This document shows positions 1 through 64,000 of a DNA stretch of 64,000 bases, one piece after another (position 1 is the stretch's first letter; each line of letters starts with the position of its first letter). Made by a program: the position numbers and the translations under genes. The DNA lies in the NCBI RefSeq assembly GCF_019599465.1, contig NZ_RKLR01000001.1, forward strand, positions 372,001-436,000, read 5' to 3'. Source of the stretch: Haloarcula rubra (GTDB taxonomy: Archaea > Halobacteriota > Halobacteria > Halobacteriales > Haloarculaceae). The notes beneath the pieces were generated by a model. The model made no database searches. It was not told where the DNA came from and saw only the letters and a list, made by a program, of their open reading frames with translations.

Positions 1-361
1 CGAGGAGGGGCCACGAGGGTGCGAGGGCGTAGCTCACCGCGCCCGCGAGGAGCGGCGCCGTCACGACGCCGAACGGGCCCGGCCGGAGCCACCACTCCCG
101 CCCGGTGTACCGGAGGACGAACGCGAGCCAGACGACGCCCGCGAGCAGACTCAGTCCCGTCGTCACGCCCCACAGTCTGAGTCGGAGCGGCCCGGTGTCC
201 AGCACGAGGCCGACGGCCGCCGTGGATACCCAGACAGCCGTGACCGCCTGCAGGCCGGCGAACAGCCTGCTCCCGGGCGTCTGTCGGTGTCGCCAGCCGA
301 CGACCGCCAACCCGAGCACCACCACGACCACGACGAGGAGAACGGCTCCCGTTACACTCAT
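1..361 (-). CDS. Histidine kinase-like 7TM N-terminal region (partial)
   Basis: The reading frame begins with ATG at 361 and runs off the left edge of the window, so only about the first 120 residues are visible. The visible part is almost entirely hydrophobic, with at least four membrane segments (roughly residues 4-22, 34-55, 63-83 and 98-118). It carries a haloarchaeal signature, a 'LAFVLRYTGRE'-like stretch after the third segment. That stretch is familiar from the 7TM sensor domain at the front of many haloarchaeal histidine kinases. The kinase core itself lies outside the window, so the kinase assignment is inference from the N terminus. A TATA-like TTCTTATCG lies about 40 bases upstream. 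Confidence 0.6.
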   Translation of the reverse strand, partial: MSVTGAVLLVVVVVVLGLAVVGWRHRQTPGSRLFAGLQAVTAVWVSTAAVGLVLDTGPLRLRLWGVTTGLSLLAGVVWLAFVLRYTGREWWLRPGPFGVVTAPLLAGAVSYALAPSWPLL

Positions 362-395
362 CCCACGAACCCCTGTGGACCTGTACCGCGGCCAC

Positions 396-405
396 CTTCT
401 TATCG
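396..405 (-). promoter_or_regulatory. TATA-like box for the 7TM kinase gene
   Basis: An AT-rich block (ttcttatcgttt on the plus strand) sits about 40 bases upstream of the ATG at 361. It is the only AT-rich patch in this gap, which fits a short 5' UTR. Confidence 0.35.
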
Positions 406-494
406 TTTATCCGTCAATTATCGGTGCGTGATACTCCGACGTCGACGGGTCGGTCCTGACCCGATGGTCGAGGAAAACGGCCGCCAGTTCTGAC

Positions 495-1949
495 TCAGTA
501 GCTCTTCGCGAAGTACGCCGTCTCCTCGGCGTCCTCGCCGCAGATGGCACAGTCGTCGTGAATCGGTTCCTCGTCGCGGTCCAGCGGGACCATCACGATT
601 TCGGCGGCGATGGCCTCTTTGATGGGGTCCTCGCAGTCCTCGTCGCCACACCAGCCACACTTGACGTAGCCGCCGTGCTGACCGATGGTGCCCAGAATCT
701 CCTCGCGGGACTCGGCCTCGCGAATCTCGCCCTCCAGCGTCTCCTCGGCGCTGGCGTACAGTTTGGCGTGGATGGTGTCGAGGTGGTCCTCGACGGTGTC
801 GTCGATGTCGTCGCGGTCGACCGTCTCGCTCTCGCCGTCGGGGCGGTGGACCAGCGTCGCCTCCTCGTCCTCGACCTCGTGGGGTCCGACCTCGATTCGC
901 AGGGGGACGCCGTTGAGTTCGTGTTCGTTGTACTTGAAGCCGGGATTGCGGTGGTCGCGGTCGTCGAGTTCGACGCGGACATCCGCTTCCTCGAGTTCGG
1001 CGGCGAGGTCGGCAGCGTACTCCAGCACGTCGTCTTTGGTGTCTTCCTGCCAGATGGGGACGACGACGACCTGCGTGGGCGCGAGTGCGGGCGGGAGTAC
1101 GAGACCCTGGTCGTCGGAGTGAGTCATGATGAGCGCGCCCATCGCGCGCCAAGAGAGGCCCCACGAGGTGGTGTGGGCCACGTTCTCCTCCTCGTCCTCG
1201 TCGGCGTAGGTGATGTCGAACGCCTCGGCGAACGACGTCCCCAGATAGTGCGAGGTAGCGGCCTGCACGCTCTTCCCGTCGGGCATCAGCGCCTCGACGG
1301 TCGTCGTCGTGTGCGCGCCGGGGAACTTGTCGTGTGGGGGCTTGCGCCCTTTCAGCGGCGGCATCGCCATGACTTCCTCGTAGAGGCGCTCGTACTGGTC
1401 CAGCCGGGTCATCGTCTCGTCCCACGCGCCGTCCTCGTCGGCGTGAGCCGTGTGGCCCTCCTGCCAGAGGAACTCCTTGGTGCGGAAGAACGGCTTCGTC
1501 TCGGTGGCCTCCCATCGGACGACGGAACACCACTGGTTCAGTCGCAGGGGGAGGTCACGGTGCGAGCGGGTCCAGTCGGCCATGAACGGCGCGATGATAG
1601 ACTCGCTCGTGGGCCGGACCGCCAGTCGCTCCTCCAGTTCGTCGTGGCCGCCGTGGGTGACCCACGCCACTTCCGGGTCGAACCCCTCGACGACGTCTTT
1701 CTCCCGTTCGAGGTAGCTCTCCGGGATGAACAGGGGGAAGTAGGCGTTCTGGGCGCCGGTGTCCTTGAACCAGCCGTCGAGGTGGCTCTGGATGCGCTCC
1801 CAGATGGCGTACCCTCGCGGGCGCGTGACGATGAACCCGCCCATGGGGGCGTAGTCCGCGAGGCCGGCCTTCTGGACGACTTCGGCGTACCACTCGCCGG
1901 GTGAATGCTCCTTGCTCTCCGTGATGCCGAGGTCCTGCTCGCCGCTCAT
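495..1949 (-). CDS. proS: Proline--tRNA ligase (archaeal type)
   Basis: This cytosolic class II aminoacyl-tRNA synthetase charges tRNA-Pro with proline. At 484 aa it has the short archaeal/eukaryotic-type architecture without the bacterial editing insertion. Visible features are the N-terminal 'YAPMGGFIVTRPRGYAIWERI' region, motif 2 around 'VVRWEATETKP', motif 3 around 'GLSWRAMGALIMTHSDDQG', an anticodon-binding domain after about residue 290, and a C-terminal zinc-binding domain with CGWC and CAIC pairs that ends in the conserved C-terminal Tyr. The ATG at 1949 is supported by a TATA box (1974-1980) centred 28 bases upstream, indicating a leaderless transcript. Identification is firm. Confidence 0.97.
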   Translation of the reverse strand: MSGEQDLGITESKEHSPGEWYAEVVQKAGLADYAPMGGFIVTRPRGYAIWERIQSHLDGWFKDTGAQNAYFPLFIPESYLEREKDVVEGFDPEVAWVTHGGHDELEERLAVRPTSESIIAPFMADWTRSHRDLPLRLNQWCSVVRWEATETKPFFRTKEFLWQEGHTAHADEDGAWDETMTRLDQYERLYEEVMAMPPLKGRKPPHDKFPGAHTTTTVEALMPDGKSVQAATSHYLGTSFAEAFDITYADEDEEENVAHTTSWGLSWRAMGALIMTHSDDQGLVLPPALAPTQVVVVPIWQEDTKDDVLEYAADLAAELEEADVRVELDDRDHRNPGFKYNEHELNGVPLRIEVGPHEVEDEEATLVHRPDGESETVDRDDIDDTVEDHLDTIHAKLYASAEETLEGEIREAESREEILGTIGQHGGYVKCGWCGDEDCEDPIKEAIAAEIVMVPLDRDEEPIHDDCAICGEDAEETAYFAKSY

Positions 1950-1973
1950 TACCGGAATCGTGGCCCACGCCGC

Positions 1974-1980
1974 TAATAAA
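1974..1980 (-). promoter_or_regulatory. TATA box of proS
   Basis: The minus strand reads TTTATTA, centred 28 bases before the proS ATG. This is the spacing expected for a leaderless haloarchaeal promoter. Confidence 0.6.
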
Positions 1981-1998
1981 CTCCCCGAAGGTGTGCCA

Positions 1999-2724
1999 CT
2001 ACGCGCCGATGGTCGTCAGCGACGCCACGGAGTCGGCGATGCGTCGGTCCATGTCCGTCCCGGCGAACGTCGGCACCGGCGTCGTTCTGAGGGCGTAGAA
2101 CTCGCCGTCCTCGCCCTGCGTGAAGTCGACGGCGACGGCCCGGGCACCGAACCGCTCCAGCAACTCACGGACCCGCGTGGCCAGCGCCACGTCGACGTCG
2201 GTCCGCGAGACCAGCGCGTCGCCCTCGGACAGTGAGATCCGCACCTCCAGTGCGCGGACGTGCGTCTCGCGCCCGTCGTCGACGGCGTAGTACCGGTGGT
2301 CGACCGGTTCGGTCCGGACCGACTCGACGTAGAACGACGGCTGGTGCCCCCGTTCGGACCGACCACGCCACGCGAACGGGTTGGCCATCTCGAACCCGGC
2401 CGTCGGGCCGTCGAACCGGACATCGGGGACGCGACACCCGAGTGCCTCCAGCGCGTCGAGCGCGACGACGCGGGAGGCGAAGGCCGTCGTCGCGAGGAAC
2501 CCGTTCCACGTCGGGACGTCTCGCCGGTCCGCGTAGCGCAGGGCGCCGAACGACTCGGGGTGTAAGGCGCCGTTGACGAGGGCGTCGAGGCCGTCGACGT
2601 CGGCCCGGCAAATCGGGTCGACCGGCCGGAGGAACTCGACCTCGAACCCGCGTGCGGCCAGTCGTTCCGCGACCGGCCAGAAGGCGGAGTGATCCGGTTC
2701 GCAGACGAACCCGATGCTGTCCAT
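1999..2724 (-). CDS. ATP-grasp-like protein (RimK-like), function unknown
   Basis: A 241-aa cytosolic protein. The frame is open further upstream, but ATG 2724 (MDSIGFVCEPDHS) is preferred because a TTTTTTA box lies exactly 27 bases upstream. The overall pattern resembles small haloarchaeal ATP-grasp proteins of the RimK kind: an N-terminal Rossmann-like segment with 'GALHPESFGALRYADRRDVPTWNG', a central region, and a C-terminal 'ARAVAVDFTQGEDGEFYALRTTPVPTFAGTDM' stretch. That last stretch has the usual Asp-then-acidic-then-Asn/Thr layout of the Mg-ATP site. The canonical 'E-x-N' end is not clear ('ALRTTP' stands where 'EVN' is normally found), so ligase activity is uncertain. Confidence 0.5.
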   Translation of the reverse strand: MDSIGFVCEPDHSAFWPVAERLAARGFEVEFLRPVDPICRADVDGLDALVNGALHPESFGALRYADRRDVPTWNGFLATTAFASRVVALDALEALGCRVPDVRFDGPTAGFEMANPFAWRGRSERGHQPSFYVESVRTEPVDHRYYAVDDGRETHVRALEVRISLSEGDALVSRTDVDVALATRVRELLERFGARAVAVDFTQGEDGEFYALRTTPVPTFAGTDMDRRIADSVASLTTIGA

Positions 2725-2747
2725 ACCGTCGGCTCTCGCGGACGGCG

Positions 2748-2754
2748 TAAAAAA
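2748..2754 (-). promoter_or_regulatory. TATA box of the ATP-grasp-like gene
   Basis: Minus-strand TTTTTTA is centred 27 bases upstream of ATG 2724 and fixes the start of that gene. The block lies in the divergent region shared with the plus-strand gene at 2804. Confidence 0.6.
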
Positions 2755-2803
2755 GTCAGCCAGAACCGAGAGAGTCAGGTGGCTTCGCCGTCTAGGTGCA
2801 GGC

Positions 2804-3142
2804 ATGACATGGCCGGGTCACATGGGGTTCCATCTGGGCGAGTTCCACGTGGACTTCGGCGCCGTCCTCCTCGTCTCCGGGGTGGCGACGGCGGCCCTCT
2901 GTGCGCTCGGACTGGCCGCCTACCGTCGGCGCGGGTCGCGGGCGTACCTGCTCGTCGCGCTGGCACTCGGTGCACTCGTCGCCCGGCCACTGCTGGCGGG
3001 GTTGTCGATGGTCGGGGCCATCAGCCCGACCAGCCACCACACCCTCGAACACGCCGCCGACGCGCTGGTCGTCGCACTGGTCTTAGGTGCCGTCTATTAT
3101 TCCAGACAGGTCGAGAAACGACTCGATAACAGAGACACATGA
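2804..3142 (+). CDS. Small integral membrane protein next to a wHTH regulator
   Basis: A 112-aa protein with three predicted membrane helices (about residues 16-38, 44-66 and 82-100), histidines near the N terminus (H6, H10, H14) and a 'SPTSHHTLEHAADAL' segment in the last loop. It overlaps the downstream regulator by four bases (ATGA), so the two are translationally coupled. I do not recognise a characterised family, although similar small haloarchaeal membrane proteins sit beside wHTH regulators. The membrane-facing His-rich loop and the neighbouring iron/copper-type lipoproteins make a metal-related role conceivable, but that is inference only. ATG 2804 was chosen; an in-frame ATG at 2822 is also possible. 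Confidence 0.6.
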   Translation: MTWPGHMGFHLGEFHVDFGAVLLVSGVATAALCALGLAAYRRRGSRAYLLVALALGALVARPLLAGLSMVGAISPTSHHTLEHAADALVVALVLGAVYYSRQVEKRLDNRDT

Positions 3143-3657
3143 CGAACGAGACGCGACAGTCGATTCGGGACCACATCGACCGCGACCCGGGCGTCCACTT
3201 CCGTGAGTTGACGCGGGTGCTGGACCTCGCGACGGGACAGGTCCAGTACCACATCCGGCGACTCGACGACGTCACGACGGAGACGGTGAACGGCCGCACG
3301 CACTACTACCCGCCGGAGTACGACGGGTGGGAGCGACGCGCCCTCGCCCTGCTCCGGCGCGAGACGGCCCGCGACGTCGTCGCGACGCTGTTCAAGGCGG
3401 ACGGCGCCCGACCCGACGCCGTGGCCGACCACCTCGGCATCGCCCGGAGCACGCTCGAACACCACCTCGACGGACTGGTCGAACACGGCGTCGTCGAGAA
3501 GCGCCGCGACGGCGGCCGCGTCACCCTCGAACTCGTCGACCCCGCGGAGACGGCCAGACTGGTCCGGGAACTGGAGCCGAGTCTCCCGGCACGGCTCACC
3601 GACCGGTTCGAGCGGTTGGTCGACAACCTGCTCGAGAGCCCGGACGGCCGGGACTGA
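3139..3657 (+). CDS. Transcriptional regulator with two winged-helix domains
   Basis: A 172-aa cytosolic DNA-binding protein. Residues about 6-60 form a first wHTH ('HFRELTRVLDLATGQVQYHIRRLDD'). Residues about 72-130 form a second ('DAVADHLGIARSTLEHHLDGLVEHGVVEKRRDGGRVTL'). A short helical tail follows. This double-wHTH layout is common in haloarchaeal regulators and needs no ligand domain. The gene starts inside the stop codon of the membrane protein gene (ATGA), so they form one operon. The next gene on the same strand is the DyP-like lipoprotein, 93 bases downstream behind its own weak TATA-like box. Control of that exported cassette is a reasonable guess but is not shown by the sequence. 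Confidence 0.8.
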   Translation: MTNETRQSIRDHIDRDPGVHFRELTRVLDLATGQVQYHIRRLDDVTTETVNGRTHYYPPEYDGWERRALALLRRETARDVVATLFKADGARPDAVADHLGIARSTLEHHLDGLVEHGVVEKRRDGGRVTLELVDPAETARLVRELEPSLPARLTDRFERLVDNLLESPDGRD

Positions 3658-3750
3658 CACGGTCGCTGGACGGGTGTGTGCGCGGCGTCGCCCCCGCGTT
3701 CGGCTGGTGTACCAGAATCGAGTAATGGGTCGGTCCCCTAGCCCGTGACG

Positions 3751-5016
3751 ATGACAGACCGCGGTATCTCACGACGCGAGTTCGCGAAGAGCGCCGTCGC
3801 CATCGGTGGGACGGCCGCGCTCGCCGCCTGTCTCGACCGTGGCGCACCCGACGTTCCCGAGGGGGCCGACGACCCCGCCAGTCTGCCGGCCCGCCAGCAC
3901 GCGTGGAACGACGCGCTGGCCACCGACGACGCGGGCAACCCCCGGATGGCACACCACCACGTCCTCCTGTTGCTCGACTACGAGGGCGACGGGACGCCGA
4001 CCGACGCCGACCGGGGACAGGTAGAGGACGCGCTCAGGTCGCTCGAACGGGCCTACGAGTGGAGCAGCGACGGACTCCTGTTCACGCTCGGCTACAGTCC
4101 GGCGTACTTCGACCGGTTCGAGGCGGGTCCGGCGGGCGTCGAGGTACCGGAACCGGAGGCGCTGGCGCCGTTCGAGGACCCCGCCTTCGACACGCCCGAC
4201 GCGCTCCTCCACCTCGCCAGCGACCACGAGAGCGTGGTACTGGCCGCAGAAGAGGCGTTGAAGGGCACCAAAGAATCGGTCAACGACCACGAGATGGCGG
4301 CGACGTTCGAGGGCGTGTTCGGCGTGGCCGACCGTCGCACCGGGTTCGTCGGGGGCGGCCTCCCGGCCGAGAATCAGGACGTCGACGGTATCCCCGACTC
4401 CGAACCCGTCCCGGAGGACGCACCCCTGTTCATGGGGTTCAAGTCCGGATTCGAGGGGAATCAGGCCACCGAGGACCGCGTAACGGTCGACTCCGGCCCC
4501 TTCGCCGGCGGCGCGACACAGCACCTCTCGTTCATCCGCCTGCACCTCCAGCAGTGGTACGAACAGGACTCTCGCGAGCAACGGGTCTCGAAGATGTTCT
4601 GCCCGGCCCACGCCGACGAGGGGAAAGTCGAAGGGGTCGGCGAGAACCTCGGTACGGACAGCGCCATCGACGAGTGCCCCGAAGACGTCGTCGAGAGCGG
4701 GCGACGGGAGGGCGTCGTCGGCCACTCGCAGAAACTCTCTCGCGCCCGAGAGGACGACAGTCCGACCATTCTCCGCCGGGACTTCGACTCGACGGACGGC
4801 GGCGAGGCGGGCCTGCACTTCCTCTCGCTCCAGCAGTCCATCGCCGACTTCGTCGCGACCAAGGAGGCGATGAACGGGACGGACGTCTCCGAGAACTCCG
4901 CGGTCGGCCAGCGGACCAACAACGGCATCCTCCAGTACATGACCGTCGAGCGACGGGGGAACTACCTCCTGCCCCCGCGTTCCCTGCGGGCGCTCCCGCC
5001 GGCCGACCCGGCCTGA
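3751..5016 (+). CDS. DyP-peroxidase-like Tat lipoprotein, distal Asp replaced by Ser
   Basis: A 421-aa exported protein. The N terminus has a Tat signal (SRREF, residues 7-11) ending in a lipobox with Cys27, so it is probably a membrane-anchored lipoprotein. The body has the ferredoxin-like double fold pattern of dye-decolourising haem peroxidases. Residues 229-233 read GFKSG where DyP enzymes have G-x-x-D-G, so the distal Asp is Ser232. H325 ('GHSQKL') fits the proximal haem ligand, and R342-R343 ('ILRRDFDS') fits the distal Arg. The GTG at 3745 is an alternative start, but ATG 3751 has a TATA-like 'gagtaatgg' about 28 bases upstream. In bacterial EfeUOB systems the DyP partner extracts or oxidises iron; that role here is inference, strengthened by the P19-like gene next door. 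Confidence 0.7.
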   Translation: MTDRGISRREFAKSAVAIGGTAALAACLDRGAPDVPEGADDPASLPARQHAWNDALATDDAGNPRMAHHHVLLLLDYEGDGTPTDADRGQVEDALRSLERAYEWSSDGLLFTLGYSPAYFDRFEAGPAGVEVPEPEALAPFEDPAFDTPDALLHLASDHESVVLAAEEALKGTKESVNDHEMAATFEGVFGVADRRTGFVGGGLPAENQDVDGIPDSEPVPEDAPLFMGFKSGFEGNQATEDRVTVDSGPFAGGATQHLSFIRLHLQQWYEQDSREQRVSKMFCPAHADEGKVEGVGENLGTDSAIDECPEDVVESGRREGVVGHSQKLSRAREDDSPTILRRDFDSTDGGEAGLHFLSLQQSIADFVATKEAMNGTDVSENSAVGQRTNNGILQYMTVERRGNYLLPPRSLRALPPADPA

Positions 5017-5067
5017 TTCGCCCACCGTACCAGAACCGTCTTTGAGAGACGGCGGCTACCCGACCGT

Positions 5068-6117
5068 ATGGACCGACGACGCTTTCTCGCCAGCGCCGGC
5101 CTCGCCGGCGCGTCCCTCGTCGCTGGTTGTGGCTCCTTCCAGAGTCAGTCGACGCGCGCGCCACCGCTCGTAGAGAACCGTCCCGACGGCACCTATCGCC
5201 CGACGCACGTCGAGGGGATGGGGATGGCCGGGATGGCCGAAGCGGGCGATTACATGGTCGGCTTCGGCTACTCGTTCCCGCACCGCTTCTGGACGGTCAC
5301 CGGGACCGACGCCGAACGCGTCGACATACGGGACGCGGACAGCGTCCACCTGATGGCGACGGTGTGGGACCCCGAGACGGAGATGGTGTTGCCAATCTCC
5401 GCCGGCGTCTCCATCGCCATCGAGCGAGACGGGGAGACGGTCGACGAGAAGTCGCCGTGGCCGATGATCTCCCAGAACATGGGCTTTCACTACGGCGACA
5501 ACTACGAACTCGACGGGGACGGTCTGTACACGCTGAAGGCGCGCGTCAACGCGATGGACGAGCGCCGACTCGGGCCGTTCGCCGAGAAGTTCAGTGAGGC
5601 CGCCGAGGCCAGCGTCGAGTTCGACTTCGCCCAGTCGGCCCTCGACCAACTCTCCTACGAGGAGTTCCCCGAGACCCAGGGCGAACGCGGCGCCGTCGAC
5701 CTGATGTCGATGGAGATGATGCCCACCTCGCAGACCCCGGTCGCCGGCGAGTTGCCCGGGACGCTCCTCGGGACGAAGAAGGGGAGCGACGGGGTGTACG
5801 CCGCGACGTGGCTCTCCGAGGCCGACTTCCTCGCCGACGGCGAGTCGTATCTGGCCGTCTCGGCCCGGACGCCGTACAACCGCGTTCCGCTACCGATGAT
5901 GTCGCTTGACGGGTCCGTCGAGGCCGGCGGCGAGACGGTGTTCGACGACGCGCTGACCGCCGCGCTCCACCCGGACCTCGGATATCACTACGGCGCCGTG
6001 GTCGAGACGACGGGAACGGACCCCTCGGTCGGCGTCGACGTCGTCGCCCCGCCGCAGGTCTCGCGCCACGAGGGGTACGAGACGGCGTTCGTGGGGACGC
6101 CCTCGTTCTCATTCTAA
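5068..6117 (+). CDS. P19/Tp34-like iron/copper-binding Tat lipoprotein, duplicated domain
   Basis: A 349-aa exported protein beginning DRRRFLASAGLAGASLVAGC, a twin-arginine signal with the lipobox Cys at residue 20. Residues about 40-190 resemble periplasmic P19/FetP-type proteins. They have a Met-rich start (GMGMAGMAEAGDYMVGFGY) and 'WPMISQNMGFHYGDNYELDGDGLYTL', in which P19 proteins carry a conserved HYG (here H141). The pattern recurs in the second half ('LSEADFLADGESYLAVSA' and HYG at H307), so the protein looks like a tandem duplication. P19 proteins bind Cu and Fe outside the cell and pair with a permease, but no permease is visible here. It lies 51 bases behind the DyP-like gene on the same strand. 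Confidence 0.6.
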   Translation: MDRRRFLASAGLAGASLVAGCGSFQSQSTRAPPLVENRPDGTYRPTHVEGMGMAGMAEAGDYMVGFGYSFPHRFWTVTGTDAERVDIRDADSVHLMATVWDPETEMVLPISAGVSIAIERDGETVDEKSPWPMISQNMGFHYGDNYELDGDGLYTLKARVNAMDERRLGPFAEKFSEAAEASVEFDFAQSALDQLSYEEFPETQGERGAVDLMSMEMMPTSQTPVAGELPGTLLGTKKGSDGVYAATWLSEADFLADGESYLAVSARTPYNRVPLPMMSLDGSVEAGGETVFDDALTAALHPDLGYHYGAVVETTGTDPSVGVDVVAPPQVSRHEGYETAFVGTPSFSF

Positions 6118-6591
6118 CTCGAAGGGGCTCTCGTCCTCCTGCCACGGCCACCCCGGTACTCGCGTCTGGACGCCCGCCGCCAGTGCCGCGTCGAGGTCGT
6201 CCGCCCCGGCGGCGTCGCCCTCGGCCCCGTGGGTCCGTACGTCGGCGACGTGGAACGTGGCTTCGGCGAGCAGTCGGAGTGGTTGCTCGCCCGCCAGCAT
6301 GGCCGCGAGTTCTCGCCCCAGCAGTTCGTCGACGACGAACCCCGGATAGTCTCCCTCGACGTCCAGGTTCCGGAGCAACCGAATCAGCGCCGCGACGTTG
6401 ACCGCCCGGTCGCCGTCCTCGAACACCGTCTCGACGGTCTCGCGGTAGGCTCGCTCGTCGATGGACGCGACGTCGACGCCGAACAGGCCGCCGAGGTGGT
6501 CCCGGGTCTCGTTGACCAGCGGCACGACCACGTCGGCCCGTTCGAGCGTCCACTCGTACTCCTCGGCGACGACGGTGGGGGTGACGTGCAT
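6109..6591 (-). CDS. Uncharacterised acidic protein
   Basis: A 160-aa cytosolic protein with no recognised domain. ATG 6591 (MHVTPTVVAEEYEW) was preferred over the longer open frame because composition becomes non-haloarchaeal (Arg/Gly-rich) upstream of it. It is mostly helical, with 'ADVVVPLVNETRDHLGGLFGVD' and 'RAVNVAALIRLLRNLDVEGDYPGFVVDELLG' as its most structured parts. Its stop codon lies inside the last codons of the convergent P19-like gene (9-base overlap). It interrupts the row of plus-strand lipoprotein genes, so it may have a separate role. Confidence 0.55.
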   Translation of the reverse strand: MHVTPTVVAEEYEWTLERADVVVPLVNETRDHLGGLFGVDVASIDERAYRETVETVFEDGDRAVNVAALIRLLRNLDVEGDYPGFVVDELLGRELAAMLAGEQPLRLLAEATFHVADVRTHGAEGDAAGADDLDAALAAGVQTRVPGWPWQEDESPFELE

Positions 6592-6713
6592 GTGTCGTCC
6601 ACGTCCGCCGTCGCCTTCGGTGTGACGACGGGGCCAGACCCATCGCGTTCGGTCTGCGAGCGTGATACCGAACACGAGACTTATTCCGGTCGGGACACGA
6701 CGCTCTCCAGACG

Positions 6714-7424
6714 ATGGTCCCTCCAACACGCCGTCGCGTCCTCCACGGAGTCGCCGGCCTCGCGAGTGCACTCGCCGGGTGCGGTGGCTTGCTCGACGGG
6801 AGCGCCGAATCGAGTCGCGCGTCGCCGACCGCGACCGCCCGCCAGAACGACTTCGCCGGGTCCGAGTCCGACCCCGAGAGCGTCGCCCTCCGTGCCGACA
6901 CCGACCGGCCGCCGGTCTGGCTCGCGGACCCCGAACAGGAGGACGGCGGGCGACCGACCGAGTCGGAACACTCCTACTTCCGGACGAACGCCCTCGTCGA
7001 CGGCGCCGAACGTGCCGAACGGGTCTCCGTCGCCGACGTCTCGGGTGCGGACCGCGTCGGGGCGTTCCTCGACGCCACCGCGTTCGACAGCGAGACGGTG
7101 TACGTCGAGACGCATCAGGTAGGCGAGTGCTTCCGCCTCGAACTCTGCGGTGTCTCGTGGCGGCCGGACGAGGTCCAGACCGACTACACGCGCGTCACCC
7201 GTCCCTACGACGAAGCCTGCCGGGCCGACGAAAAAGTGTTCGCGGTGCGGCTCGTCAGGATTCCGGCCGCCCTCGACGCGGACTCGGTGACCGGGTTCGG
7301 CTCCTCTGTCGGCACCGGCGGGTGTCGACGGGGGCCGGCGGCCGAAAGCAGTGCGTCGACCGCGGGCGGCGACGGCACCGGCCAGACCGAGACGCCGACG
7401 CGGACGACCGGGGGTGGGCAGTGA
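6714..7424 (+). CDS. Tat lipoprotein, function unknown
   Basis: A 236-aa exported protein. TRRRVLHGVAGLASALAGC at the N terminus is a Tat signal with a lipobox Cys at about residue 23. A low-complexity Ser/Thr/Ala linker follows, then a compact domain of about 130 residues containing three Cys (GECFRLELCGVSW and YDEACRADEKVF) in the pattern of a disulfide-stabilised extracellular fold. A Ser/Gly/Thr-rich tail holds one further Cys. No family recognised. A TATA-like 'acttattcc' lies about 33 bases upstream. Its stop (TGA) overlaps the start of the next gene (TGATG), so both lipoproteins come from one transcript. Confidence 0.65.
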   Translation: MVPPTRRRVLHGVAGLASALAGCGGLLDGSAESSRASPTATARQNDFAGSESDPESVALRADTDRPPVWLADPEQEDGGRPTESEHSYFRTNALVDGAERAERVSVADVSGADRVGAFLDATAFDSETVYVETHQVGECFRLELCGVSWRPDEVQTDYTRVTRPYDEACRADEKVFAVRLVRIPAALDADSVTGFGSSVGTGGCRRGPAAESSASTAGGDGTGQTETPTRTTGGGQ

Positions 7425-8716
7425 TGGTACCGACCGACGGGACGACGCGACGCAGGTTCCTCGCAGTCGTCGGTGCGAGTGCGCTCGCCGGGTGTGGTGC
7501 CATCGAGGATTTCGGCGGCGATGAGCGGACGACCATCCGGAGCCACGAACTCCCCGACGTCGACCACGAAGCGGGGCCGCGCCGTCGGGTCGCGCCCGCC
7601 GTCCCCGTCGCTATCGACGGCGCGTACCTCGGGGCGGCCCGCGACCGGACCACGGACCTGCTCGCGGCCCTCCCGACGCCGCTGGGCCCCGACGAGATTC
7701 CCAACGGATACGTCCGAGAGCGACTGCTCGACGCCTCGACTAACGCCTCCGACGCCCTCGACGAGGCCCGGCGCGCGGAGACGGCGTTCGCCTCGATGCA
7801 GGAACTGCGCCGGGCCCGTGAGCACGCCCGGTACGCCGCCGCTGGGTGGCGGTTCGTCGACGCGGGCCAGTCGGTCGCCAGCCTTCGCGAGGAACACGAG
7901 ACGGCGACAGCGGCGGCGCGGTCTATGCGGTCGGCCTACGACCACCTCGGGGCCGACCCCGTCCGGGCGGCACTGGTCCACGCCCGAGTCGAGCGAGCGC
8001 TCGAGCGGGCGGCCGACGGCGAGCAGCCCCGTGCGCCCGACGACGGGTCGGCGCTCCTGACCGTCGCCGAGTGGGGCGAGGAAACAGAGTCGACCCGGGC
8101 GCTCCTCGAGGACGCGCGGCACCTCGACTCGCAGTTCCGGGCCTCGCTCCCGTCGGACGCCGGGACCGTCGAGCCACGCCTCCGCCGGACCGCCGAGACG
8201 CTCCTCTCGACGGCCGAGTCGCGCCTGTCGACGCTCCCACCCGAACCGACTGCCGACGACTGGGGCACCGTCGAGCGCGTCGTCAGCGACCTTCGATACG
8301 AGGCCGAGGACGGACTCGCGCGCGTCGCCGAGGCTCCCGGACCGGCCACTGCCGTCGTCGACGCCACCGGACGACTGGCTCACTTCGACGCACTGGACCG
8401 CGTGCAGGACCGCGTCGAGTCCGGCGACCGGTTCCGTGTCGAGAGCGCCGCCGACGTCCACCAGTACAGGGAGACGGCACTCGACGCGCTGGCGTCGGCA
8501 CTCGCGGACAGCCCCGCACCCGGACTCGCCAGAACCATCCTCACCGACGCCGCCGGCCGAGTCTGGAGCGCAGACTGGGAGCTGAGTCGGGCCCGCGGCG
8601 AGACCACGCCCGAACAGTTGTCCGACCCCGTCGCGTCGTACGTCGTCGCGACGGCGCTCGCACGGGCCGCACCGACGGCCAGTCGACGGACCGCAGACAC
8701 GCTCGCGTCCGCATAG
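7424..8716 (+). CDS. Helical Tat lipoprotein, function unknown
   Basis: A 430-aa exported protein with TRRRFLAVVGASALAGC, a Tat signal with lipobox, at residues 8-24. The mature part is nearly all alpha-helical and rich in Ala, Arg, Asp and Glu, with repeated 'RAR/ARxAxAR' heptad-like runs and no Cys after the lipobox. That suggests an extended helical bundle. No enzymatic motif was found. It overlaps the preceding lipoprotein gene by one base. The frame also contains GTG at 7421 directly before the ATG, which makes no practical difference. The coupling suggests that the two lipoproteins act together at the outer face of the membrane. Confidence 0.65.
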   Translation: MVPTDGTTRRRFLAVVGASALAGCGAIEDFGGDERTTIRSHELPDVDHEAGPRRRVAPAVPVAIDGAYLGAARDRTTDLLAALPTPLGPDEIPNGYVRERLLDASTNASDALDEARRAETAFASMQELRRAREHARYAAAGWRFVDAGQSVASLREEHETATAAARSMRSAYDHLGADPVRAALVHARVERALERAADGEQPRAPDDGSALLTVAEWGEETESTRALLEDARHLDSQFRASLPSDAGTVEPRLRRTAETLLSTAESRLSTLPPEPTADDWGTVERVVSDLRYEAEDGLARVAEAPGPATAVVDATGRLAHFDALDRVQDRVESGDRFRVESAADVHQYRETALDALASALADSPAPGLARTILTDAAGRVWSADWELSRARGETTPEQLSDPVASYVVATALARAAPTASRRTADTLASA

Positions 8717-8748
8717 ACGACCGCCGACCCGGTCCGGAGTGCGAAGTC

Positions 8749-8757
8749 TTTAATAAT
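8749..8757 (+). promoter_or_regulatory. TATA box upstream of the fttA leader
   Basis: TTTAATAAT is the strongest TATA-like element in the gap before fttA. Transcription would begin near 8780, giving a 5' leader of about 140 bases. That is unusual among the leaderless genes around it. Confidence 0.5.
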
Positions 8758-8839
8758 TCGAGCGGGGTACTGACGTGTACAATCGGTTTTCCGGGCAGTT
8801 CTCCGCCTGGAGGTCGTTCACCGAACAACGGACAACTGT

Positions 8840-8923
8840 ATGACCGTACGAGACACTCGGTCCAGACCGACCCGCGACGGAGTACACGCCACCGGCAGGC
8901 CGCCCGCCCGTTCTACACTATGA
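8840..8923 (+). other. Possible 27-aa leader ORF overlapping the fttA start
   Basis: ATG at 8840 opens a 27-codon frame whose stop TGA (8921-8923) overlaps the fttA ATG (8920-8922) as ATGA. The peptide is Arg-rich and not acidic, so it may matter as a translated leader rather than as a protein. The layout would couple fttA translation to ribosomes finishing this frame. Whether it is translated is not known. Confidence 0.4.
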
Positions 8924-10824
8924 GCACGGTAGACAAGCAACTCGAAGAGGTACGAGCAACGATAGACGAAGAGGTTCCCAACCACATCTCCATCTCCGAC
9001 GTCACCTACGAGGGCCCGGAACTGGTCATCTACACCCGTGACCCGAAGGAGTTCGCCGCCGACGGCGACCTCGTCCGCCGTCTGGCGTCGAAACTCCGCA
9101 AGCGCATCACCGTCCGACCCGACCCGGACGTGCTGACGCGGCCGGAGACCGCCGAGGAGCGGATTCGAGAGATTATCCCCGACGACGCCGGCGTCAGCGG
9201 CCTCCAGTTCCTCGCCGACACCGGCGAGGTGCTCATCGAGGCCGAGAAACCCGGCCGCGTCATCGGCCGGCGCGGCGAGACGCTCCGGGAGATAACCAAA
9301 GCGGTCGGCTGGACGCCCGACGTGGTGCGCACGCCGCCCATCGAGTCGCCGACCGTCTCGAACGTCCGGGACTTCCTCACGCAGGAACGGGACGACCGGC
9401 GGGACATCCTCGAACGCGTCGGTCGGCAGATTCACCGCGACCCGATGTCCAGCGAGGAGTGGGTCCGGGTGACCACCCTCGGCGGGTGCCGAGAGGTCGG
9501 ACGTGCGGCGTACATCATCTCGACGGCCGACACGCGCATCCTCGTCGACTGCGGGGACAAACCCGGCGAGCGGACCGAACAGCCGTATCTCGACGTGCCC
9601 GAGGCCATCGGGTCCGGGGCGTCCTCGCTGGACGCCGTCGTCCTGACCCACGCCCATCTAGACCACGCGGCGCTGGTCCCCCTGCTGTTCGAACACGGCT
9701 ACGACGGCCCCATCTACTGTACGGAACCCACGCGGGACCTGCTGGGCCTGATGACGCTGGACTACATCGGCCGCGCCGACGCCGCCGGCCGCAAGCGCCC
9801 CTACGAGACCGAGATGGTCCGCGAGGCGGTCAAACACTGCATCCCGCTGGAGTACGGCGACGTCACCGACATCGCGCCCGACGTGAAACTCACGCTCCAC
9901 AACGCCGGCCACATCCTCGGGAGTTCCGTCGTCCACTTCCACATCGGCGACGGCCTCTACAACGTCGCCTTCTCCGGGGACATCCACTACGACAGCACAC
10001 GCCTGTTCGACGGCGCGGTCAACGAGTTCCCCCGCGTCGAGACGCTCGTCCTCGAGTCCACCTACGGCGGCCGCAACGACTACCAGACCGACCAGGACGA
10101 CTCCGAGCGAAAGCTCAAGCGCCTCGTCAGCGAGGCCGCCGACCGCGACGGGACCGTCTTCGTCCCGGTCCACGCCGTCGGCCGCGCACAGGAACTGATG
10201 GTCGTCCTCGAAGAGGCGATGCGCGAGGGCGACGTCCCCGAGATGCCGGTCTACCTCGACGGGATGATCTGGGAGGCCACGGCGGTCCACACCACCTATC
10301 CCGACTACCTCCGCAACGAGGTCAAGGACCGCATCCACGACGCCGACAGTAACCCGTTCCTCGCCGACCAGTTCACGCCCGTCGAGGACGGCGACGACCG
10401 CGAGGCCATCGCCGACCGTGACGAGGCGAGCGTGGTCCTCGCGCCGCCGAGTATGCTCACCGACGGCCCCGCCCGGACGTGGCTCGGACACCTCGCACCC
10501 GACGCCGACTCGACGCTGGCCTTCGTCGACTATCAGGCCCGCGGGACGCTCGGCAAGCGCATCCAGAAGGGAGCAGACGAGGTGCGCATCGACGGCGACA
10601 GCGTGCCGGTGAACATGCGCGTCGAGACGGTCGACGGCTTCTCCGGCCACGCCGACCGGCAGGGACTGGAGAACTTCGTGAAGACGATGCACCCCCGGCC
10701 CGAGAAGGTGCTCTGTGTCGACGGCGACGAGTCCGCCACACAGGACCTCTCCTCGGGGCTGTATCACGACTACAACGTGCGGACCTTCACGCCGGAGAAC
10801 CTCGAGACGTTCCGGTTCGTCTGA
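8920..10824 (+). CDS. fttA: Transcription termination factor FttA (aCPSF1), KH-beta-CASP ribonuclease
   Basis: A 634-aa protein of the archaeal CPSF73 family, which cleaves nascent RNA 5'-3' behind RNA polymerase to end transcription. Residues about 1-150 hold two KH domains ('RVIGRRGETLREITKAVGW' is the RNA-binding GxxG loop). A metallo-beta-lactamase domain follows, with H244-x-H246-x-D248-H249 ('THAHLDHAALVP'), 'NAGHILGS', 'AFSGDIHYDS' and 'FSGHADRQGL'. A beta-CASP domain is inserted between, and the C terminus 'RTFTPENLETFRFV' is typical. Length matches the family. The frame stays open far upstream, but MSTVDKQLEEVRATI is the usual beginning. Four stem-loops follow the gene. Confidence 0.96.
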   Translation: MSTVDKQLEEVRATIDEEVPNHISISDVTYEGPELVIYTRDPKEFAADGDLVRRLASKLRKRITVRPDPDVLTRPETAEERIREIIPDDAGVSGLQFLADTGEVLIEAEKPGRVIGRRGETLREITKAVGWTPDVVRTPPIESPTVSNVRDFLTQERDDRRDILERVGRQIHRDPMSSEEWVRVTTLGGCREVGRAAYIISTADTRILVDCGDKPGERTEQPYLDVPEAIGSGASSLDAVVLTHAHLDHAALVPLLFEHGYDGPIYCTEPTRDLLGLMTLDYIGRADAAGRKRPYETEMVREAVKHCIPLEYGDVTDIAPDVKLTLHNAGHILGSSVVHFHIGDGLYNVAFSGDIHYDSTRLFDGAVNEFPRVETLVLESTYGGRNDYQTDQDDSERKLKRLVSEAADRDGTVFVPVHAVGRAQELMVVLEEAMREGDVPEMPVYLDGMIWEATAVHTTYPDYLRNEVKDRIHDADSNPFLADQFTPVEDGDDREAIADRDEASVVLAPPSMLTDGPARTWLGHLAPDADSTLAFVDYQARGTLGKRIQKGADEVRIDGDSVPVNMRVETVDGFSGHADRQGLENFVKTMHPRPEKVLCVDGDESATQDLSSGLYHDYNVRTFTPENLETFRFV

Positions 10825-10831
10825 AGACCAC

Positions 10832-10876
10832 TTTTTACTGCGGGGGGTTCGCGTAGCGAACCCCCGCTTGCAAAAA
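10832..10876 (+). terminator. Long palindrome after fttA
   Basis: Two arms of about 21 bases (10832-10852 and 10856-10876) flank a GTA loop. They pair almost completely (tttttactgcg...gcttgcaaaaa). The outer T and A tracts make it work on either strand as a hairpin plus U-tract. The same design, a C/G-rich stem framed by T5 and A5, recurs downstream of genes in other haloarchaea to my knowledge, so it may be a dispersed repeat as well as a terminator. Confidence 0.6.
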
Positions 10877-10891
10877 CATGGGGAAAAACGG

Positions 10892-10998
10892 CCGGAATCT
10901 CGGTCTTCGACCTCGATTCCGGTGAACCGGCGGCTCTGCCGCCGGATGCTCGTCACTGCCTACCCTCCCCCGCTCGCCAGCGACGGAGCGCTGGCGAG
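10892..10998. repeat. Three further inverted repeats in the fttA-dsbB gap
   Basis: Perfect arms are CCGGAATC/GATTCCGG (10892-10899 and 10915-10922), CCGGCGGC/GCCGCCGG (10927-10934 and 10938-10945) and CTCGCCAGCG/CGCTGGCGAG (10973-10982 and 10989-10998). Together with the palindrome just upstream they give four hairpins in 167 bases. No protein is coded here. The stretch from 10999 to 11069 holds only the probable dsbB promoter, a T-rich 'cgcttttt' at about 11039-11046. Confidence 0.55.
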
Positions 10999-11069
10999 GC
11001 CATCGCCGGCCACCCCGTCGACGACACCCGCACGTAACGCTTTTTCCGACGGCGCACGCCCTCACACTC

Positions 11070-11495
11070 GTGTACGGGCGAAACAGTGGCGGTGGGGTTC
11101 CCCTCGATAGCCGGTCGCTCCTCGCCGTCGCGACGCTGGTCGCGCTGGTCGCTACCGCCGGGAGCCTCTACCTCTCGCTGGGTCTCGGGCTGACCCCCTG
11201 TCGGCTCTGCTGGTACCAGCGCATCCTCATGTACCCGCAGGTGGTCGTGCTGGGCGTCGCCGCCGTCGAGCGACGGCCTGCCGTCGCCCGCACGGCCCTG
11301 CCGCTCGTCGGCCTCGGCGGCGCCCTCGCGGCGTACCACTCGTGGTTGCAGGTGACCCAGACCACCTGTGGCATCGGCGCGATAAGTTGCGCGCAGATCC
11401 AGTACCGCGTGCTCGGGCTGACGGTTCCGAACCTCTCCTTGCTCGCGTTCTGCCTCGTGGGCGTCGCCGTCGCGGTGGCGTGGCGACGCGGGTGA
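11070..11495 (+). CDS. dsbB: Disulfide bond formation protein B (DsbB family)
   Basis: A 141-aa membrane protein that reoxidises an extracytoplasmic thiol oxidase using membrane quinone. It has four membrane helices. The first periplasmic-side pair is in 'PCRLCWYQRILMYPQ' (the classic C-x-x-C-W-x-Q-R motif). The second pair is in 'TTCGIGAISCAQIQ', and the family ending 'GLTVPNLSLLAF' follows. The start is GTG 11070, because no ATG is available in frame; a T-rich box about 26 bases upstream supports it. The spacing C-x6-C of the second pair is short compared with E. coli DsbB and resembles BdbC-type proteins. Confidence 0.9.
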   Translation: MYGRNSGGGVPLDSRSLLAVATLVALVATAGSLYLSLGLGLTPCRLCWYQRILMYPQVVVLGVAAVERRPAVARTALPLVGLGGALAAYHSWLQVTQTTCGIGAISCAQIQYRVLGLTVPNLSLLAFCLVGVAVAVAWRRG

Positions 11496-11552
11496 CCCGC
11501 ACGGGTTGCCGGGCGCCCCAGTGTTTTTGTGGTCGGCCACGTTGGACCGGCT

Positions 11553-12584
11553 ATGGAGTATACCAGACTCGGTTCGACAGGGACGACGGTCTCACAGCTC
11601 TGTTTCGGGACGTGGCGCTTCGGCCGCCAGACGGGCGACGTCGTCGAGACGGACCGCGAAGAAGCCCACGAACTGCTGGACGCGGCGTGGGAACGCGGCA
11701 TCAACTTCATCGACACGGCCAACGTCTACGGCACGCCGAACGGGAAGAGCGAGGAGTTCATCGGCGACTGGCTAGCGGACTACGACCGCGAGGACGTCGT
11801 GCTGGCCTCGAAGGTGTACTTCCCCTTCGACGGGTGGGGCGACCCCGGCCCGAACGACTCGGGTCTCGGCCGCAAGCACATCCGCGCACAGATAGAGGGG
11901 ACCCTCGACCGTCTCGATACGGACTATCTGGACCTCTACTACATCCACCGCTGGGACGAGGAGAGCGACATCGAGGAGACGCTGCGGACGCTGAACGACC
12001 TCGTCCGCGAGGGGAAAGTCCACTACCTCGGCGCGTCGACGATGGCCGCGTGGCAACTGACGAAAGCCCTCTGGAAGTCGGACGTCGAGGGCCTCGAACG
12101 GTTCGAAGTCACCCAACCGCTGTTCCACGCGGGCTACCGTGACGACGTGAAGGACTACCTCGACGTGTGTGCGGACCAGGATATGGCGGTCTGTCCGTAC
12201 TCGCCGCTCGCGGGCGGATTCCTCACCGGCAAGTACGAGCGCACGGACGACGAGGACCCGACGGCCTTCGAGGGGCCGGAGGGCGCCCGTGGCTCGCTCG
12301 ACGACCGGTTCGAGGACTACTACCTCTCGGAACGCGGCTGGCACGTCCTGGACGAGATTCGCGCCGTCGCGGACGAACTCGACGCGACGCCGGCACAGGT
12401 CGCGCTCCGCTGGAACATCGAGCAACCGGACTTCACCTGCGTCCCAATCGTCGGCGCCCGCACCGTCGACCAACTCGACGAGAACGTCGGGGCGACGGAC
12501 ATCTCGCTGTCGGACGAGCAGTTCAACCGCATCGTCTCCGCGCGCTACGCCGAGGACGGCGAGCGGTGGGGCCACCGGCGCTGA
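11553..12584 (+). CDS. Aldo/keto reductase
   Basis: A 343-aa cytosolic NADPH-dependent TIM-barrel oxidoreductase. The catalytic tetrad is visible: Asp and Tyr in 'FIDTANVYGTPNGKSEEFIGDWL', Lys in 'VVLASKVYFPF' and His in 'YLDLYYIHRWD'. The cofactor segment near the C terminus reads 'VPIVGARTVDQLDENVGATDISLS', typical of the subfamily related to potassium-channel beta subunits and YghZ. The substrate is unknown. It starts at ATG 11553, 57 bases after dsbB. The T-rich stretch at 11523-11529 can serve as promoter or terminator. A second, different aldo/keto reductase lies at 50451. Confidence 0.93.
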   Translation: MEYTRLGSTGTTVSQLCFGTWRFGRQTGDVVETDREEAHELLDAAWERGINFIDTANVYGTPNGKSEEFIGDWLADYDREDVVLASKVYFPFDGWGDPGPNDSGLGRKHIRAQIEGTLDRLDTDYLDLYYIHRWDEESDIEETLRTLNDLVREGKVHYLGASTMAAWQLTKALWKSDVEGLERFEVTQPLFHAGYRDDVKDYLDVCADQDMAVCPYSPLAGGFLTGKYERTDDEDPTAFEGPEGARGSLDDRFEDYYLSERGWHVLDEIRAVADELDATPAQVALRWNIEQPDFTCVPIVGARTVDQLDENVGATDISLSDEQFNRIVSARYAEDGERWGHRR

Positions 12585-12613
12585 GTGGGTCCGCGACCGC
12601 ACGGGTGTACAGG

Positions 12614-12625
12614 CATATCCTTTTG
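12614..12625 (+). promoter_or_regulatory. TATA-like box of the BAT-type regulator gene
   Basis: gcatatcctttt lies about 30 bases upstream of ATG 12650, between two closely spaced genes, and is the only AT-rich patch there. Confidence 0.45.
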
Positions 12626-12649
12626 CTGTTGGACGACAGATAGCCGACG

Positions 12650-13294
12650 ATGGCGACCGTCGCAGAGTTCAGGATGCCGCCGGAGACGTTCCTGCTGGGA
12701 GCGGTCTTCGAGTCGTACCCGGACGCAGTCGTCGAGATAGAGCGCGTCGTCCCGACCGGGTCGACCGTGATGCCGTACTTCTGGATAGAGGGTGTCGACG
12801 GCGAGACGGTCCGTGGGTTCCTCTCGACCGTCGCGGAGTTCGAGACGGTCACGGTGGTCGACAGCGTCTGCGGACGGTCGCTCCTCCGGAGCAAGTGCGT
12901 GGGGACCCACGAGGGGCTACTCGGAGCCATCGTGGACAGCGACGTGACGATGCTGTCCGCGGTCGGGACCGAGGTGGGGTGGCGCGTCGACGTCCGCGGC
13001 GACGAACAGCACGCGATTACGGCGTTCGACCGCGCCTGCCGAGACGCCGGTATCGTCCCGACGCTGTCGGAGTTGACCGACGCGGGGTCGGCGGCCATCG
13101 AGGGGGCCCCCGAACTGACCGACAGACAGCGCGAGGCGCTGACGCTCGCCTACGAACGCGGGTACTTCAGCGAACCCCGGACCACCACGTTAGAGGAGAT
13201 AGCGACCGAACTCGGCATCTCTCGGCAGGCGCTGTCGAATCGACTCCGCCGAGGCTACCGGACGCTCGTCGAGTCGCACGTCCTCGAGACCTGA
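12650..13294 (+). CDS. HTH-10 (bacterio-opsin activator-like) transcriptional regulator
   Basis: A 214-aa cytosolic regulator. Residues about 1-150 resemble the BAT sensor-like region ('AEFRMPPETFLLGAVFESYPDAVVEIERVVPTGSTVMPYFWIEG' is split over the usual beta strands). Residues about 155-214 form the HTH_10 DNA-binding domain, with 'LTDRQREALTLAYERGYFSEPRTTTLEEIATELGISRQALSNRLRRG' as the recognition module. Such proteins are abundant in haloarchaea and lack a defined ligand here. Several Cys (C80, C88 and C127 by rough count) could be redox-active, which is speculative. Confidence 0.88.
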   Translation: MATVAEFRMPPETFLLGAVFESYPDAVVEIERVVPTGSTVMPYFWIEGVDGETVRGFLSTVAEFETVTVVDSVCGRSLLRSKCVGTHEGLLGAIVDSDVTMLSAVGTEVGWRVDVRGDEQHAITAFDRACRDAGIVPTLSELTDAGSAAIEGAPELTDRQREALTLAYERGYFSEPRTTTLEEIATELGISRQALSNRLRRGYRTLVESHVLET

Positions 13295-13369
13295 CCCGCC
13301 ACGAACAGTATCAAGAGATTACATAGTCAACCCGCTCTGCTTTACTGCTGTCGTGGCTCTTTCGACTCG

Positions 13370-13726
13370 ATGACCGACCCCACGCCATCGACTGTCCGCG
13401 AGCAGTCGGGGCACGACGCCGTCGCAGACGGCACGGCGTGTGATTTCACAGACGTATCGACCCACACTCAGACACACGAGACCCGTGCGGAGTTCGACGG
13501 AACCACGAGCCTCGCGAGTCTCGCGGTCCCCGAACTCGTGGGCCGGCTCGAGGGCATAGACCCCTGTTCGTTGCCGTCGCTGTACGAGAGCGTCAATCCC
13601 GAGGCGCTAGACGAGCTGTTCGCCGACGACCGGGGAGCGAACTGCAACCTCTCGGTGACCTTCGACTACGCCGGGTACAGGGTGACGGTGCGCGACGGCG
13701 CGGTGTCCGTGTCACCGGCCGAGTAG
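13370..13726 (+). CDS. HalOD1 output domain protein
   Basis: A 118-aa protein. The last 70 residues ('LVGRLEGIDPCSLPSLYESV', 'EALDELF', 'CNLSVTFDYAGYRVTV') match the haloarchaeal HalOD1 output domain, found alone or attached to signal-transduction proteins. The first 45 residues are a disordered acidic/Thr-rich tail. Its biochemical role is unknown. A TATA-like 'gctttactg' lies about 27 bases before ATG 13370, suggesting a leaderless transcript. The convergent endonuclease III gene ends only five bases away. Confidence 0.85.
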   Translation: MTDPTPSTVREQSGHDAVADGTACDFTDVSTHTQTHETRAEFDGTTSLASLAVPELVGRLEGIDPCSLPSLYESVNPEALDELFADDRGANCNLSVTFDYAGYRVTVRDGAVSVSPAE

Positions 13727-13731
13727 TCCGC

Positions 13732-14598
13732 TCACTCCGGCGCTTCGGCGGGGTCTACCACGTCGCCCGTCGCCGGATAGACGCCGACCTGTGCACACTG
13801 GTCCGCGAGCGGACAGGCCTCCGGGTCGTCCAGACACGCCGGCTTGCGCGCCGTGCAGTACTCCCGGCCGAACTGTATCATCGCCGTATGCCCGAAGCCG
13901 CACTTCTCTGCTGGCACGTCGCGTTCGACGTACTCCCGAACCGTCTCGTGGTCGGCGTCGGCGGGTGCCAGCCCCATCCGCCGGGCGATGCGGTGGACGT
14001 GCGTGTCGACGGGGAAGACACCGCCGCGCCCGCCGGCGAACAGGAGGACACAGTCGGCCGTCTTCGGCCCGACGCCGTTTAGCTCCAGCAAGCGGTCCCG
14101 AACCTCGTCGGGGTCCGCCTCGCGGACGAACTCGTCGAACTCGTCGGCACCGCCGTACGCCTCGCAGATGCGCTGGGCGATAGCGATTATCCGCTCGGAC
14201 TTCTGGTTGTACAGGCCCGCCGACGAGATGGTCTCGGCTAACGTCTGCTGGTCGGCCTCGGCGAGCGTCGCCGCGAGGTCACCGTCGTCCCCTCGCGGGT
14301 CGGTGCTCTCCCCGCTCGGACCGTCCGAGGCGCTTCCCGCCTCACTCCCCCCGTACCGTTCCATCAACGAGTCGTGGGCGGGTTGGCTGGCCTTGTCCGA
14401 CGTGTTCTGGCTGAGAATCGTGCGCACGAGACACTCGAATGCCGGCCGGCCGCCGTAGGTCTTCGTCCAGTACATCTCGCCGAGGCGGTCGACGACGGCC
14501 TCTGCCCGCGTCCCTGCCGTCGATGGGTCGAACGTCGCCGCCCGACCTCCGCCCGACTCGCCCCCGCTGATGTTCTCCTCCGGTTCCGGGTCTGCCAT
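13732..14598 (-). CDS. nth: Endonuclease III (base excision repair)
   Basis: A 288-aa Fe-S DNA glycosylase/AP lyase that removes oxidised pyrimidines. The helix-hairpin-helix 'LLELNGVGPKTADCVLLFAGG' carries the catalytic Lys, and 'VFPVDTHVHRIARRMGL' carries the catalytic Asp. The 4Fe-4S loop is C-x6-C-x6-C-x5-C, where bacterial Nth has C-x6-C-x2-C-x5-C, so four residues are inserted. A roughly 25-residue Gly/Ser/Asp-rich insertion lies after 'SLMERYGGSEAG', and about 30 disordered residues precede the fold; both are haloarchaeal embellishments. ATG 14598 was chosen since the upstream frame is not protein-like. Confidence 0.93.
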   Translation of the reverse strand: MADPEPEENISGGESGGGRAATFDPSTAGTRAEAVVDRLGEMYWTKTYGGRPAFECLVRTILSQNTSDKASQPAHDSLMERYGGSEAGSASDGPSGESTDPRGDDGDLAATLAEADQQTLAETISSAGLYNQKSERIIAIAQRICEAYGGADEFDEFVREADPDEVRDRLLELNGVGPKTADCVLLFAGGRGGVFPVDTHVHRIARRMGLAPADADHETVREYVERDVPAEKCGFGHTAMIQFGREYCTARKPACLDDPEACPLADQCAQVGVYPATGDVVDPAEAPE

Positions 14599-14718
14599 GT
14601 CTGTCCGGTGGGCCCCGAGCGGCAAAACCCCTTCACCAAACACGGTCGGTACGGGTCTGGAAAGTCGCTTCGAAGGGTCGTAGCGAGCGCCTATGTCGTC
14701 CCCGGACCTCTCTGAGGT

Positions 14719-15564
14719 ATGACCGAGACAGTCCTCGTGACCGGCGCCACCGGAACCGTCGGGTCGGCGCTCCGGGCGGAACTGGTCGACTACGACGCCG
14801 TCGTCCGTGCCACGGCCCAGTCCCCACCGGGTGACGGCCCCGCCGACGAGTGGGTCACGTTCGACTTCGAGAAACCGGAGACGTGGGGCGCGGCACTGGC
14901 GGCCGTCGACGCGCTGTTCCTGTTGCGGCCGCCCGAGGCCTCGCGAGTCGGACGTCTACGCGAGTTCGTCGACGCCGCGGCCCGCGTGGGCGTCGAGCGC
15001 TGTACCGTGCTCTCCGTCCTCGGGGCCGACCGCAACCCACTGCTCCCGCACCGACGGGTGGAGCGTCACGTCGCGGCCTCGGGCCTCGACTGGACGTTCC
15101 TGCGCCCCTCGTTCTTCACCCAGAACCTCACGGAAGTCCACGGCGAGTCACTCCGCGCCGGCGAGATTGCGGTCCCCGCCGGCGACGGGGAGACGAGTTT
15201 CGTCGACGCCCGCGACGTCGGGGCCGTCGCCGCACGCACGCTCACCGACCCCGGCCACGCCGGGACGGCCTGCGACCTCACCGGCCCCGAGGCGCTGACC
15301 TACAGCGAGGTGGCGGCCGTCGCCAGCGACGTGCTCGGATACCCCGTCGAGTACACGGACCCGTCGCTCCCGCGGTTCGTCGTCGGAGAACTCCGCCACG
15401 GCCGCCCCCTCGGATACGCACTGGTGATGAGCGGTCTCTACACGACGGCGCGCCTCGGCCTCGCGGGCCGGGTGACGGACGACGTGGGGCGCGTCCTCGG
15501 CCGCGACCCGCGGGACGTCCGGACGTTCTTCGAGGACTACGCCGGCGAACTCGGGCAAGACTGA
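14719..15564 (+). CDS. NmrA-like NAD(P)-binding protein
   Basis: A 281-aa atypical short-chain dehydrogenase. The N-terminal 'VLVTGATGTVGSALRAEL' is the glycine-rich dinucleotide loop. 'GLDWTFLRPSFFTQNL' and 'FVDARDVGAVAARTL' are the usual NmrA/TMR landmarks, and the Tyr-Lys catalytic pair of classical SDRs is absent. These proteins either sense NADPH or act as quinone or isoflavone reductase-type enzymes; which applies cannot be told here. It is transcribed alone, divergent from nth with a 120-base gap between the starts. Confidence 0.85.
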   Translation: MTETVLVTGATGTVGSALRAELVDYDAVVRATAQSPPGDGPADEWVTFDFEKPETWGAALAAVDALFLLRPPEASRVGRLREFVDAAARVGVERCTVLSVLGADRNPLLPHRRVERHVAASGLDWTFLRPSFFTQNLTEVHGESLRAGEIAVPAGDGETSFVDARDVGAVAARTLTDPGHAGTACDLTGPEALTYSEVAAVASDVLGYPVEYTDPSLPRFVVGELRHGRPLGYALVMSGLYTTARLGLAGRVTDDVGRVLGRDPRDVRTFFEDYAGELGQD

Positions 15565-15573
15565 TCGACCCTG

Positions 15574-15999
15574 TCAGGCCGGGTCGACGGTCAGCGTCAG
15601 CGTCAGGGTCGCGCCGTCGGCGAGTGCCGTGACGAGAGCGCGGTCCACGTCGCCGGCGGCCGCGTCGGCGCCGACCATCACGGTACGGTCGTCGACGTAG
15701 TCGCTCGTCCGCAGGACGTGGCTCCGGTCGCTCTCGAACGTGAGGTCCGGGTGGCCCGACCCCTCCACGGTGACCATGTGGCCGTCGGCCTCGATGGTCG
15801 CGGTGATGGTCGCGTCGGCGTCCCGACACGCTTCGGCGAACGCGTCGTCGAAGTCGGCGGGCACCGTATCGGCCTCGATACCGAGGATACAGTCGCCAGC
15901 GGGCGTGAGGAAGTCGTCGCTCGTTACCTCCAGCGTACTCGCGTGCTCACCGCTGACGTGTTCGTGGCCGTGTGCGGTGACGACGGCTTCGAGTGACAT
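15574..15999 (-). CDS. DUF371 family protein
   Basis: A 141-aa cytosolic protein of the archaeal DUF371 family. It begins MSLEAVVTAHGHEHVSGEHASTL, continues with 'TLEVTSDDFLTPAGDCILGIEAD' and ends in a beta-rich 'LTLTLTVDPA'. The HGHEHV and 'GD-C-I-G' parts are the conserved family features. Function is unknown, although distribution is archaea-wide. The frame is open upstream, but ATG 15999 matches the family start. It ends nine bases from the convergent NmrA-like gene. Confidence 0.85.
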   Translation of the reverse strand: MSLEAVVTAHGHEHVSGEHASTLEVTSDDFLTPAGDCILGIEADTVPADFDDAFAEACRDADATITATIEADGHMVTVEGSGHPDLTFESDRSHVLRTSDYVDDRTVMVGADAAAGDVDRALVTALADGATLTLTLTVDPA

Positions 16000-16025
16000 A
16001 CGCCGCCGTAGCCCGCGGGCGTATT

Positions 16026-16199
16026 TCAACGGGACGACTCGGGCCGGGCGACGGTGACCGTCACCGCACCGCACGCACACTCGTAGGCCTCGCGCCGGCC
16101 CCAGTCCGTCTCGAACGCCAGTGCCGGGTCGCCGAGCGTTCGGTCGCAATCGCTCGCGTCGCAGGTCGGCTCCGTCGTCTCGCGCAGGTCGTTCAACAT
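16026..16199 (-). CDS. Small Cys-rich (zinc-ribbon-like) protein
   Basis: A 57-aa protein beginning MLNDLRETTEPTCDASDCDR with a second pair in 'AYECACGAVTVTV'. The C-x4-C ... C-x-C layout suggests a single zinc ribbon. It stands in the 370-base gap between the DUF371 gene and the GH2-like gene, on the same strand as DUF371 with only 26 bases between them. The coding assignment rests on the Cys pattern and haloarchaeal codon use; no homologue was recognised. Confidence 0.6.
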   Translation of the reverse strand: MLNDLRETTEPTCDASDCDRTLGDPALAFETDWGRREAYECACGAVTVTVARPESSR

Positions 16200-16369
16200 A
16201 CGCCACCGGAGGGACCGAAGCCACCTTAATCCGAGCCGTCCCCGGAGTGAAAGTGAAAGTGACGGCCGGCACGGTCGTCGGGGCGTGTTCCGTCGGACAG
16301 ACGTCAGCCGTCGCCGACTCCGCCGCCGTGGGGGTAAAGGATATGCCCCCAGCGAACGGGCCACAAGGT

Positions 16370-18211
16370 ATGTCGCTGGAGTGGCGGGGCGCGGCGGTAG
16401 CGCCGGACGACGAGATGCCGACGCCGGACGAGTGGGACTCGGTGTCCGTCCCGGGCCGGCCGACGGCCTTCGCCGGTGCCGAGGCCGTGGCCTACGAGAC
16501 GACGTTCTCGGACCCGCGGAGCGAGGACGAGGCGCACGCCGCGCTACTCCTCCGAGGAACGTACGCGCAGACGCGCGTCTGGTGTAACGGCGAACAGGTC
16601 GCGACACACGACACGTACTTCGCCCCGCTCCGGGTCCGGCTGCCCGACGCCGACGAGTACCGCGTCGTCGTCGAGTGTCGCACCCCGGCGGACCGCTTCG
16701 GCGGCCTCCACGCCACCGACGCCCTCCCCGACGACCGGTGTGTCCCGGGCATCTGGTGGGAGGCACGGCTAGAGACGTACCCGGACCCGTACGTGAGCGC
16801 GATACGGGCACGCCCGCGCCTGACCGAGGAGGGGGCCGCCGTGGACGTGACCGCCGACGTCGTGACGACCGAGGCCATCGACGACCGCCTCACCTTCTCT
16901 ATCCGGCCGGAGGGGAACGTCCGTGGCGGCGGGATGATGGACCGCTCGCGGGTCGCGACCGGGTCGGGTCACACCACGGTCCAGCACACCATCGACGTGC
17001 GCGACCCGTCGCTGTGGTGGCCACACGACCGGGGTGACCAGCCACGGTACGTCGTCCGGGCGAAACTCGACGACGCCGCCGACGAGGTCACGACGGGACT
17101 ACGGACGGTCAGCTACGACGACGGACTCCGGGTGAACGGCGAGCGTGTCCCCGCACGCGGCGTGACGCTCCTCGACCCGACCCCCGCCGACGTCGAACGA
17201 GCCGCGGACGCGAACGCGAACCTCGTCCGCGTGCGTGCGCAGGCGGCCCCACCGGCGGTCGCGGAAGCGTGTGACGATCACGGCCTCCTCCTCTGGCAGG
17301 ACCTGCCGCTGACCGGCCCGGGTGCGTTCGACCCCGACCGAGGGCGTACGTTGGCCGACGAACTGATGCGGAGCTACGGCCGGCACCCGAGCCTCGCGGC
17401 CATCGGCGTCCACGACGACCCCGTCAGGCCGTACGCGGACGGCCTCGGCTCCGGGTTCCTCGACCGCCTGCGCTTCCGCTTTCGGGCGTGGCGAGCAGCG
17501 TACGACGCTGGCCCCGCGAACGCCGTCGCCGACGCCGTCGACGCCGTCCCGACGTTTCCGGTCGTGGGCCCGCCGGGCGTCGACCCCGACGCGGTCACGC
17601 TGTACCCGGGCTGGCAGTACGGCACCGTCGGCGACCTCGCGTGGCTCTGTGACCACTACGGCGTCGGCGACGTCGTCGGCGGGTTCGGTGCGGGGTCGCT
17701 CGGGAGCGACGACCCCGCCGACGAGACGGGGTTCGACCGCACCGCCCACGACACTCGCGTCGACGGCGGTGCCACCGACTCGCAGGCCTATCAGGCACGG
17801 GTCGTCCACACGGTCACCGAACACCTCCGCCGACAGGCCAGCGAGGTGGCGGTCCTCGACAGCCTCCGTGACGTCGGGGACGCGGGGATGGGCGTCCTGC
17901 GCGAGGACGGCACGCCGAAACCCGCGTACGACGTGCTGACCGACAGCTACGAACCGACGCAGGTCCTGCTCTCGGACCCGACGCCCGGCGAGAGCGACGT
18001 CGTCGTCTGCCACGACCGACCCGAGACGGCGACGGTCACCGTCGAGTGGGACCACAACGGGGAGCGACAGCAGGAAGAACACACCGTCGGGCCGTTCGGC
18101 CGCGTCACCGTCGGGTCGCTGACGCTCGCGGCGGGCGACGAACTGACGCTCGCCGTCGCCGTCGGTGAGAACGTGGTGACGAACGAGTACGAGATAAACG
18201 ACAGTATATAA
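16370..18211 (+). CDS. Glycoside hydrolase family 2-like protein lacking catalytic Glu residues
   Basis: A 613-aa protein without a signal peptide. The domain order is that of GH2 beta-mannosidase/glucuronidases: a sugar-binding jelly roll (residues about 1-125, 'GTYAQTRVWCNGEQVATH'), immunoglobulin-like domains ('SLWWPH..GDQPRYVV'), and a TIM-barrel part ('NLVRVRAQAAPPAVAEACDDHGLLLWQDLPL', about 294-314). Where the acid/base Asn-Glu should follow, residues 345-351 read IGVHDDP. Where the nucleophile 'S-E-x-G' should be, residues 436-442 read VGGFGAG. Neither catalytic Glu is present, so hydrolysis seems unlikely. ATG 16343 is an alternative start. Confidence 0.72.
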   Translation: MSLEWRGAAVAPDDEMPTPDEWDSVSVPGRPTAFAGAEAVAYETTFSDPRSEDEAHAALLLRGTYAQTRVWCNGEQVATHDTYFAPLRVRLPDADEYRVVVECRTPADRFGGLHATDALPDDRCVPGIWWEARLETYPDPYVSAIRARPRLTEEGAAVDVTADVVTTEAIDDRLTFSIRPEGNVRGGGMMDRSRVATGSGHTTVQHTIDVRDPSLWWPHDRGDQPRYVVRAKLDDAADEVTTGLRTVSYDDGLRVNGERVPARGVTLLDPTPADVERAADANANLVRVRAQAAPPAVAEACDDHGLLLWQDLPLTGPGAFDPDRGRTLADELMRSYGRHPSLAAIGVHDDPVRPYADGLGSGFLDRLRFRFRAWRAAYDAGPANAVADAVDAVPTFPVVGPPGVDPDAVTLYPGWQYGTVGDLAWLCDHYGVGDVVGGFGAGSLGSDDPADETGFDRTAHDTRVDGGATDSQAYQARVVHTVTEHLRRQASEVAVLDSLRDVGDAGMGVLREDGTPKPAYDVLTDSYEPTQVLLSDPTPGESDVVVCHDRPETATVTVEWDHNGERQQEEHTVGPFGRVTVGSLTLAAGDELTLAVAVGENVVTNEYEINDSI

Positions 18212-18290
18212 GCTATCTCGAAAGTGTGTGAATCCTTCACGCCCCCGTATTCGGGTGTGTGAGGCGTCGCCACGGTATTCAGTGCACCGG

Positions 18291-18300
18291 AATATTTAAA
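18291..18300 (+). promoter_or_regulatory. TATA box with long leader before the coiled-coil gene
   Basis: AATATTTAAA is a near-consensus archaeal TATA box 160 bases before ATG 18458. It implies a 5' leader of about 130 bases. The rest of the 246-base gap (18212-18457) holds a weak hairpin at about 18238-18265 (CACGCCC/GGGTGTG, one G-T pair), which may end the GH2-like transcript, and a small ORF. Confidence 0.55.
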
Positions 18301-18368
18301 CAATATCCCCCGGTACTAGCAGATACCAGAACGCTCACGCGTTCAGGCAGTATCGCGTCGCGCCCAAC

Positions 18369-18446
18369 ATGAGAGGGAACCCTTGTTATTGGTGCCAGCC
18401 CCTCGATAGCGGAGCGCCTGTCTGTGCGAGAGCGGTGATGGCATAG
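18369..18446 (+). other. Possible 25-aa leader ORF (Cys-containing)
   Basis: ATG 18369 opens a 25-codon frame that ends with TAG at 18444-18446. The peptide contains C-x2-C and a third Cys. Its stop overlaps a GAGGT Shine-Dalgarno-like sequence (18446-18450), placed seven bases before the start of the coiled-coil gene. Reading this frame could therefore hide or expose that ribosome site. Translation is unproven. Confidence 0.3.
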
Positions 18447-18457
18447 AGGTTTCAACA

Positions 18458-19348
18458 ATGGCAGACTCGATAGACGAATCAAAGAACGTTACAGTAACAG
18501 AAGAGGATCTCGAAAACAAATCGAAGGGCGAGCTCATCAAACTCGCCGGCCAGCTCCGTGACCGACGGAACGAGCTGAACCAGATGGCCTCCGAGCGGGC
18601 CTCTGACCGCGACGACCTGAACGCGAAGACGCGCGAGAAGGTCGACGAGGCCCAGGAACACCGCGAGAAGCGCGACGAGCTCAACGAGCAGGTCCAGGAG
18701 CACAAGGACAAGCGCAACGAGCTCAACGCCGAGGCCAACGAGCTGTTCGACAAGGTCGACAACGTCAAGAACGACCTCGAACTCGACGAGGGCAAGTCCG
18801 TCGACGAACTCAAGGACGAGATCGAAGACCTCGAGTTCAAACAGCAGACCGAGGTCCTCTCCTCGGAAGACGAGAAAGAGCTCATCGAGAAGATAGAGGA
18901 CAAGCGCGAGAAACTCCAGCAGAAACAGGAGAAGCTCGACCAGAGCGGTGACCTCGAAGGGCTCAAGGAGGAGGCCGAAGAGGTCCGGTCAGAAGCCTCG
19001 AAGCACCACCAGAAGGTCACGGAACTCGCCGACGAGGCCCAGAAACATCACAACCAGATGATAGAGGCCTACCGCGAGGCCGACGAGATTCGTGACGAGG
19101 CCGACGAGAAGCACGAGGAGTTCGTCGAGGCTCAGGAAGCCGCCGACCAGCACCACGAGGACTTCGTCCGCGTCCAGAAGCGCCTGCGCGAACTGGACAA
19201 GAAAGAGGAGAAGGAAGAACGGTCCCAGCGCGAGGAGAAGCAGGAAGCCGCTCGCGAAGAGGCCGAAGAGATCTACCAGAAGTTCAAGGAAGGCGAGACC
19301 CTCGACACCGAGGACCTGATGAAGCTCCAGAAGGCCGGCAAGCTCTAG
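18458..19348 (+). CDS. Archaeal coiled-coil protein (COG1340 type)
   Basis: A 296-aa, almost entirely charged helical protein (Glu/Lys/Asp/Arg/Gln). Heptad repeats run from about residue 20 to 270 and break around residues 105-125 ('LDEGKSVDELKDEIEDLEFKQQTE'), the conserved centre of the archaeal COG1340 family. It ends in a short domain 'AEEIYQKFKEGETLDTEDLMKLQKAGKL', also a family feature. Function is unestablished; an RNA- or ribosome-associated scaffold is one possibility. It has an unusually high Lys content for a haloarchaeal protein. A GAGGT ribosome site seven bases before ATG and the distant TATA box indicate a leadered mRNA, unlike most neighbours. Confidence 0.85.
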   Translation: MADSIDESKNVTVTEEDLENKSKGELIKLAGQLRDRRNELNQMASERASDRDDLNAKTREKVDEAQEHREKRDELNEQVQEHKDKRNELNAEANELFDKVDNVKNDLELDEGKSVDELKDEIEDLEFKQQTEVLSSEDEKELIEKIEDKREKLQQKQEKLDQSGDLEGLKEEAEEVRSEASKHHQKVTELADEAQKHHNQMIEAYREADEIRDEADEKHEEFVEAQEAADQHHEDFVRVQKRLRELDKKEEKEERSQREEKQEAAREEAEEIYQKFKEGETLDTEDLMKLQKAGKL

Positions 19349-19357
19349 ACGCGCCGA

Positions 19358-19364
19358 TATTTTC
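19358..19364 (+). promoter_or_regulatory. TATA-like box of the lysE-type gene
   Basis: ATATTTT is centred 26 bases before ATG 19387. The T-rich run also follows the stop codon of the coiled-coil gene and may terminate it. Confidence 0.45.
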
Positions 19365-19386
19365 TCTCTGTTCTCCAGTACTGTAG

Positions 19387-20160
19387 ATGCATCACTGGGT
19401 CACCACACTGCTGACGAATCAGGTCGGGCCACTCGCACTCCTCCCTACAGCCGTCGGTGGCGTCGTCTTCGGCCTCGCGCTCGCGGCCCCGCCGGGACCG
19501 ATGAACGCCGTCATCGCCGAGGAGAGCGCGCTACGTGGCTGGCGGGCCGGGTTGCTGGCGGGCCTCGGTGCGATGACCGCCGACGCCTGCTTCTTCGTCC
19601 TCTCGCTGGTCGGTGCCGCAGCGGTGGTGACCGAGACGCCGGGCCTCCGGGACGCGATGGTCGCCGTCGGTGGGCTCCTGATGCTGTGGTTCGCCTACGG
19701 CGCCGTCCAGGACGCGAACGCGCTCTCGTCGGTCGACGTCGAGGCGGCCGCGACCGAGGAGAGCCGCGGCTTCCGGAAGGCGCTGGTACTGGCGCTCACG
19801 AACCCGTACCAGGTCGTGTTCTGGCTCACCGTCGGCGTCGGCCTCCTCCAACCCGGGACGCTCGACGTACTCTCGTATCTCCCGGCCGTCGGTGCCGAGG
19901 CGGCGGGCCTGTTGGTGGTCCAGACCGGCCACCCGGTACTGCTCGCGGGGCTGTTCGGCGGCATCGTCGTCTGGATAACGGGGTTCCCGGCGGCTATCGT
20001 CGCCGCCCGCCAGCGCGTCGAACGGCTGGCACCGGTGGTCGCGTGGGTCAGCGCCGCCGTCCTGGCGGGCTCTGGTGTACTCTTCCTCGGGCGAGTCGCT
20101 GGGCCGCTGCTGGGACGGGTCCAGCGTGTCCTCGTCGATGTCGTCGGGGCGCTCGGGTAG
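19387..20160 (+). CDS. LysE/RhtB-type amino acid exporter
   Basis: A 257-aa inner-membrane protein with six predicted helices. The family signature is near the N terminus: 'GVVFGLALAAPPGPMNAVIAEESALRGWRAGLLAGLGAMTADACFF' corresponds to the PGP-x-N and G-x-x-x-G region of LysE translocators. 'LVLALTNPYQVVFWLTVG' is the conserved NP motif in the middle. It exports amino acids or similar small solutes; the substrate is unknown. It is convergent with the HD-domain gene, with three bases between. Confidence 0.85.
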   Translation: MHHWVTTLLTNQVGPLALLPTAVGGVVFGLALAAPPGPMNAVIAEESALRGWRAGLLAGLGAMTADACFFVLSLVGAAAVVTETPGLRDAMVAVGGLLMLWFAYGAVQDANALSSVDVEAAATEESRGFRKALVLALTNPYQVVFWLTVGVGLLQPGTLDVLSYLPAVGAEAAGLLVVQTGHPVLLAGLFGGIVVWITGFPAAIVAARQRVERLAPVVAWVSAAVLAGSGVLFLGRVAGPLLGRVQRVLVDVVGALG

Positions 20161-20163
20161 CCG

Positions 20164-20880
20164 CTACGAGTCGCCCATCCCGGTCGCGACGTCGTCGAGT
20201 CGCTCCTCGGTGTCCATCTCGGCCACTTCGGCCTCGAGCCACTCCTGGAACCAGCGCGTGCGCTTGAGTCGCTGGTGGACGATAGACTCGGCCGTGTCGC
20301 TCTCGACGCGGTCTTTGGCGTCTTCGCCGCGTTCGATGACGCGGTCGACCATCTCGGCGGCGTCCATGTGCGTCCGGGACTCGTAGCCCATCCGCAGGAG
20401 CATGAGTGCCGTCCCGTTGGCACCGATCTTGTCGAGGATGTCGGCCTCGATGAGACAGCGCGTCTCCAGCGAGAGGTTCGAGAGGTCCCCCTGGTAGGAG
20501 TGGTCCTCGACGGCGCGACACACCTGTTCGACGAACGATTCGGGGTAGTCACCGTGTGCGGTGAGGTACTCGCGAGCGATGCGGGCACCGGCCTCGGCGT
20601 GGACGTCTTGCTCGGCCTCCAGTTTCGCGATGTCGTGGAAGAGAGCAGCCACCCGGGTCACGTCGACGTTCGCGCCCTCTTTCCGGGCGATCTTCGTCGC
20701 GATGTCGACGACGTTGAGGATGTGGTTGAAGCGGTACTCCGCGGAGTGCCACGGGTACCACCGCATCCGGCCGCCTTCGTCCTCGTTCTCGACGCTGGCG
20801 GCGAGGTAGTCGTGGACGAACTCCTGCATCGCTTCGAACTCCTCGTCCGAGACTGGTGACTCCCTAATCTCGACGCCCAC
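20164..20880 (-). CDS. HD-domain hydrolase
   Basis: A 238-aa cytosolic metal-dependent phosphohydrolase. The HD motif is 'EYRFNHILNVVDIATKIA' (first His), 'RVAALFHDIAKLEAEQ' (His-Asp), 'AVEDHSYQGD' and 'EADILDKIGA' (last Asp). The size and the 'HILNV' and 'IEADILDKIGANGTALM' sequences match the archaeal/YedJ-like single-HD family. The substrate (nucleotide or phosphodiester) is unknown. A TATA-like block (minus-strand ATGAATATC) lies about 30 bases before ATG 20880. Confidence 0.88.
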   Translation of the reverse strand: MGVEIRESPVSDEEFEAMQEFVHDYLAASVENEDEGGRMRWYPWHSAEYRFNHILNVVDIATKIARKEGANVDVTRVAALFHDIAKLEAEQDVHAEAGARIAREYLTAHGDYPESFVEQVCRAVEDHSYQGDLSNLSLETRCLIEADILDKIGANGTALMLLRMGYESRTHMDAAEMVDRVIERGEDAKDRVESDTAESIVHQRLKRTRWFQEWLEAEVAEMDTEERLDDVATGMGDS

Positions 20881-21344
20881 ACCACCACCTCCGGCGACAG
20901 GTTCCGATATTCATCTTACAGACAAGAAGGTACGTTCGACTCTTTAGCGTTACGACAAGGCGAACGCTGTCTCTCGTGTGGATACGTCCAGAGAAATCAC
21001 CGTACGACGACACAATATCGAGTTGCCGAGGGGGAGTCCCGATGGTTGAGCGAGCGCGGGACGACAGCGCGGGCGGTACGAGCGACCCGTCGAGTCGCCG
21101 TGCACTTCAAGGACACCCCGGCAGACGGCCGGTACGGACAGTGCGACCGGCCGATAACCACGTTCAGACAGTTTTTAGCCGTTTTCACACGTTTTCACCA
21201 ATCACACTCCACATATACAACACAAGCGCCCACAAATATAAGTCTTTTCTCGATTATCTCCCGTCGAGCGATCGGCTCGTCACAGTGCCCCGGTCGTCAC
21301 GACTGGGCTGTACGTTTATGCCAGTTCACGACCAGATTGGAGAC
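20881..21344. other. 464-base gene-poor gap with AT-rich pocket
   Basis: The left end is the HD-gene promoter. Bases about 21165-21275 are much more AT-rich than the surroundings and contain 'gttttcacacgttttcacc' (a direct repeat of CGTTTTCAC) and a clear TATA-like AAATATAAG at 21234-21242, 110 bases before the next ATG. A second box (gtttatgcc, 21314-21322) lies 27 bases before ATG 21345. The first box could start a small RNA or a long leader. No coding frame convinces me. Confidence 0.4.
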
Positions 21345-22073
21345 ATGGAACTTCGACCAGCAGAACCAGCCGACAGGCCGGCAATCAGGGACGTCGCACG
21401 CCGGTCACTGCAGGCGTCGTACTCGCTCGGCCCGCAGGCGATAAACAGCGCCATCGAGGAGTGGTACGACGAGGACCGCCTCGAAGCCACGTTCGAGGAC
21501 GAGGAACGACTGTTGCTCGTCGCCGAGAAAGCGGGCCAAGTCGTCGGGTTCTCCGAGAGTGTCACCGCGGCAGACAACACCGGGACGCTGCTCTGGCTAC
21601 ACGTCGACCCCGCGCACCGCGGCGAGGGCGTCGCGTCGGCCCTGTTCGAGGCGACCCGTGAACACCTCGCGGACCTCGGTGCGACACATCTACTGGGCCG
21701 CGTCCTCGCGGACAACGTCGAGGGGAACACCTTCTACGAGGCCCGCGGATTCGACAAGGTCGGGACCGAGGAGGTGGACATCGACGGCCGCACGTACGTC
21801 GAGAACCTGTACAGCGAGTCGGAGCAGTGGGGCCGGGAACCAGTCGAGACGGAGGACGGCCGGACGGTGTACGTCGACCACGACAACCACGAACGCGGCT
21901 CTATCGCGCCGTTCCACATCGTCCACGTCGACGAAGGGGGCGACGACCGATACGGCTACTTCTGTAGCAACTGCAACACGCTCGCCAACGCGATGGACTC
22001 GATGGGGCGTATCGAGTGTGACTCCTGCGGGAACGTCCGCAAGCCGCTCCGCTGGGACGCCGCCTACCTCTAG
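21345..22073 (+). CDS. GNAT acetyltransferase fused to a zinc-ribbon domain
   Basis: A 242-aa cytosolic protein. Residues 1-150 are a GNAT N-acetyltransferase, with acetyl-CoA loop 'LWLHVDPAHRGEGVASALFEATREHLADLG' and 'NVEGNTFYEARGFDKVG'. Residues about 155-242 hold a second domain with 'IVHVDEGGDDRYGYFCSNCNTLANAMDSMGRIECDSCGNVRKP', a two-pair zinc ribbon that I associate with the haloarchaeal DUF5816 family. Substrate unknown. ATG 21345 was chosen because TTTATG at 21315-21320 is placed as a TATA element; the upstream in-frame ATG 21318 lies within it. Its stop overlaps that of the convergent gene. Confidence 0.85.
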   Translation: MELRPAEPADRPAIRDVARRSLQASYSLGPQAINSAIEEWYDEDRLEATFEDEERLLLVAEKAGQVVGFSESVTAADNTGTLLWLHVDPAHRGEGVASALFEATREHLADLGATHLLGRVLADNVEGNTFYEARGFDKVGTEEVDIDGRTYVENLYSESEQWGREPVETEDGRTVYVDHDNHERGSIAPFHIVHVDEGGDDRYGYFCSNCNTLANAMDSMGRIECDSCGNVRKPLRWDAAYL

Positions 22074-22279
22074 TTCCCGGTGTCGTTCCGTGGCGGCGCT
22101 TCGTTCGACTCCCGACGCGGTGGGGGGCGACGGGCCGGCCTGAGTACGAGCACGTAGTACAGGACGAACAACACGATGGCGATGCCGACTCCGACGAGGA
22201 CGTCACGCGCTACCGACCCGGTCGCGAGGAGTACGAGGACCGTACCACTGCCGACGAGTGAGGGGAGTGCCGCGACCAT
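22070..22279 (-). CDS. Small two-helix membrane protein
   Basis: A 69-aa protein with two hydrophobic helices ('SLVGSGTVLVLLATGSVA' and 'VLVGVGIAIVLFVLYYVLVL') and a basic, Pro/Arg-rich cytoplasmic tail. No family recognised. It shares the palindrome CTAG with the GNAT gene: TAG of each gene is read from opposite strands of the same four bases (22070-22073). A GATAAAAC block about 20-30 bases before ATG 22279 is a plausible promoter. Confidence 0.6.
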   Translation of the reverse strand: MVAALPSLVGSGTVLVLLATGSVARDVLVGVGIAIVLFVLYYVLVLRPARRPPPRRESNEAPPRNDTGN

Positions 22280-22499
22280 GTCTGGAGTATCGTTCGCTAC
22301 TGATAAAACGGCGTACGGTCGTTCTCTCTCCGTGGGAACGGTGCGTCGCGACGGTCGGCTCTCACGGTGCCGATACGACCGGGACGAGTCACGCCGACAG
22401 TCCCGAAGCGTGGCTGTGACGGCTCTCAGCACGCTCTCGGGCCTCTCACCGCGGTAGTGCGGGCGAAGCGCATAATACCGAGAGCGACCGAGAGTACGC
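22280..22499. other. Divergent intergenic region with a TATA box
   Basis: The gap between the small membrane protein and the TrmB-type gene holds two divergent AT-rich boxes: 'gataaaac' near 22301-22310 for the minus-strand gene, and 'cataatac' (22471-22478) on the plus strand. The rest is GC-rich and I see nothing else in it. Confidence 0.4.
22471..22478 (+). promoter_or_regulatory. TATA-like box placed for a start at 22500
   Basis: cataatac is centred 26 bases before ATG 22500 and not before the TrmB ATG. A leaderless transcript from here would begin with the short ORF at 22500. Confidence 0.45.
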
Positions 22500-22553
22500 A
22501 TGAGTGCCGTTGGAACGAGACCGGACGGGACCGGGGCAACCGGCGAGGTGTGA
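22500..22553 (+). other. Possible 17-aa leader ORF abutting the TrmB gene
   Basis: ATG 22500 opens a 17-codon frame that ends TGA at 22551-22553, directly followed by the TrmB ATG (22554). With the TATA box 26 bases before it, this would be the first ORF of a leaderless mRNA and TrmB would depend on reinitiation. Not proven. Confidence 0.4.
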
Positions 22554-23603
22554 ATGGCGGACGACCTCGTCGATACGCTCCAGCGTATCGGCCTCAACGA
22601 GTACCAATCGCGGGCGTACGTCGCCGCCGTGCGTATCGGCGCCACGCAACTGCCGACGCTAGCGGACGAGGCGGACGTCCCGCAACAGCGCATCTACGAC
22701 GTGGTCGAGGACCTCGAATCGCTCGGCCTCGTCGAGGTACACGAGGGCGGGCGGGCGAAGCAGGCCGTCCCCGTCCCACCCGACGTCGCGATGACCGACC
22801 TGAAAGAGCGCCAACTCGCCGAGGTGGAGTCCGACTTCGACTCGGCGACAGACGACCTGAACCGCCTGTTCAGCGAAGTCGAGACGGCCACCGGGTTCGT
22901 CACGCTCGTCAACCGGGCGCAGGCCATCCGACGCCACGTCCAGAGGGCGATAGACGCCGCGGAGTGGTGGCTCTTCCTCTCGGTTCCGCTGGCGTGGTAC
23001 CGTGACCTCGAAGACGACATCCGTGCGGCAGTCGACCGCGGCGTGACCGTCCGCCTCCTCCTCGTCTCCGACGACGAGGACGCCGTGGCGGCGAGGACGT
23101 TCCCGACGGCAGTCGCCGTCCGGCGTCGCCCCGGTGCCGACACCCTCGTCGCCGCCGACCGGGCGTACGGCGTCTTCCGTGCTCTCGGGTCGCCCTCGGT
23201 GACGCGGCCGGGCCTCGTGACGAGCGACGAGAACATCGTCGAGATGTTCCACCGGTACAGCGAGCAGTTCTGGTTGGCCGCCCACGTCGTCCAGACGGAC
23301 TCGTCGCCCCCACGGCGGTTCCTGAACCCGTGGCAAGTCATCCAGACCACGTCGGACTCGACAGTCGGACACACCGCCGTCGTCGAGGGCCACGAGACGG
23401 CGACCGGCCGGTTCGACACCTGGGAGGGGCGAATCGTCGACGCCGTGTGCGACCCGCCGATAACGAGCGAACAAGCCGGGTACGTCCCGCGAATCGCCGG
23501 CCTCGAACTGGCGACCGACACCGGCCACGTCTCGGTCGGTGGCTGGGACGCGACCATCGAAGACGTGGCCGCGCACGGTATCGAGATATCCAATCTGGGG
23601 TAG
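22554..23603 (+). CDS. TrmB family transcriptional regulator
   Basis: A 349-aa DNA-binding protein. Residues 1-70 hold the TrmB-type wHTH ('LQRIGLNEYQSRAYVAAVRIG', 'QQRIYDVVEDLESLGLVEV'). Residues about 95-230 are a PLDc-like regulatory domain ('FVTLVNRAQAIRRHVQRAIDAAEWWLFLSVP'). The C-terminal third is the TrmB sugar-binding-like domain ('GHTAVVEGHETATGRFDTWEGRIVDAVC'). Family members respond to sugars or other effectors and control transport or central metabolism. No obvious target gene adjoins it, as it is followed by a tRNA on the other strand. Confidence 0.9.
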   Translation: MADDLVDTLQRIGLNEYQSRAYVAAVRIGATQLPTLADEADVPQQRIYDVVEDLESLGLVEVHEGGRAKQAVPVPPDVAMTDLKERQLAEVESDFDSATDDLNRLFSEVETATGFVTLVNRAQAIRRHVQRAIDAAEWWLFLSVPLAWYRDLEDDIRAAVDRGVTVRLLLVSDDEDAVAARTFPTAVAVRRRPGADTLVAADRAYGVFRALGSPSVTRPGLVTSDENIVEMFHRYSEQFWLAAHVVQTDSSPPRRFLNPWQVIQTTSDSTVGHTAVVEGHETATGRFDTWEGRIVDAVCDPPITSEQAGYVPRIAGLELATDTGHVSVGGWDATIEDVAAHGIEISNLG

Positions 23604-23701
23604 CCGTCGCTCGGTCGACTCTCGTGGTGGCGTAGTGCCGCCCCGAACCGCCCCGCTGGTCACGGATTTACCGCTCCCAGTTCGGTCCGTCACAGAAGTA
23701 G

Positions 23702-23774
23702 TAGTCCCGGGCGGATTCGAACCGCCGTCAAGGGCTCCAAAGGCCCTTATGATTGGCCACTACACCACGGGACT
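23702..23774 (-). tRNA. tRNA-Gln (anticodon TTG)
   Basis: Read on the minus strand, a seven-base acceptor stem (AGTCCCG/CGGGACT) closes the molecule. The anticodon arm AAGGGC-CTTTGGA-GCCCTT gives anticodon TTG, which reads CAA (Gln). The T arm is GGCGG-TTCGAAT-CCGCC. There is no intron, and CCA is not encoded. No integrase or direct repeat of its 3' end is near, so it does not mark an integrated element. Confidence 0.95.
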
Positions 23775-23857
23775 TCGCGCCGGTCGTCCATCGCGGGCCG
23801 TCCGCGACCGGACTGTATCAGAACGAATCGCCGGAACGCACTTGAACGCTTCGAGAA

Positions 23858-24292
23858 TCAGTCGCTCGAAACCTCGGCCTCGAGTTCGAGCAACCCGCAG
23901 ACGTCCTCCTCCGCGTTGAAGCAGTCCGGACACTGCGGTTCCCGGTCGATGATGGTGTCGAGTCGCTCGGCGACCGTCTCGTCGATGACGCCCTCGAGTT
24001 GCTTGGCCTCGGTCCGGAAGTCCTCGACTTCGAGCACCTCGACGAGGAAGCGCTCGATGATGCAGTAGTTCTGGAGCGCGTCCCGTGCCTGCTGGATGCC
24101 CTCGTCCGTCAGGTCGACGCCCTTGTACTTCTCGTGGTCGAGCAAGCCGCGGTCCTCCAGTTTGCCGATCATCTCGTTGGCGCTGGCGGGACTGACGTCG
24201 AGCAGTTCGGCGATGTCGCCGGTCGAGGCCGGGCCGTCCTCCTGTTCCTGTGTGAGGTAGATAGCCTTCAGGTACTGTGCCTGCGTGTTCAT
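23858..24292 (-). CDS. Metal-dependent regulator (DtxR/SirR/MntR type)
   Basis: A 144-aa repressor. Residues about 1-60 are the wHTH ('YLKAIYLTQEQEDGPASTGDIAELLDVSPASANEMIGKLEDRGLL') and about 65-125 the metal-binding dimerisation domain ('NYCIIERFLVEVLEV', 'GVIDETVAERLD'). The C terminus has a short Cys cluster 'CPDCFNAEEDVCG' in place of an SH3-like domain, typical of short archaeal SirR/Idr proteins. It overlaps the upstream ferritin-like gene by four bases (ATGA). This argues for a regulator acting on its own iron- or manganese-store partner. Whether the metal is Fe or Mn is not visible. Confidence 0.88.
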   Translation of the reverse strand: MNTQAQYLKAIYLTQEQEDGPASTGDIAELLDVSPASANEMIGKLEDRGLLDHEKYKGVDLTDEGIQQARDALQNYCIIERFLVEVLEVEDFRTEAKQLEGVIDETVAERLDTIIDREPQCPDCFNAEEDVCGLLELEAEVSSD

Positions 24293-24771
24293 TGTCGCTC
24301 CTCCATGAGGTCGGTCACTTCCTCGACGCCGTCGGCCTCCTCCTCGCGAATCGTCCGGAGGACGTCCAGCAACCGCTCCCGGTCGACCCCGAACGCCGTG
24401 TCGGAGGCCTCGATAGAGGCGATGAGGTCGTCGTAGAACTTGTAGGCGGTCTCCTCGTTACACAACTGGTCGTAGAGGACGCCGTCGAAGTCCTCGTCCG
24501 CCTCGTACTGTGCCTCGACGAGCATCTGTATCTCCTCGAAGGGGACCGTCTCGGCTTCGAGGTCGGCGACCAGTCCTTCGAGCCGACGCCGGTGGTCGGC
24601 CGATTCGGCGGCGGCGTGGTCGAGCAGGTCCCGCAACGCCGGGTCGAGCGACGCGTCGGTCTCCTCGGCGTGTTTCGCCGCTCGCGCCTCGACGACTTCC
24701 TCGAGGACGATGCCGATCTGGAGGAGTCGGGCGAGTTGGTGGTCCGACCCGACGGGCTGTGTCAGACTCAT
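24289..24771 (-). CDS. Ferritin-like/rubrerythrin-like protein
   Basis: A 160-aa four-helix protein. Glu residues fall in ferritin-like positions: E24-E25 ('GIVLEEVVEARAAKHAEE'), E55 and H59 ('AAAESADHRRRLEGLVADLEAE'), E81 ('FEEIQMLVEAQY') and E106-E107 ('NEETAYKFYDDLIASIE'). These look able to make a di-iron site. It probably stores or oxidises iron or protects from peroxide. It is the first gene of a two-gene operon with the DtxR-type regulator. The 234-base region upstream (24772-25005) contains the promoter ('ctaatcatg' near 24797) and nothing else that I can identify. Confidence 0.75.
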   Translation of the reverse strand: MSLTQPVGSDHQLARLLQIGIVLEEVVEARAAKHAEETDASLDPALRDLLDHAAAESADHRRRLEGLVADLEAETVPFEEIQMLVEAQYEADEDFDGVLYDQLCNEETAYKFYDDLIASIEASDTAFGVDRERLLDVLRTIREEEADGVEEVTDLMEERQ

Positions 24772-25005
24772 GCCGACCCCCCCGGCCGTGGCGAGCTAAT
24801 CATGCAAGAACGTCGGGGAGGGCGTAACTTAAGCCGTTCCCTGTCACAGCGCACTCAGACACCGGTCGTGGCGTGGCGGTTACAGATGCGACCCGAGCGA
24901 GTCCACGACGGGACACCTCGACCGGTACCGAGACGCGGTCGGCGTAGCCGGGGCTGGATGTTCGAGCGCGAGAGGAGAGAACGAGAACAGAAGGCGAGGG
25001 GCCGC

Positions 25006-26217
25006 TTATTCGCGCAGACGCTCGTAGATGAGGTCGTCTAAGTCCTCGCGGAGTTCGTCGACCGCGACCTCTTCGAGGACGGGGACGAAGAAGCCCTCGA
25101 CGAGCATGTTCTTCGCGCGGTCGGGGTCGACACCGCGGGAGGTCATGTAGAACATGTCCTCTGCGTCGACCTGCCCGACCGTCGCGGAGTGGGAGGCCTC
25201 GGTGTCGTGGTTGTTGATGATGAGCTTCGGCGACGCGTCGGCCTCGGACTCGTCCGAAAGCATCAGCGTGTTCTCACGCTGGTACGAGGACGTGTCCCAC
25301 GCCTCGCGGCCGACGTCCTGGACGCCTTCGTAGACCGAGCGGGCCTCGTCGTCTAAGACGCCGCGGGTGACGAGGTCGGCGACCGTGTGCTCGGCCTCGT
25401 GCCAGACACGGGCCGCGATGTCGAAGTGCTGGTCCTCGTGGCCGAAGAACGCGCCGACGATCTGGGATTCGCTGGAGTCACCGAGCAGGCGCGTCTCGAC
25501 GTTGGTCTTCGTGAGACGGGAGCCGATGTTGCCCTCTATCCAGTCGACGGTGCCGTAGGTGTCGGCGTGGCCGCGCTTGACCTGATAGTTGTAGCTCTCC
25601 TCGGAGAGGTTCTGGAGCGTGCCGTACTGGACGTAGGCGTTCTCGCCCGCGACGGCCTCGACGACGCCGGAGTAGTACCGCGACCCCTCGACGTCGTCGC
25701 CGGTGGTCTGGCGTTCGAGGATGGTGACCGAGGCGGACTCCTCGGCGACGACGAGCGTGTAGTTGAACAGCGACTGGCTGTTCATCGTCGTCCGAATCTT
25801 CACGTCCTCGGCGTCGACGCCCTCGGGGACGTAGACGACGGTCCCGGCCGAGAACAGCGCCGTCGAGAGCGCGGTGAGGTAGTCCCGCTGGGGGTCGACG
25901 ACCGAGCCGAAGTGGTCCTCGATTAAGTCGCCGTGTTCGTCGAGCGCCTCGCTCCACGAGAGCACGTCGACGCCCTCGGCGTCGATGCGGTCTTTCTCTT
26001 GGGCGTAGTCGAGCGGGTCGACCAGCGACTCGTAGTCGAGCGCGTCGAGGTTGGTCCACTTGCGGCCGGGCGTCTGGATGACGTCGGGCATCTCGAGGTC
26101 TTCGAGCGCCGCGAACGCCTCCAGTCGGGTCTCGAGGAGCCACTCCGGCTCGTCGAGGTCCGACGAAATCTGTTCGACCTGGTCTTCGGAGAGTGTGGCG
26201 TGTACCTGCGTACTCAT
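25006..26217 (-). CDS. sufD: Fe-S cluster assembly protein SufD
   Basis: A 403-aa beta-helix scaffold subunit of the SufBCD complex, which builds Fe-S clusters in the cytosol. The C-terminal core 'INNHDTEASHSATVGQVDAEDMFYMTSRGVDPDRAKNMLVEGFF' is diagnostic. Its His in 'EASHSAT' corresponds to the conserved SufD His at the assembly site. The gene is the last of sufC-sufB-sufD, with two bases between it and sufB. No cysteine desulfurase (sufS) or sufE/U gene lies nearby. Confidence 0.96.
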   Translation of the reverse strand: MSTQVHATLSEDQVEQISSDLDEPEWLLETRLEAFAALEDLEMPDVIQTPGRKWTNLDALDYESLVDPLDYAQEKDRIDAEGVDVLSWSEALDEHGDLIEDHFGSVVDPQRDYLTALSTALFSAGTVVYVPEGVDAEDVKIRTTMNSQSLFNYTLVVAEESASVTILERQTTGDDVEGSRYYSGVVEAVAGENAYVQYGTLQNLSEESYNYQVKRGHADTYGTVDWIEGNIGSRLTKTNVETRLLGDSSESQIVGAFFGHEDQHFDIAARVWHEAEHTVADLVTRGVLDDEARSVYEGVQDVGREAWDTSSYQRENTLMLSDESEADASPKLIINNHDTEASHSATVGQVDAEDMFYMTSRGVDPDRAKNMLVEGFFVPVLEEVAVDELREDLDDLIYERLRE

Positions 26218-26219
26218 GA

Positions 26220-27650
26220 TTATCCGAGCGAGCCCTCCATCTCGAGTTCGATGAGGCGGTTGAGCTCGACAGCGTACTCGATGGGCAGTTCTTCCGTGAT
26301 GGGTTCGATGAACCCGGCGACGATCATCTGTTTCGCGTCGTCGTCGTCCAGTCCGCGCGACTGGAGGTAGAAGACGTCCTCGTCGCCGATCTTGCCGACG
26401 GTCGCCTCGTGGGCGACGTCGACCTTCGACTCCTGAATCTCCATGTACGGCATCGTGTCCGACGTGGACTCGTTGTCGAACATCAGCGCGTCACACTCGA
26501 CGGACGTCGAGGAGTTCTCGGCGCCGTCGGCGATGTGGACGAGGCCGCGGTAGTTCGTGCGGCCGCCGTCCTTCGCGATGGACTTGGACTCGATGGTGGA
26601 CTTGGTGTCGGGCGCGTTGTGGTAGACCTTCGCGCCGGTGTCGATGTCCTGTCCCTCGCCGGCCATGGCGATGGTGATGTGGTTGTCCGTCGCGCCGGGG
26701 CCCTTGAGGACGGTGGAGGGGTACAGCATCGTGGCTTTCGAGCCCATGCTGCCGGAGACCCACTCCATCGTGCCGTCGGCCTCACAGATGGCGCGCTTGG
26801 TGTTGAGGTTGTACGTGTTCTTCGACCAGTTCTGGACCGTGGAGTACTGGACGTGGGCGTTCTCGCCGACGAACACTTCGACGCCGCCGGAGTGGAGGTT
26901 GAACGCCGAGTACTTCGGGGCCGAGCAGCCCTCGATGTAGTGGACCTCGGAGTTCTCCTCGGCGATGATGAGCGTGTGCTCGAACTGGCCCATCCCTTCC
27001 GAGTTCATGCGGAAGTACGCCTGCACGGGCATCTCGACGGTGGTGTCCTCCGGGATGTAGACGAACGACCCGCCGGACCACACCGCGCCGTGGAGCGCGG
27101 CGAACTTGTTGTCGCTCGGGGGGACGCACTTCGTCATGAAGTGCTCTTTGACGAGTTCTTCGTGCTCCTGGACGGCCTTGTCCATGTCACAGAAGATGAC
27201 GCCCTTCTCCTCCCAGCGCTCCTGCATGTTCTGGTAGACGATTTCGGACTCGTACTGGGCGCCGACGCCCGAGAGGGCGTTCTTCTCGGCTTCCGGGATA
27301 CCCAGTTTGTCGAACGTGTCCTGAATCTCCTCGGGGAGGTCCTCCCACGATTCGGCGCCGCCGCGCGTCTCGATGTCGGGGCGGATGTACGGAACGATCT
27401 GTTCGATGTCGACTTCCGAGAGGTCGGGCGCACCCGGCCAGCCCTCGGGCATCGGCATCTGCTGGAACTGCTCCAGTGCGCGCAGACGGCGCTGGAGCAT
27501 CCACTCTGGTTCGTCCTTGTCTTCCGAGATGACCCGGACGGTCTCCTCGGTGAGGCCCTTCTCGGTCTCGAAGGCGGAGTTCTCCTCCTTCTTGAATTCG
27601 AAGCGAGCCTCGGTGTCGGTCTCTTTGAGGTGGTCTTGGTCTGAGCTCAT
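26220..27650 (-). CDS. sufB: Fe-S cluster assembly protein SufB
   Basis: A 476-aa SufB core scaffold. Landmarks are 'KCVPPSDNKFAALHGAVWSGGSFVYIPEDTTVEMPVQAYFRMN', 'IEGCSAPKYSAFNLHSGGVEVFVGENAHVQYSTVQNWSKN' and the C-terminal 'SSTSVECDALMFDNESTSDTMPYMEIQESKVDVAHEATVG'. The Cys in 'VECDAL' is the likely cluster-receiving residue. Length agrees with archaeal SufB. It is transcribed after sufC with a 36-base gap of T/G-rich leader that includes a run of GTTGTG. Confidence 0.97.
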   Translation of the reverse strand: MSSDQDHLKETDTEARFEFKKEENSAFETEKGLTEETVRVISEDKDEPEWMLQRRLRALEQFQQMPMPEGWPGAPDLSEVDIEQIVPYIRPDIETRGGAESWEDLPEEIQDTFDKLGIPEAEKNALSGVGAQYESEIVYQNMQERWEEKGVIFCDMDKAVQEHEELVKEHFMTKCVPPSDNKFAALHGAVWSGGSFVYIPEDTTVEMPVQAYFRMNSEGMGQFEHTLIIAEENSEVHYIEGCSAPKYSAFNLHSGGVEVFVGENAHVQYSTVQNWSKNTYNLNTKRAICEADGTMEWVSGSMGSKATMLYPSTVLKGPGATDNHITIAMAGEGQDIDTGAKVYHNAPDTKSTIESKSIAKDGGRTNYRGLVHIADGAENSSTSVECDALMFDNESTSDTMPYMEIQESKVDVAHEATVGKIGDEDVFYLQSRGLDDDDAKQMIVAGFIEPITEELPIEYAVELNRLIELEMEGSLG

Positions 27651-27686
27651 TGTTGTGTAGGTGTTGTGGCTGTGAAGGGAAGGGTG

Positions 27687-28616
27687 TTACGCGGCCTCGT
27701 AGGCTTCCTCTCGGACCCAGTCGTACCCCTCGTCCTCGAGTTGCTCTGCGAGTTCCGGACCGCCGGACTTGGCGATCTGGCCGTCGAGCATCACGTGGAC
27801 GTGGTCGGGTTCGACGTAGTCGAGGATGCGCTGGTAGTGGGTGATCTGGAGGATGCCGGCGCCCTGTTCGTCGCGGAGCGCGTTGATGCCGTTCGAGACG
27901 TCCTGCAGGCGGTCGATGTCCAGACCGGAGTCGATCTCGTCCAGCACGGCGATGGACGGCTCGAGGATAGCGGCCTGCAGGACCTCGTTCTGCTTCTTCT
28001 CACCGCCGGAGAAACCGGCGTTGAGGTAGCGGGAGGCGAACTTCTCGTCCATGTCCAGTTGCTCCATCTTCTCCTGGAGAATCTCCTGGAACTCGGCGAC
28101 GCCGATTTCGCCCTCTTCGACGTTGCCCTCCATCGGGGAGGTGTCGTAGCCAGCGGCGTCCTCTTTGGTGTCCTCGCCGTCGGCTTCTGCCTCCTCGTCC
28201 TCTTCCTCGAAGAGTTCCTCGCGCTCCTCGAGTTTGGCGTTGAGCGCGGTGCGGAGGAAGTTCACCATCGTGACCCCTTCGATTTCGGCGGGGTACTGGA
28301 AGCCGAGGAAGATGCCGAGCGCGGCGCGCTCGTTCGGTTCCAGGTCGAGAAGGTTCCAGGTGCGCATGTCCTCCGGAATCTCGAAGTCCTCGCCGAACTC
28401 GTCGTCCTCGAGGTGGATGAGGACTTCGCCGTCGGTGACCTCGTAGGCGGGGTGCCCGGCGATAATCTTCGCTGTCGTGGACTTCCCCGAGCCGTTCGGG
28501 CCCATCAGCGCGTGGATTTCGCCCGAGTTGACTTCGAGGTCGACACCGCGAAGGATGGTCTCACCGTCCTCTTCTGCGACTTCGGCGTGGAGATTGTTGA
28601 TTTCGAGTACAGCCAT
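27687..28616 (-). CDS. sufC: SufC ATPase with an acidic insertion
   Basis: A 309-aa ABC-type ATPase that drives SufBD. Walker A is at residues 39-47 (GPNGSGKST), the signature is 'FSGGEKKQNE' at about 202-211, and Walker B is 'IAVLDEIDSGLDID' at 222-235. Residues about 131-170 form a roughly 40-residue, almost wholly acidic insertion between the Q-loop region and the signature, which shorter bacterial SufC lacks. It is the first gene of the suf operon. The 124-base gap upstream separates it from polB on the same strand and contains an AT-rich 'acaatatttctcc' near 28704-28716. Confidence 0.96.
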   Translation of the reverse strand: MAVLEINNLHAEVAEEDGETILRGVDLEVNSGEIHALMGPNGSGKSTTAKIIAGHPAYEVTDGEVLIHLEDDEFGEDFEIPEDMRTWNLLDLEPNERAALGIFLGFQYPAEIEGVTMVNFLRTALNAKLEEREELFEEEDEEAEADGEDTKEDAAGYDTSPMEGNVEEGEIGVAEFQEILQEKMEQLDMDEKFASRYLNAGFSGGEKKQNEVLQAAILEPSIAVLDEIDSGLDIDRLQDVSNGINALRDEQGAGILQITHYQRILDYVEPDHVHVMLDGQIAKSGGPELAEQLEDEGYDWVREEAYEAA

Positions 28617-28740
28617 AGTAGTCTCTTAGGTCAACCGAAAGGAGGTACGTTTCACCCATCAAGCTTTCGCATTGCGACGTACTCGACTTCGGTATCTAGA
28701 AACAATATTTCTCCGAGGCGAAAAATCCCCCGTGCGGGCG

Positions 28741-31545
28741 TTACATGAAGCTCTCGAGTCCAGTCTGTTCCTGTCCGGACTTGACCTCGTCCCAGGAGAT
28801 GTCCAGCGCCTCCAGGATTCTGGCGATAGGACCTTTCAGTGTCTTGTCGAGCATCTTGTCCCAGTCTACCTCGAACTCCGGCGGAATCTGGTCGGCGTAC
28901 TCGAAGCAGATGACGTCCGGGTCCCGGCGGAACTCCCCGTACAGCGGGTCTCGTTTGGGGTCGAGGCCGAGTTCGTCCTCGACCCGTTCGAAGAAGTCCG
29001 CGTGGACCCTGTCGAGGTACAGGCGTTTGGGTTTCGACCCGCTCTGGAAGTTCGTGCCGAGCAGGAGGTTCGCGTACTTCGCGCCGCGGACCTGCGCGGT
29101 GTCGGTGTCGTAGTTGTCCAGTTTCTTCCCGATGCCGCCGGGGATGCCGACGTCGTCGTAGTCGACGTTGCCGTCCTGATAGTCCTCGATGACCTCGCCG
29201 ACGTAGTCCTTGATATGCTCGGCGTCCTCTCCGTGGACGATGCGGTCGATGACCTCCTTCTGGACCCGCTTTGTGATGGGCGCGATGTCCGAGCGCTGGT
29301 ACTCGAAGCCGGTGATGTCGATGTCGTCGACCTGTTTGCCCTCCTTCCAGACGATGTGGCCGGCGTAGCGTTTCTTCTTGCCCGCCTGGAAGAACCGCCG
29401 GTACAGTTTCTCGAACTCTATCTGGAAGCGGTGCTCGTCGGCGTTGAGTCGCTCGCTGGCGAACTCGTCGTAGGAGGCGTTGATGACGTCCTCCAGTTCG
29501 AACCCCTTCTCGATGGTCGCGGCGATGGTCAGCAGTTCGTCGTCGTCCATCGCGGGGTACTTCTCGCGCATCTCGTCGGTGACCGTCACGTCGCTGTCGA
29601 CGTCGTCCGGACCGACGTCGCCGACCTGTAACATCACCGAGTCCGTGTCGCCGTAGACGACTTCGTACCCCTCCTCGGCGACGACTTCGTCGGTGTAGTC
29701 GATGACCTCCCGGCCTGTCGCCGTCACCGCCGCGCCCATCTCCTTGTCGTAGAGGCGGAACCGGTCCCACCCCAGCACGCCGTACAGCGAGTTCATGATG
29801 ACCTTCACCGCGGCCTGCTGGCGGTCGTAGCGCTCGTAGTCGGGGTCGTCCGGGTCGTGGCTGTTGCGCAGTTCCTTCTTCTCCTCGCGCTCGCTGAGGA
29901 GTTCGTCGACCATCTCCCGGATGACGCCGTCCGGTTCCTTCCGGAAGTGGGTCCCGTTGGGCGCGCGGTAGGTGTCGCCGTCGTAGGCCTCGGGGTCTAC
30001 CTTCGTCTCGGGACTCGCGTTCGTCGTCACCATGCACATCGGATAGAGCGACTTCAGGTCAAGCACCGTGACGTTCTCGCGGACGCCGGTGATGGGGTCG
30101 AAGACGGCGCCGCCCTCGTAGTCCTCGCTCTCCTGTTGCCCCTTCGAGGGGAGCGCGTACTCGCCGTACAGTTTGTGCAGGACGTACATGTCGACGGCGT
30201 CGCCGGGCGTCGTCGCGTCTTCGAGTTTACACCCGACGAACGTGCGGACCTCGTCCCAGAAGTCGACGATGTCCTGTTCGCGGTCCAGTTCCACACAGAG
30301 TTCGACGTCCCGGAGGTTGTACTCCAGCAGGCGCTCGGGGTCGTCTTCCCAGAGGTCGCCGATGTCGCCGGTGTAGCGTTCCTTACCGACGCCGAGTTCC
30401 TGTTCGCCGACGGCGTCGAGCCGGTAGGACTCCAGTTCGGTGAACTGCGTGCGTTTGTACGCGTACAGCAGGTCGAAGACGACCCGACCCTTGATGTCCG
30501 GCCCCTGCCAGTCGCTGCGCCACACCTCGTCGACCCGCGAGAGGCGGTCGATATCGAGGTCGTAGTCGTGGTCGTAGCTCTGGAGGGTCTCGATGCGGTC
30601 CAGCAGGTAGGGCGCGTCGAAGTCGTCGAAGTTCCACCCCGTGAGCACGTCGGGGTCGGTGTCCTCGACGTAGGAGACGAAGGCGTCGAGCATCGCCTCC
30701 TCCTCCTCGAAGATTCGGACGTCGGCCTCGAAGTCGGCGTCCTCGCGGATGGGGTCGTACTTCGCGAGGGCTTCTGGTCCCTCGATGCCGTCCGGGGACT
30801 CGTACAGCCAGACGACGTACTCGTCCGTGTAGGAGTCGTGGGAGGTGAGACAGACGATGGTCTGCTCGCCGTCTTCCGGGAAGCCGTGGCGGTCGTCCAC
30901 CTCGATGTCGAACGTGTTCACGCGCGGGTCGGCGCTGGCCTCGACCGGCCGGACCTCCTCGTGGTGGACCTTGTAGCTCCCGTCGTCGAGTTCGCGGGCC
31001 GGCACCCGGACCCCGCTGGTGATGTCCTTGTCGATGAGCAGGCGGTTCGGGAAGAGGATGTCCGCCTCGTAGTGGTCGAAGTCGTCCCGCATCTGGCCGA
31101 CGTCGCGCGGCGTCTGCCCGATAATCTTCAGCAGTCGCTCGCCCCGAATCGACTCGAAGGGCTCCCCCTGTTCGTCCTCGTAGCGCCAGTCGACGATGCG
31201 GTCGTACTGTCGCAGTCGGTCCTCCGTGACGCTGTCCGCCGGCACGTAGAAGTAGGGTTCGAACTCGTAGACGCGTGCGTGGACCGGGTCTTCGTCGTCG
31301 GTCCGGCCGAAGACGTGGACGACGGGGTACTCGTCGTCGCCCTGTCCCTCCACCGTGTAGTCGACCTGCGTGACCACGAACTCGACTGTCTCTTCGACCT
31401 CGGGGAACTGGCGTTCGTCGATGTCGACGACGGTCGTCCCGCTCCCCCCGTTGCCGGCGACGGCCGCTGCCTCCTCGGCCGGCCGGTCGTCACCGCCCTC
31501 GCCTCCCCCGAAGTCCCCGAGGGCGCTCTGGCCTTCGTCACTCAT
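28741..31545 (-). CDS. polB: DNA polymerase family B (replicative)
   Basis: A 934-aa replicative DNA polymerase with 3'-5' exonuclease. 'NTFDIEVDDRHGFP' is Exo I, 'GWNFDDFDAPYLLDRI' Exo II and 'LLEYNLRDVELC' Exo III. Polymerase motif A is 'LDLKSLYPMCMV' (about 495-506), motif B is 'AAVKVIMNSLYGVLGW' and motif C is 'YGDTDSV' (DTDS at 633-636). All common intein sites at these motifs are empty here, unlike in several haloarchaea. The first 45 residues are a low-complexity haloarchaeal extension. A TATA box 29 bases upstream (31570-31577) supports ATG 31545. Confidence 0.98.
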   Translation of the reverse strand: MSDEGQSALGDFGGGEGGDDRPAEEAAAVAGNGGSGTTVVDIDERQFPEVEETVEFVVTQVDYTVEGQGDDEYPVVHVFGRTDDEDPVHARVYEFEPYFYVPADSVTEDRLRQYDRIVDWRYEDEQGEPFESIRGERLLKIIGQTPRDVGQMRDDFDHYEADILFPNRLLIDKDITSGVRVPARELDDGSYKVHHEEVRPVEASADPRVNTFDIEVDDRHGFPEDGEQTIVCLTSHDSYTDEYVVWLYESPDGIEGPEALAKYDPIREDADFEADVRIFEEEEAMLDAFVSYVEDTDPDVLTGWNFDDFDAPYLLDRIETLQSYDHDYDLDIDRLSRVDEVWRSDWQGPDIKGRVVFDLLYAYKRTQFTELESYRLDAVGEQELGVGKERYTGDIGDLWEDDPERLLEYNLRDVELCVELDREQDIVDFWDEVRTFVGCKLEDATTPGDAVDMYVLHKLYGEYALPSKGQQESEDYEGGAVFDPITGVRENVTVLDLKSLYPMCMVTTNASPETKVDPEAYDGDTYRAPNGTHFRKEPDGVIREMVDELLSEREEKKELRNSHDPDDPDYERYDRQQAAVKVIMNSLYGVLGWDRFRLYDKEMGAAVTATGREVIDYTDEVVAEEGYEVVYGDTDSVMLQVGDVGPDDVDSDVTVTDEMREKYPAMDDDELLTIAATIEKGFELEDVINASYDEFASERLNADEHRFQIEFEKLYRRFFQAGKKKRYAGHIVWKEGKQVDDIDITGFEYQRSDIAPITKRVQKEVIDRIVHGEDAEHIKDYVGEVIEDYQDGNVDYDDVGIPGGIGKKLDNYDTDTAQVRGAKYANLLLGTNFQSGSKPKRLYLDRVHADFFERVEDELGLDPKRDPLYGEFRRDPDVICFEYADQIPPEFEVDWDKMLDKTLKGPIARILEALDISWDEVKSGQEQTGLESFM

Positions 31546-31569
31546 GCTTGCCGACCCTTCGAGACGACC

Positions 31570-31577
31570 GATAAAAA
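31570..31577 (-). promoter_or_regulatory. TATA box of polB
   Basis: Minus-strand GTTTTTAT is centred about 28-29 bases before the polB ATG, consistent with a leaderless message. Confidence 0.6.
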
Positions 31578-31652
31578 CGTCGGTGGTCGGCGGTGTTTGA
31601 CACAGACAGAAGATATATGGTAAGCAATGTCATACCATCGCACGACGTCCCC

Positions 31653-31844
31653 ATGTCGCACCACGCATCTCCCGACGGTCAGTCGGACAGGGCGGACGAT
31701 ATTCGGTCCGAGCCGGCGCTCCCGGACGCCGTACAGACCACCGAGACGTACGAGACCGACGAGGGGACAGTGTTCTACGACGCCCAGCATCCGCTGGCGT
31801 GGATTCAGACGGACACCACGCTCGAACTACAGGACGCGGCCTGA
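31653..31844 (+). CDS. Small haloarchaeal protein (DUF7331-like)
   Basis: A 63-aa acidic protein with a disordered N-terminal half and a conserved C-terminal 'YETDEGTVFYDAQHPLAWIQTDTTLEL'. I associate this pattern with a haloarchaea-only family (DUF7331, from memory). ATG 31653 was chosen because that start gives the usual family length; ATG 31617 lies within the TATA-like 'agatatatgg' (31611-31620). It is divergent from polB. Function unknown. Confidence 0.65.
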   Translation: MSHHASPDGQSDRADDIRSEPALPDAVQTTETYETDEGTVFYDAQHPLAWIQTDTTLELQDAA

Positions 31845-31884
31845 CTGAGAAGCCCTTTTGGTGGCCGCGGCCCCATCTACGGTC

Positions 31885-32301
31885 GTGCTAGACGGCCCCG
31901 ACGAACGGGACCCCGACGGGGACCCCGGCGTCCTCTCGGAGAAGAGCCCCTACGAACCCGACGAGTTCGACCCCGACAGTCTGGGGCCCGACGTCCCGAA
32001 AGCGCCCAGGCCGCCGGACGGCAGCGGCGACAGCGACGTCGCCGCACTGTTCTGGAAACTCGTCCTCGTGTTCAACGTCGCACTACTGGGGCTCTCGGTC
32101 GGCCCGATGCTCGCCTACTTCGAGGGGCGCGTCGACCTCGGCGTCCGGGTGTTCCTCGTCGGCCTCCTCGCCTTCGGCTACGGGACCTTTCGGTACTACA
32201 AGTTCAGACGAGACCGTGAAGACGACGGCGGCGCCCCGGACGCCGAGACGGCCGACGACCGACGGACCGACGACTCGGACGCCGCCGACCACAACGGCTA
32301 A
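31885..32301 (+). CDS. Small haloarchaeal membrane protein (DUF7322-like)
   Basis: A 138-aa protein with an acidic N-terminal region ('PYEPDEFDPDSLGPDVPKAP'), two membrane helices ('LFWKLVLVFNVALLGLSVGPMLAYF' and 'LGVRVFLVGLLAFGYGTFRYY') and a charged C-terminal tail. The start is not certain: GTG 31885 gives VLDGPDERD and is preferred, while an upstream TTG/GTG pair near 31858-31861 is also in frame. No biochemical role known. Confidence 0.6.
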   Translation: MLDGPDERDPDGDPGVLSEKSPYEPDEFDPDSLGPDVPKAPRPPDGSGDSDVAALFWKLVLVFNVALLGLSVGPMLAYFEGRVDLGVRVFLVGLLAFGYGTFRYYKFRRDREDDGGAPDAETADDRRTDDSDAADHNG

Positions 32302-32325
32302 CCACGCGCGTCGGCTACCGCCGGT

Positions 32326-32751
32326 ATGCGCACCGTCCGCGACACGTCGGGGACACACTACATCCTGCTGAAAGAGTCCAGCGACGCGAGTCTCGTCCGC
32401 GACCCGGCGACCGGTGCCGAGCGACACGTCCCCAACGAGGACCTCGAACCCGTCGATGGGGAGTCACCGCTCGTGACGGCCGCAGACGCGGTGCCGGAAG
32501 CCGTTCGGACGGTCGTCTCGGCCGCTCACGACGACCGGTCGCTGGGCCTCCTCGTCGAACTGGACGCCCGCGGCCCCCTCTCGGTCCACCAACTCCTCGA
32601 CAGCTACGACCTCTGTGAGAGCGACCTGCACGGCCTGCTCGGGGAGTTCCGCGCGGCGGGACTGCTCGAAGAGATCGAAGTGATGGGCCAACGTGGTTAC
32701 GACGTGACCGAGACGGCCAGCGCCGCCGTCGCGGCACTCACGGACCGTTAG
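32326..32751 (+). CDS. Haloarchaeal wHTH-like protein (DUF7346-like)
   Basis: A 141-aa protein. The N-terminal 50 residues form a small beta domain ('[31 protein letters not shown]'). The rest is a winged helix ('[53 protein letters not shown]'). It is probably a DNA-binding regulator. It starts 24 bases behind the small membrane gene. Its stop overlaps the stop of the convergent rad50 by four bases (TTAG). Confidence 0.75.
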
Positions 32752-35426
32752 GCCAGTTCCGCGACCGACTCCTCGATGCGCTCGACCCGGTCGACGTGTG
32801 AGCGGTTCGAGGTGGCGTCCTTCTCGACACGGACGAGGTCGTCGGCCGCCCCGACGAGTTCCTCGTCGTGGCTGACGACCAGAATCTGTTCGACGCCCAC
32901 CTCGTCGCGCATGTACTCGACGAGGTCCAGCAGTTGCGTGACGTGGCCGGAGTCGAGGAAGACCGTCGGTTCGTCGAGGATGAGCGGCGGCATCGGCGCC
33001 GACCCCTCGATGCCCTCCGCGAGCAGTCGGTAGATGGCACAGCGCAGGCTGAGGTTGAACAGCGCCCGCTCGCCGCCCGACAACTGCTCGGGTTCCAGCG
33101 GTTCGCCGTCCTTCTGGAACACCGTCAACTGGTACTCGCCGTCGAGTTCGATGTGGGAGTACGAGTCGTTCTGGTAGACCAGCGAGAACGTCTGGTTGAG
33201 CATGCGTTCGAGCGTCTCGACGTTCCGCTGGCGCAGTTCCGCCCGGAGCGTGCCGTACATCCCCTGTAGCTGTTCGGCCTCCTCGTAGAGGCCGTCGAGT
33301 TTCGAGAGGTCGTCGGCCAGTTCTTCCCGCTGGTCGCGCAGGTCCTCCAGTTCCGCAATCTCGTTCTCGACGGCGCCGATGGCGCTCTGTGTCTCGTCTC
33401 GCTGGTCGCGCAGTTCGTCGAGTTTGGCGTCGGCCTTCTCGATGTAGCGCTCGGCGCGCTGGCTCTCGTTCCGGGCCTCCTCGACGCGCGACTCGTCGAC
33501 CTTCTCGGCCAACTCCTGCTTGCGCTCGCGCTTCTCGGCGAGGCGGTCCCGGCGCTGGTCGTTCGTCTCGGCCTGCTGGGACCGTTGCTGACGGAGTTGT
33601 TCGATTTCGGTCTCGCACTCCTCTAAGTCGTCCAGCAGGTCCGACACCCGCTCCAGCCGCTGGACGGCCTGCTTGACCTCCTGATGCTCCTGGTTGCACT
33701 CGCCGATGACCGACCGGCACTCGGCGGCCTGCCGTTCGGCCGCCTCGGCGGCCTCGCGCTTCTCGTCGGCCTCGGCTTCGAGTTCGTCGGCCGCCTCGCG
33801 CAGTTCTTCGACGCGCCGTTCGTCGGCTTCGAGGCCCGACTCCTTCTCCTCGATGAGTTGGACGACCGTCGAGCGATTGTCTTCGAGCGTCGCCAGCCGG
33901 TCGGCGGCGTCGGCCAGCGACTCCGCGCGTTCGCGGTCCGCTTCGAGCGTCTCGACCCGTTCGCGAGCGTCAGCCAGCGTCGACTCCAGTGCTGCCACGC
34001 GTTCCCGGTCGTCCTCGATGGACTCGACGTGTGGCGAGTCCTCGACGTCCTGCCCGCACTCGGGACACTTGCCGGCGTCGAGCAGTTCCTCGGCTTCGGC
34101 CAGTGCCTCGCGCTCGCTCTGGAGTTTGGTCTCCAGTTCCGTCACGCGCTGGCGGGCCTCCTCCAACTCCTCGGTGACGGCGTCCCGGTGGCTCGCCGCC
34201 TCGTCGCGGTCCACGTCGGCCTCGTCGAACCGCGCCTCTAGCGTCGCGATGTCGTCGTCGATGTCGTCGAGTCTCTCGCGTCGGTCGGCGACGCTCTCGC
34301 GGGCGCCCGCGAGGTCGGCTTCGAGGTCGCTGGCCTCCTCGCGCTTCGCGTCGGCACGGGACTGGAGGTCCTCGGCCTGCGATTCGAGCGAGTCCGCCTC
34401 GCCGCTGTGTTTCTGGGCCTCGACTCGCTGTTCCTCGATTCGCGAGCGGAGGTCGTCGGCGCGCGCTTCCAGTTCGTCGAGTCGCGATTCGACGGCCTCC
34501 TCGTCCGCGGCGTCGAGGTCCGTCTCGCCGAGCGTCTCGTCGAGGTCCGATTCGAGCGACTCGCGCTCCTCCTTCAGGTCAGCGATGCGCTGGTTGAGGC
34601 GCTCGCGCTCGGTCTCGGTCTCGGTAATCTCGGCCTCCAAGTCCTCGATGTCGGCGGTCAGTTCGTCCAGTGTCTCCCGGCGGTCCTCGTACTCGTCGAG
34701 GACGGACTGGGCCTGCTCCAGCGTCTCCGCGGCCGTCTCTCGCTGGTCCTCGATGCGCTCGATTTCGTCTTGGGTCTCCGAGAGGTCCGTCTCCAGCGCG
34801 TTCAACCGTTCGTGGAGGTCCCGGTCCTCCTTGGCCTCGATTTGCTCGTCGAGTTGCGAGACGCGGCTCTGTTTGTCGTCGCGCACCCGCTTGACGCCCA
34901 CGCGGGCGTCGCTGGCCCGTTCGCGGTACTCCTCCAGTTTGCCCAGTTGCAGGAGGTCGTCCAGCATATCCTGCCGGTCGCTCGGCGAGGCGTTGATGAG
35001 TTTGTTCACCTCGCCCTGTCGGACGTAGGCGCAGTTGACGAACGCCTCGCTGTCCATCCGCAGGAGTTCGGTGACGCGACGGCGGACGGCACGGGCACCC
35101 TCGAACGTGTCGTCGGGCGTCTCCAGCACGCACTTCGCCGTGGTCGCTCGCTCGCCAGTGTTGCGCACGCGGCGGGTGAGGTGATAGTCGCCGCCGGCGT
35201 GGCTGAACCACAGTTCGACGGTGCAGTCGTCGGCCCCGATGGTGACCACCTCGTCTAAGTTCTCGTCGATGGCTTTCGAGCCGTAGAGGGCGAAGAAGCA
35301 GGCCTCCAGCAGGGAGGACTTCCCGCTCCCGTTGAGGCCGTGGATGACGGTGACGCCGCGGTCCAGCGTGAGGTCGGCGTCGTCGTAGCACTTGAAGTTC
35401 TCCAGACGGACCCGCTGGAACCGCAT
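32748..35426 (-). CDS. rad50: DNA double-strand break repair ATPase Rad50
   Basis: An 892-aa SMC-like ATPase that with Mre11 tethers and processes DNA ends. Walker A is near the N terminus ('[23 protein letters not shown]'), a long antiparallel coiled coil runs from about 160 to 740, and the zinc hook is at C454-P-E-C457. At the C terminus come the signature '[22 protein letters not shown]' and Walker B '[15 protein letters not shown]'. The frame is open upstream, but [14 protein letters not shown] is the classic beginning. The start at 35426 is 13 bases behind the mre11 stop. Confidence 0.97.
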
Positions 35427-35439
35427 CAGTAGGTCCCCC

Positions 35440-36741
35440 TCACAGGAACTCCCCCATGCTGGACTGGTCCTCGCCGTCCGAGGGGTCCGGGTCCGGCTCG
35501 GTGGTCTCGGCCGTCTCGCTCGACGCCACGGCGTCCGCCTCACCGCCGTCCGCCTCGGCCGTCGCCGCAGTCTCGGCCGCGTCGTCGGCGGTGCTCTCCG
35601 CCGCGTCTGCGGTGTCCGCGGCGTCGGGTGCACCGGTCAGCGAGTCGGGGTTCTCGTCGACGAGTTCGCGGACCCGGCTCTCGACGGTGTCGGCGACGTT
35701 GGCGTCGGCGACTTTCGAGGCGCGGACCGTCTCGTCGATGTCCCGGGCGGCCTCGCTCAGGCCCAGCTCTCGGACGCGTTCCACGACGGCGTCGTCGGGG
35801 TCGGCGAAACTCACGCTCGTCTCGCGTTCGTCGGCCGCGAGTTCCCGGTGGTCGGTGACGCGTGCGACGAGTGCCCCCTCGTCCAGCGCGAACTCCTCGA
35901 CGCTGGCCGGGGCGATAGGTTCGCCGTCACCGTCGATAGAGACGATGACGACGGCGTCCGCTAAGTCGTGTTGGCCGACGCGACTGCGGACCCGTTCGAC
36001 GCCCTCCTCGGGGCCCAGTTCCACGTCGACGAAGACGAAGTCGCGGGTGTCGAGCCCGCGCCGGGTGATGCGCGTCTCGCCGTCGAAGGTGACGATGTTG
36101 TAGCCGCGGTCCTCGCGTTCGCTGGCGCTCGCGCGCTCGGTGGACCCGCAGTAGGTAACCCACGCGCCCTCGACCTCCTGTTTCCCGGGCTTGTGGTTGT
36201 CACCGAGCAGCAGGGCGTCGAAGTCGACCGAGGACTCAGCGAGCACCTCGGCGGCGTCCCAGTCGCCGTAGTCGAACGGCTGGAACAGGCCGTGGGTCAC
36301 CAGCGCCGCGTGGTCGGCGTCGTGGGGCGCGAAGTCGTACGCCAGCGCGTCGCGCTTCGACCGTGGGACGAAGTCCAGCCCGTAGAAGGCGGTGTCGCCG
36401 ACGACGGTCGGGGCGTCGTCCAGCCGCGTCGCCAGGCCCAGCGACGCGTAGAGGTCGAGCCACTGTGCGTCCCGCTTGGCCTCGTGATTGCCCACGACGG
36501 CGAGAAACGGGATGTCGGCCTCTGCGAGGTCCTCCAGTACGTCCAGCGTCCCCATGATGTCCGAGAGCGTCGGCCGCCGGTCGTGGAACAGGTCCCCCGC
36601 GTGGACGACGGCCGCCACGTCGTCCTCGATGGCGTCGTGGACGACGCGGCGGAAGGCGTCGAGGAAGTCCTGCCGGCGCTCGGGCACGTGGTACTGCTGG
36701 TACCCGATGTGCGTGTCGCCGGTGTGTATCACCCGTGTCAT
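35440..36741 (-). CDS. mre11: DNA double-strand break repair nuclease Mre11
   Basis: A 433-aa Mn-dependent phosphodiesterase. Motif I is '[22 protein letters not shown]', followed by '[14 protein letters not shown]', '[14 protein letters not shown]', '[13 protein letters not shown]' and '[12 protein letters not shown]'. The last 70 residues are a disordered Ala/Asp/Glu/Thr tail that ends 'DQSSMGEFL'; it may be a Rad50-contact or partner peptide. It is the first gene of the mre11-rad50 operon, immediately divergent from the M24 peptidase gene. The usual additional end-resection genes (herA, nurA) are not here. Confidence 0.97.
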
Positions 36742-36863
36742 CTGTCGGGTCGTATGCCAGCGTCTCCTAAAGAGGTGTCGCGACCACGGTGAAAGTGGTC
36801 GGCGGCGTGCGAATCGGTCGTGCTCGGCCCCGGTCTTTTGTCGCTCGCGGCGAAGGCAGGGGC

Positions 36864-38051
36864 ATGGCGACAGCACTCCCAGCGTCGGCGTTCCGCGACC
36901 GAATCGAGGCCGTCCGACAGGAACTGGCCGAGACGGACGCGGACGCCGCCGTCTGGTTCGGCGCGACGGCCATCGAGTACGTCACCGGCTTCGCCCACAT
37001 CCAGACCGAGCGGCCGGTCGTCCTCGCGCTGACACGGGACCGCATCGAGATTACGGTGCCCCGACTGGAAGTCGAGCGAGTCGACCCCAACGAACGTATC
37101 GACACCGTCCACCACTACTTCGACTACCCGCAGGGCCGCCCCATCGAGACGGCGGTAGAGATGCTCGACGGCCTCGGCGCAGAGAGCGTCGCCGCCGACG
37201 CCGACGGCGCGCCGGGCGTGATGGGGTACGAGGGCCCCGCACTCTCGGAGTTCGTCGACGTCGAGACCCAGTCGTGGGTCGACCGGATGCGCTGGGAGAA
37301 GACCGACGCCGAAATCGACCTCGTCCGGGAGTCTGCGAAGTGGGCCAACCTCGGCCACCGGTATCTCGCCGACTACACCGAGGTCGGCGCACACCCCGCG
37401 ACGGTGTCCCAGCGGGCGTCGATGGAGGCCTCCCGCGCGATGCTGGACACGCTCGGGGACCGCTACGTCGAGCGCGTCCGGGGGAGCGGGCCGGTCCACG
37501 CCGGCTACATCTCCGGCGAGGAGACGGCGCTCCCGCACGGTCACACGCCCAACGAACGGCTCTCGGAGGGGGACGTCCTCGTCACCGGCGCCTCGGCCAA
37601 CGTTGACGGCTACCACTCCGAACTCGAACGGACCATGTTCGTCGGCGAACCGGACGACGACCAGCGACACTACTTCGCGCTGATGAAGGAGGCACAGGAT
37701 ATCGCCGTCGACGCGCTCGGACCCGGCGTCGAGGTGGCCTACGTCGACGAGGCCGTCCACGACTTCTTCGTCGAACAGGGCGTCGCCGACCTCGCACAGC
37801 ACCACGTCGGCCACAACATCGGGCTGAGCGCCCACGAACCGCCCTACCTCGACCGCGGGTGGAGCGAGTACGACCACGTCGAAGCGGACGACACGGTGAT
37901 TCGGCCGGGGCAGGTGTACACTATCGAACCGGGCGTCTACACCGACGAGTTCGGGTACCGTCACTCCGACACCATCGCCGTCACCGAGGACGGCGTCGAG
38001 TGGCTCACGTTCTTCCCCCGGGACGTCGAGGCCAACACGATTCGCGTGTAG
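36864..38051 (+). CDS. M24 (Xaa-Pro-type) peptidase with unusual metal site
   Basis: A 395-aa cytosolic pita-bread-fold protein. An N-terminal creatinase-like domain ('AAVWFGATAIEYVTGFAH') occupies residues 1-150 and the M24 domain the rest. The usual metal ligands are D, D, H, E, E. Here 'GDVLVTGASANVDGYHSELERTMF' has Thr241 where the first Asp ('V-D-x-G-A') is expected and Glu253 where the second ('S-D-x-T-R-T') is expected. His317 ('HHVGHNIGLSAHEPP'), the Glu in 'YTIEPGVYTDEF' and the Glu in 'AVTEDGVEWLTF' remain. I believe that haloarchaeal relatives share this variant. Peptidase activity is possible but unproven. Confidence 0.85.
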   Translation: MATALPASAFRDRIEAVRQELAETDADAAVWFGATAIEYVTGFAHIQTERPVVLALTRDRIEITVPRLEVERVDPNERIDTVHHYFDYPQGRPIETAVEMLDGLGAESVAADADGAPGVMGYEGPALSEFVDVETQSWVDRMRWEKTDAEIDLVRESAKWANLGHRYLADYTEVGAHPATVSQRASMEASRAMLDTLGDRYVERVRGSGPVHAGYISGEETALPHGHTPNERLSEGDVLVTGASANVDGYHSELERTMFVGEPDDDQRHYFALMKEAQDIAVDALGPGVEVAYVDEAVHDFFVEQGVADLAQHHVGHNIGLSAHEPPYLDRGWSEYDHVEADDTVIRPGQVYTIEPGVYTDEFGYRHSDTIAVTEDGVEWLTFFPRDVEANTIRV

Positions 38052-38073
38052 TCCGTCCCAGTCACGCCCCGAG

Positions 38074-38430
38074 TCACTCGTCCGGGCCGCCGTCGGCGGC
38101 GGCCGCCCGGAACTCCTCGAAGGCCGTGAGCGCCAAACGTCCCTCGTCGGCCAGACCGCTCACCTCGCGTTCGGCACGTTCGACGGCGCGTGCGAGCGCG
38201 TCGACGCCCGTCGACTCGGCGAACGTCGCCGCCGCCTCGAGGTCGTCGGTCGCCCGTATCGCCCGCTCGACGACGGCCCGATAACCGGTCGAATCACGCC
38301 GTGTCTCGGAACTTTGCCGCGCCGTTCGCGTACCCCCCGTCCAGTCGCCTCCACGGGCCCGGTCCTGTGTCTCACCGTCCCCGTCGGCGAGCGCTGCGAG
38401 CGCCGTCTTCACCGAGTCACTGTCGGTCAC
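38074..38430 (-). CDS. Small helical haloarchaeal protein, function unknown
   Basis: A 118-aa acidic, largely helical protein ('YRAVVERAIRATDDLEAAATFAESTGVDALARAVERAEREVSGLADEGRLAL'). GTG 38430 (VTDSDSVKTALAALADG) is preferred to an ATG at 38457, since the first nine residues of the longer form do not look coding. No known domain. It lies alone on the minus strand, divergent from the secretion/pilus-like operon, and its location next to that operon may be meaningful. Confidence 0.6.
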   Translation of the reverse strand: MTDSDSVKTALAALADGDGETQDRARGGDWTGGTRTARQSSETRRDSTGYRAVVERAIRATDDLEAAATFAESTGVDALARAVERAEREVSGLADEGRLALTAFEEFRAAAADGGPDE

Positions 38431-38520
38431 GGGCGGTCTGGCCTCGCCATCCCTCAAGAAGGTTCGTCTCGGCCGGGGTGGTGCGAGCGTTCAAGTACGA
38501 AGCCGGTAGCACGGCCGACC

Positions 38521-39039
38521 ATGACCGACGTGGAGACACTCGAAGAGCGGGTTCGGACCGTCGAGCGTGCCGTCACCGACGGCGACCACGACGTGCCGGC
38601 GGTCGAGGACCGAGCGGAGCTAGACGCACGCCTGACCGCCGTCGAAGACCGCGTCGACCGACTGGACGAACGCACCGCGGACCTCGAAGCGGCGACGCAG
38701 GCCCTCCGGGGGTACGTCGGTAACGTCCGGTCGGTCAACGAGGACGTCGAACAGCGCGCCGACGCGGCACTCGCCGCGACCGACCGTCTCGAACGCCGTC
38801 TCGACGACGCGCTGGACGACGAGCGGCCGTCGTCACACCCGACCGAACCGCGGCGACCGACGACAGACCGCGCCGGCGACCATCAGCAGGCCCCCGAGAC
38901 GACAGTCGACGGGCCCAGCGGCGACCCGCCAACCCGGCCGGCCGACGGTCGGACGACCCCGGTCGCGGACGGCGGAGAGGGTGACCAACCGACGACGCCC
39001 GACGACGGCGTCCTCGAACGGATACGGGCGCTCCTGTGA
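38521..39039 (+). CDS. Coiled-coil protein, first gene of the secretion/pilus-like operon (DUF7310-like)
   Basis: A 172-aa cytosolic protein. A coiled coil ('ELDARLTAVEDRVDRLDERTADLEAATQALRGYVGNVRSVNEDVEQRADAAL') takes the first 100 residues, a Pro/Thr/Asp-rich linker follows, and a short conserved helix ends the protein ('DDGVLERIRALL'). No catalytic motif. ATG 38521 is supported by composition; the stop overlaps the next gene's start as GTGA. Its place as operon leader suggests a scaffold or regulator of the machine encoded downstream. Confidence 0.75.
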   Translation: MTDVETLEERVRTVERAVTDGDHDVPAVEDRAELDARLTAVEDRVDRLDERTADLEAATQALRGYVGNVRSVNEDVEQRADAALAATDRLERRLDDALDDERPSSHPTEPRRPTTDRAGDHQQAPETTVDGPSGDPPTRPADGRTTPVADGGEGDQPTTPDDGVLERIRALL

Positions 39040-39512
39040 TACTCCGAGTGGTCCTCGGTGCGGTACTCACCGCCGCGTTACTCGGGGTAACCGCGCCCGC
39101 GCTCTCGGCCGCACAGGCCGACGCCACCGACGCCGCCGTCGAGCGACGGCTGACGACGCTCGCTGAGCGACTGCAGACGATGGTCGCCACCGACGACGCC
39201 ACGCACGACCGGGGTGCACGCCGAATCGCAGAGGTTCGGCTCCCCGAACGGACGCTGACGAGCGCCGGCGTCGGTTCGCTCCGGTTCCACAGTCGCGAGG
39301 GCGTGGGCGTCGCCAGTTGGCGGGCCGGCGACGCGAGCGCGGCCAGTAGTCGGCTGGTCGGCGTGCCGATACGACCCGCCGGCGGGTCGCTCACGCTCCG
39401 TGAACCCGGCGTCCACCGTCTCGCGTTCGGACTGCGGACCCGGGACGGCCGGACGGTCGTGACGGTGCGACGACTGGCCGGCGCCGCCGACAGCCACCGG
39501 GAGGACCGATAG
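39036..39512 (+). CDS. Exported or anchored small protein of the pilus-like operon (DUF7311-like)
   Basis: A 158-aa protein starting at GTG 39036. The first 27 residues (ILRVVLGAVLTAALLGVTAPALSAAQA) form a Sec-type signal peptide with a good A-x-A cleavage site. The mature part has a conserved 'AEVRLPERTLTSAGVGSLRFHSREGVGVASWRAG' and a beta-rich end. Function unknown. Four-base overlap with the gene before; the ATPase starts directly after its stop. Confidence 0.7.
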   Translation: MILRVVLGAVLTAALLGVTAPALSAAQADATDAAVERRLTTLAERLQTMVATDDATHDRGARRIAEVRLPERTLTSAGVGSLRFHSREGVGVASWRAGDASAASSRLVGVPIRPAGGSLTLREPGVHRLAFGLRTRDGRTVVTVRRLAGAADSHREDR

Positions 39513-41369
39513 ATGCGGCGCTGGTTCACGAGAGGCGACGGCACAGACGATGGTGCCTGCCGCTGTCGCGCCTCGTTCGAGGGCGAGACGCTCGGCGTGG
39601 CGGCGGACGACTGTCCGGAGAGCGGACGGCTGAGCGAGTCGGCGGACTGTCGCGCGACGGTGGTCGACGCGCTTGGGACGACGGCCGTCGACGCCGTCGT
39701 GACGAGGAGCGACGGCGTCGAGCGCGCCTACCTCGACGACGCGGCCGCACTGCTCGTCGCCGCGGGACGGTTCGCCACACGGGTCGAACCACTCGACCGG
39801 CGACTGGCCGACCGGGCGCGTCGTGAGCCACTGGCGGCCGCGACGGAGGCCACCGGACGTACCGGACAGGTGGCCGACCTCGCCGCGAAGACCGGATTCG
39901 CGCTGGCCGCCGAGCGTGCGAGTGCAGAGTCCGCACTCGAACCGTACGTCGGCCCGGCGGTCAGCGACGCGCGCATCGCCGCGAGTCCGCCGGCCGACGC
40001 GACGCTCCGGGACCGTCGGACCGTCGAGACCGACGCGGTGGTACGGCGGTACGCCACGCCGGCGTCGTCGCTCGACTGCTACCACGTGCGGCCCCGGGAA
40101 CACGAGTTCGACCCCGCGACGACGGCCACGCTCGCGTCGGCCGTCGAACGACTGGCGACAGCGCCGGTGGACGAGCGCGAGACGCCGTATCGGGCCGCCT
40201 CGGCGGTCACGGACGACGGCGGGACGGCGGCCGCACTCGGTGCCGTCCTCCGGAAGCACACGCAGGGGCTGGGAGTCCTCGAAGACCTGTTCGCCGACCC
40301 GCGCGTCTCCGACGTGTTCGCGACGGCGCCGGTCGGCGAGACGCGACTGCGGGTCCGGGTCGACGGCGAGACGATGGTGACGAACGTCCGGTTGACCACC
40401 GCAGGCGCGCGAACGCTCGCCTCCACGTTTCGCCGGACGAGCGGCCGGGCCTTCTCCCGGGCGAGTCCGACGCTCGACACGACGGCCACCGTCGCCGACC
40501 GGAAGGTCCGGGTCGCCGGCGTCACCGAACCGGTGAGCGACGGCCTCGCGTTCGCCTTTCGCGCCCACGGCGAGGGCCACTGGCGACTGTCCGACCTCGT
40601 CGCGAACGGGACCGTACCGGCGCGTATCGCCGGGATGCTGTCGGTCGCAGTCGAGCGCGGGGCGGCGTGCCTCGTCGCCGGTCCCCGCGGCGCGGGCAAG
40701 ACGACCACGCTGGGCGCGCTCCTCTGGGAACTCCCGCGGTCGGTCCGGACCGTCGTCATCGAGGACACACCAGAACTCCCGGTGACGGACCTCCAAGCCG
40801 ACGGACGGGACGTCCAGCCGTTGCGGACGGCGAGCGGCGAGGGGCCGTCGGTCGACGCGAGCGAGGCCCTGCGGACCGCACTCCGACTGGGCGAGGGGGC
40901 TCTCGTCGTCGGCGAGGTCCGCGGCGAGGAGGCGGGCGTCCTGTACGAAGCGATGCGGGTCGGCGACGGCGACAGCGCGGTGTTGGGGACGATTCACGGC
41001 GCTGGCGGGGAGAGCGTCCGCGAGCGACTCGTCTCGGACCTCGGCGTCCCGGAGAGCGCGTTCGCCACGACGGACCTGCTCGTGACGCTCGCCCCACCGA
41101 CCGCCGAGGCCGGCCGGGGAGTAGCCGCCGTCGAGGAGGTACGGGACCACGGCGACGGCGTGGGGTTCGCGCCGCTGTTCGAACGTGACGGCGAGCGCGC
41201 GACGGCCACCGGTCGACTGGACAGGGGGAACAGTCACTTGCTCGAAACGCTGTCGCACGCCGGCGAATCCTACGCGAGCGTACTCGATGCCATCGAGGAC
41301 AGGACCGACGAGATGGCCGAACGGGCCCGACGACCGTCGATGGCGACAGCCGGGGGGAGCGAGACGTGA
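39513..41369 (+). CDS. Secretion/pilus assembly ATPase (type II/IV, GspE/VirB11 family)
   Basis: A 618-aa cytosolic hexameric ATPase that powers assembly of pilus-like fibres. Walker A is at residues 390-397 (GPRGAGKTT...), Walker B is 'GALVVGEVRGEEAGVLYEAMRVGD', and the His box is 'VLGTIHGAGGESVRERL'. An N-terminal module is specific to this group: Cys16, Cys18, Cys34 and Cys46 in 'DDGACRCRASFEGETLGVAADDCPESG' look like a metal site. The gene overlaps the platform gene by four bases. The order ATPase-platform is the hallmark of archaeal PilB/PilC and archaellum (FlaI/FlaJ) systems. Confidence 0.9.
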   Translation: MRRWFTRGDGTDDGACRCRASFEGETLGVAADDCPESGRLSESADCRATVVDALGTTAVDAVVTRSDGVERAYLDDAAALLVAAGRFATRVEPLDRRLADRARREPLAAATEATGRTGQVADLAAKTGFALAAERASAESALEPYVGPAVSDARIAASPPADATLRDRRTVETDAVVRRYATPASSLDCYHVRPREHEFDPATTATLASAVERLATAPVDERETPYRAASAVTDDGGTAAALGAVLRKHTQGLGVLEDLFADPRVSDVFATAPVGETRLRVRVDGETMVTNVRLTTAGARTLASTFRRTSGRAFSRASPTLDTTATVADRKVRVAGVTEPVSDGLAFAFRAHGEGHWRLSDLVANGTVPARIAGMLSVAVERGAACLVAGPRGAGKTTTLGALLWELPRSVRTVVIEDTPELPVTDLQADGRDVQPLRTASGEGPSVDASEALRTALRLGEGALVVGEVRGEEAGVLYEAMRVGDGDSAVLGTIHGAGGESVRERLVSDLGVPESAFATTDLLVTLAPPTAEAGRGVAAVEEVRDHGDGVGFAPLFERDGERATATGRLDRGNSHLLETLSHAGESYASVLDAIEDRTDEMAERARRPSMATAGGSET

Positions 41370-43063
41370 CCGGGAGACCGGCGCCGAACGAACTCGTCGA
41401 ACGGGTGACCGACTGCATCGGCGTCCCGGACGGGTACGAGAGAGCGACTCGCGTCCTTACTCTCGGGTGGCGTGCCGAACGGCTCCTCGCCGCGAGTTAC
41501 GCCGTCGCGGGCTGCTGCTGGCTCCTCGGTCTAGCGGCCCTCTCTATCTGGACCGGTGCGGTCGCCGTCGTCGTCGGCACCGCCTGCCTCCTCGTCGCGG
41601 TCGGGGCGGTGCTCGCCGGTCGCTACGGTGTCCCTCTGGCCGCACAGGCACGTCGGATACGTGCATTGGGGGCGGCCCCCTCGCTCGTCGCGACGCTCGT
41701 CCTCGGGCTGACGCTGTGGCCGAGTACCGAGCGAGCGACGGCGTTCGCAGCGGCGGCCGACGACGGCCTCCTCGCCGAGCGTCTCGACGCACAGCGACGA
41801 CGAGCGTGCGGCACGCCGCGGGACGGTCTCGGGCGGTTCGCCGAGCAGTGGAGCGACGAGTTGCCCGCACTGGCGGCGGCGATACACCACGTCCAGCGAG
41901 CGGCCGTCGCGCCGCCCGACGAGCGAGCAACCGCCCTCGAAACGGCACGGCGGCGGGTTCTCGACGGGACACGGGACGAGATGGCGGCGTTCGCCGCCGA
42001 CCTACGTGCGCCCGCGACCGGACTGTACGCCTTCGGCGTCTTGCTCCCGCTGGCGCTGGTGTCGCTGTTGCCAGCGGCCACAGCAGCGGGCGTCCCAGTC
42101 ACACCGTCACTGCTCGTCGTCACCTACGGGCTAGTGCTCCCGTCGGTCCTCGTCGTCGCGAGTGCGTGGCTCCTCGCGCAGCGACCGGTCGCGTTCCCGC
42201 CGGCGGTAGTGCCGCGGAGCCACCCGGACGTACCGTCCACGCCGGCCCCTGCCGTCGCTGGTGGCGTGGCCGCCGCTGCCGGTGGCTGGGTCGCCGGTAC
42301 CTTCGTCGCACCGGGCTGGGGGCCGCCACTCGCCGCGCTCGGGGTCGGGACCGGTACCGCGCTCGTGATTCACTATCGACCGGTTCGCGACGTGAGGGGG
42401 TACGTCACAGATATCGAGGCCGACGTGCCGGACGTGCTGACGGCTATCGGCCGACGCGTCGACCGAGGGCAGTCGGTCGAAGCGGCGCTCGCAGCGGCAG
42501 TCGACGTGACGCCGGCGCCGCTCTGTGACCGCTTGGCCGAGACGCTCGACCGCCAGCAGACCCTCTGCGTCGGTATCGAGGAGGCGTTCTGTGGCGAGTA
42601 CGGGACGCTCCGTACCGTCCCGAGTCCGCGCCTCCGGCGTGCGGCGGTGCTGCTGGACGCGGCCGCCGACGTCGGCCCGCCGGCCGGCGAGACGATCACC
42701 ACGATGGGGGAGCATCTGGCCGACCTCTCGGCGGTCGAACGGGAGACGCGTTGTGACCTCGCGCAGGTCACCGGGACGCTCTCGAACACCGCCGCGCTGT
42801 TCGGACCGCTCGTCGGCGGCGCCACCGTCGCACTCGCCGGGACGATGGGGAGCGGCGGCCCCATCGAGGCCGTGTCGGCGGCGGTCCTCGGCCCCGTCGT
42901 CGGCTGGTACTGTCTCGTCCTCGCGGCCGTGTTGACGGCCCTCTCGACGGGACTCCGTCGAGGGCTGGACCGAGCGCTCGTCGGCTACCGCGTTGGGCTG
43001 GCGCTCTGCTCTGCGACGGCGACGTACCTCGCGGCCGTCGTGGGGACGGGCCTGCTGGTCTGA
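41366..43063 (+). CDS. Membrane platform protein (type II secretion F/TadC family)
   Basis: A 565-aa integral membrane protein with about nine predicted helices in three groups. It has two cytoplasmic T2SF-like modules: one about residues 90-210 ('LARAAIHHVQRA'-like helical stretch) and one about 350-480 ('VEADVPDVLTAIGRRVDRGQSVEAALAAAVDV' with 'LSNTAALFGPLVGGATVALAG'). It is the expected partner of the ATPase that precedes it. An unusual number of Gly/Ala/Val-rich helices make the N-terminal group hard to align. The TATA box of the next genes lies just behind its stop. Confidence 0.85.
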   Translation: MTGRPAPNELVERVTDCIGVPDGYERATRVLTLGWRAERLLAASYAVAGCCWLLGLAALSIWTGAVAVVVGTACLLVAVGAVLAGRYGVPLAAQARRIRALGAAPSLVATLVLGLTLWPSTERATAFAAAADDGLLAERLDAQRRRACGTPRDGLGRFAEQWSDELPALAAAIHHVQRAAVAPPDERATALETARRRVLDGTRDEMAAFAADLRAPATGLYAFGVLLPLALVSLLPAATAAGVPVTPSLLVVTYGLVLPSVLVVASAWLLAQRPVAFPPAVVPRSHPDVPSTPAPAVAGGVAAAAGGWVAGTFVAPGWGPPLAALGVGTGTALVIHYRPVRDVRGYVTDIEADVPDVLTAIGRRVDRGQSVEAALAAAVDVTPAPLCDRLAETLDRQQTLCVGIEEAFCGEYGTLRTVPSPRLRRAAVLLDAAADVGPPAGETITTMGEHLADLSAVERETRCDLAQVTGTLSNTAALFGPLVGGATVALAGTMGSGGPIEAVSAAVLGPVVGWYCLVLAAVLTALSTGLRRGLDRALVGYRVGLALCSATATYLAAVVGTGLLV

Positions 43064-43071
43064 CGCCAGCG

Positions 43072-43078
43072 TTTAAAT
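43072..43078 (+). promoter_or_regulatory. Consensus TATA box inside the pilus-like operon
   Basis: TTTAAAT is centred 28 bases before ATG 43103 in the only real gap (39 bases) of the operon. It should drive separate, leaderless transcription of the four membrane-anchored genes that follow. Confidence 0.65.
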
Positions 43079-43102
43079 CGGAAGCCGAGGGCAGGCCACG
43101 TT

Positions 43103-43564
43103 ATGTTCGACACACACGTCGACACGCTGTACGTCTGGGTGGCGCTCGGGGCCGTGAGCGTCGCCGTCTTCGGCGTCGTCGCCTCGCTGCCCGCGTCTGC
43201 GCCGCCGGACGCGACGACCGCCGCTACGACGGTCGACGAAGTGGCGACCAGCCCACCCGGGTCGGTCGCCACCCACGAACTGGACGCCGAGGAGTGGACA
43301 CTGTCGGGGCGGGCAATCGGACTCCGTGCCGACGGCGGCGTCGCCCACGCGACGGTCCTCGACCCGTACGTCCCCGCACTCGGGGGTCGCCTCGCGGCCG
43401 TACTCGCTGGCGCGCCGCCGAGACGGTACTTCCGGTCACCAGCGGCCCTCGGACGGGCCGCCGAACGAGCACGTACTGCCGACGCGGAATGGCGACCGGC
43501 ACCGGAGCGACTCAGGGTCCGGCACGTCCGCTGGGGAGGTGTCGATGTCGTCCTCGCCGGATAG
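43103..43564 (+). CDS. Single-helix anchored protein of the pilus-like operon (DUF7283-like)
   Basis: A 153-aa protein with one N-terminal membrane helix (residues about 10-27, 'YVWVALGAVSVAVFGVVA'), then a short Ala/Thr/Pro linker and an external domain ('TVDEVATSPPGSVATHELDAEEWTLSGRAIGLRADGGVAHATVL'). It could be a minor subunit or anchor of the fibre. It overlaps the next gene by 20 bases. No prepilin-type cleavage site is obvious. Confidence 0.7.
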   Translation: MFDTHVDTLYVWVALGAVSVAVFGVVASLPASAPPDATTAATTVDEVATSPPGSVATHELDAEEWTLSGRAIGLRADGGVAHATVLDPYVPALGGRLAAVLAGAPPRRYFRSPAALGRAAERARTADAEWRPAPERLRVRHVRWGGVDVVLAG

Positions 43565-43931
43565 AGGGGCGACCGAACCGCTCGCGGCGCTCGTGGCCGT
43601 CTTCGCCGTCTCGGCCGGACTGGCGCTGTACGCGGGCGTCCTCGACGGGGCGCTGGCGTCCGCGACCGGTGATCGGAACGTCGCGACGCCGACCGCCGAT
43701 TCGGTTGAGCGGCGACTGAGTACCGCCGGCGTGGTCTCGCCGAACCGAACGGCGAACGCGCTCGACGCCGTCCCGACCGGCTACGACGGGAACGTGACGG
43801 TCCGTGCCGGCAGGCGGTGGAGCGCCGGCCCGTCACCGCCCCCCGACGCGGCGCGTACTCGCCGGACGGTCAGTGTCCGGGTCGCACCGGCGACGGTCAA
43901 ACGTGGGACGCTCCGGGTGACCGTCTGGTGA
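43545..43931 (+). CDS. Pilin-like protein of the pilus-like operon (DUF7285-like)
   Basis: A 128-aa protein. Residues 1-8 are polar and end DRG, followed by a 20-residue hydrophobic helix starting ATEPLAALVAVFAV. Arg-Gly directly before a hydrophobic H-domain is the pattern cut by archaeal prepilin peptidase (class III signal). A small external domain with a 'NVTVRAGRRW' strand follows. Its stop overlaps the next GTG start. Confidence 0.7.
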   Translation: MSSSPDRGATEPLAALVAVFAVSAGLALYAGVLDGALASATGDRNVATPTADSVERRLSTAGVVSPNRTANALDAVPTGYDGNVTVRAGRRWSAGPSPPPDAARTRRTVSVRVAPATVKRGTLRVTVW

Positions 43932-44803
43932 CGCCCCGGGCCACCAGCACCGTCGTCGACGTGACGGTGTTCCTGTTGCTGATCGGGGCCGCCGCCACGG
44001 CCGTCGTCGGCGCCGTCGCCGTGGACACGCCGGAGACGGCGAACCCAGCGGCCGACACCGCCGAGTTACTCGCGACGAGTACCGCGAGCGTCGAGTACGC
44101 ACTCGACCCGCCCGGCCGACCGCCCGAGTGGACCGCCAACGCCACCGCGAGTCACCAGCGGACGGCGCACGGTACTGTCGCAGAACTGCTCGGGGAGGCG
44201 GCGATGAGCGGCGTCACCGTACACGGGAAGCGACTGTCGACGGCCGGCATCGGGTTCGAGCGAGCGGTCGAGGCGACGACCCGGGAGCGCCTCGCCGGTT
44301 CGGGTCGACAGACGTCGGTTCGGGTTCGCTGGGAACCGTACCCCGGAGCGCCGGTCCGTGCGACGGCCCGCGTCGGTGAGCGACCGCCACCCTCGGCCGA
44401 CGTGCGGACGGCGACGCTCGGCGTGGCGAGTCCGATGCCGAACGCGACCAGCGGAGCACGTCGGGGCGCCCGTGAGGCCGGTTACCGAGGGGTCGCGATA
44501 GTGGTCGCGTCGGCCGTCGTGGACGGTCTCTTTCCGCCATCGCAGACCCGGTTGGCACTCCGCGGCGACTACCCGGGTGAACGGTTGATGGCGACGCGAT
44601 ACCGTCGAATGGGGCGTCTCACCGACGCGGGCAGGTTGCCGCTCGGTTCGCGGTCTGTGGCGGACCTGAACGCTCGACTGACGGTGCACCTCGCCGACGG
44701 TCTGGCCGCCGACATGCGAGGGCGGTTCGACTCCCCGGTCGCCGCGGCCCGAGCAGTCCAGACCGAACGCGTACACATCACCGTCAGGACGTGGTCACCG
44801 TGA
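43928..44803 (+). CDS. Pilin-like protein of the pilus-like operon (DUF7284-like)
   Basis: A 291-aa protein from GTG 43928 (GTGA overlap). After the short basic start VTPRA comes the hydrophobic stretch TSTVVDVTVFLLLIGAAATAVVGAVAV, again a possible class III cut site behind Arg-Ala. The external domain begins 'TAELLATSTASVEYALD' and ends 'VQTERVHITVRTWSP'. Cys is absent. The stop overlaps the following gene by four bases. Confidence 0.7.
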   Translation: MTPRATSTVVDVTVFLLLIGAAATAVVGAVAVDTPETANPAADTAELLATSTASVEYALDPPGRPPEWTANATASHQRTAHGTVAELLGEAAMSGVTVHGKRLSTAGIGFERAVEATTRERLAGSGRQTSVRVRWEPYPGAPVRATARVGERPPPSADVRTATLGVASPMPNATSGARRGAREAGYRGVAIVVASAVVDGLFPPSQTRLALRGDYPGERLMATRYRRMGRLTDAGRLPLGSRSVADLNARLTVHLADGLAADMRGRFDSPVAAARAVQTERVHITVRTWSP

Positions 44804-47800
44804 CGAGCGACACGCGCGGCCGGGTGCCGTTCGCACTGCTGGGCGTCCTCCTGCTGGTGAGTAGTCTGACGCTCGCGCCGACGCTGCGGCCGGCGCCCGC
44901 ACCGACCGACACGGCCGTCGAGCGCACGCTGGACCGAGCGACGGCGGAGACCCAGACGGCGGTGCGCGACGCCGTCTCGCGGGCCGGACGGCGAGCGGCG
45001 GCGAACCCGGTATTGGAACCGGCGAACACCTCCGTCGGCCGCGCGCTGGCCGAATCCCGGCCGTTCCGGGACGCGCTCCGGCTACGGATATATCTGCAAC
45101 TCCGTGACCGACTCCGTCGTGTCGGTGCGACGAGCGAAGGGGTCGAGGCGACGGCGAACCTCCCGGCCGTCGAGACGACCGCCGACTACCGGGCCGCGAT
45201 AGCGCGCGTCGCCATCGCACGGGCGGGCCCGAACGAGACCGCACTCCGAGCGACTGTCGAGAACGTGACGCTGACGGTGCGGCGCGGCGGCCGGGTGGTC
45301 ACCCGGCGTGACATCTCGCCCACCGTCGTCGTCGCGACACCGGTCCTCGCACTCCACGCACAGGTCCAGACCTACGAGCGGCGCGTGAACAGCGGGTTGG
45401 GAAAGCCGGGACTGAGTCGGCGGTTGACCGCTCGGCTCTACCCCATCGTCTGGGCGCGTGGGTACGCCCAGTACGGGGGCGTCCCGATAGAGAACGTCCT
45501 CGCGAACCGGCACGTCGGCCTCGCCACCAACGGCGCGCTACTGGGCGTCCAGCGGTCGACGTTCGGCCGGAGCGACCCGGACGGCCGACGGTCGCTCACG
45601 GAGGCGACCGCGATGGTCGGCGTCGAGGACGTGATAGCGGGCAGTAACGACACCGCACTCGCACAGGAAGTGCTCGGGCAGGCGTCCTACCGGCCAGCGA
45701 GTGACGACATCAGCACCGGCGGGACCGCCGGCGACCACCCGCGTGCGAACGAGACGATGCGTGTCGGAATCGACGGGACGGCCGACGACGCCTTCCAGTC
45801 GGTCGCGGCACCCGACGCACTCGGACAGACGACGGCGGAGGCCTACACCGTCGACGTGCGGCTCGTCGCCGACAGTCGGCGAGTGAGCGGCGGTCGACCG
45901 TCGCGGCCGCCGTCGCCGGGCGAGAACTGGACCCTCGTCGGCGAGCGGACGACCGACACCGCCGACGCGGTCGGCCCGGTCACCCCGAACCCGACCGTGC
46001 CGGACGGCTGGCACGAACTCGATAGTTTCGGCCGGGCCGTCGAGGTCGAGTACACGCGCGTAGCGCTCTGGGAGAACGGGACGGAGCGACGGTCGACCGC
46101 GTCGCGTCGGTCCGAGCGCCGTCGGGTGACGGTCACGGTCGTCGGGCAGCACCGGAGCGACTCCGTCGCACCGGCAGAGCGAATCCGGACGGCTCACGAC
46201 AGCGCGGAAAGTCCGGTCGGCGGGCCGAATCTGGCCGACGTCGAACGACGGGCCGAACGAGGGCTGGTCGGACGGGCTGGCGGTCCCGACGCCGTCGCGG
46301 AACGCGCCGCCGAAGGTCGCCTTCGGACCCCGACCGTGGACGTCACTGGGGCACGGCCGGACGCGCTCGGAGCGTGGGTGTACCGGGACCTCAGACGGGT
46401 CCGAGAGCAGGTCGCGGCGGTGAACGTGACTGTCGAGCGCGGTGCCGTCGGCACGTTCGAGACGAACCCGGCACGCGAACTCCGGGCGAAACTCGCCGAC
46501 CGTCGCACGGAACTCGTTGACGCGCCCGACACCTACGACAGCGCCGCACAGAAAGCGCGAGTAGCGGCCCGTATCGCCTACCTCGACGCGGTAGACGCAC
46601 GTCTCGCTGCCCGGGCACGGCGACGGGATTCGGCCGGCCGACGCGTGGACGACCGACTCCGGGACCGGACGAACGGGTCACTGCGCGACCTCCGGAAGGG
46701 TCTGACCGCCCGCGACACACAGAAACCGCGCTCGCGGCCGGTACCGACCGGGGTGGCCGGTCCGGTTCGGACCCGCGTCGACGCGCGGCCGCAGTACCTC
46801 ACGCTGGCCTCGGTGTCGGAGTCGTCTCACCCCGCGGTCGATGGGCGCGAACACCCGCTGGTCGCCCGAAACGTCAACGTGTTCACCGTCCCGTACGGCG
46901 ACGCGGCCAGTGCGGTGACGGACGGCGTGACTGCCTCGGTCGACAGAGCGCGCCTCACGACGGCGGCGACGACGCTGGCCGCGGCGGACGCGACGGCCGA
47001 CGCGTCGTCGAACACCACGCTCGACCGCCGCCGTCGCCGATTACGGCATCGCGTGGGACGGGCGAACGACCACGTCGCCGCCGAACTCGCCGCCACTGTC
47101 GGCGAGGAGACCGACGCCGACGCGTCGGCGAGTCGAGCCATCGTCGAAGACGCGCTCCGACGTTGGGAGACGCCCGCCGCCCGCGGACAGGCGCTCGCGG
47201 ACGGGTCGGCGGCCTCCGCCGTCGCGAACGTCGCCGCCGACCGGCGGGGCCTCTCACTCGTCGAGCACGACTGGCTCCGACTGCGGCTACGAGACGCGGC
47301 CAGCGACGCCCTCGCTCGGCCGGTAGCCCGGCCCAAGACGCCCGTCGTCGACCGGACTGCCTCGACAGTCCGGACCGTCGCACGGGACCAGTTGCGACGG
47401 CGACTCGCCGACGCCGGCCGGCGCCGGGCAGAGCAGATGACGAAGCGCCGTCTGGGGACGAAGACCCTCCCGTCGGGGCTCCCGGTGGCGCCGCCGCTGG
47501 GCCCGTGGTACGCGACGACGAACGTCTGGTGGGTCACGGTCGAGGGGGAGTACGCCCGGTTCGCGGTGACCGCGAGCCACGGCCCGCCGACGACGCCGGG
47601 CGCGACGACGACGTACGCTCGGGACGGCGAGCAGGTCCATCTCGACGTGGACGGGGACGCCGAGGCGGAACTGCTCGGGCGGAGTACGCGACTCTCCGTA
47701 CGGGCGCAGACTGGCGTCGTGGTCGTGGTACCGCCGAAACCCCGCGGTGTCGGCGACAAGGACGGCGTCGCCGTCGAGACGTCGGCCGGGTGGCCCCACG

Positions 47801-47829
47801 CCGGCGCGACGGAGAGTGACAGCGACTAA
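44800..47829 (+). CDS. Very large pilin-like/adhesin protein of the pilus-like operon (DUF7286-like)
   Basis: A 1009-aa protein starting GTG 44800 (an in-frame GTG at 44791 is an alternative). N terminus VTSDTRG, then the hydrophobic helix RVPFALLGVLLLVSSLTLAPT, resembles a class III prepilin. The rest is a long external, repeat-poor, Arg/Ala/Asp/Thr-rich domain with no Cys, mixed helix and strand, ending in a Trp-rich 'GPWYATTNVWWVTVEGEYARFAV'. Its length and place last in the operon fit a tip adhesin or large surface component. No adhesive repeat was recognised. Confidence 0.7.
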   Translation: MTSDTRGRVPFALLGVLLLVSSLTLAPTLRPAPAPTDTAVERTLDRATAETQTAVRDAVSRAGRRAAANPVLEPANTSVGRALAESRPFRDALRLRIYLQLRDRLRRVGATSEGVEATANLPAVETTADYRAAIARVAIARAGPNETALRATVENVTLTVRRGGRVVTRRDISPTVVVATPVLALHAQVQTYERRVNSGLGKPGLSRRLTARLYPIVWARGYAQYGGVPIENVLANRHVGLATNGALLGVQRSTFGRSDPDGRRSLTEATAMVGVEDVIAGSNDTALAQEVLGQASYRPASDDISTGGTAGDHPRANETMRVGIDGTADDAFQSVAAPDALGQTTAEAYTVDVRLVADSRRVSGGRPSRPPSPGENWTLVGERTTDTADAVGPVTPNPTVPDGWHELDSFGRAVEVEYTRVALWENGTERRSTASRRSERRRVTVTVVGQHRSDSVAPAERIRTAHDSAESPVGGPNLADVERRAERGLVGRAGGPDAVAERAAEGRLRTPTVDVTGARPDALGAWVYRDLRRVREQVAAVNVTVERGAVGTFETNPARELRAKLADRRTELVDAPDTYDSAAQKARVAARIAYLDAVDARLAARARRRDSAGRRVDDRLRDRTNGSLRDLRKGLTARDTQKPRSRPVPTGVAGPVRTRVDARPQYLTLASVSESSHPAVDGREHPLVARNVNVFTVPYGDAASAVTDGVTASVDRARLTTAATTLAAADATADASSNTTLDRRRRRLRHRVGRANDHVAAELAATVGEETDADASASRAIVEDALRRWETPAARGQALADGSAASAVANVAADRRGLSLVEHDWLRLRLRDAASDALARPVARPKTPVVDRTASTVRTVARDQLRRRLADAGRRRAEQMTKRRLGTKTLPSGLPVAPPLGPWYATTNVWWVTVEGEYARFAVTASHGPPTTPGATTTYARDGEQVHLDVDGDAEAELLGRSTRLSVRAQTGVVVVVPPKPRGVGDKDGVAVETSAGWPHAGATESDSD

Positions 47830-47853
47830 TACCCCCCGTGCGTACCGGTGCCC

Positions 47854-48282
47854 ATGCTCAGAGCGGAGTTCCCCGACGCAGGAACGCAGTCACCCGAGGC
47901 GCTGCTGGCTGCCTACGAATCGGTCCTGGCCGAGACGGTCGAGACGGTCGGCACCGACGCCGTCGTCGAAGCGACCGGCCTCGACCGGGAGACGGTCGAA
48001 GCGGCCGCCGCCGGCGACGCGGCCGATCTCACACTCTCGGACGCGGCGGCCGTCCTCGCGACCGATCCGGAGCGGCCCGACGCCGACGCGATTCGGGCGG
48101 AGGCACAGGACATCCTCCTGATGGGGATGACGACGGCCGTGATGGACGTCGAGACGCTGGCGTCGGGCATCGACGACGAGATGGAGCCGAAGGAGATACA
48201 ACAGAAGATAGAGGGCCGCTACCCGGTCACGCTGGCCGAGTACGCCGTCCTCCACAGCTACATCGAGAGCGAGCAGCGATGA
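47854..48282 (+). CDS. Haloarchaeal DUF5791-like protein
   Basis: A 142-aa acidic helical protein ('MLRAEFPDAGTQSPEALLAAYESVLAETVETVG' at the N terminus, 'EIQQKIEGRYPVTLAEYAVLHSYIESEQR' at the C terminus). It resembles a haloarchaea-only family (DUF5791, from memory). Function unknown. ATG 47854 was chosen, as it gives the family start. It overlaps the following epimerase-like gene by four bases and lies 24 bases after the pilus-like operon, with no clear promoter between. Confidence 0.7.
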   Translation: MLRAEFPDAGTQSPEALLAAYESVLAETVETVGTDAVVEATGLDRETVEAAAAGDAADLTLSDAAAVLATDPERPDADAIRAEAQDILLMGMTTAVMDVETLASGIDDEMEPKEIQQKIEGRYPVTLAEYAVLHSYIESEQR

Positions 48283-49169
48283 CCGCACGCGTCGCGATAC
48301 TCGGGTGTGGGTACGTCGGCCTCGAACTCGGGCGACAGCTACGGGACGACCACGAGGTAGTCGGCGTCCGTCGGTCCGACGACGGCGTGGCCGCCATCGA
48401 AGACGCGGGGTTCGAGGCCGTCCAGGCCGACGTGACCGACGCCGACGCGCTCTCGGCCGTCCCGGACGTCGACTGGGTCGTGTTCGCGGCCAGTTCCGGC
48501 GGCCGCGGGGCCGAGGCGGCCCGCGAGGTGTACGTCCACGGCCTCCGAACGGCCGTGGACCACTTCTGGGGCCGCGACGATGCGCCGGAACGTCTCGTCT
48601 ACACGTCCAGTACCGGCGTCTACGGCGACCACGACGGCGACTGGGTGGACGAGGAGACGCCGCTGGACCCGCAGACGGAGAAGACCGAGGTGCTCGCCGA
48701 GGCCGAGCGCATCGCCCGCGAGCGACCGGCCGAGTACGGCGGCCACGGCACCGTGGCCCGCTTCGCCGGCCTCTACGGCCCCGGCCGCTATCGGCTCGAA
48801 CGGTATCTGGAGGGGCCGGTAACGGCGGGTTATCTCAACATGGTCCACCGCGACGACGCGGCGGGCGCCGTCCGGTGCCTGTTGGAGGAGGACCACCGCG
48901 AGGAGGTCGTCCTCGTCGTCGACGACGAACCCGTCGAGAAGTGGGCGTTCGCGGACTGGCTAGCCGAGCAGTGCGACGTCCCGTTCCCGCCGAAACAGAC
49001 CAAGGACGAGCGACTCGACGACGCCGACCTCTCCTCGACGGCGAAGCGGCGCATCCGCACGAGCAAGCGCTGTTCCAACGACCTGCTCCGGTCGCTCGGC
49101 TACGAGTTCGCGTATCCGACGTTTCGAGAGGGTTATGTGGACGCTATACGGGAGTTTACGACGCATTAA
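48279..49169 (+). CDS. SDR-type NAD-dependent epimerase-like protein
   Basis: A 296-aa extended short-chain dehydrogenase-like protein. 'VAILGCGYVGLELGRQL' is the NAD(P) loop, and 'LVYTSSTGVYGDHDGDWVDEETPLDPQTEKTEVLAEAER' is the active-site Ser region. The catalytic Tyr-x3-Lys is reduced to 'TEKTEVLAEAE', as in YeeZ-like proteins. 'VARFAGLYGPGR' is conserved. A role in nucleotide-sugar or small-molecule metabolism is possible but not defined. ATGA overlap with the preceding gene. Confidence 0.85.
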   Translation: MTARVAILGCGYVGLELGRQLRDDHEVVGVRRSDDGVAAIEDAGFEAVQADVTDADALSAVPDVDWVVFAASSGGRGAEAAREVYVHGLRTAVDHFWGRDDAPERLVYTSSTGVYGDHDGDWVDEETPLDPQTEKTEVLAEAERIARERPAEYGGHGTVARFAGLYGPGRYRLERYLEGPVTAGYLNMVHRDDAAGAVRCLLEEDHREEVVLVVDDEPVEKWAFADWLAEQCDVPFPPKQTKDERLDDADLSSTAKRRIRTSKRCSNDLLRSLGYEFAYPTFREGYVDAIREFTTH

Positions 49170-49212
49170 TCACGGGGGAACCTTCTTATCGTATCCGGCA
49201 GCATCTACGCCT

Positions 49213-50412
49213 ATGTCACAGGTGGCTTCGGGGGACCTGGCGACGCAGGCCGAACGGGTCGCCGCCTTCGCCATCGAGAACCCGGCGGTAGCCGTCGCCG
49301 CGCTCCTCGTCCTGCTCCTCGCGTTCGGCCTCGCCGTCTCCCTCTATCGCTATCTCACACGCACACCCGCCGACCGCCTCGTGTCGGTGCTCGGTCGTTA
49401 CGACGAGGTCGCGGTGTTGATGCATCCGAACCCGGACCCCGACGCGATGTCCTCGGCACTCGCCGTCGACCAGTTGGCGGCGGCCGTCGACACCGACTCC
49501 ACACTCTACTACCCCGGTGAGATTCGCCGGCCAGAGAACCGTGCCTTCGAGACGGTACTGGACCTCGACTTCGACCGCATCGAGACGGCCGGCGACATCG
49601 CCGCGGACCAGGTCGTGCTGGTCGACCACAACGAGGCGCGGGGGTTCCCGGGTGCGGGTGACGTCGACCCCGTCGCCGTCGTCGACCACCATCCGGGCGG
49701 CGGCACCGGGCGGCAGTTCACGGACGTCAGAACCGACACCGGAGCGTGTGCGACCATCTTCGCCGAGTACTTCCAGTCGCGCGACTGGGAGTTCTACGAC
49801 GTCGACACGGCACTGACCGACGGCGGCGTCGAAACGGGGACAGTCCCAGAAGACGCGCTGCCGAGTCACGTCGCGACCGGCCTCATCTACGGCATCCAGT
49901 CGGACACGCGGTCGCTGACCAACGGGTGCTCGTCGGACGACTTCGCCGCGGCAGCGTACCTCTACGAGGGCATCGACGGCGACCTGCTCAACCGCATCGC
50001 CAACCCGCAGATAGACGCGGAGGTGCTAGACGTGAAGGCCCGCGCCATCACCGAGCGCGTCGTGAACCCGCCGTTCGCGTACAGCGACGTCGGCGAGGTG
50101 TCGAACACGGACGCCATCCCGCAGGCCGCCGACGAACTGGAGACGTTAGAGGGTATCTCGGCCGTCGTCGTCGTCGGCGAGTGCGACGGGACCCTCCGCA
50201 TCGCCGGGCGCTCCCGCGACGACCGAGTCCACATCGGTCGGGCCATCGAAGCCGTCGTCGAGTCGATTCCGATGGGCGAGGGCGGGGGCCACGCCCGGAT
50301 GGGCGGCGGGCAGATTCCCGTCGAGTACATGGCCGGCATCGGTCCGAGCGACGGCATCAGCCGCGAGGACCTGCGCCAGCAGGTGTTCGACGCGATGGCC
50401 GGCGAGCGCTGA
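49213..50412 (+). CDS. DHH/DHHA1 phosphoesterase with membrane anchor
   Basis: A 399-aa protein. A single membrane helix is at residues about 28-47 ('AVAVAALLVLLLAFGLAVSLY'). The DHH domain shows 'LMHPNPDPDAMSSALAV', 'VLVDHNEARG', 'VVDHHPGGG' and 'YGIQSDTRSL', all the Mn ligands expected, and a DHHA1 domain shows 'GGGHARMGGGQIP'. Such membrane-bound haloarchaeal proteins resemble GdpP without the PAS/GGDEF parts and could degrade cyclic di-AMP or nanoRNA. Haloarchaea do use c-di-AMP, so that role is plausible. A TATA-like 'cttcttatcg' is about 25-30 bases before ATG 49213. Confidence 0.88.
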   Translation: MSQVASGDLATQAERVAAFAIENPAVAVAALLVLLLAFGLAVSLYRYLTRTPADRLVSVLGRYDEVAVLMHPNPDPDAMSSALAVDQLAAAVDTDSTLYYPGEIRRPENRAFETVLDLDFDRIETAGDIAADQVVLVDHNEARGFPGAGDVDPVAVVDHHPGGGTGRQFTDVRTDTGACATIFAEYFQSRDWEFYDVDTALTDGGVETGTVPEDALPSHVATGLIYGIQSDTRSLTNGCSSDDFAAAAYLYEGIDGDLLNRIANPQIDAEVLDVKARAITERVVNPPFAYSDVGEVSNTDAIPQAADELETLEGISAVVVVGECDGTLRIAGRSRDDRVHIGRAIEAVVESIPMGEGGGHARMGGGQIPVEYMAGIGPSDGISREDLRQQVFDAMAGER

Positions 50413-50450
50413 ATCTCGGTCCTTTTGTCCGGTCGGGCCGAAGCGGTGGT

Positions 50451-51536
50451 ATGGCAACACGGGAGGCGACCTGGGCGTACCGGGACGACCACGACGACTT
50501 CGCGCGCACCTTCTACCGCCGGTTCGGCGACGGCGTCGTCTCCAGCATCGGCGTCGGCACGTATCTCGGCGACCCGACCGACGAACGCGACGACGCGTAC
50601 CACGACGCCATCGTCACGGCACTCGAAGGCGGTATCAACGTCCTGGATACGGCCATCAACTACCGCCACCAGCGCTCCGAACGCGTCGTCGGCCGGGCGC
50701 TGGCCGACGCGGACGTCGACCGCGAGGCCGTCGTCGTGGCGACGAAGGGTGGATTCGTCCCCTTCGACGGGGAGCGACCCGAGAACCCGGGTGCGTACGT
50801 CCAGTCGGAGTACGTCGACACGGGTATCGTCGACGCCGATGACCTCGTCAGCGGCCAGCACTGCATCGCGCCGGAGTACCTCGACGACCAGTTGGACCGC
50901 TCGCTCGACAACCTCGGACTGGACACCGTCGACCTCTACTACGTCCACAATCCCGAGACGCAACTCGCCGAGCACGGCCGAGACGAGGTGTACGACCGGC
51001 TAGAGGCCGCTTTCGAGCGACTGGAGGAGCGCGCGGCGGCCGGCGACCTGAAACACTACGGCGTGGCGACGTGGGAGGCGTTCCGAGTCCCCGAGAGTCA
51101 CGACAGCTATCTCTCGCTGCCGGAAGTCGTCGAGCGGGCACGGTCGGCCGCGAAGGCGGCTGGGAACACGGCGACGCACTTCCGGGCCATCCAGCTACCG
51201 TTCAACGTGTTCATGGCTGACGCGTTCTCCGTCGCCGCCCACGACGGCGCCGACGGTCCCCAGTCGGCGCTGTGGTTCGCCCACGAGGCGGGCCTCGACG
51301 TGTTCACGAGCGCCTCTATCATGCAGGGTCGGCTGGCCGAGGAGATGCCCGACAGCGTCGAGGCGCGACTCGACGGCGAGACACGCGCCCAGCGAGCGCT
51401 CAACTTCGCGCGGAGCGCCCCGGGCGTGACCTGTTCGCTCGTCGGGACGGGGTCCGCAGAACACGCCCGCGAGAACGTCGACGCCGGACGGTACGAACCG
51501 CTGGGTGCGGAGGCGTTCGACGCGGTGTTCGAGTGA
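50451..51536 (+). CDS. Aldo/keto reductase
   Basis: A 361-aa NADPH-dependent TIM-barrel oxidoreductase. The tetrad residues are in 'INVLDTAINYRHQRSERVVGRAL' (Asp, Tyr), 'VVVATKGGFVPF' (Lys) and 'TVDLYYVHNPETQ' (His), and the C-terminal 'CSLVGTGSAEHARENVDAG' binds cofactor. It is a different branch from the protein at 11553 and belongs to the COG0667-like group with a long loop after the first Lys. Substrate unknown. It starts 38 bases after the DHH gene. Confidence 0.92.
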   Translation: MATREATWAYRDDHDDFARTFYRRFGDGVVSSIGVGTYLGDPTDERDDAYHDAIVTALEGGINVLDTAINYRHQRSERVVGRALADADVDREAVVVATKGGFVPFDGERPENPGAYVQSEYVDTGIVDADDLVSGQHCIAPEYLDDQLDRSLDNLGLDTVDLYYVHNPETQLAEHGRDEVYDRLEAAFERLEERAAAGDLKHYGVATWEAFRVPESHDSYLSLPEVVERARSAAKAAGNTATHFRAIQLPFNVFMADAFSVAAHDGADGPQSALWFAHEAGLDVFTSASIMQGRLAEEMPDSVEARLDGETRAQRALNFARSAPGVTCSLVGTGSAEHARENVDAGRYEPLGAEAFDAVFE

Positions 51537-51575
51537 GAGCCAGACGAGTCGGTCCGGTAGCCCACCGCTGGGGTG

Positions 51576-51746
51576 TCACCCGAGTTCTTTCCACTCCGTA
51601 CCGCACTCGGGACAGACCCGAACCTTGCCGACCTGGTCCGGGTCGTTGTCCGTCGACAGTGGCTCGTCACACGCCGTACACGAGAGTCGACCGTAGCCGT
51701 CTTTCTCGACGTCACCCGCACGCAGGGCCTTCCTGACCGAGTCCAT
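51576..51746 (-). CDS. HVO_0758-type small zinc finger protein
   Basis: A 56-aa protein with C-x2-C ('LSCTACDEPL') and C-x2-C ('VRVCPECGTEWKELG') pairs, a zinc ribbon. It begins MDSVRKALRAGDVEKDGYG, the familiar start of the HVO_0758 family in haloarchaea. Function unknown. Minus-strand TTTTTACCC centred 25-30 bases upstream of ATG 51746 is its TATA box and also lies inside the start region of the divergent MFS gene. Confidence 0.85.
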   Translation of the reverse strand: MDSVRKALRAGDVEKDGYGRLSCTACDEPLSTDNDPDQVGKVRVCPECGTEWKELG

Positions 51747-51765
51747 AGCGCTAGCTGCGACAGCC

Positions 51766-52998
51766 GTGGGTAAAAAGACCGTGGCGATTCGGAACAATCT
51801 TCGGGGCGAGCGACGACTGTCCGGTGTGTCTCGACGGTCAGTGTTCGGCTCGCTGCTCGGGTTGGTCTTCCTCATCAACCTTGCGCGTGTGGTGTTCGCC
51901 CCGTTGCTCGAACCCATCCGGGTCGCGACGGGCGCGAGCAGTGCGACGCTGGGGCTCCTGGCGACGCTCGTCTGGGCCGGGAGCGCGGTGACGCGACTGC
52001 CGACCGGCTTCCTGTTGACGCGGGTGACCCGCGCACAGGCGGTCTTCGGCTCCGGCGTCGTGTTGACCGTGGGGGCGACGTTCACCGCGCTGACATCGGA
52101 CCCGACGCTGTTACTCGCCGGTGCGTTCACGATGGGGCTCTCCAGCGGCGTCTACATCGTCGCCGCGAACACGCTCATCAGCGAACTGTACCCCGACGCG
52201 CCGGGTCGCGTCCTCGGCCAGCACGGCGTCGCCAGCCAACTCGCCGCGGTCGGCGCGCCGGCGCTCGTCTCCGCGGCGCTCCTCGTCGGGAACTGGCGGG
52301 TGGCGCTGCAGGCGATAGCCGTCGGCGCGGCGGTGATGACCGTCGTGTTCACGCTGGTCGCCCGTCGGACGGCGTTCCCCGAGGCCGGCCACGAGGACAG
52401 GGACGTCCTTGGGGCGGTACTGGCGCAGTGGCCCATCATCGTCACCGCGGTGGCGACGCTGGGCTTTACGACGATGGTGTGGAACGGACTGTTCAACTTC
52501 TACGTCACGTACGTCGACAGCATCGGCCTCACGAAGGCGACGGGGCGGACGCTCCTGCAGGTCGCGTTCGGCGCCGGCGTGCCGGCGTTCTACGTGAGCG
52601 GACGGCTGGCCGACCGCCTGCCGACGCTCCCGTACATCCTCGTCATCGTCGCGGCCTTCACCGGGTGCATCCTCGTCCTCCCGATAGTCAGGGGGTTCTG
52701 GCCGCTGGTGGCGTTCAGCGCCGTCACGGGCTACGTCATCCACAGTAGCTTCCCGGCGGTCGATACGTACCTGCTCGGGTCGCTGCCGGACCGCCACCGC
52801 GCCAGCGCGTACGCGACGTACGGCGCCGGGATGATGGTGATTCAGGCCCCCGGGAGCGTCGTCTTCGGCGTGTTGCTGGACGCCGGCGTGGCCTTCCCGA
52901 CCATCTTCGAGTGGATGGGGGCCGGACTCGTCGTGCTCTTGCTCGCACTGCTGGCGCTCCACTTCAGCGGTCGGTTGCCGAGGACGGCCGCCGCCTGA
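51766..52998 (+). CDS. MFS transporter
   Basis: A 410-aa integral membrane protein with about 12 helices. The loop between helices 2 and 3 reads 'GSAVTRLPTGFLLTRVTRAQAVF', the typical MFS 'G-x-x-x-D/R' region with Arg in place of Asp. A second copy 'VSGRLADRLPTLPYI' follows in the C-terminal half. Substrate unknown. The start may be GTG 51766 or GTG 51781, as both are in frame and the shared divergent promoter overlaps them; the shorter form keeps the first helix intact. Confidence 0.85.
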   Translation: MGKKTVAIRNNLRGERRLSGVSRRSVFGSLLGLVFLINLARVVFAPLLEPIRVATGASSATLGLLATLVWAGSAVTRLPTGFLLTRVTRAQAVFGSGVVLTVGATFTALTSDPTLLLAGAFTMGLSSGVYIVAANTLISELYPDAPGRVLGQHGVASQLAAVGAPALVSAALLVGNWRVALQAIAVGAAVMTVVFTLVARRTAFPEAGHEDRDVLGAVLAQWPIIVTAVATLGFTTMVWNGLFNFYVTYVDSIGLTKATGRTLLQVAFGAGVPAFYVSGRLADRLPTLPYILVIVAAFTGCILVLPIVRGFWPLVAFSAVTGYVIHSSFPAVDTYLLGSLPDRHRASAYATYGAGMMVIQAPGSVVFGVLLDAGVAFPTIFEWMGAGLVVLLLALLALHFSGRLPRTAAA

Positions 52999-53038
52999 GT
53001 CCGGAAACGCTGAAGCCGCTGGGGGTCGCGCACCCGGT

Positions 53039-53509
53039 ATGGACCTGACAGCCGACGACATCGCCGGCGTCGTCGACGTCTTCGGTGCGCTCACCCGTGC
53101 CGAACTCGGGCGGGCGTGTTCCGAACTGGCGTTCAAACGTGGCGAGGACGTCGCGACCGACGCGTTCGCCGAGGACGTCGAGGACGCGCTCACGTCGTAC
53201 CACCTGCTCTCGGTCGCCGACCACGACGAGGACACCGACGAGGCACTCCTCGTCGTCGGCCCGGCGGCGTTCCCGTCGCTGCCGGACGGGGCCGGCGACC
53301 TCCCACACATCATGGACGTGCCGGCGCGCACGCTGGACGAGGAGACGGTCGCCCGCGCCGCCGAGGAACGGTTCCGTGAGGACGCCGTCCTCGCCGTGCA
53401 GGCGGGCGACGAGGACCGTATCGCGTCACTACTGGACGTGAGCTACGACCTCGAAGCGTGGGGGCCGGTGGAACTGGGGACGGCACGGGACAGGCTGGAC
53501 GACGCCTGA
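53039..53509 (+). CDS. Haloarchaeal DUF7109-like protein
   Basis: A 156-aa acidic protein beginning MDLTADDIAGVVDVFGALTRAELGRACSELAFKRGED, which looks like a helical haloarchaea-only regulator-like domain (DUF7109, from memory). A small all-alpha C-terminal part follows ('ARTLDEETVARAAEERFREDAVLAV'). Function unknown. It lies 40 bases after the MFS gene and 51 bases before the NUDIX gene, on the same strand. Confidence 0.7.
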   Translation: MDLTADDIAGVVDVFGALTRAELGRACSELAFKRGEDVATDAFAEDVEDALTSYHLLSVADHDEDTDEALLVVGPAAFPSLPDGAGDLPHIMDVPARTLDEETVARAAEERFREDAVLAVQAGDEDRIASLLDVSYDLEAWGPVELGTARDRLDDA

Positions 53510-53560
53510 CCGACGGCGACACCCGACCGAGTTAAGGACGTACACTGCTTCGATTGACGT

Positions 53561-54181
53561 ATGGACTTCGACCGGTTGGCGGCACACGACCCCGTCGTCG
53601 TCGACGACGAGGAGCGCGAAGCGGCAGTCGTCGTGCCGGTCGTCACCCGACCCGAAGGTGAGGCCATCCTCTTCACGAAGCGGGCCGACCACCTGACCGA
53701 CCACCCCGGCCAGATGTCGTTCCCCGGTGGCGGCTACGAACCGGTGGACGACGACCTGCTGCGGACGGCGCTCAGGGAGGCCAACGAGGAGATAGGGCTG
53801 GACCCGCAGGCCGCACACGTCGTCGGCCGCCTCGACGACATCCGGACCATCACGAACTACTCGGTGCGCCCGTTCGTCGCGCGCATCCCCGACCGAGAGT
53901 ATATTCCGAACGACGAGGAGGTCGCCGAAGTGGTCGTCCTCCCCGTCGCCGAACTCACCGACCTCGACAACTACGAGTCCGAACACCGCGACCACCCCTA
54001 CTACGGCGAGATACGCCTGCACTTCTTCTACGTCGACGGCTACACCGTCTGGGGGGCGACGGCGCGGATGCTCGTGCAGTTGCTGGAACTGGCGACCGAC
54101 TGGGAGATGCCGGCCGAACCCGACCGCTACGCCGGCCCGGACGACGAGTTCCCGGAGTCGGTGCGGGACCAGATACGCTGA
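53561..54181 (+). CDS. NUDIX CoA pyrophosphatase-like protein
   Basis: A 206-aa hydrolase. The NUDIX box is 'GGGYEPVDDDLLRTALREANEEIGL', with the REx2EE core. It is preceded by 'LFTKRADHLTDHPGQMSFPGG', the UPF0035-type extension that selects coenzyme A pyrophosphatases. It would cleave CoA or oxidised CoA to 3',5'-ADP and phosphopantetheine. 'gagttaagga' about 26 bases before ATG 53561 is the likely TATA element. Confidence 0.9.
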   Translation: MDFDRLAAHDPVVVDDEEREAAVVVPVVTRPEGEAILFTKRADHLTDHPGQMSFPGGGYEPVDDDLLRTALREANEEIGLDPQAAHVVGRLDDIRTITNYSVRPFVARIPDREYIPNDEEVAEVVVLPVAELTDLDNYESEHRDHPYYGEIRLHFFYVDGYTVWGATARMLVQLLELATDWEMPAEPDRYAGPDDEFPESVRDQIR

Positions 54182-54222
54182 GAGCGACAGGGCTTTGCGC
54201 GCCGAGACGAACGGACAGACGA

Positions 54223-54462
54223 ATGACGGTACTCGCGACCGGGGCGCTGGCGGTCGACCACGAGGGCCGTGAGCACGTCCCCGACCGGGAGGCGCTGGGG
54301 ACACTGGCCGACCACGCGGAGGCCCTCGAACGGGTCGTCCGCGACTACGCGCTCGTCGGCCGCCCGGAGACGGTGGCCGACTGGACCGACCAGTTGCCGG
54401 ACGCGGGCGCCGACACCGTCGTCGGCTACCCGGCCCGCGGCCCCGGGCCGCTCCTCGGATAG
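54223..54462 (+). CDS. Short protein resembling the C terminus of LLM/F420-type oxidoreductases
   Basis: A 79-aa frame. The last 45 residues ('VVRDYALVGRPETVADWTDQLPDAGADTVVGYPARGP') look like the end of haloarchaeal luciferase-like, coenzyme F420-dependent oxidoreductases, in which this helix-strand-helix closes the barrel. The catalytic and cofactor parts are missing, so it is either a remnant or a small protein in its own right. It has haloarchaeal codon use and is joined directly to the DAO-type gene (stop TAG, then ATG with no gap). Confidence 0.5.
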   Translation: MTVLATGALAVDHEGREHVPDREALGTLADHAEALERVVRDYALVGRPETVADWTDQLPDAGADTVVGYPARGPGPLLG

Positions 54463-55560
54463 ATGCGGGTCGGCGTCGTCGGCGGTGGCTGTGTCGGACT
54501 CGTCGCCGCCGGTGACATCGCGACGCGCGGAGCCTCCGTAACCCTCTACGAACGGGCCGACCTCGGGAGCGGCGCGACCGGTCGCGCGGCGGGCATCTGC
54601 TACGACGCTTTCGCCGGACAGGTGGACGCCGCCGTCGCGGCCCGCGCGCTCGAACGCTACCGCGAGTGGGACCTGCTGACGCCGTGCCCGTACGTCTGGG
54701 CCGCCCGCGACGACGGCGACGGGACGGCGATTCGCCAGCAGGTCCGGGAGATGCAGGCCCGCGGTCGGGACGTGAGCGAACTGTCGCCCGACGCACTGGA
54801 AAGGCGGTACCCCCACCTCGACACCGACGGTGTCGTCGCCGCCGGCATCGCCCACTCGGCCGGGACGCTGGACCCGGACGCCGTCGTGAGCGCACTGGCG
54901 ACGCGCGCCCGGTCTGCGGGCGCGACCGTGCAGACCGAGACGCCGGTCGCCCTCGACGGTCCGACGACCGTCGAGACGCCCGCCGGGACAGAGACGTTCG
55001 ACGCCGTGGTCGTCGCGGCCGGCCCGGCGACGGACCCACTGGTGGCCGACGTGGGCGTCTCGCTCGCGCTGGCGACCTACCGGGCGCAGGCACTCGTCAC
55101 CGACGCCGTCGACACGACGCTCCCGTCGTTCTACGACGCGACCGAGGAGTTCTACTGGCGGCCGAAGGACGACGGCGTCCTCGTCGGCGACGGGGCGCAC
55201 GCGGCCGACCAGGACGACTGGAACCGCGACGCAGACCCCGCGTTCGTCGACGCGGTGCTGACGAAGTTCGGGGCCGCGACCACGCTCTCGCCGTCGGTCC
55301 GTCGCTCGTGGGCCGGCCTCTGTACGGCGACGCCGGACCGGGACCCGCTACTCGGGCGAGTCGCCGACGGGCTCTGGGTCGCCACTGGCTGGCAGGGTCA
55401 CGGGCTGATGCGAGCGCCGTCGCTGGGCGAGTACCTCGCCGAGCGAGTGGTAGGCACGGACCCGACACTCGACGTGGCGCTCGGACCGCGAGTCGACCCG
55501 ACGCGGTTCGACGGGGACGAGTCGTTCGACCCGCTGGGCGATCCGACGGCTGACTGGTAG
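54463..55560 (+). CDS. FAD-dependent oxidoreductase (D-amino-acid oxidase family)
   Basis: A 365-aa flavoprotein. The FAD-binding Rossmann motif is 'VGVVGGGCVGLVAAGDIATRGASVTLYERADLGSGATGRAAGI', with the characteristic 'G-A-T-G/S-R-A-A-G' of the DAO family. The C-terminal 'GLWVATGWQGHGLMRAPSLGEYLAERV' closes the FAD site. Substrate unknown; glycine/sarcosine-type amine oxidation is the family norm. It starts exactly at the base after the stop of the short LLM-like ORF, so both come from one message. Confidence 0.9.
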   Translation: MRVGVVGGGCVGLVAAGDIATRGASVTLYERADLGSGATGRAAGICYDAFAGQVDAAVAARALERYREWDLLTPCPYVWAARDDGDGTAIRQQVREMQARGRDVSELSPDALERRYPHLDTDGVVAAGIAHSAGTLDPDAVVSALATRARSAGATVQTETPVALDGPTTVETPAGTETFDAVVVAAGPATDPLVADVGVSLALATYRAQALVTDAVDTTLPSFYDATEEFYWRPKDDGVLVGDGAHAADQDDWNRDADPAFVDAVLTKFGAATTLSPSVRRSWAGLCTATPDRDPLLGRVADGLWVATGWQGHGLMRAPSLGEYLAERVVGTDPTLDVALGPRVDPTRFDGDESFDPLGDPTADW

Positions 55561-55597
55561 CGTCTGCGTCGTAGAACAGCGTAAACAGGGAACCTCG

Positions 55598-56056
55598 TTA
55601 CTCCTCGGCGTCGTCGGAGGCCGAGACGTCGTGGGCGTCGGTGTCGTCGGAGACGGGTTCGTCGGACGCCTCGTCCTCGGCCGTCTCGGACTTCGGGATG
55701 CGGACCTGCAGCGTGCCGTCCTGTTTGAGCGTCGCGGACGCGGTCTCGGCGTCGACGACGGCGTCCTCGGGGAGCGTCACCGAGCCGTCGAGCGCCAGTC
55801 CGCGGCCGGGGTACCGCATATCGAAGCCGTCGTGGAAGTCTCGGAAACGGTCGATTCGGACCTCGACGCGGTCCTCGACGTACCTGACCTGCACGTCGCT
55901 CGCGGTTGCACCGGGGGCGTCGAAGACGACGAGGTAGGCGTCTTCGGACTCCAGTAGGTCCGCCGGCAGCGGCTTGTTCTCCTGAACCCGGCCGGCGGCC
56001 CGGCCGATGTTCTCGAAGATAGCGTTGCCGATAGACTCCCCGATGCCGCGAATCAT
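55598..56056 (-). CDS. Hsp20/alpha-crystallin family protein
   Basis: A 152-aa small heat-shock-type chaperone. The alpha-crystallin domain covers about residues 35-120 ('YLVVFDAPGATASDVQVRYVEDRVEVRIDRF' and 'ALDGSVTLPEDAVVDAETASATLKQDGTLQVRIPK'). The I-x-I/V of the tail is weak ('VRIPK'), and an acidic disordered tail follows. It overlaps the upstream DUF7559-like gene by four bases. These short haloarchaeal Hsp20s act as holdases; any link to gas vesicle GvpH is not suggested here. Confidence 0.85.
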   Translation of the reverse strand: MIRGIGESIGNAIFENIGRAAGRVQENKPLPADLLESEDAYLVVFDAPGATASDVQVRYVEDRVEVRIDRFRDFHDGFDMRYPGRGLALDGSVTLPEDAVVDAETASATLKQDGTLQVRIPKSETAEDEASDEPVSDDTDAHDVSASDDAEE

Positions 56057-56211
56057 AGCTCGACGGCCTCCAGCGTGTCGGCCTCACCGCAGTACGGACA
56101 GGTGAAGTCTTCGACGCCGGTGTCGTCGGGCATGTCGTAGGTGTAGTGGAGCTCGAACATGTCGAGCGTGCAGTCGTCGTCGGTGCAGACGACTTCCAGA
56201 GTGGCTGGCAT
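56053..56211 (-). CDS. Small zinc-ribbon protein (DUF7559-like)
   Basis: A 52-aa protein beginning MPATLEVVCTDDDCTLDMFELHYTYDMPDDTGVEDFTCPYCGEAD. The C-x4-C and C-x2-C pairs form a zinc ribbon. I associate it with the haloarchaeal DUF7559 family from memory. It is the first gene of a two-gene operon with hsp20 (ATGA overlap), which suggests a joint role in protein quality control. Confidence 0.75.
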   Translation of the reverse strand: MPATLEVVCTDDDCTLDMFELHYTYDMPDDTGVEDFTCPYCGEADTLEAVEL

Positions 56212-56310
56212 GGTCGCTGGTTGGTCCGTGAGGCTCAAACCGCTTTCGGAGGCGGAACCGCCGTCGTAACCGTCCGAACATTGATTAGCGCCCGTGGAGA
56301 GGGGACAGGC

Positions 56311-57108
56311 ATGGGTTCCGGTGTTCTGGGTGTGGACTTCAGCGGCGCGAACGCGGCCGGGGACGCGCTGTGGGTGACTGAAGCCACGCCGACTTCGGCG
56401 GGGATGCGCATCGACGCGTGCTATCGAGCGACAGACGAGTGGGGCCGTGACCGCGAGAGCGCACACGCCGGCCTCGTCGAACGGGTTCGGGCGGACGACG
56501 TCGGCGCGGTCGGACTGGACTTCCCGTTCAGTCTCCCCCAGTCGTTGCTCGACGCACAGTGTAGCGGCACTTGGTACGGGTTTCTCGAGTGGGTCGCGAG
56601 CGACGGCGGTCCGGCCAGCCCCGACGCGTTCTCCGAGGTGTGTCGCCACACCGCCGAGATGGCCGTCGGCAAGCGAGACGTTCGCCGAGAGACAGACGCC
56701 CGGCGCGCGGCGCTCTGTCCGTACACGAACCGGGTCCGGAGCATGACCTACCACGGCGCCCGGAACGTCCTCGGCCGCCTCGCCGACGACCCCGGCACCG
56801 CCGTCGCGCCGATGCAGGGCCACGACGCCGAGACGGTGGTCTGTGAGGTGTACCCCGCGGCCACCTTCGGGTGGCTCGGCTGTTACCGCGAGGGGTACAA
56901 GACCACCGACGGGGCGCGCGCCCGGCGCGAGACAAACGTCGAGGCCGTCGAGGCGTGTGGCGTCGCGCTGGACGACCACCGCGAGACGTACCACCGGAAC
57001 CACGACGCACTCGACTCGCTGGCCGCCGCCGTCTCCGCCGGCCGCGTCGCCGACGGCGCTCGGCCGACGCCGGTCGGCACCGTCGAGGAAGGCGCTATCT
57101 ACGTGTAG
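56311..57108 (+). CDS. DUF429 family protein (predicted RNase H-like nuclease)
   Basis: A 265-aa cytosolic protein. 'GVLGVDFSGANAAGDALWV' at the N terminus carries the first Asp of an RNase H fold, and 'VGLDFPFSLPQSLLDAQ' the second. 'AETVVCEVYPAATF' and 'RNHDALDSLAAAVSAG' bear the further acidic residues (Glu and Asp) of the putative site. Length and order match archaeal DUF429. Its substrate is unknown; nucleic acid is predicted by fold only. ATG 56311 was selected as the first residue of the fold. Confidence 0.85.
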   Translation: MGSGVLGVDFSGANAAGDALWVTEATPTSAGMRIDACYRATDEWGRDRESAHAGLVERVRADDVGAVGLDFPFSLPQSLLDAQCSGTWYGFLEWVASDGGPASPDAFSEVCRHTAEMAVGKRDVRRETDARRAALCPYTNRVRSMTYHGARNVLGRLADDPGTAVAPMQGHDAETVVCEVYPAATFGWLGCYREGYKTTDGARARRETNVEAVEACGVALDDHRETYHRNHDALDSLAAAVSAGRVADGARPTPVGTVEEGAIYV

Positions 57109-57150
57109 CCCAAGCCGGTCATATTTCAGTCCGGACCCGATAGACCGTCT

Positions 57151-59052
57151 ATGACCGACGAACACGGTGGGTTCGAGGGGGTCCGCGAGAACGTGGACGG
57201 ACACCCGATGGTGAACCTCGTCGCCTACGCGACGCCGTACTGGGCGCGTCTCGTCGTCGGCGTGCTCTCGGCCTTCTGTACTCGCTTCGCCCGCCTCGTT
57301 CCGCCTATCGTGGTCGCCGCCGCCATCGACCGCGTGATTCTCAACCGGGGCGAACCCGGCCTGCTGACGGCCGCCGGACTGCTCCCGGCCGGCAGTATCG
57401 CGAGTGACGCGGCGAAAGTCGCGTTCCTCCAGCGGCTCGTCGCCATCGCCGCCGTCGCGTATCTGCTCCGGTCGGCGACACGCTTCGCCTCCCGGTATCT
57501 CCTCCAGTCGACGGCCCAGAAGATACAGCGCGACCTGCGGAACGACACGTACGACCACCTCCAGCACCTCTCGATGGACTTCTTCGCGAACCACCAGACC
57601 GGCGGGATGATGTCCATCCTCAACAGCGACATCAACCGGCTGGAGTCGTTCCTGAACACCGAGTTCCGCCAACTGATTCGGGTCGTCGCCACCGTCGGCG
57701 GCATCGCCGTCGTGCTGTGGTGGCACTCGCCGACGCTGGCGCTCATCGCCCTCGCGCCCGTGCCAATCATCGGCGTCGCGAGCGGTTACTTCCTGACGTG
57801 GATAGAGCCGCGCTACCGGTCGATTCGGCGCACCGTCTCCCGGCTCAACACCCGGCTGGAGAACAACCTGAGCGGCGCGCCGGTCATCAAGGCCTTCGAC
57901 CGCTACGAGTTCGAGAACGAGCGAGTCCGCGACCAGAGCCAGACCTACCACGACGAGAAGGTCGGCGCGCTCCGCATCCGGCGGGCGTTCTTCGCCGGTC
58001 TCAGACTGCTGACCGGCGTCGTCTTCGTCGGTATCCTCTACGTCGCCGGGATGGACTTCGTGACGAGCGCCGACGGCGAGGCCGCCCTGCAGGCGGGGAC
58101 GTTCGCGCTGTTCTTCCTCTACCTGCGCCGCCTCTACTCCCCGATGCGGCGGGTCGGGAAGTCCGCGAACAAGTACCAACTCGCGAAGTCGAGCGCCGAG
58201 CGAGTGTTCGGTCTGCTGGGGCAGTCCCCGGCTATCACCGACCCCGAGGACCCCTACGAACCCGACAGTCTCGACGGGCGCGTCACCTTCGACGACGTGA
58301 CCTTCGGCTACGAACCCGACCGGCCGGTGGTCCGAGACGTCTCGCTGGACGTCCCGGCGGGCGCGACAGTCGGACTGGCCGGCCCGACGGGTGCCGGGAA
58401 GTCGACGCTCCTGAAACTCGTCCCGCGGTTCCACGACGTGGATTCGGGTGCCGTACAGGTCGACGGCGTCGACGTGCGCGAGTACGGCCTCCAGTCGCTG
58501 CGCGACGACGTCGCCGTCGTCGAACAGCAACCGTACCTCTTCTCGGGCACCGTCGCGGAGAACGTCGCCTACGGCGACCGAGAGGTGCTGGACGGGGAGA
58601 GCGAGGGGAGCGAGGCCGCCCGCGAACGGGTCCGGGAGGCCGCCCGCGCCGCACAGGCCCACGAGTTCGTCAGCGACCTCCCGGAAGGGTACGACACGCA
58701 GATCGGCGAGCGCGGCATCAAACTCTCCGGCGGCCAGCGTCAGCGCGTCGCCATCGCCCGCGCCCTGCTGAACGACCCCGAGATAATCATCTTCGACGAG
58801 GCGACCAGCGACGTCGACACGGAGACCGAAGAGCGCATCCAGGCGAGTATCGAGCGACTCGTGGAGGACCGCACCGCCTTCGTCATCGCGCACCGCCTCT
58901 CGACGATACAGGACGCCGACCGCATCGTCGTGATGGACGACGGGGAAATCGTCGAGCGCGGGAGCCACGACGACCTGCTCTCGGCGGAGGGTGACTACGC
59001 CGACCTGTGGTACGCACAGGCCGACGAGCACCCCGTCAGTGCCGACGACTGA
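57151..59052 (+). CDS. ABC exporter (membrane domain fused to ATPase)
   Basis: A 633-aa half transporter. Residues about 20-330 make a six-helix ABC exporter membrane domain ('SIRRTVSRLNTRLENNLSGAPVIKAFDRYEFENERV' is the coupling-helix region). Residues about 365-620 form the nucleotide-binding domain, with Walker A at 411-419 (GPTGAGKST), signature 'LSGGQRQR' and Walker B 'IIIFDEATSDVDTETE'. It would dimerise. Substrate unknown; a lipid or drug is typical. A short acidic tail ends it. It begins 42 bases after DUF429 with no strong promoter between. Confidence 0.95.
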   Translation: MTDEHGGFEGVRENVDGHPMVNLVAYATPYWARLVVGVLSAFCTRFARLVPPIVVAAAIDRVILNRGEPGLLTAAGLLPAGSIASDAAKVAFLQRLVAIAAVAYLLRSATRFASRYLLQSTAQKIQRDLRNDTYDHLQHLSMDFFANHQTGGMMSILNSDINRLESFLNTEFRQLIRVVATVGGIAVVLWWHSPTLALIALAPVPIIGVASGYFLTWIEPRYRSIRRTVSRLNTRLENNLSGAPVIKAFDRYEFENERVRDQSQTYHDEKVGALRIRRAFFAGLRLLTGVVFVGILYVAGMDFVTSADGEAALQAGTFALFFLYLRRLYSPMRRVGKSANKYQLAKSSAERVFGLLGQSPAITDPEDPYEPDSLDGRVTFDDVTFGYEPDRPVVRDVSLDVPAGATVGLAGPTGAGKSTLLKLVPRFHDVDSGAVQVDGVDVREYGLQSLRDDVAVVEQQPYLFSGTVAENVAYGDREVLDGESEGSEAARERVREAARAAQAHEFVSDLPEGYDTQIGERGIKLSGGQRQRVAIARALLNDPEIIIFDEATSDVDTETEERIQASIERLVEDRTAFVIAHRLSTIQDADRIVVMDDGEIVERGSHDDLLSAEGDYADLWYAQADEHPVSADD

Positions 59053-59194
59053 TGCCCGGTAGAGCGGGACGGCCTCCCGAGTAACGCCGTCCTCGCCGAC
59101 GGCCGCGACGGCGCGCCGACAGGTGACTCCGGACGTGCGTATCCAGTGCCGCCACGGGAGGCGGCTTTTTCCGTACGCTCGCCCTCTGGGAACC

Positions 59195-59542
59195 ATGCAC
59201 ACCTCCTCGAACCGGACGGTCAGGCGGCTAGAGCGCATCGCTCGGGCCCTCGACGAGAGCGTCCGGGTTCCGGGCATCGGCATCCGCGTCGGTCTCGACC
59301 CGTTGCTGGGCCTGCTCCTGGTCGCCGGAGACGTCGTGACCGGGCTCTGCTCGCTGTACATCGTCCTCGAAGCGGGCAGACTCGGCGTCTCCCGACGAAC
59401 GCTGGCCCGGATGCTCCTGAACGTCGCGTTAGACGTGGGCATCGGCGTGGTTCCGGTCGTGGGAGACCTCTTCGACGCCCTCTGGAAAGCGAACGTCAGG
59501 AACGTCGACCTCGCGGTGGCCGACCTCGAACGGCAGGGATAG
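59195..59542 (+). CDS. DUF4112 family membrane protein
   Basis: A 115-aa protein. Two hydrophobic hairpins carry the family signature ('GIGIRVGLDPLLGLLLVAGDVVTGLCSLYIVLEAGRLG' and 'LLNVALDVGIGVVPVVGDLFDALWKANVRNV'). Function unknown. ATG 59195 has a T-rich box (59164-59169) about 28 bases upstream; the longer frame from 59123 is not protein-like. The 142-base gap before it holds no other feature. Confidence 0.88.
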   Translation: MHTSSNRTVRRLERIARALDESVRVPGIGIRVGLDPLLGLLLVAGDVVTGLCSLYIVLEAGRLGVSRRTLARMLLNVALDVGIGVVPVVGDLFDALWKANVRNVDLAVADLERQG

Positions 59543-59574
59543 CGGCCCGAAACCGTCGGCGGACGAGCGCTCGA

Positions 59575-60807
59575 CTACTGGGCCAGCGCCTCGTTGACGG
59601 TGTACAGCAACGCCCCGTACTTGTCGCCGTGGAAGTCCCACATCGTCATGCCGCCGAAGTCGTTGTCGAGGACGTACTCGGCTTTCAGCGCCACCGAACG
59701 CATGTTGTCGTAGCTGACGAACTCGCGGTCGTTCTCGGAGTAGAGGTACGGCGCGGCCGCGTCGTCGTGCCAGTAGTACTCGTAGTCGTTGTCGGCGTTG
59801 ACGTTGTACTCGATGTCCCAGAAGTCGTAGGTCCCCTGCTCCTCGGCGGGGAAGGTGCCGTCCGGGACGCCCTCGAAGGGCTGGTCGAACCCGCGGTTCG
59901 CGGGGTCGACGCCGGTGTAGCCGCGACCGAACGTCGCGAAGGTCAGGTTCAGTTTGGCCGGGTCGATAGGGCGGGCCTTCCACGCGTCCATCGCGTTCGC
60001 GGTGTAGTACTGGAAGTCCGGCACGCTGTCCGGGTAGGGGTTGTACAGCGGCGCGCCGAACCCGGTGTACTCGTCCCACGGCCCGGCGAAGTCGTAGCAG
60101 ACGACGTTGACCCGGTCGACGGCGTCGGCCAACTCCGCGACGACCAGTTCCTCGGCGAAGTTCGGGTTGATGGCGGCCGAGAGGCTGAGTTCGTAGTCCT
60201 TGTCGTCCTCCTCGCCGGCGGCGTCGAGTTGCCGGCGGACCTCCTGAATCAGGAGCGTGAACTGGCGGATGTCCCCGTCGCGCGTGTACTGGTCGGCGTC
60301 CTCACCGCTGGGGTAGCGCCAGTCGAGGTCGAGGCCGTCGAAGTCGTACTCGCGCATAATCTCGACGGCGGTCCGGGCGAACCGGGCGCGACGAGCGCTG
60401 TCGACCGTCACCCTCGAGTAGTACCGAGACGCGAAGAACCCCCCGATAGAGAGAATCATCTTCGTGTCGGGGTGGTTCTTCTTGCGTGCCTGGAACGCCG
60501 CGAGGTTACGCGTGTCGGCGAACTGGTCGGCGTAGCCCACGCTCCCGTCTTCCTCGACGGAGAGGTAGGCGTACTGGAGGTGGGTAATCTGGTCCAGCGG
60601 CACCTCGCCCGGCATGTAGTCGCGTTCGTAGCGCGACCACGCCGGGTAGATGCCGACGACGGACGTCCCCGGCGGCGGGGTGTTCTTGGCGCCGAGTGCC
60701 GCGTGAATCGAACCACTGCGTGCGCCGCGTGCCCCCCCGGCCAGACCGACCGCGGCCGTCGCACCGAGCGCCCCCAAGAAGTTTCTGCGTGACAAAGTGG
60801 GCTTCAT
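59575..60807 (-). CDS. GH18 chitinase-like exported protein with catalytic Glu replaced by Arg
   Basis: A 410-aa exported protein. The N terminus KPTLSRRNFLGALGATAAVGLAGGARGA is a Tat signal with a signal-peptidase A-x-A site near residue 30. The mature part is a GH18 barrel: 'KMILSIGGFFASRYY' (SxGG) and the catalytic strand 'DFDGLDLDWRYPSG'. In active enzymes the second motif is D-G-x-D-x-D-W-E-Y-P; here Arg164 replaces the acid/base Glu. 'NVVCYDFAGPWDEYTG' (YD) and 'GGMTMWDFHGDKYG' complete the barrel. CGC cannot come from GAG/GAA by one error, so it is not a simple misread. It may bind glycan without cutting it. Confidence 0.85.
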   Translation of the reverse strand: MKPTLSRRNFLGALGATAAVGLAGGARGARSGSIHAALGAKNTPPPGTSVVGIYPAWSRYERDYMPGEVPLDQITHLQYAYLSVEEDGSVGYADQFADTRNLAAFQARKKNHPDTKMILSIGGFFASRYYSRVTVDSARRARFARTAVEIMREYDFDGLDLDWRYPSGEDADQYTRDGDIRQFTLLIQEVRRQLDAAGEEDDKDYELSLSAAINPNFAEELVVAELADAVDRVNVVCYDFAGPWDEYTGFGAPLYNPYPDSVPDFQYYTANAMDAWKARPIDPAKLNLTFATFGRGYTGVDPANRGFDQPFEGVPDGTFPAEEQGTYDFWDIEYNVNADNDYEYYWHDDAAAPYLYSENDREFVSYDNMRSVALKAEYVLDNDFGGMTMWDFHGDKYGALLYTVNEALAQ

Positions 60808-60830
60808 AATCGTAGTAATATATACGCAAA

Positions 60831-60845
60831 TCTAATATATATTTG
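60831..60845 (-). promoter_or_regulatory. TATA box of the GH18-like gene
   Basis: The minus strand reads AAATATATATTAGA, a strong TATA element centred about 31 bases before ATG 60807. The divergent region 60808-60941 is clearly AT-richer than its surroundings at this end. Confidence 0.55.
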
Positions 60846-60911
60846 TTGTGACTGATCGATTTCGTGTAATCATGTCAACTTTCGCCGGCACGACGTGGCC
60901 GACCAGACACC

Positions 60912-60918
60912 GTTTTAG
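60912..60918 (+). promoter_or_regulatory. TATA-like box of the radical SAM gene
   Basis: GTTTTAG is centred 27 bases before ATG 60942, fitting a leaderless transcript. Confidence 0.5.
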
Positions 60919-60941
60919 GCGTCGAACGTCAAACCGCGCCC

Positions 60942-62660
60942 ATGACCGTAGACCCCGAGACGCTCGACGTGACCATCGTCGACGGCTACGTCGACGAACC
61001 CGCACACTTCGGGGTGCCACCCTACATCTCGACGTACCCTCGGTACGCGGCCGGTGCGATGGTCGACGCCGGCGTCCCCAGTGAGCAGATAACCTACCTG
61101 ACTATCGACGAACTCCGCGAGGACACCAACCGCTGGCGCGACGTCGAAGAGGCCGACCTCATGGTGTACGTCGGCGGGATGACCGTCCCCGGGAAGTACG
61201 TCGGCGGGACACCAGCGGAACCCGACGAGGTGCGGAAACTGGCGTGGACGGCCGATGGCACCTCCGTCATCGGCGGCCCCGTCCGCTTCGGCGTGGGCGA
61301 GGCCAACGAGGGGGCAAGCGAGACGGCCCGCGACGACCTGGACTTCGATTTCCTCGCGATGGCCGACGTAGAGGCGGCCGTCTACGACCTCGTCGACTCC
61401 GGCCTCGAAGGGTTCGAGAACCGCTACCGCTCCGTCGAGGAGGAGACCCAGTGGGCCCGGGCGGGCGCGTTCGTCGTCGAACAACACCCGAACCACCCGG
61501 AGTACCTCATCTGCGAGATGGAGACCTCCCGGGGGTGTCCGTACCGCTGTTCGTTCTGTACGGAACCGATGTACGGCAATCCGGACTTCCGGCCGCCCGA
61601 GAGCGTCGTCGACGAGGTGGACGCGCTCTCGGACCGCGGTGTCAAGCACTTCCGTCTGGGCCGGCAGGCCGACATCCTCGCCTACGGCGGCGACGGCGAG
61701 GCCCCGAACCCCGACGCACTCCGTCGCCTCTACGGCGGCATCCGCGAGGTAGCGCCCGACCTGGAGACGCTCCACCTCGACAACATGAACCCCATCACCA
61801 TCGTCAAGTGGCCAGAGAAGGCCCGCGAGGGGATACGCATCATCGCCGAGCACAACACGCCCGGCGACACCGCCGCGTTCGGCCTGGAGTCGGCGGACCC
61901 CGCCGTCCAGAGCGACAACAACCTCAACGTCACCGCCGACGAGTGCTTCGAAGCCGTGAAGGTCGTCAACGAGGTGGCCGGGTTCCGTCCGGGCGGTGAC
62001 CGGGACTCGGCCCCGAACTTCGGCGACGACGCCGCACGACGCCTGCCGAAACTCCTGCCGGGCATCAACCTCGTCCACGGCCTGAAAGGCGAGACGCGGG
62101 AGACGTTCGAACACAACAAGCGGTTCCTCCAGCGCGTCTACGACGAGGGCCTGATGCTCCGCCGCGTGAACATCCGGCAGGTGATGGCCTTCGAGGGGAC
62201 GGACATGGCCGACACCGGCGCGGACATCGCGAAAGACCACAAGCAACTGTTCAAACAGTACAAGCAGGAGGTCCGCGAGGAGATAGACAACCCGATGCTC
62301 AAGCGCGTCGCGCCCCCGGGGACCGTGCTGCCGGACGTGCATCTGGAGTACCACCAGGACGGCAAGACGTTCGGCCGCCAACTCGGGACCTACCCGTTGC
62401 TCGTCGGGTTGCCCGGCGAACGCGAACTCGGGCGGACGATAGACGTCGCCATCACCGGCCACGGCTACCGGTCGGTGACCGGCGTCCCCTACCCGCTGGA
62501 CGTCAACAGCGCCTCGATGGACGAACTGACGACGATTCCCGGCGTCGGGCGGAGTCGCGCCGGCGACATCGTCGTAGGCCGACCTTACGAGTCCGAGACG
62601 GAGGTCGGCGAGGACCTCTCGCGGTTCGTCACGGCCCGGTCGCCGGGCGACGCGGACTGA
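60942..62660 (+). CDS. Radical SAM protein with C-terminal helix-hairpin-helix
   Basis: A 572-aa cytosolic protein. A cobalamin-domain-like N-terminal region comes first ('DVTIVDGYVDEPAHFG'). The radical SAM cluster motif is C199-x3-C203-x2-C206 ('GCPYRCSFCTEPM'), with 'GGPVRFGVGEANEG' ahead of it and 'AFGLESADPAVQS' as a later barrel strand. The C-terminal 'NSASMDELTTIPGVGRSRAGDIVVGRPY' is a helix-hairpin-helix. It belongs to the archaeal COG1031-like group. RNA or protein modification is likely; the substrate is unknown. Confidence 0.9.
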   Translation: MTVDPETLDVTIVDGYVDEPAHFGVPPYISTYPRYAAGAMVDAGVPSEQITYLTIDELREDTNRWRDVEEADLMVYVGGMTVPGKYVGGTPAEPDEVRKLAWTADGTSVIGGPVRFGVGEANEGASETARDDLDFDFLAMADVEAAVYDLVDSGLEGFENRYRSVEEETQWARAGAFVVEQHPNHPEYLICEMETSRGCPYRCSFCTEPMYGNPDFRPPESVVDEVDALSDRGVKHFRLGRQADILAYGGDGEAPNPDALRRLYGGIREVAPDLETLHLDNMNPITIVKWPEKAREGIRIIAEHNTPGDTAAFGLESADPAVQSDNNLNVTADECFEAVKVVNEVAGFRPGGDRDSAPNFGDDAARRLPKLLPGINLVHGLKGETRETFEHNKRFLQRVYDEGLMLRRVNIRQVMAFEGTDMADTGADIAKDHKQLFKQYKQEVREEIDNPMLKRVAPPGTVLPDVHLEYHQDGKTFGRQLGTYPLLVGLPGERELGRTIDVAITGHGYRSVTGVPYPLDVNSASMDELTTIPGVGRSRAGDIVVGRPYESETEVGEDLSRFVTARSPGDAD

Positions 62661-62776
62661 GGGGACGTGCCGACGCTGTCTTAGCACCTGTTTAGACGAT
62701 TAACGCGCTGTTGGTGGGTCAGTGCGTCTCCGAACGAACAGAAGGTACTTTTGGCTCCCTCGCGCAGTGGACACCA

Positions 62777-64000
62777 ATGACCGACGTCGAGGTGAGCGTC
62801 GTCCTGCCCGCCTACAACGAGGCAGACACCATCGAGCGGACCGTCTCGGTCACGCTGGAGACGCTCGCCGACTTCCTCCCCGACGACGCGTTCGAAGTCA
62901 TCGTCGCCGAGGACGGCTGTGACGACCGCACACCCGAGATAGCGACCCGCCTCGCCGCCGAGGACGACCGCGTCCGACACATCCACTCCGACAGACGCCT
63001 CGGCCGCGGGGGCGCACTGGAGTACGCCTTCGAACGGGCCGAGGGCGACACGCTGGTGTACTTCGACACCGACCTCGCGACGGACATGTCCCACCTCGAA
63101 GAACTCGTCGAGAGCGTCCGCTCGGGCGAGTACGACGTGGCCACCGGGTCGCGCTGGATGCCCGAGAACCGGGCGGACCGGCCGGCCAAACGCGGCGTCC
63201 CGAGCATCGGCTACAACACGCTCGTCCGCACCATCCTGCGCTCGGACCTCAGAGACCACCAGTGCGGGTTCAAGGCGTTCGACCGGCAGGCCTTCGAGGT
63301 GCTCGGTCCGGCCGTCGAGGACGAACACTGGTTCTGGGACACCGAACTGCTCGTGAAGGCCCAGCGCCGCGGGTTCCGCGTCAAGGAGTTCCCCGTCGAC
63401 TGGGAACCGAAAGGCGACTCGAAGGTCGACATCGTCCGGGACGTGTTCGGGATGGGGAGCCAGATTCTCCGGACGTGGTGGGAACTCTCCGTCAGTCCCC
63501 GCATCACCCGCCGCGTGTCGCTGGGTGCCGGGACGGCGCTGGTCGCGGTGGCGCTCCTGTTGATGACCCAGTATCTGAACCCCCAGACGGTCCTGAACGA
63601 GATGGCCGGCGCAGACCCCGCGCTGGTCGGCGCCAGCGCCGTCGTCTACGCGCTCTCGTGGCCGCTGCGTGGCGCACGCTATCGGGACATCCTCGAGTCG
63701 ATGGGATTCCGCGAGCGGTGGGACTTCCTCACGGGCGCGGTGTTCATCAGCCAGACCGGGAACCTCGTGTTCCCCGCGCGGGCGGGCGACGCCGTGCGCG
63801 CCTACGTCGTGAAGGCCCGGCGCTCCATCCCGTACCCATCCGGGTTCGCGTCGCTGGCCGTCGAGCGTGTCTTCGACCTGCTGACCATCACGCTACTGGC
63901 CGGCGTCGTGATGATGGGACTGGCGGCGACGGGATCGGCCGACACGCTGATCGGCGCGGTCACCGGCGACGTGGCCGGCGGTGACGCCGCCGCGAGCGGG
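62777..64000 (+). CDS. aglD: AglD-like glycosyltransferase-flippase fusion (partial)
   Basis: It begins ATG 62777 and runs off the right end (408 codons seen). Residues about 5-230 form a GT2 domain like dolichol-phosphate mannosyltransferase ('SVVLPAYNEADTIERTV', 'VIVAEDGCDDRTPEI', DxD as D97-x-D99 in 'LVYFDTDLATDM', 'GSRWMPENRADR' and 'DHQCGFKAF'). After about residue 250 follow membrane helices of the UPF0104/lysylphosphatidylglycerol-flippase type ('GARYRDILESMGF', 'FPARAGDAVRAYVVKARR'). In Haloferax, AglD acts in S-layer N-glycosylation, so the symbol is used by analogy; other members of this fusion family exist. Confidence 0.8.
   Translation, partial: MTDVEVSVVLPAYNEADTIERTVSVTLETLADFLPDDAFEVIVAEDGCDDRTPEIATRLAAEDDRVRHIHSDRRLGRGGALEYAFERAEGDTLVYFDTDLATDMSHLEELVESVRSGEYDVATGSRWMPENRADRPAKRGVPSIGYNTLVRTILRSDLRDHQCGFKAFDRQAFEVLGPAVEDEHWFWDTELLVKAQRRGFRVKEFPVDWEPKGDSKVDIVRDVFGMGSQILRTWWELSVSPRITRRVSLGAGTALVAVALLLMTQYLNPQTVLNEMAGADPALVGASAVVYALSWPLRGARYRDILESMGFRERWDFLTGAVFISQTGNLVFPARAGDAVRAYVVKARRSIPYPSGFASLAVERVFDLLTITLLAGVVMMGLAATGSADTLIGAVTGDVAGGDAAASG

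Follow-up and report, generated by a model that had tools for sequence, protein, structure and literature searches.

A conserved upstream ORF ending at the start of fttA in haloarchaea is probably part of a regulatory leader

Results

In haloarchaea the gene for the transcription termination factor FttA (aCPSF1) carries a leader that, from its pattern of conservation, looks regulatory rather than protein-coding. The conservation of a leader ORF upstream of fttA, on which an earlier note on this DNA had depended, holds across the class, since the same architecture was found in 116 of 147 loci. We judge it probable, at roughly 60%, that the leader couples fttA expression to translation of this upstream ORF (uORF), probably as a part of FttA self-regulation, and that it is convergent with the bacterial rhoL-rho arrangement.

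The window, a 64,000-nucleotide stretch of the Haloarcula rubra genome, holds the promoter, the inferred transcription start and the leader ORF in an intergenic segment (positions 8717-8919; Table 1). The TTTAATAAT TATA box (8749-8757), the 27-codon ORF and its junction with fttA all lie where the earlier note had placed them. Stop and start overlap as ATGA (8920-8923), as they do in termination-reinitiation pairs, and by inspection fttA has neither a TATA box of its own nor a Shine-Dalgarno motif just 5' of its start. The promoter consensus scores at least 13/18 in 138 of the 147 loci, and 2 of 200 shuffled sequences fold as well as the window's 5' hairpin. Two further features were seen in this segment: a 22-codon GTG ORF (8775-8843), which begins at or before the inferred start and whose TGA overlaps the ATG of the leader ORF, and, within the leader ORF, an inverted repeat (TCGGTC-CA-GACCGA, 8857-8870) that is kept as TCGGTC-CG-GGCCGA in sister species lacking the leader ORF start. 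As background, 72% of Haloferax volcanii transcripts are reported as leaderless (PMC4983044).

Table 1. Features of the fttA leader region in the window
Feature	Position	Strand	Basis or remark
fttA copy A promoter, upstream element and TATA box	8739..8756	+	15/18 match to class consensus TTGCGAAGGCTTTTATAA
Inferred transcription start	8778 (+/- ~3)	+	TATA spacing alone
Conserved 5'-terminal block, here ACAATCGGTTTTCCGG	8779..8794	+	class consensus AAGCGGGUUYUCC
Predicted 5' hairpin containing UUUU	8783..8824	+	folding, -18.2 kcal/mol, z -2.57
Leader ORF, 27 codons, ATG start	8840..8923	+	TGA overlaps fttA ATG
fttA / aCPSF1 copy A, 634 aa, beta-CASP motif C His to Asp (H601D)	8920..10824	+	

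The downstream gene was filed as an FttA/aCPSF1 member by profile and tree. Its protein scores 896.3 bits against TIGR03675 (aCPSF1; cut-off 580.2) over residues 9-633, carries the metallo-beta-lactamase motif HxHxDH as HAHLDH, and has its nearest match, at 97% protein identity, in the H. pellucida copy. Most of the 32 genomes of the genus have two full-length aCPSF1 genes. Duplicated copies have been described before in haloarchaea, in 56 of 366 genomes (PMC8653824). In the tree a 100/100 branch separates copy B from the window's copy (A), which clusters with the lone fttA gene found in other haloarchaea; the second copy of the window's own genome lies at G000:C35:205184-207103.

The ATGA overlap is uninformative when taken alone because the second codon of fttA is AGC, and haloarchaeal FttA nearly always starts with Met-Ser(AGY). 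The overlap thus comes automatically with the start of the protein and evidence from beyond the window was needed; this evidence is clearly positive. The comparison covered 147 copy A leaders, 29 of which belong to the window's genus; by the tool's own group labels the whole set spans 56 genera and 13 families. Left out were a repeat of L129 (L202), a locus whose start was not found (L188) and the named repeats L001-L005, L009 and L043; the named loci L006-L008, L010 and L015 were kept outside the counts, and in these the ORF from the first ATG ends at +17 (L006), -3 (L007 and L015), +4 (L008) or off the junction (L010). We defined a junction uORF as one with 15 codons or more that opens at the first ATG past the TATA-inferred start and ends at -15 to +26 of the fttA start, an end window chosen after inspection of the data. 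By this definition 116 of the 147 loci have one; elsewhere the first-ATG ORF ends early (20 loci), runs deep into fttA (5) or is in frame with it (1), and 5 leaders have no ATG. The median leader is 168 nt long, with a uORF of 35 codons (22-83) starting 65.5 nt past the inferred start. While 79 of the stops lie at +4, the other 37 are spread over eleven positions from -13 to +26 and several frames; the end point has therefore been kept through different frames.

Could such ORFs arise by chance in GC-rich DNA? Stops are rare in such DNA, and, as noted, the ATGA itself comes free with the Met-Ser start. With one row per genus, junction uORFs are found in 42.7 of the 56 genera (range 39-46), as compared with 7.7 (sd 2.4, max 16) in 200 dinucleotide shuffles and 6.6 (sd 2.3, max 12) when real segments from further upstream were swapped in, a control in which about 4.5 genera were skipped for having too little sequence. 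These controls contradict a chance origin for the class, not for the window taken alone, and leave it a very small probability. An in-frame N-terminal extension of FttA from the first ATG, seen in 1 of 147 loci, is expected in about 6 of 56 genera from the shuffles. When any ATG was allowed to open the ORF, the counts rose to 131 of 147 loci and 53 of 56 genera. By the same any-ATG rule 8 of 61 aCPSF1 genes outside the haloarchaea (methanogens and others) have a junction uORF. Of 28 paralogue B leaders, 1 has such a uORF in the 100 nt inspected.

The architecture is not uniform. In groups f5 and f17 short ORFs often come before the uORF or take its place. Fourteen later loci, counted apart, gave a junction uORF in 4 cases from the first ATG and in 6 from any ATG. 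Three of them, of the Marine Group IV type (f2; L292-L294), have the 5' block described below, as GCGGATTTTACCC, within a long leader that has no junction ORF; four (f9/f11) have no leader of this kind; and in one (f15) the promoter and the block are present and the uORF runs deep.

We then considered whether the uORF is a gene in its own right. Substitutions fall evenly over the three codon positions (312:293:308 in 83 within-genus pairs, which are not independent), and no purifying selection on uORF codons and no conserved codons were found in these pairs; this flat distribution led us to discard both a small-protein gene and a leader peptide that senses codons. The peptide is rich in arginine, as are the products of the other two frames, which it resembles in composition, and it differs from FttA (compare 8.2% D+E and 16.1% K+R in the uORF peptide with 17.7% and 10.2% in FttA). 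The first few residues are alike within some genera, which would fit a real small protein, but given the substitutions and the composition we regard that reading as highly improbable. Indels gave no net support for a preserved frame: of 297 single gaps in pairwise uORF alignments just 76 have a length divisible by three, although those between close Haloarcula sequences do (3 and 9 nt). From these comparisons, selection seems to hold the start, the openness and the end of the uORF; the act of translation seems to be kept, with the peptide product free to vary.

The other conserved part of the leader is a block spanning roughly +1 to +13. Nearly all leaders have it as AAGCGGGUUYUCC or something close to that, and in Haloarcula it reads CGGUUUUCCGG. 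Among 117 unique leaders UU-Y-U is invariant save for one base, and the two G residues flanking it are present in 114 and 115. The block is largely specific to fttA: across 59 genomes the pattern AAGCGGGTTYTCC gave 28 exact matches, of which 17 fall at fttA by position, as against 8 for the backward control. A wider regulon marked by the block was rejected, the 11 matches away from fttA being close to this control. Three other CGGTTTTCCGG sites in the window's own genome have no clear leader context. A CGGTTTTCCGG site away from fttA (L291, G000:C33:67644) lies upstream of a putative gene start that, from the first residues, we take to be that of a UMP-kinase gene.

Pairing around UUYU reaches 343, as compared with 281 (sd 10) when the arms were re-dealt among the 117 leaders with kinship ignored, and the third pair is G-C, C-G or G-U in 89 of them. 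The longer GCGGG...CCCGC pairing is weakly above shuffles (75 of 117; mean 58, max 75), and we thus claim no one structure. A known Rfam element was ruled out, as the leader has no match in Rfam 15 up to E = 1 and 11 further loci have none at gathering scores; a bacterial-type intrinsic terminator was looked for in the leader and none was found. In the paralogue B leaders (L160-L183) we observed a conserved hairpin, GCCGUNG-UUYU-NCGACGGC, about 50 nt 5' of the copy B start.

The block could also act as DNA, either as an initially transcribed promoter sequence or as the operator of a regulator, the uORF then being a separate translational device. Its nearly fixed distance from the TATA box is what such an element would show. 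On the other hand, the downstream arms vary in spacing, the pairing exceeds that of re-dealt arms, kinship being ignored in this comparison, and the copy B hairpin lies further from its TATA box than the copy A block does from its own. We consider a DNA element rather improbable.

The window's lineage stands out in both the protein and the leader. Its beta-CASP motif C reads VDGD in place of VHGD, a histidine that we take to be the motif C zinc ligand. Nine of the 29 Haloarcula copies A share this His-to-Asp change, and all nine fall within L081-L092. Of the 64 other copies A, 63 have HGDE; HGDE or HGDA is present in 30 of 30 copies B, and the copy B of the window's own genome keeps the histidine. 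We have therefore lowered any claim that the window's copy is an active nuclease. Within the genus copy A is the faster-evolving of the two (76.6% identity between G000, the window's genome, and G031, as compared with 89.7% for copy B), and the window's copy deviates at 40 of the 339 columns that are invariant in 56 reference copies, the motif C change being among them. Copy B of the genus deviates at 31-36 of these columns and shares most of the changes, so that the shared differences are older. In G018 the copy A gene (L179, G018:C1:3077772-3079678) is split into two adjacent pieces that lie in different frames, which looks like a frameshift. G006 and G015 lack a copy A match beside copy B, as does G028, which is 71% complete. 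Among the 29 Haloarcula copies A the uORF is missing in five and replaced in one more: of the sister species L086 and L088-L092, five have no leader ATG and the sixth has a different one, and the alignment has a gap across the ATGACCGTA start. The window's copy may be partly degenerate, and copy A, and the device with it, may be losing its role in the window's own lineage.

Discussion

The arrangement described above suggests the following sequence of events. Transcription would start near 8778, giving an mRNA whose 5' end is the conserved GG-UUYU-CC hairpin element. Ribosomes would initiate at the first AUG (8840), make a peptide that does not itself matter and terminate on the start codon of fttA, where they would re-initiate, so that fttA output would be tied to translation of the leader. 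Whenever ribosomes fall behind, FttA may in turn attach to the UUYU element at the 5' end and cleave the leader or terminate its transcription; translation would then protect the leader from FttA, and the level of FttA would be coupled to the very state that FttA senses.

The translational half of this scheme is the firmer one: the uORF likely supplies the ribosomes that start fttA. Re-initiation at the ATGA is supported because other H. volcanii pairs with this overlap are described as re-initiating, and 9 of 9 overlapping pairs tested there were strictly coupled (PMC6728339). Coupling might even be all there is, the uORF being an entry site that keeps fttA translation, through termination-reinitiation, at a fixed low level, and FttA itself having no role in regulating its leader. 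The same anatomy in the 116 loci would then be expected, as would the strict coupling in H. volcanii and the stability reported there for untranslated mRNA (PMC6728339). However, coupling alone leaves unexplained the near-invariant, largely fttA-specific 5' block and the recurrence of a UUYU hairpin in the paralogue B leader; we see it as a possible but unlikely full account.

FttA feedback through leader translation we put at about one in three. It is favoured because the KH domains of aCPSF1 bind U-tracts, the nuclease cutting downstream, according to work in Methanococcus maripaludis (PMC8716108), and a conserved UUYU stands at the 5' end of the leader. A structure of FttA with Spt and RNA polymerase led its authors to propose that FttA and the ribosome exclude each other (PMC11616081). 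It is disfavoured because the window's own copy has an altered nuclease motif, and strong translation-dependent termination is disfavoured in H. volcanii because transcripts with long untranslated parts are reported as stable there (PMC6728339). A class-wide haloarchaeal autoregulation, in which FttA would act on its own UUYU hairpin unless the uORF ribosomes keep up, is correspondingly tentative, and we would not give it even odds.

Among the closest known likenesses to a leader coupling fttA to uORF translation is E. coli rhoL-rho, in which a leader ORF also precedes the gene of a transcription termination factor. Rho regulates its own gene through attenuation in the rho leader (PMC6582626), and rhoL is described as involved in rho regulation (PMC9765468). 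E. coli rhoL has 33 codons (annotated 3966231-3966332; rho at 3966417) and ends 84 nt before rho, whereas the fttA uORF overlaps fttA; moreover, Rho-dependent termination has been measured in the former and the fttA leader is known here from sequence. Factors and sequences are unrelated, the likeness being one of function and position, and we assume convergence because Rho and FttA belong to different protein families. In bacteria the topAI uORF likewise links translation to premature, Rho-dependent termination (PMC12121999); it is reported to be regulated by ribosome stalling, whereas the fttA uORFs showed no conserved codons.

Among haloarchaeal systems, the termination-reinitiation pairs described in PMC6728339 share the 4-nt ATGA overlap and a downstream gene without promoter or Shine-Dalgarno motif; both of their genes are protein-coding, whereas the ORF upstream of fttA seems to be peptide-neutral and to act solely as a leader. 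Short uORFs in 150-250 nt leaders are also described in H. volcanii (PMC4983044). The 16 listed there by Babski et al., among which HVO_0874, the H. volcanii aCPSF1 gene (PMC4048286), does not figure, have 15-31 residues and a low pI, which those authors took as a sign of validity. The fttA uORFs (22-83 codons) would fail such a filter because they are basic. Our search of open-access journal papers found no account of a haloarchaeal fttA/aCPSF1 leader or of its autoregulation.

It has been put forward as a hypothesis (PMC11616081) that FttA watches over transcription-translation coupling in archaea in the manner of Rho, and the conserved leader on fttA offers a small native reporter for whether it does so. 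The uORF has apparently been kept by evolution for its translation and its end point, not for its peptide, and the Haloarcula species without the leader ATG are natural knock-outs for comparison. If the proposed regulation is true, FttA synthesis would measure transcription-translation coupling, and archaea would have in this leader an equivalent of rhoL-rho that arose independently.

What the first reader, a model, noticed from the sequence alone, without database searches (positions are those of the whole stretch)
43545..44900. Three operon proteins have prepilin-like N termini
Seen: 'DRG|ATEPLAALVAVFAV' (43545 gene), 'PRA|TSTVVDVTVFLLL' (43928 gene) and 'TRG|RVPFALLGVLLLV' (44800 gene) each place a basic residue and a small residue before a roughly 20-residue hydrophobic stretch. 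Known: archaeal PibD cuts class III signals of that layout. Inference: these are pilin-like subunits, the last with a giant external domain that would be unusual for a pilin.
Basis: partly seen in the sequence, partly recalled or inferred. Interest (0 to 1): 0.7.

Follow-up and report, generated by a model that had tools for sequence, protein, structure and literature searches.

The report
Conserved prepilin-like trio with giant subunit
Three adjacent genes in a salt-loving archaeon's pilus-type operon carry short, strongly conserved signals of the kind cut off pilus subunits, and the last encodes a thousand-residue outside protein that probably caps the filament the way large tip subunits do in bacteria.

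Summary
DRG|ATEP (43545, DUF7285), PRA|TSTV (43928, DUF7284) and TRG|RVPF (44800, DUF7286) are where stated. In one genome the motif is weak evidence: about a third of N-terminally anchored proteins there carry a similar one (25/72). Across 79 related loci, however, Arg(-2)-Gly/Ala(-1) is kept in 77/79 DUF7285 and 76/78 DUF7286. The helix after it is more conserved than what follows, which does not fit a disposable Sec signal. DUF7284 keeps the motif in 51/79. The other 28, all Haloferacaceae-type genera, have lost the leader: the start codon sits at the predicted mature N terminus. The trio also occurs together in methanogens. The operon has a T2SSE ATPase with four invariant N-terminal Cys, a divergent TadC-like protein and a coiled-coil protein. 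This matches the published halobacterial type IV pilus subclade 4F (by features, not by a tree). Best reading: minor-pilin-like subunits, with DUF7286 (largest, last gene, no acidic residue near its start) as a GspK/TadG-like cap. Against a strict 'pilin' label, confident models of DUF7284 and DUF7286 match no solved structure. PibD cleavage, filament assembly and function are untested.

The parts
38521..39039 (+). DUF7310 coiled-coil protein; likely the intracellular coiled-coil component of the halobacterial 4F pilus locus
   Evidence: Pfam DUF7310 E=1.8e-22; start codon read from the translation (MTDVETLEERV); present in 65 of 79 loci
39036..39512 (+). DUF7311, single-pass protein, no class III motif
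   Evidence: Pfam E=4.4e-32; N terminus of the MIRVVLAV type, no [KR][GAS] before the hydrophobic segment
39513..41369 (+). T2SSE/VirB11-type secretion ATPase with Cys-rich N terminus
   Evidence: Pfam T2SSE E=5.2e-18; four Cys (residues 16,18,34,46) invariant in 68/68
41366..43063 (+). Divergent TadC/T2SSF-like multi-pass membrane protein
   Evidence: T2SSF only E=0.027; several TM segments; next to the ATPase in nearly all loci that hold both
43103..43564 (+). DUF7283, single-pass protein, no class III motif
   Evidence: Pfam E=2.7e-46; MFDxPVDAWYxW N terminus
43545..43931 (+). DUF7285, prepilin-like: leader MSSSPDRG, then ATEPLAAL helix
   Evidence: Pfam E=2.9e-34; R(-2)[AG](-1) in 77/79, E or D(+3) in 65/79
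43928..44803 (+). DUF7284, prepilin-like here: leader MTPRA, then TSTVVDVTV helix, Asp at +6
   Evidence: Pfam E=7.7e-88; motif in 51/79, leader lost in 28/79; model pLDDT 90
44800..47829 (+). DUF7286, 1009-aa protein: leader MTSDTRG, one N-terminal helix, about 980-residue external part; proposed filament cap
   Evidence: Pfam 1125 bits; R(-2) 76/78, P+3 F+4 A+5 78/78; model pLDDT 84, no fold match
47848..48282 (+). DUF5791, conserved downstream neighbour, function unknown
   Evidence: Pfam E=2.9e-49; present in 74/79 loci

Best explanation
The operon encodes a type IV filament system of the halobacterial subclade-4F kind. DUF7285, DUF7284 and DUF7286 are inserted by Sec with their N termini at the cytoplasmic face. 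PibD cuts them after Gly/Ala(-1), leaving the conserved hydrophobic helix at the mature N terminus. They act as the minor-subunit complex that starts and caps the filament driven by the operon's ATPase and TadC-like protein. DUF7286 (largest, last gene, no acidic residue near its start) is the outermost cap, like GspK or TadG, and shows its large domain outside the cell. DUF7285 (Glu+3) and DUF7284 (Asp+6) link it to the filament. Shown here by computation: genes, motifs, their conservation, the operon, the co-occurring trio, single-anchor topology. Inferred: cleavage, assembly, cap position, adhesion or contact as the function.
For: Motif conservation across 79 loci. The helix is better conserved than what follows: 76% against 44% in the next 20 residues (DUF7286), 70/45 (DUF7285), 58/39 (DUF7284). 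ATPase plus TadC-like protein in the same operon with conserved order. The trio also lies together in methanogen-type genomes, with Gly/Ala at -1 throughout and further class-III-like neighbours such as DEKG|ADFL and DDRG|VDYG. One prepilin peptidase in the genome. PibD accepts leaders of 3-4 residues (PMC4187195), and a charged -2 residue is the archaeal rule (PMC4371748). The published signature of a first subunit, namely largest, 3'-most gene and no acidic residue at position 5 (PMC5207764), fits DUF7286.
Against: No detectable sequence homology to known pilins or among the three, only a weak DUF7285-DUF7287 link. Confident models of DUF7284 and DUF7286 match no pilin, and both have a low-confidence linker instead of one long helix. 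DUF7284 lacks the leader in 28/79. In methanogen DUF7286 the -2 residue is often not basic, or not charged. The methanogen stretches fetched show no pilus ATPase beside the trio. No experiment.
Confidence: 0.6

Rival explanations
1. The three are exported with ordinary Sec signals (n-region R, hydrophobic core, A-x-A-like site after it) or simply stay anchored by an uncut N-terminal helix; the R-G/A before the helix is the usual positive-inside charge in an Ala/Gly/Arg-rich proteome.
For: 35% of N-terminally anchored proteins sampled have the same motif; SATFA- or ALASA-like stretches follow the helices (window translation); DUF7284 lacks the motif in 28/79; flexible linkers after the helices in the models.
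Against: Cleaved Sec signals are not expected to keep R-[GA]-R-[VI]-P-F-A-L-x-G-V nearly invariant over 78 loci and recognisably into methanogens; the helix is more conserved than the rest; Gly/Ala(-1) is kept even where -2 changes.
Confidence: 0.25
2. They are PibD substrates but not filament subunits: surface-anchored assembly, adapter or adhesin proteins that use the class III route, as bindosome sugar-binding proteins do in Sulfolobus.
For: No pilin fold match for two of three; DUF7286 is very large; class III substrates that are not pilins are known in Sulfolobus (PMC4187195).
Against: Near-constant linkage to a filament ATPase and TadC-like protein; the size, gene-order and charge pattern fits a minor-pilin tip set.
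Confidence: 0.25
3. DUF7284 alone is not a PibD substrate in function: its N-terminal segment is an uncut anchor everywhere, and the R-[AG] in some lineages is incidental.
For: Leaderless in 28/79 while the rest of the protein and the D+6 stay conserved; leader of only three residues (MRA) possible in several others.
Against: In the leaderless lineages the start codon lies at the predicted first residue or just before it, so the made protein resembles the cut one; Gly/Ala(-1) is kept in methanogen homologues.
Confidence: 0.3

Closest known systems
Halobacterial type IV pilus systems of ATPase subclade 4F (Makarova, Koonin, Albers 2016, PMC4858521)
   Same: ATPase with Cys-rich N terminus, cognate TadC, an intracellular coiled-coil protein, predicted pilins and a larger surface protein in Halobacteria, with relatives in methanomicrobia
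   Different: The parts of the paper read here do not describe DUF7283-DUF7286, a giant class III subunit or leader loss; its supplementary tables, which may list these genes, could not be read. No tree was built here to place the ATPase
T2SS minor pseudopilin tip complex, GspK family (PMC5207764)
   Same: Set of small subunits with acidic residue near the start plus one much larger subunit, encoded last, without it
   Different: DUF7286 is far larger (1009 aa), has no detectable GspK homology, and the acidic residues are at +3 or +6, not +5
Tad pilus tip pilins TadE/F/G and KilL/M/N (PMC12075869)
   Same: Three-subunit set with prepilin peptidase sites, the largest with a big extra domain of no known fold; a TadA-family ATPase model is the nearest NCBIfam match of the operon's ATPase, below its cut-off
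   Different: Kil subunits have a recognisable pilin fold; DUF7284 and DUF7286 models do not match any solved pilin
Haloferax volcanii PilA pilins and other FlaFind-positive proteins (PMC4371748)
   Same: Charged -2, small -1, hydrophobic helix, single PibD
   Different: PilA proteins are small major pilins; here a conserved Pro lies at +3/+4 in two of three and Arg at +1 in DUF7286

Membership tests
Archaeal class III (PibD) substrates | Charged residue at -2 and Gly/Ala/Ser at -1, right before a hydrophobic stretch near the N terminus | tested here: met
   Window proteins and 77/79 DUF7285, 76/78 DUF7286; DUF7284 51/79
Archaeal class III (PibD) substrates | Cleavage by PibD before the helix | not testable with these tools
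   Needs a pibD deletion strain and N-terminal mass spectrometry; one Peptidase_A24 gene is present
Type IV pilins (fold) | Long N-terminal helix packed on a beta-sheet head, recognisable by structure | tested here: not met
   DUF7284 and DUF7286 models: no PDB match at E<=0.001, no pilin among the listed hits. DUF7285 not modelled
Type IV filament systems | Assembly ATPase and TadC/PilC-type platform encoded with the subunits | tested here: met
   T2SSE E=5e-18; TadC-like protein below the Pfam cut-off but multi-pass and in conserved order
Subclade 4F halobacterial pilus locus | Cys-rich ATPase N terminus and coiled-coil arCOG07564 protein | tested here: inconclusive
   Four invariant Cys and a DUF7310 coiled-coil gene found; arCOG identity and ATPase tree not tested
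GspK-like cap subunit | Largest subunit, 3' end of the cluster, no acidic residue at about +5 | tested here: met
   DUF7286 is last of the set, 1009 aa, Ala+5 in 78/78, first acidic residues well after the helix
GspK-like cap subunit | Homology or fold similarity to GspK | tested here: not met
   No PDB sequence or fold match

The most novel reading that the evidence does not exclude
A three-subunit archaeal filament tip, shared by haloarchaea and methanogens, is capped by a giant class III protein of new fold; and in Haloferacaceae-type haloarchaea one of its subunits is translated directly in mature form, bypassing the prepilin peptidase.
Probability: 0.3. Interest if true: 0.65.

Novelty: new variant of a known kind. 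Interest (0 to 1): 0.45.

Why it matters
It gives a concrete role to families named only as unknown (DUF7284-DUF7286, with DUF7283 beside them) that are carried by most haloarchaea sampled (224 of 292 genomes hold DUF7286). It turns the tip of an archaeal type IV filament, which is largely uncharacterised, into a short list of genes that can be tested in Haloferax or Haloarcula. The natural loss of the DUF7284 leader is a ready-made test of whether prepilin cleavage is needed for every subunit.

Tried and rejected
Common ancestry of the three proteins: profile comparisons gave nothing. Relatives by sequence among solved structures: none meaningful; the weak ribosomal uL16 match of DUF7284 (E=0.0016) was taken as chance, since the fold search did not support it. 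Fold matches of DUF7286 to SecB, TolC or phage maturation proteins: E>0.02, TM-scores of at most about 0.35, rejected. Chance as the sole cause of the motif: rejected by conservation, although it cannot be rejected from the single genome. An automatic anchor misplaced two Halobellus DUF7285 rows and several DUF7284 rows (Haloferax among them); these were corrected from the printed alignments. The original FlaFind paper was not held. No paper in the library names these DUFs.

Full report
What is there. The window comes from a haloarchaeon close to Haloarcula/Halomicroarcula (best named relative of the 44800 protein: Haloarcula pellucida, 83% identity). On the + strand nine genes follow one another: DUF7310 coiled coil, DUF7311, a T2SSE ATPase, a TadC-like membrane protein, DUF7283, DUF7285 (43545), DUF7284 (43928), DUF7286 (44800, 1009 aa) and DUF5791. 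The three genes of the finding overlap at start and stop (20 bases into DUF7283; GTGA for the next two), so they are probably translated together.

Is the motif more than chance? In one genome, hardly. I sampled 400 kb of the same genome and found that 25 of 72 proteins with a hydrophobic N-terminal segment also carry [KR][GA] just before it; by my reading about nine of them are themselves pilin-like. Conservation decides. I collected 79 loci; gene content and order are nearly constant. DUF7285 has Arg(-2) and Ala/Gly(-1) in 77 of 79, with Glu or Asp at +3 in 65 and Pro at +4 in most. DUF7286 has Arg(-2) in 76 of 78, Gly/Ala(-1) in 77, Arg+1 in 77, and Pro+3, Phe+4, Ala+5 in all 78 (two Halobellus DUF7285 rows misanchored were corrected). 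The leader before the motif varies in sequence and length. The hydrophobic helix is more conserved than the 20 residues after it: 76 against 44% in DUF7286, 70 against 45% in DUF7285, 58 against 39% in DUF7284. A signal that is thrown away would not be expected to look like that. The operon's two other single-pass proteins, DUF7283 and DUF7311, lack the motif and serve as internal controls.

DUF7284 is different. The motif is present in 51 of 79 and absent in 28: Haloferax, Halorubrum, Halobellus, Haloquadratum, Halobaculum, Halolamina, Haloplanus, Halogeometricum, Halogranum, Halobium, Halopenitus, Haloprofundus and Halegenticoccus. These are Haloferacaceae-type genera by general knowledge of the taxonomy (Halobaculum looked up). 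Salinigranum of the same family keeps the motif. In the 28 the ATG or GTG that overlaps the DUF7285 stop (ATGA/GTGA) falls at -1 in 23 and at +1 in five (Haloferax rows corrected for a wrong anchor). In these lineages the protein is made without a leader, beginning where the cut form would begin. The simplest reading is that the mature N terminus matters and the cut does not, at least for this subunit; that it is never cut anywhere remains possible.

Distant relatives. In six of these stretches DUF7285 and DUF7284 homologues lie beside it. The site becomes x-[GA]: DDRA|RVPF, DDGA|RVPF, DTRA|YIPF, DERG|VTEP, DDRA|YSTT. Gly/Ala(-1) is kept throughout, while the -2 residue changes. One such operon has two further genes of the same layout, DEKG|ADFL and DDRG|VDYG. 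No pilus ATPase was seen beside these sets, as with pilins encoded in trans elsewhere (PMC4858521).

Machine. The genome has seven ATPase loci of this superfamily and one prepilin peptidase. The operon's ATPase has four N-terminal Cys invariant in 68 of 68, and a coiled-coil gene lies upstream. Makarova et al. describe these two traits for the halobacterial pilus systems of subclade 4F (PMC4858521). I therefore file the operon there by features, without having built the tree.

Structure. AlphaFold gives DUF7284 at mean pLDDT 90: anchor helix 7-27, disordered linker, then an alpha/beta domain. No PDB match reaches E<=0.001. DUF7286 reaches pLDDT 84 and pTM 0.69: one anchor helix (11-28), a low-confidence link, a long helix (38-68), then about 940 mostly confident residues of mixed helices and long strands; no match in PDB or in viral models. 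So the external domain is predicted to be folded and matches no solved structure, and neither protein is recognisably a pilin by fold. DUF7285 was not modelled.

Mechanism. The set fits the published signature of a filament-starting complex: several minor subunits with an acidic residue near the mature N terminus, plus one larger subunit, encoded last, without it (PMC5207764). Tad-type tips also end in a large subunit with an extra domain of unknown fold (PMC12075869). Leaders of three to four residues, as possible in some DUF7284, are acceptable to PibD (PMC4187195). I therefore propose that DUF7286 caps a short or long type IV filament and that DUF7285 and DUF7284 connect it. Cleavage, assembly, position and biological role (adhesion or contact) are inference.

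Verdict. New here, as far as the papers read show: conservation into methanogens, the cap reading, and the natural loss of the DUF7284 leader.

Noticed in passing
L056, L066, L068, L076, L078-L080, L084, L085, L087, L089, L091, L095, L096, L098-L105, L108, L111-L113, L115, L116 (DUF7284 start, about position 7000-7500 in most): DUF7284 lacks any class III leader; its start codon overlaps the DUF7285 stop (ATGA/GTGA) at residue -1 or +1 of the predicted mature protein.
   Followed up: yes
L150 83-935, 1647-2343, 3061-3772: Three small tandem genes carry only the C-terminal part of DUF7286 (about profile 550-1000), so that domain also exists on its own; separate copies are also seen in L139 16587-17391 and L143.
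   Followed up: no
window 39513-41369: The ATPase has four N-terminal Cys (residues 16, 18, 34, 46) invariant in 68 of 68 sequences, a possible metal or disulfide site on a cytoplasmic motor.
   Followed up: partly
window 43103-43564 and 39036-39512: DUF7283 (MFDxPVDAWYxW) and DUF7311 (MIRVVLAV type, Arg invariant) are conserved single-pass proteins with no class III motif in the same operon; DUF7311 weakly resembles DUF7266 (E=0.006).
   Followed up: partly
L172 2366-7132 (own genome, contig C35): A second pilus-type locus holds several neighbouring genes with class-III-like starts (RGQSGPLG, RAVSTALN, RGVSEVLG, RGQLLLVA, RGQAHTLE, RGQTNLDF).
   Followed up: no
L016 (G100), DUF7286 gene: One haloarchaeal DUF7286 has an in-frame TAG stop, probably a broken copy or a sequencing error.
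   Followed up: no
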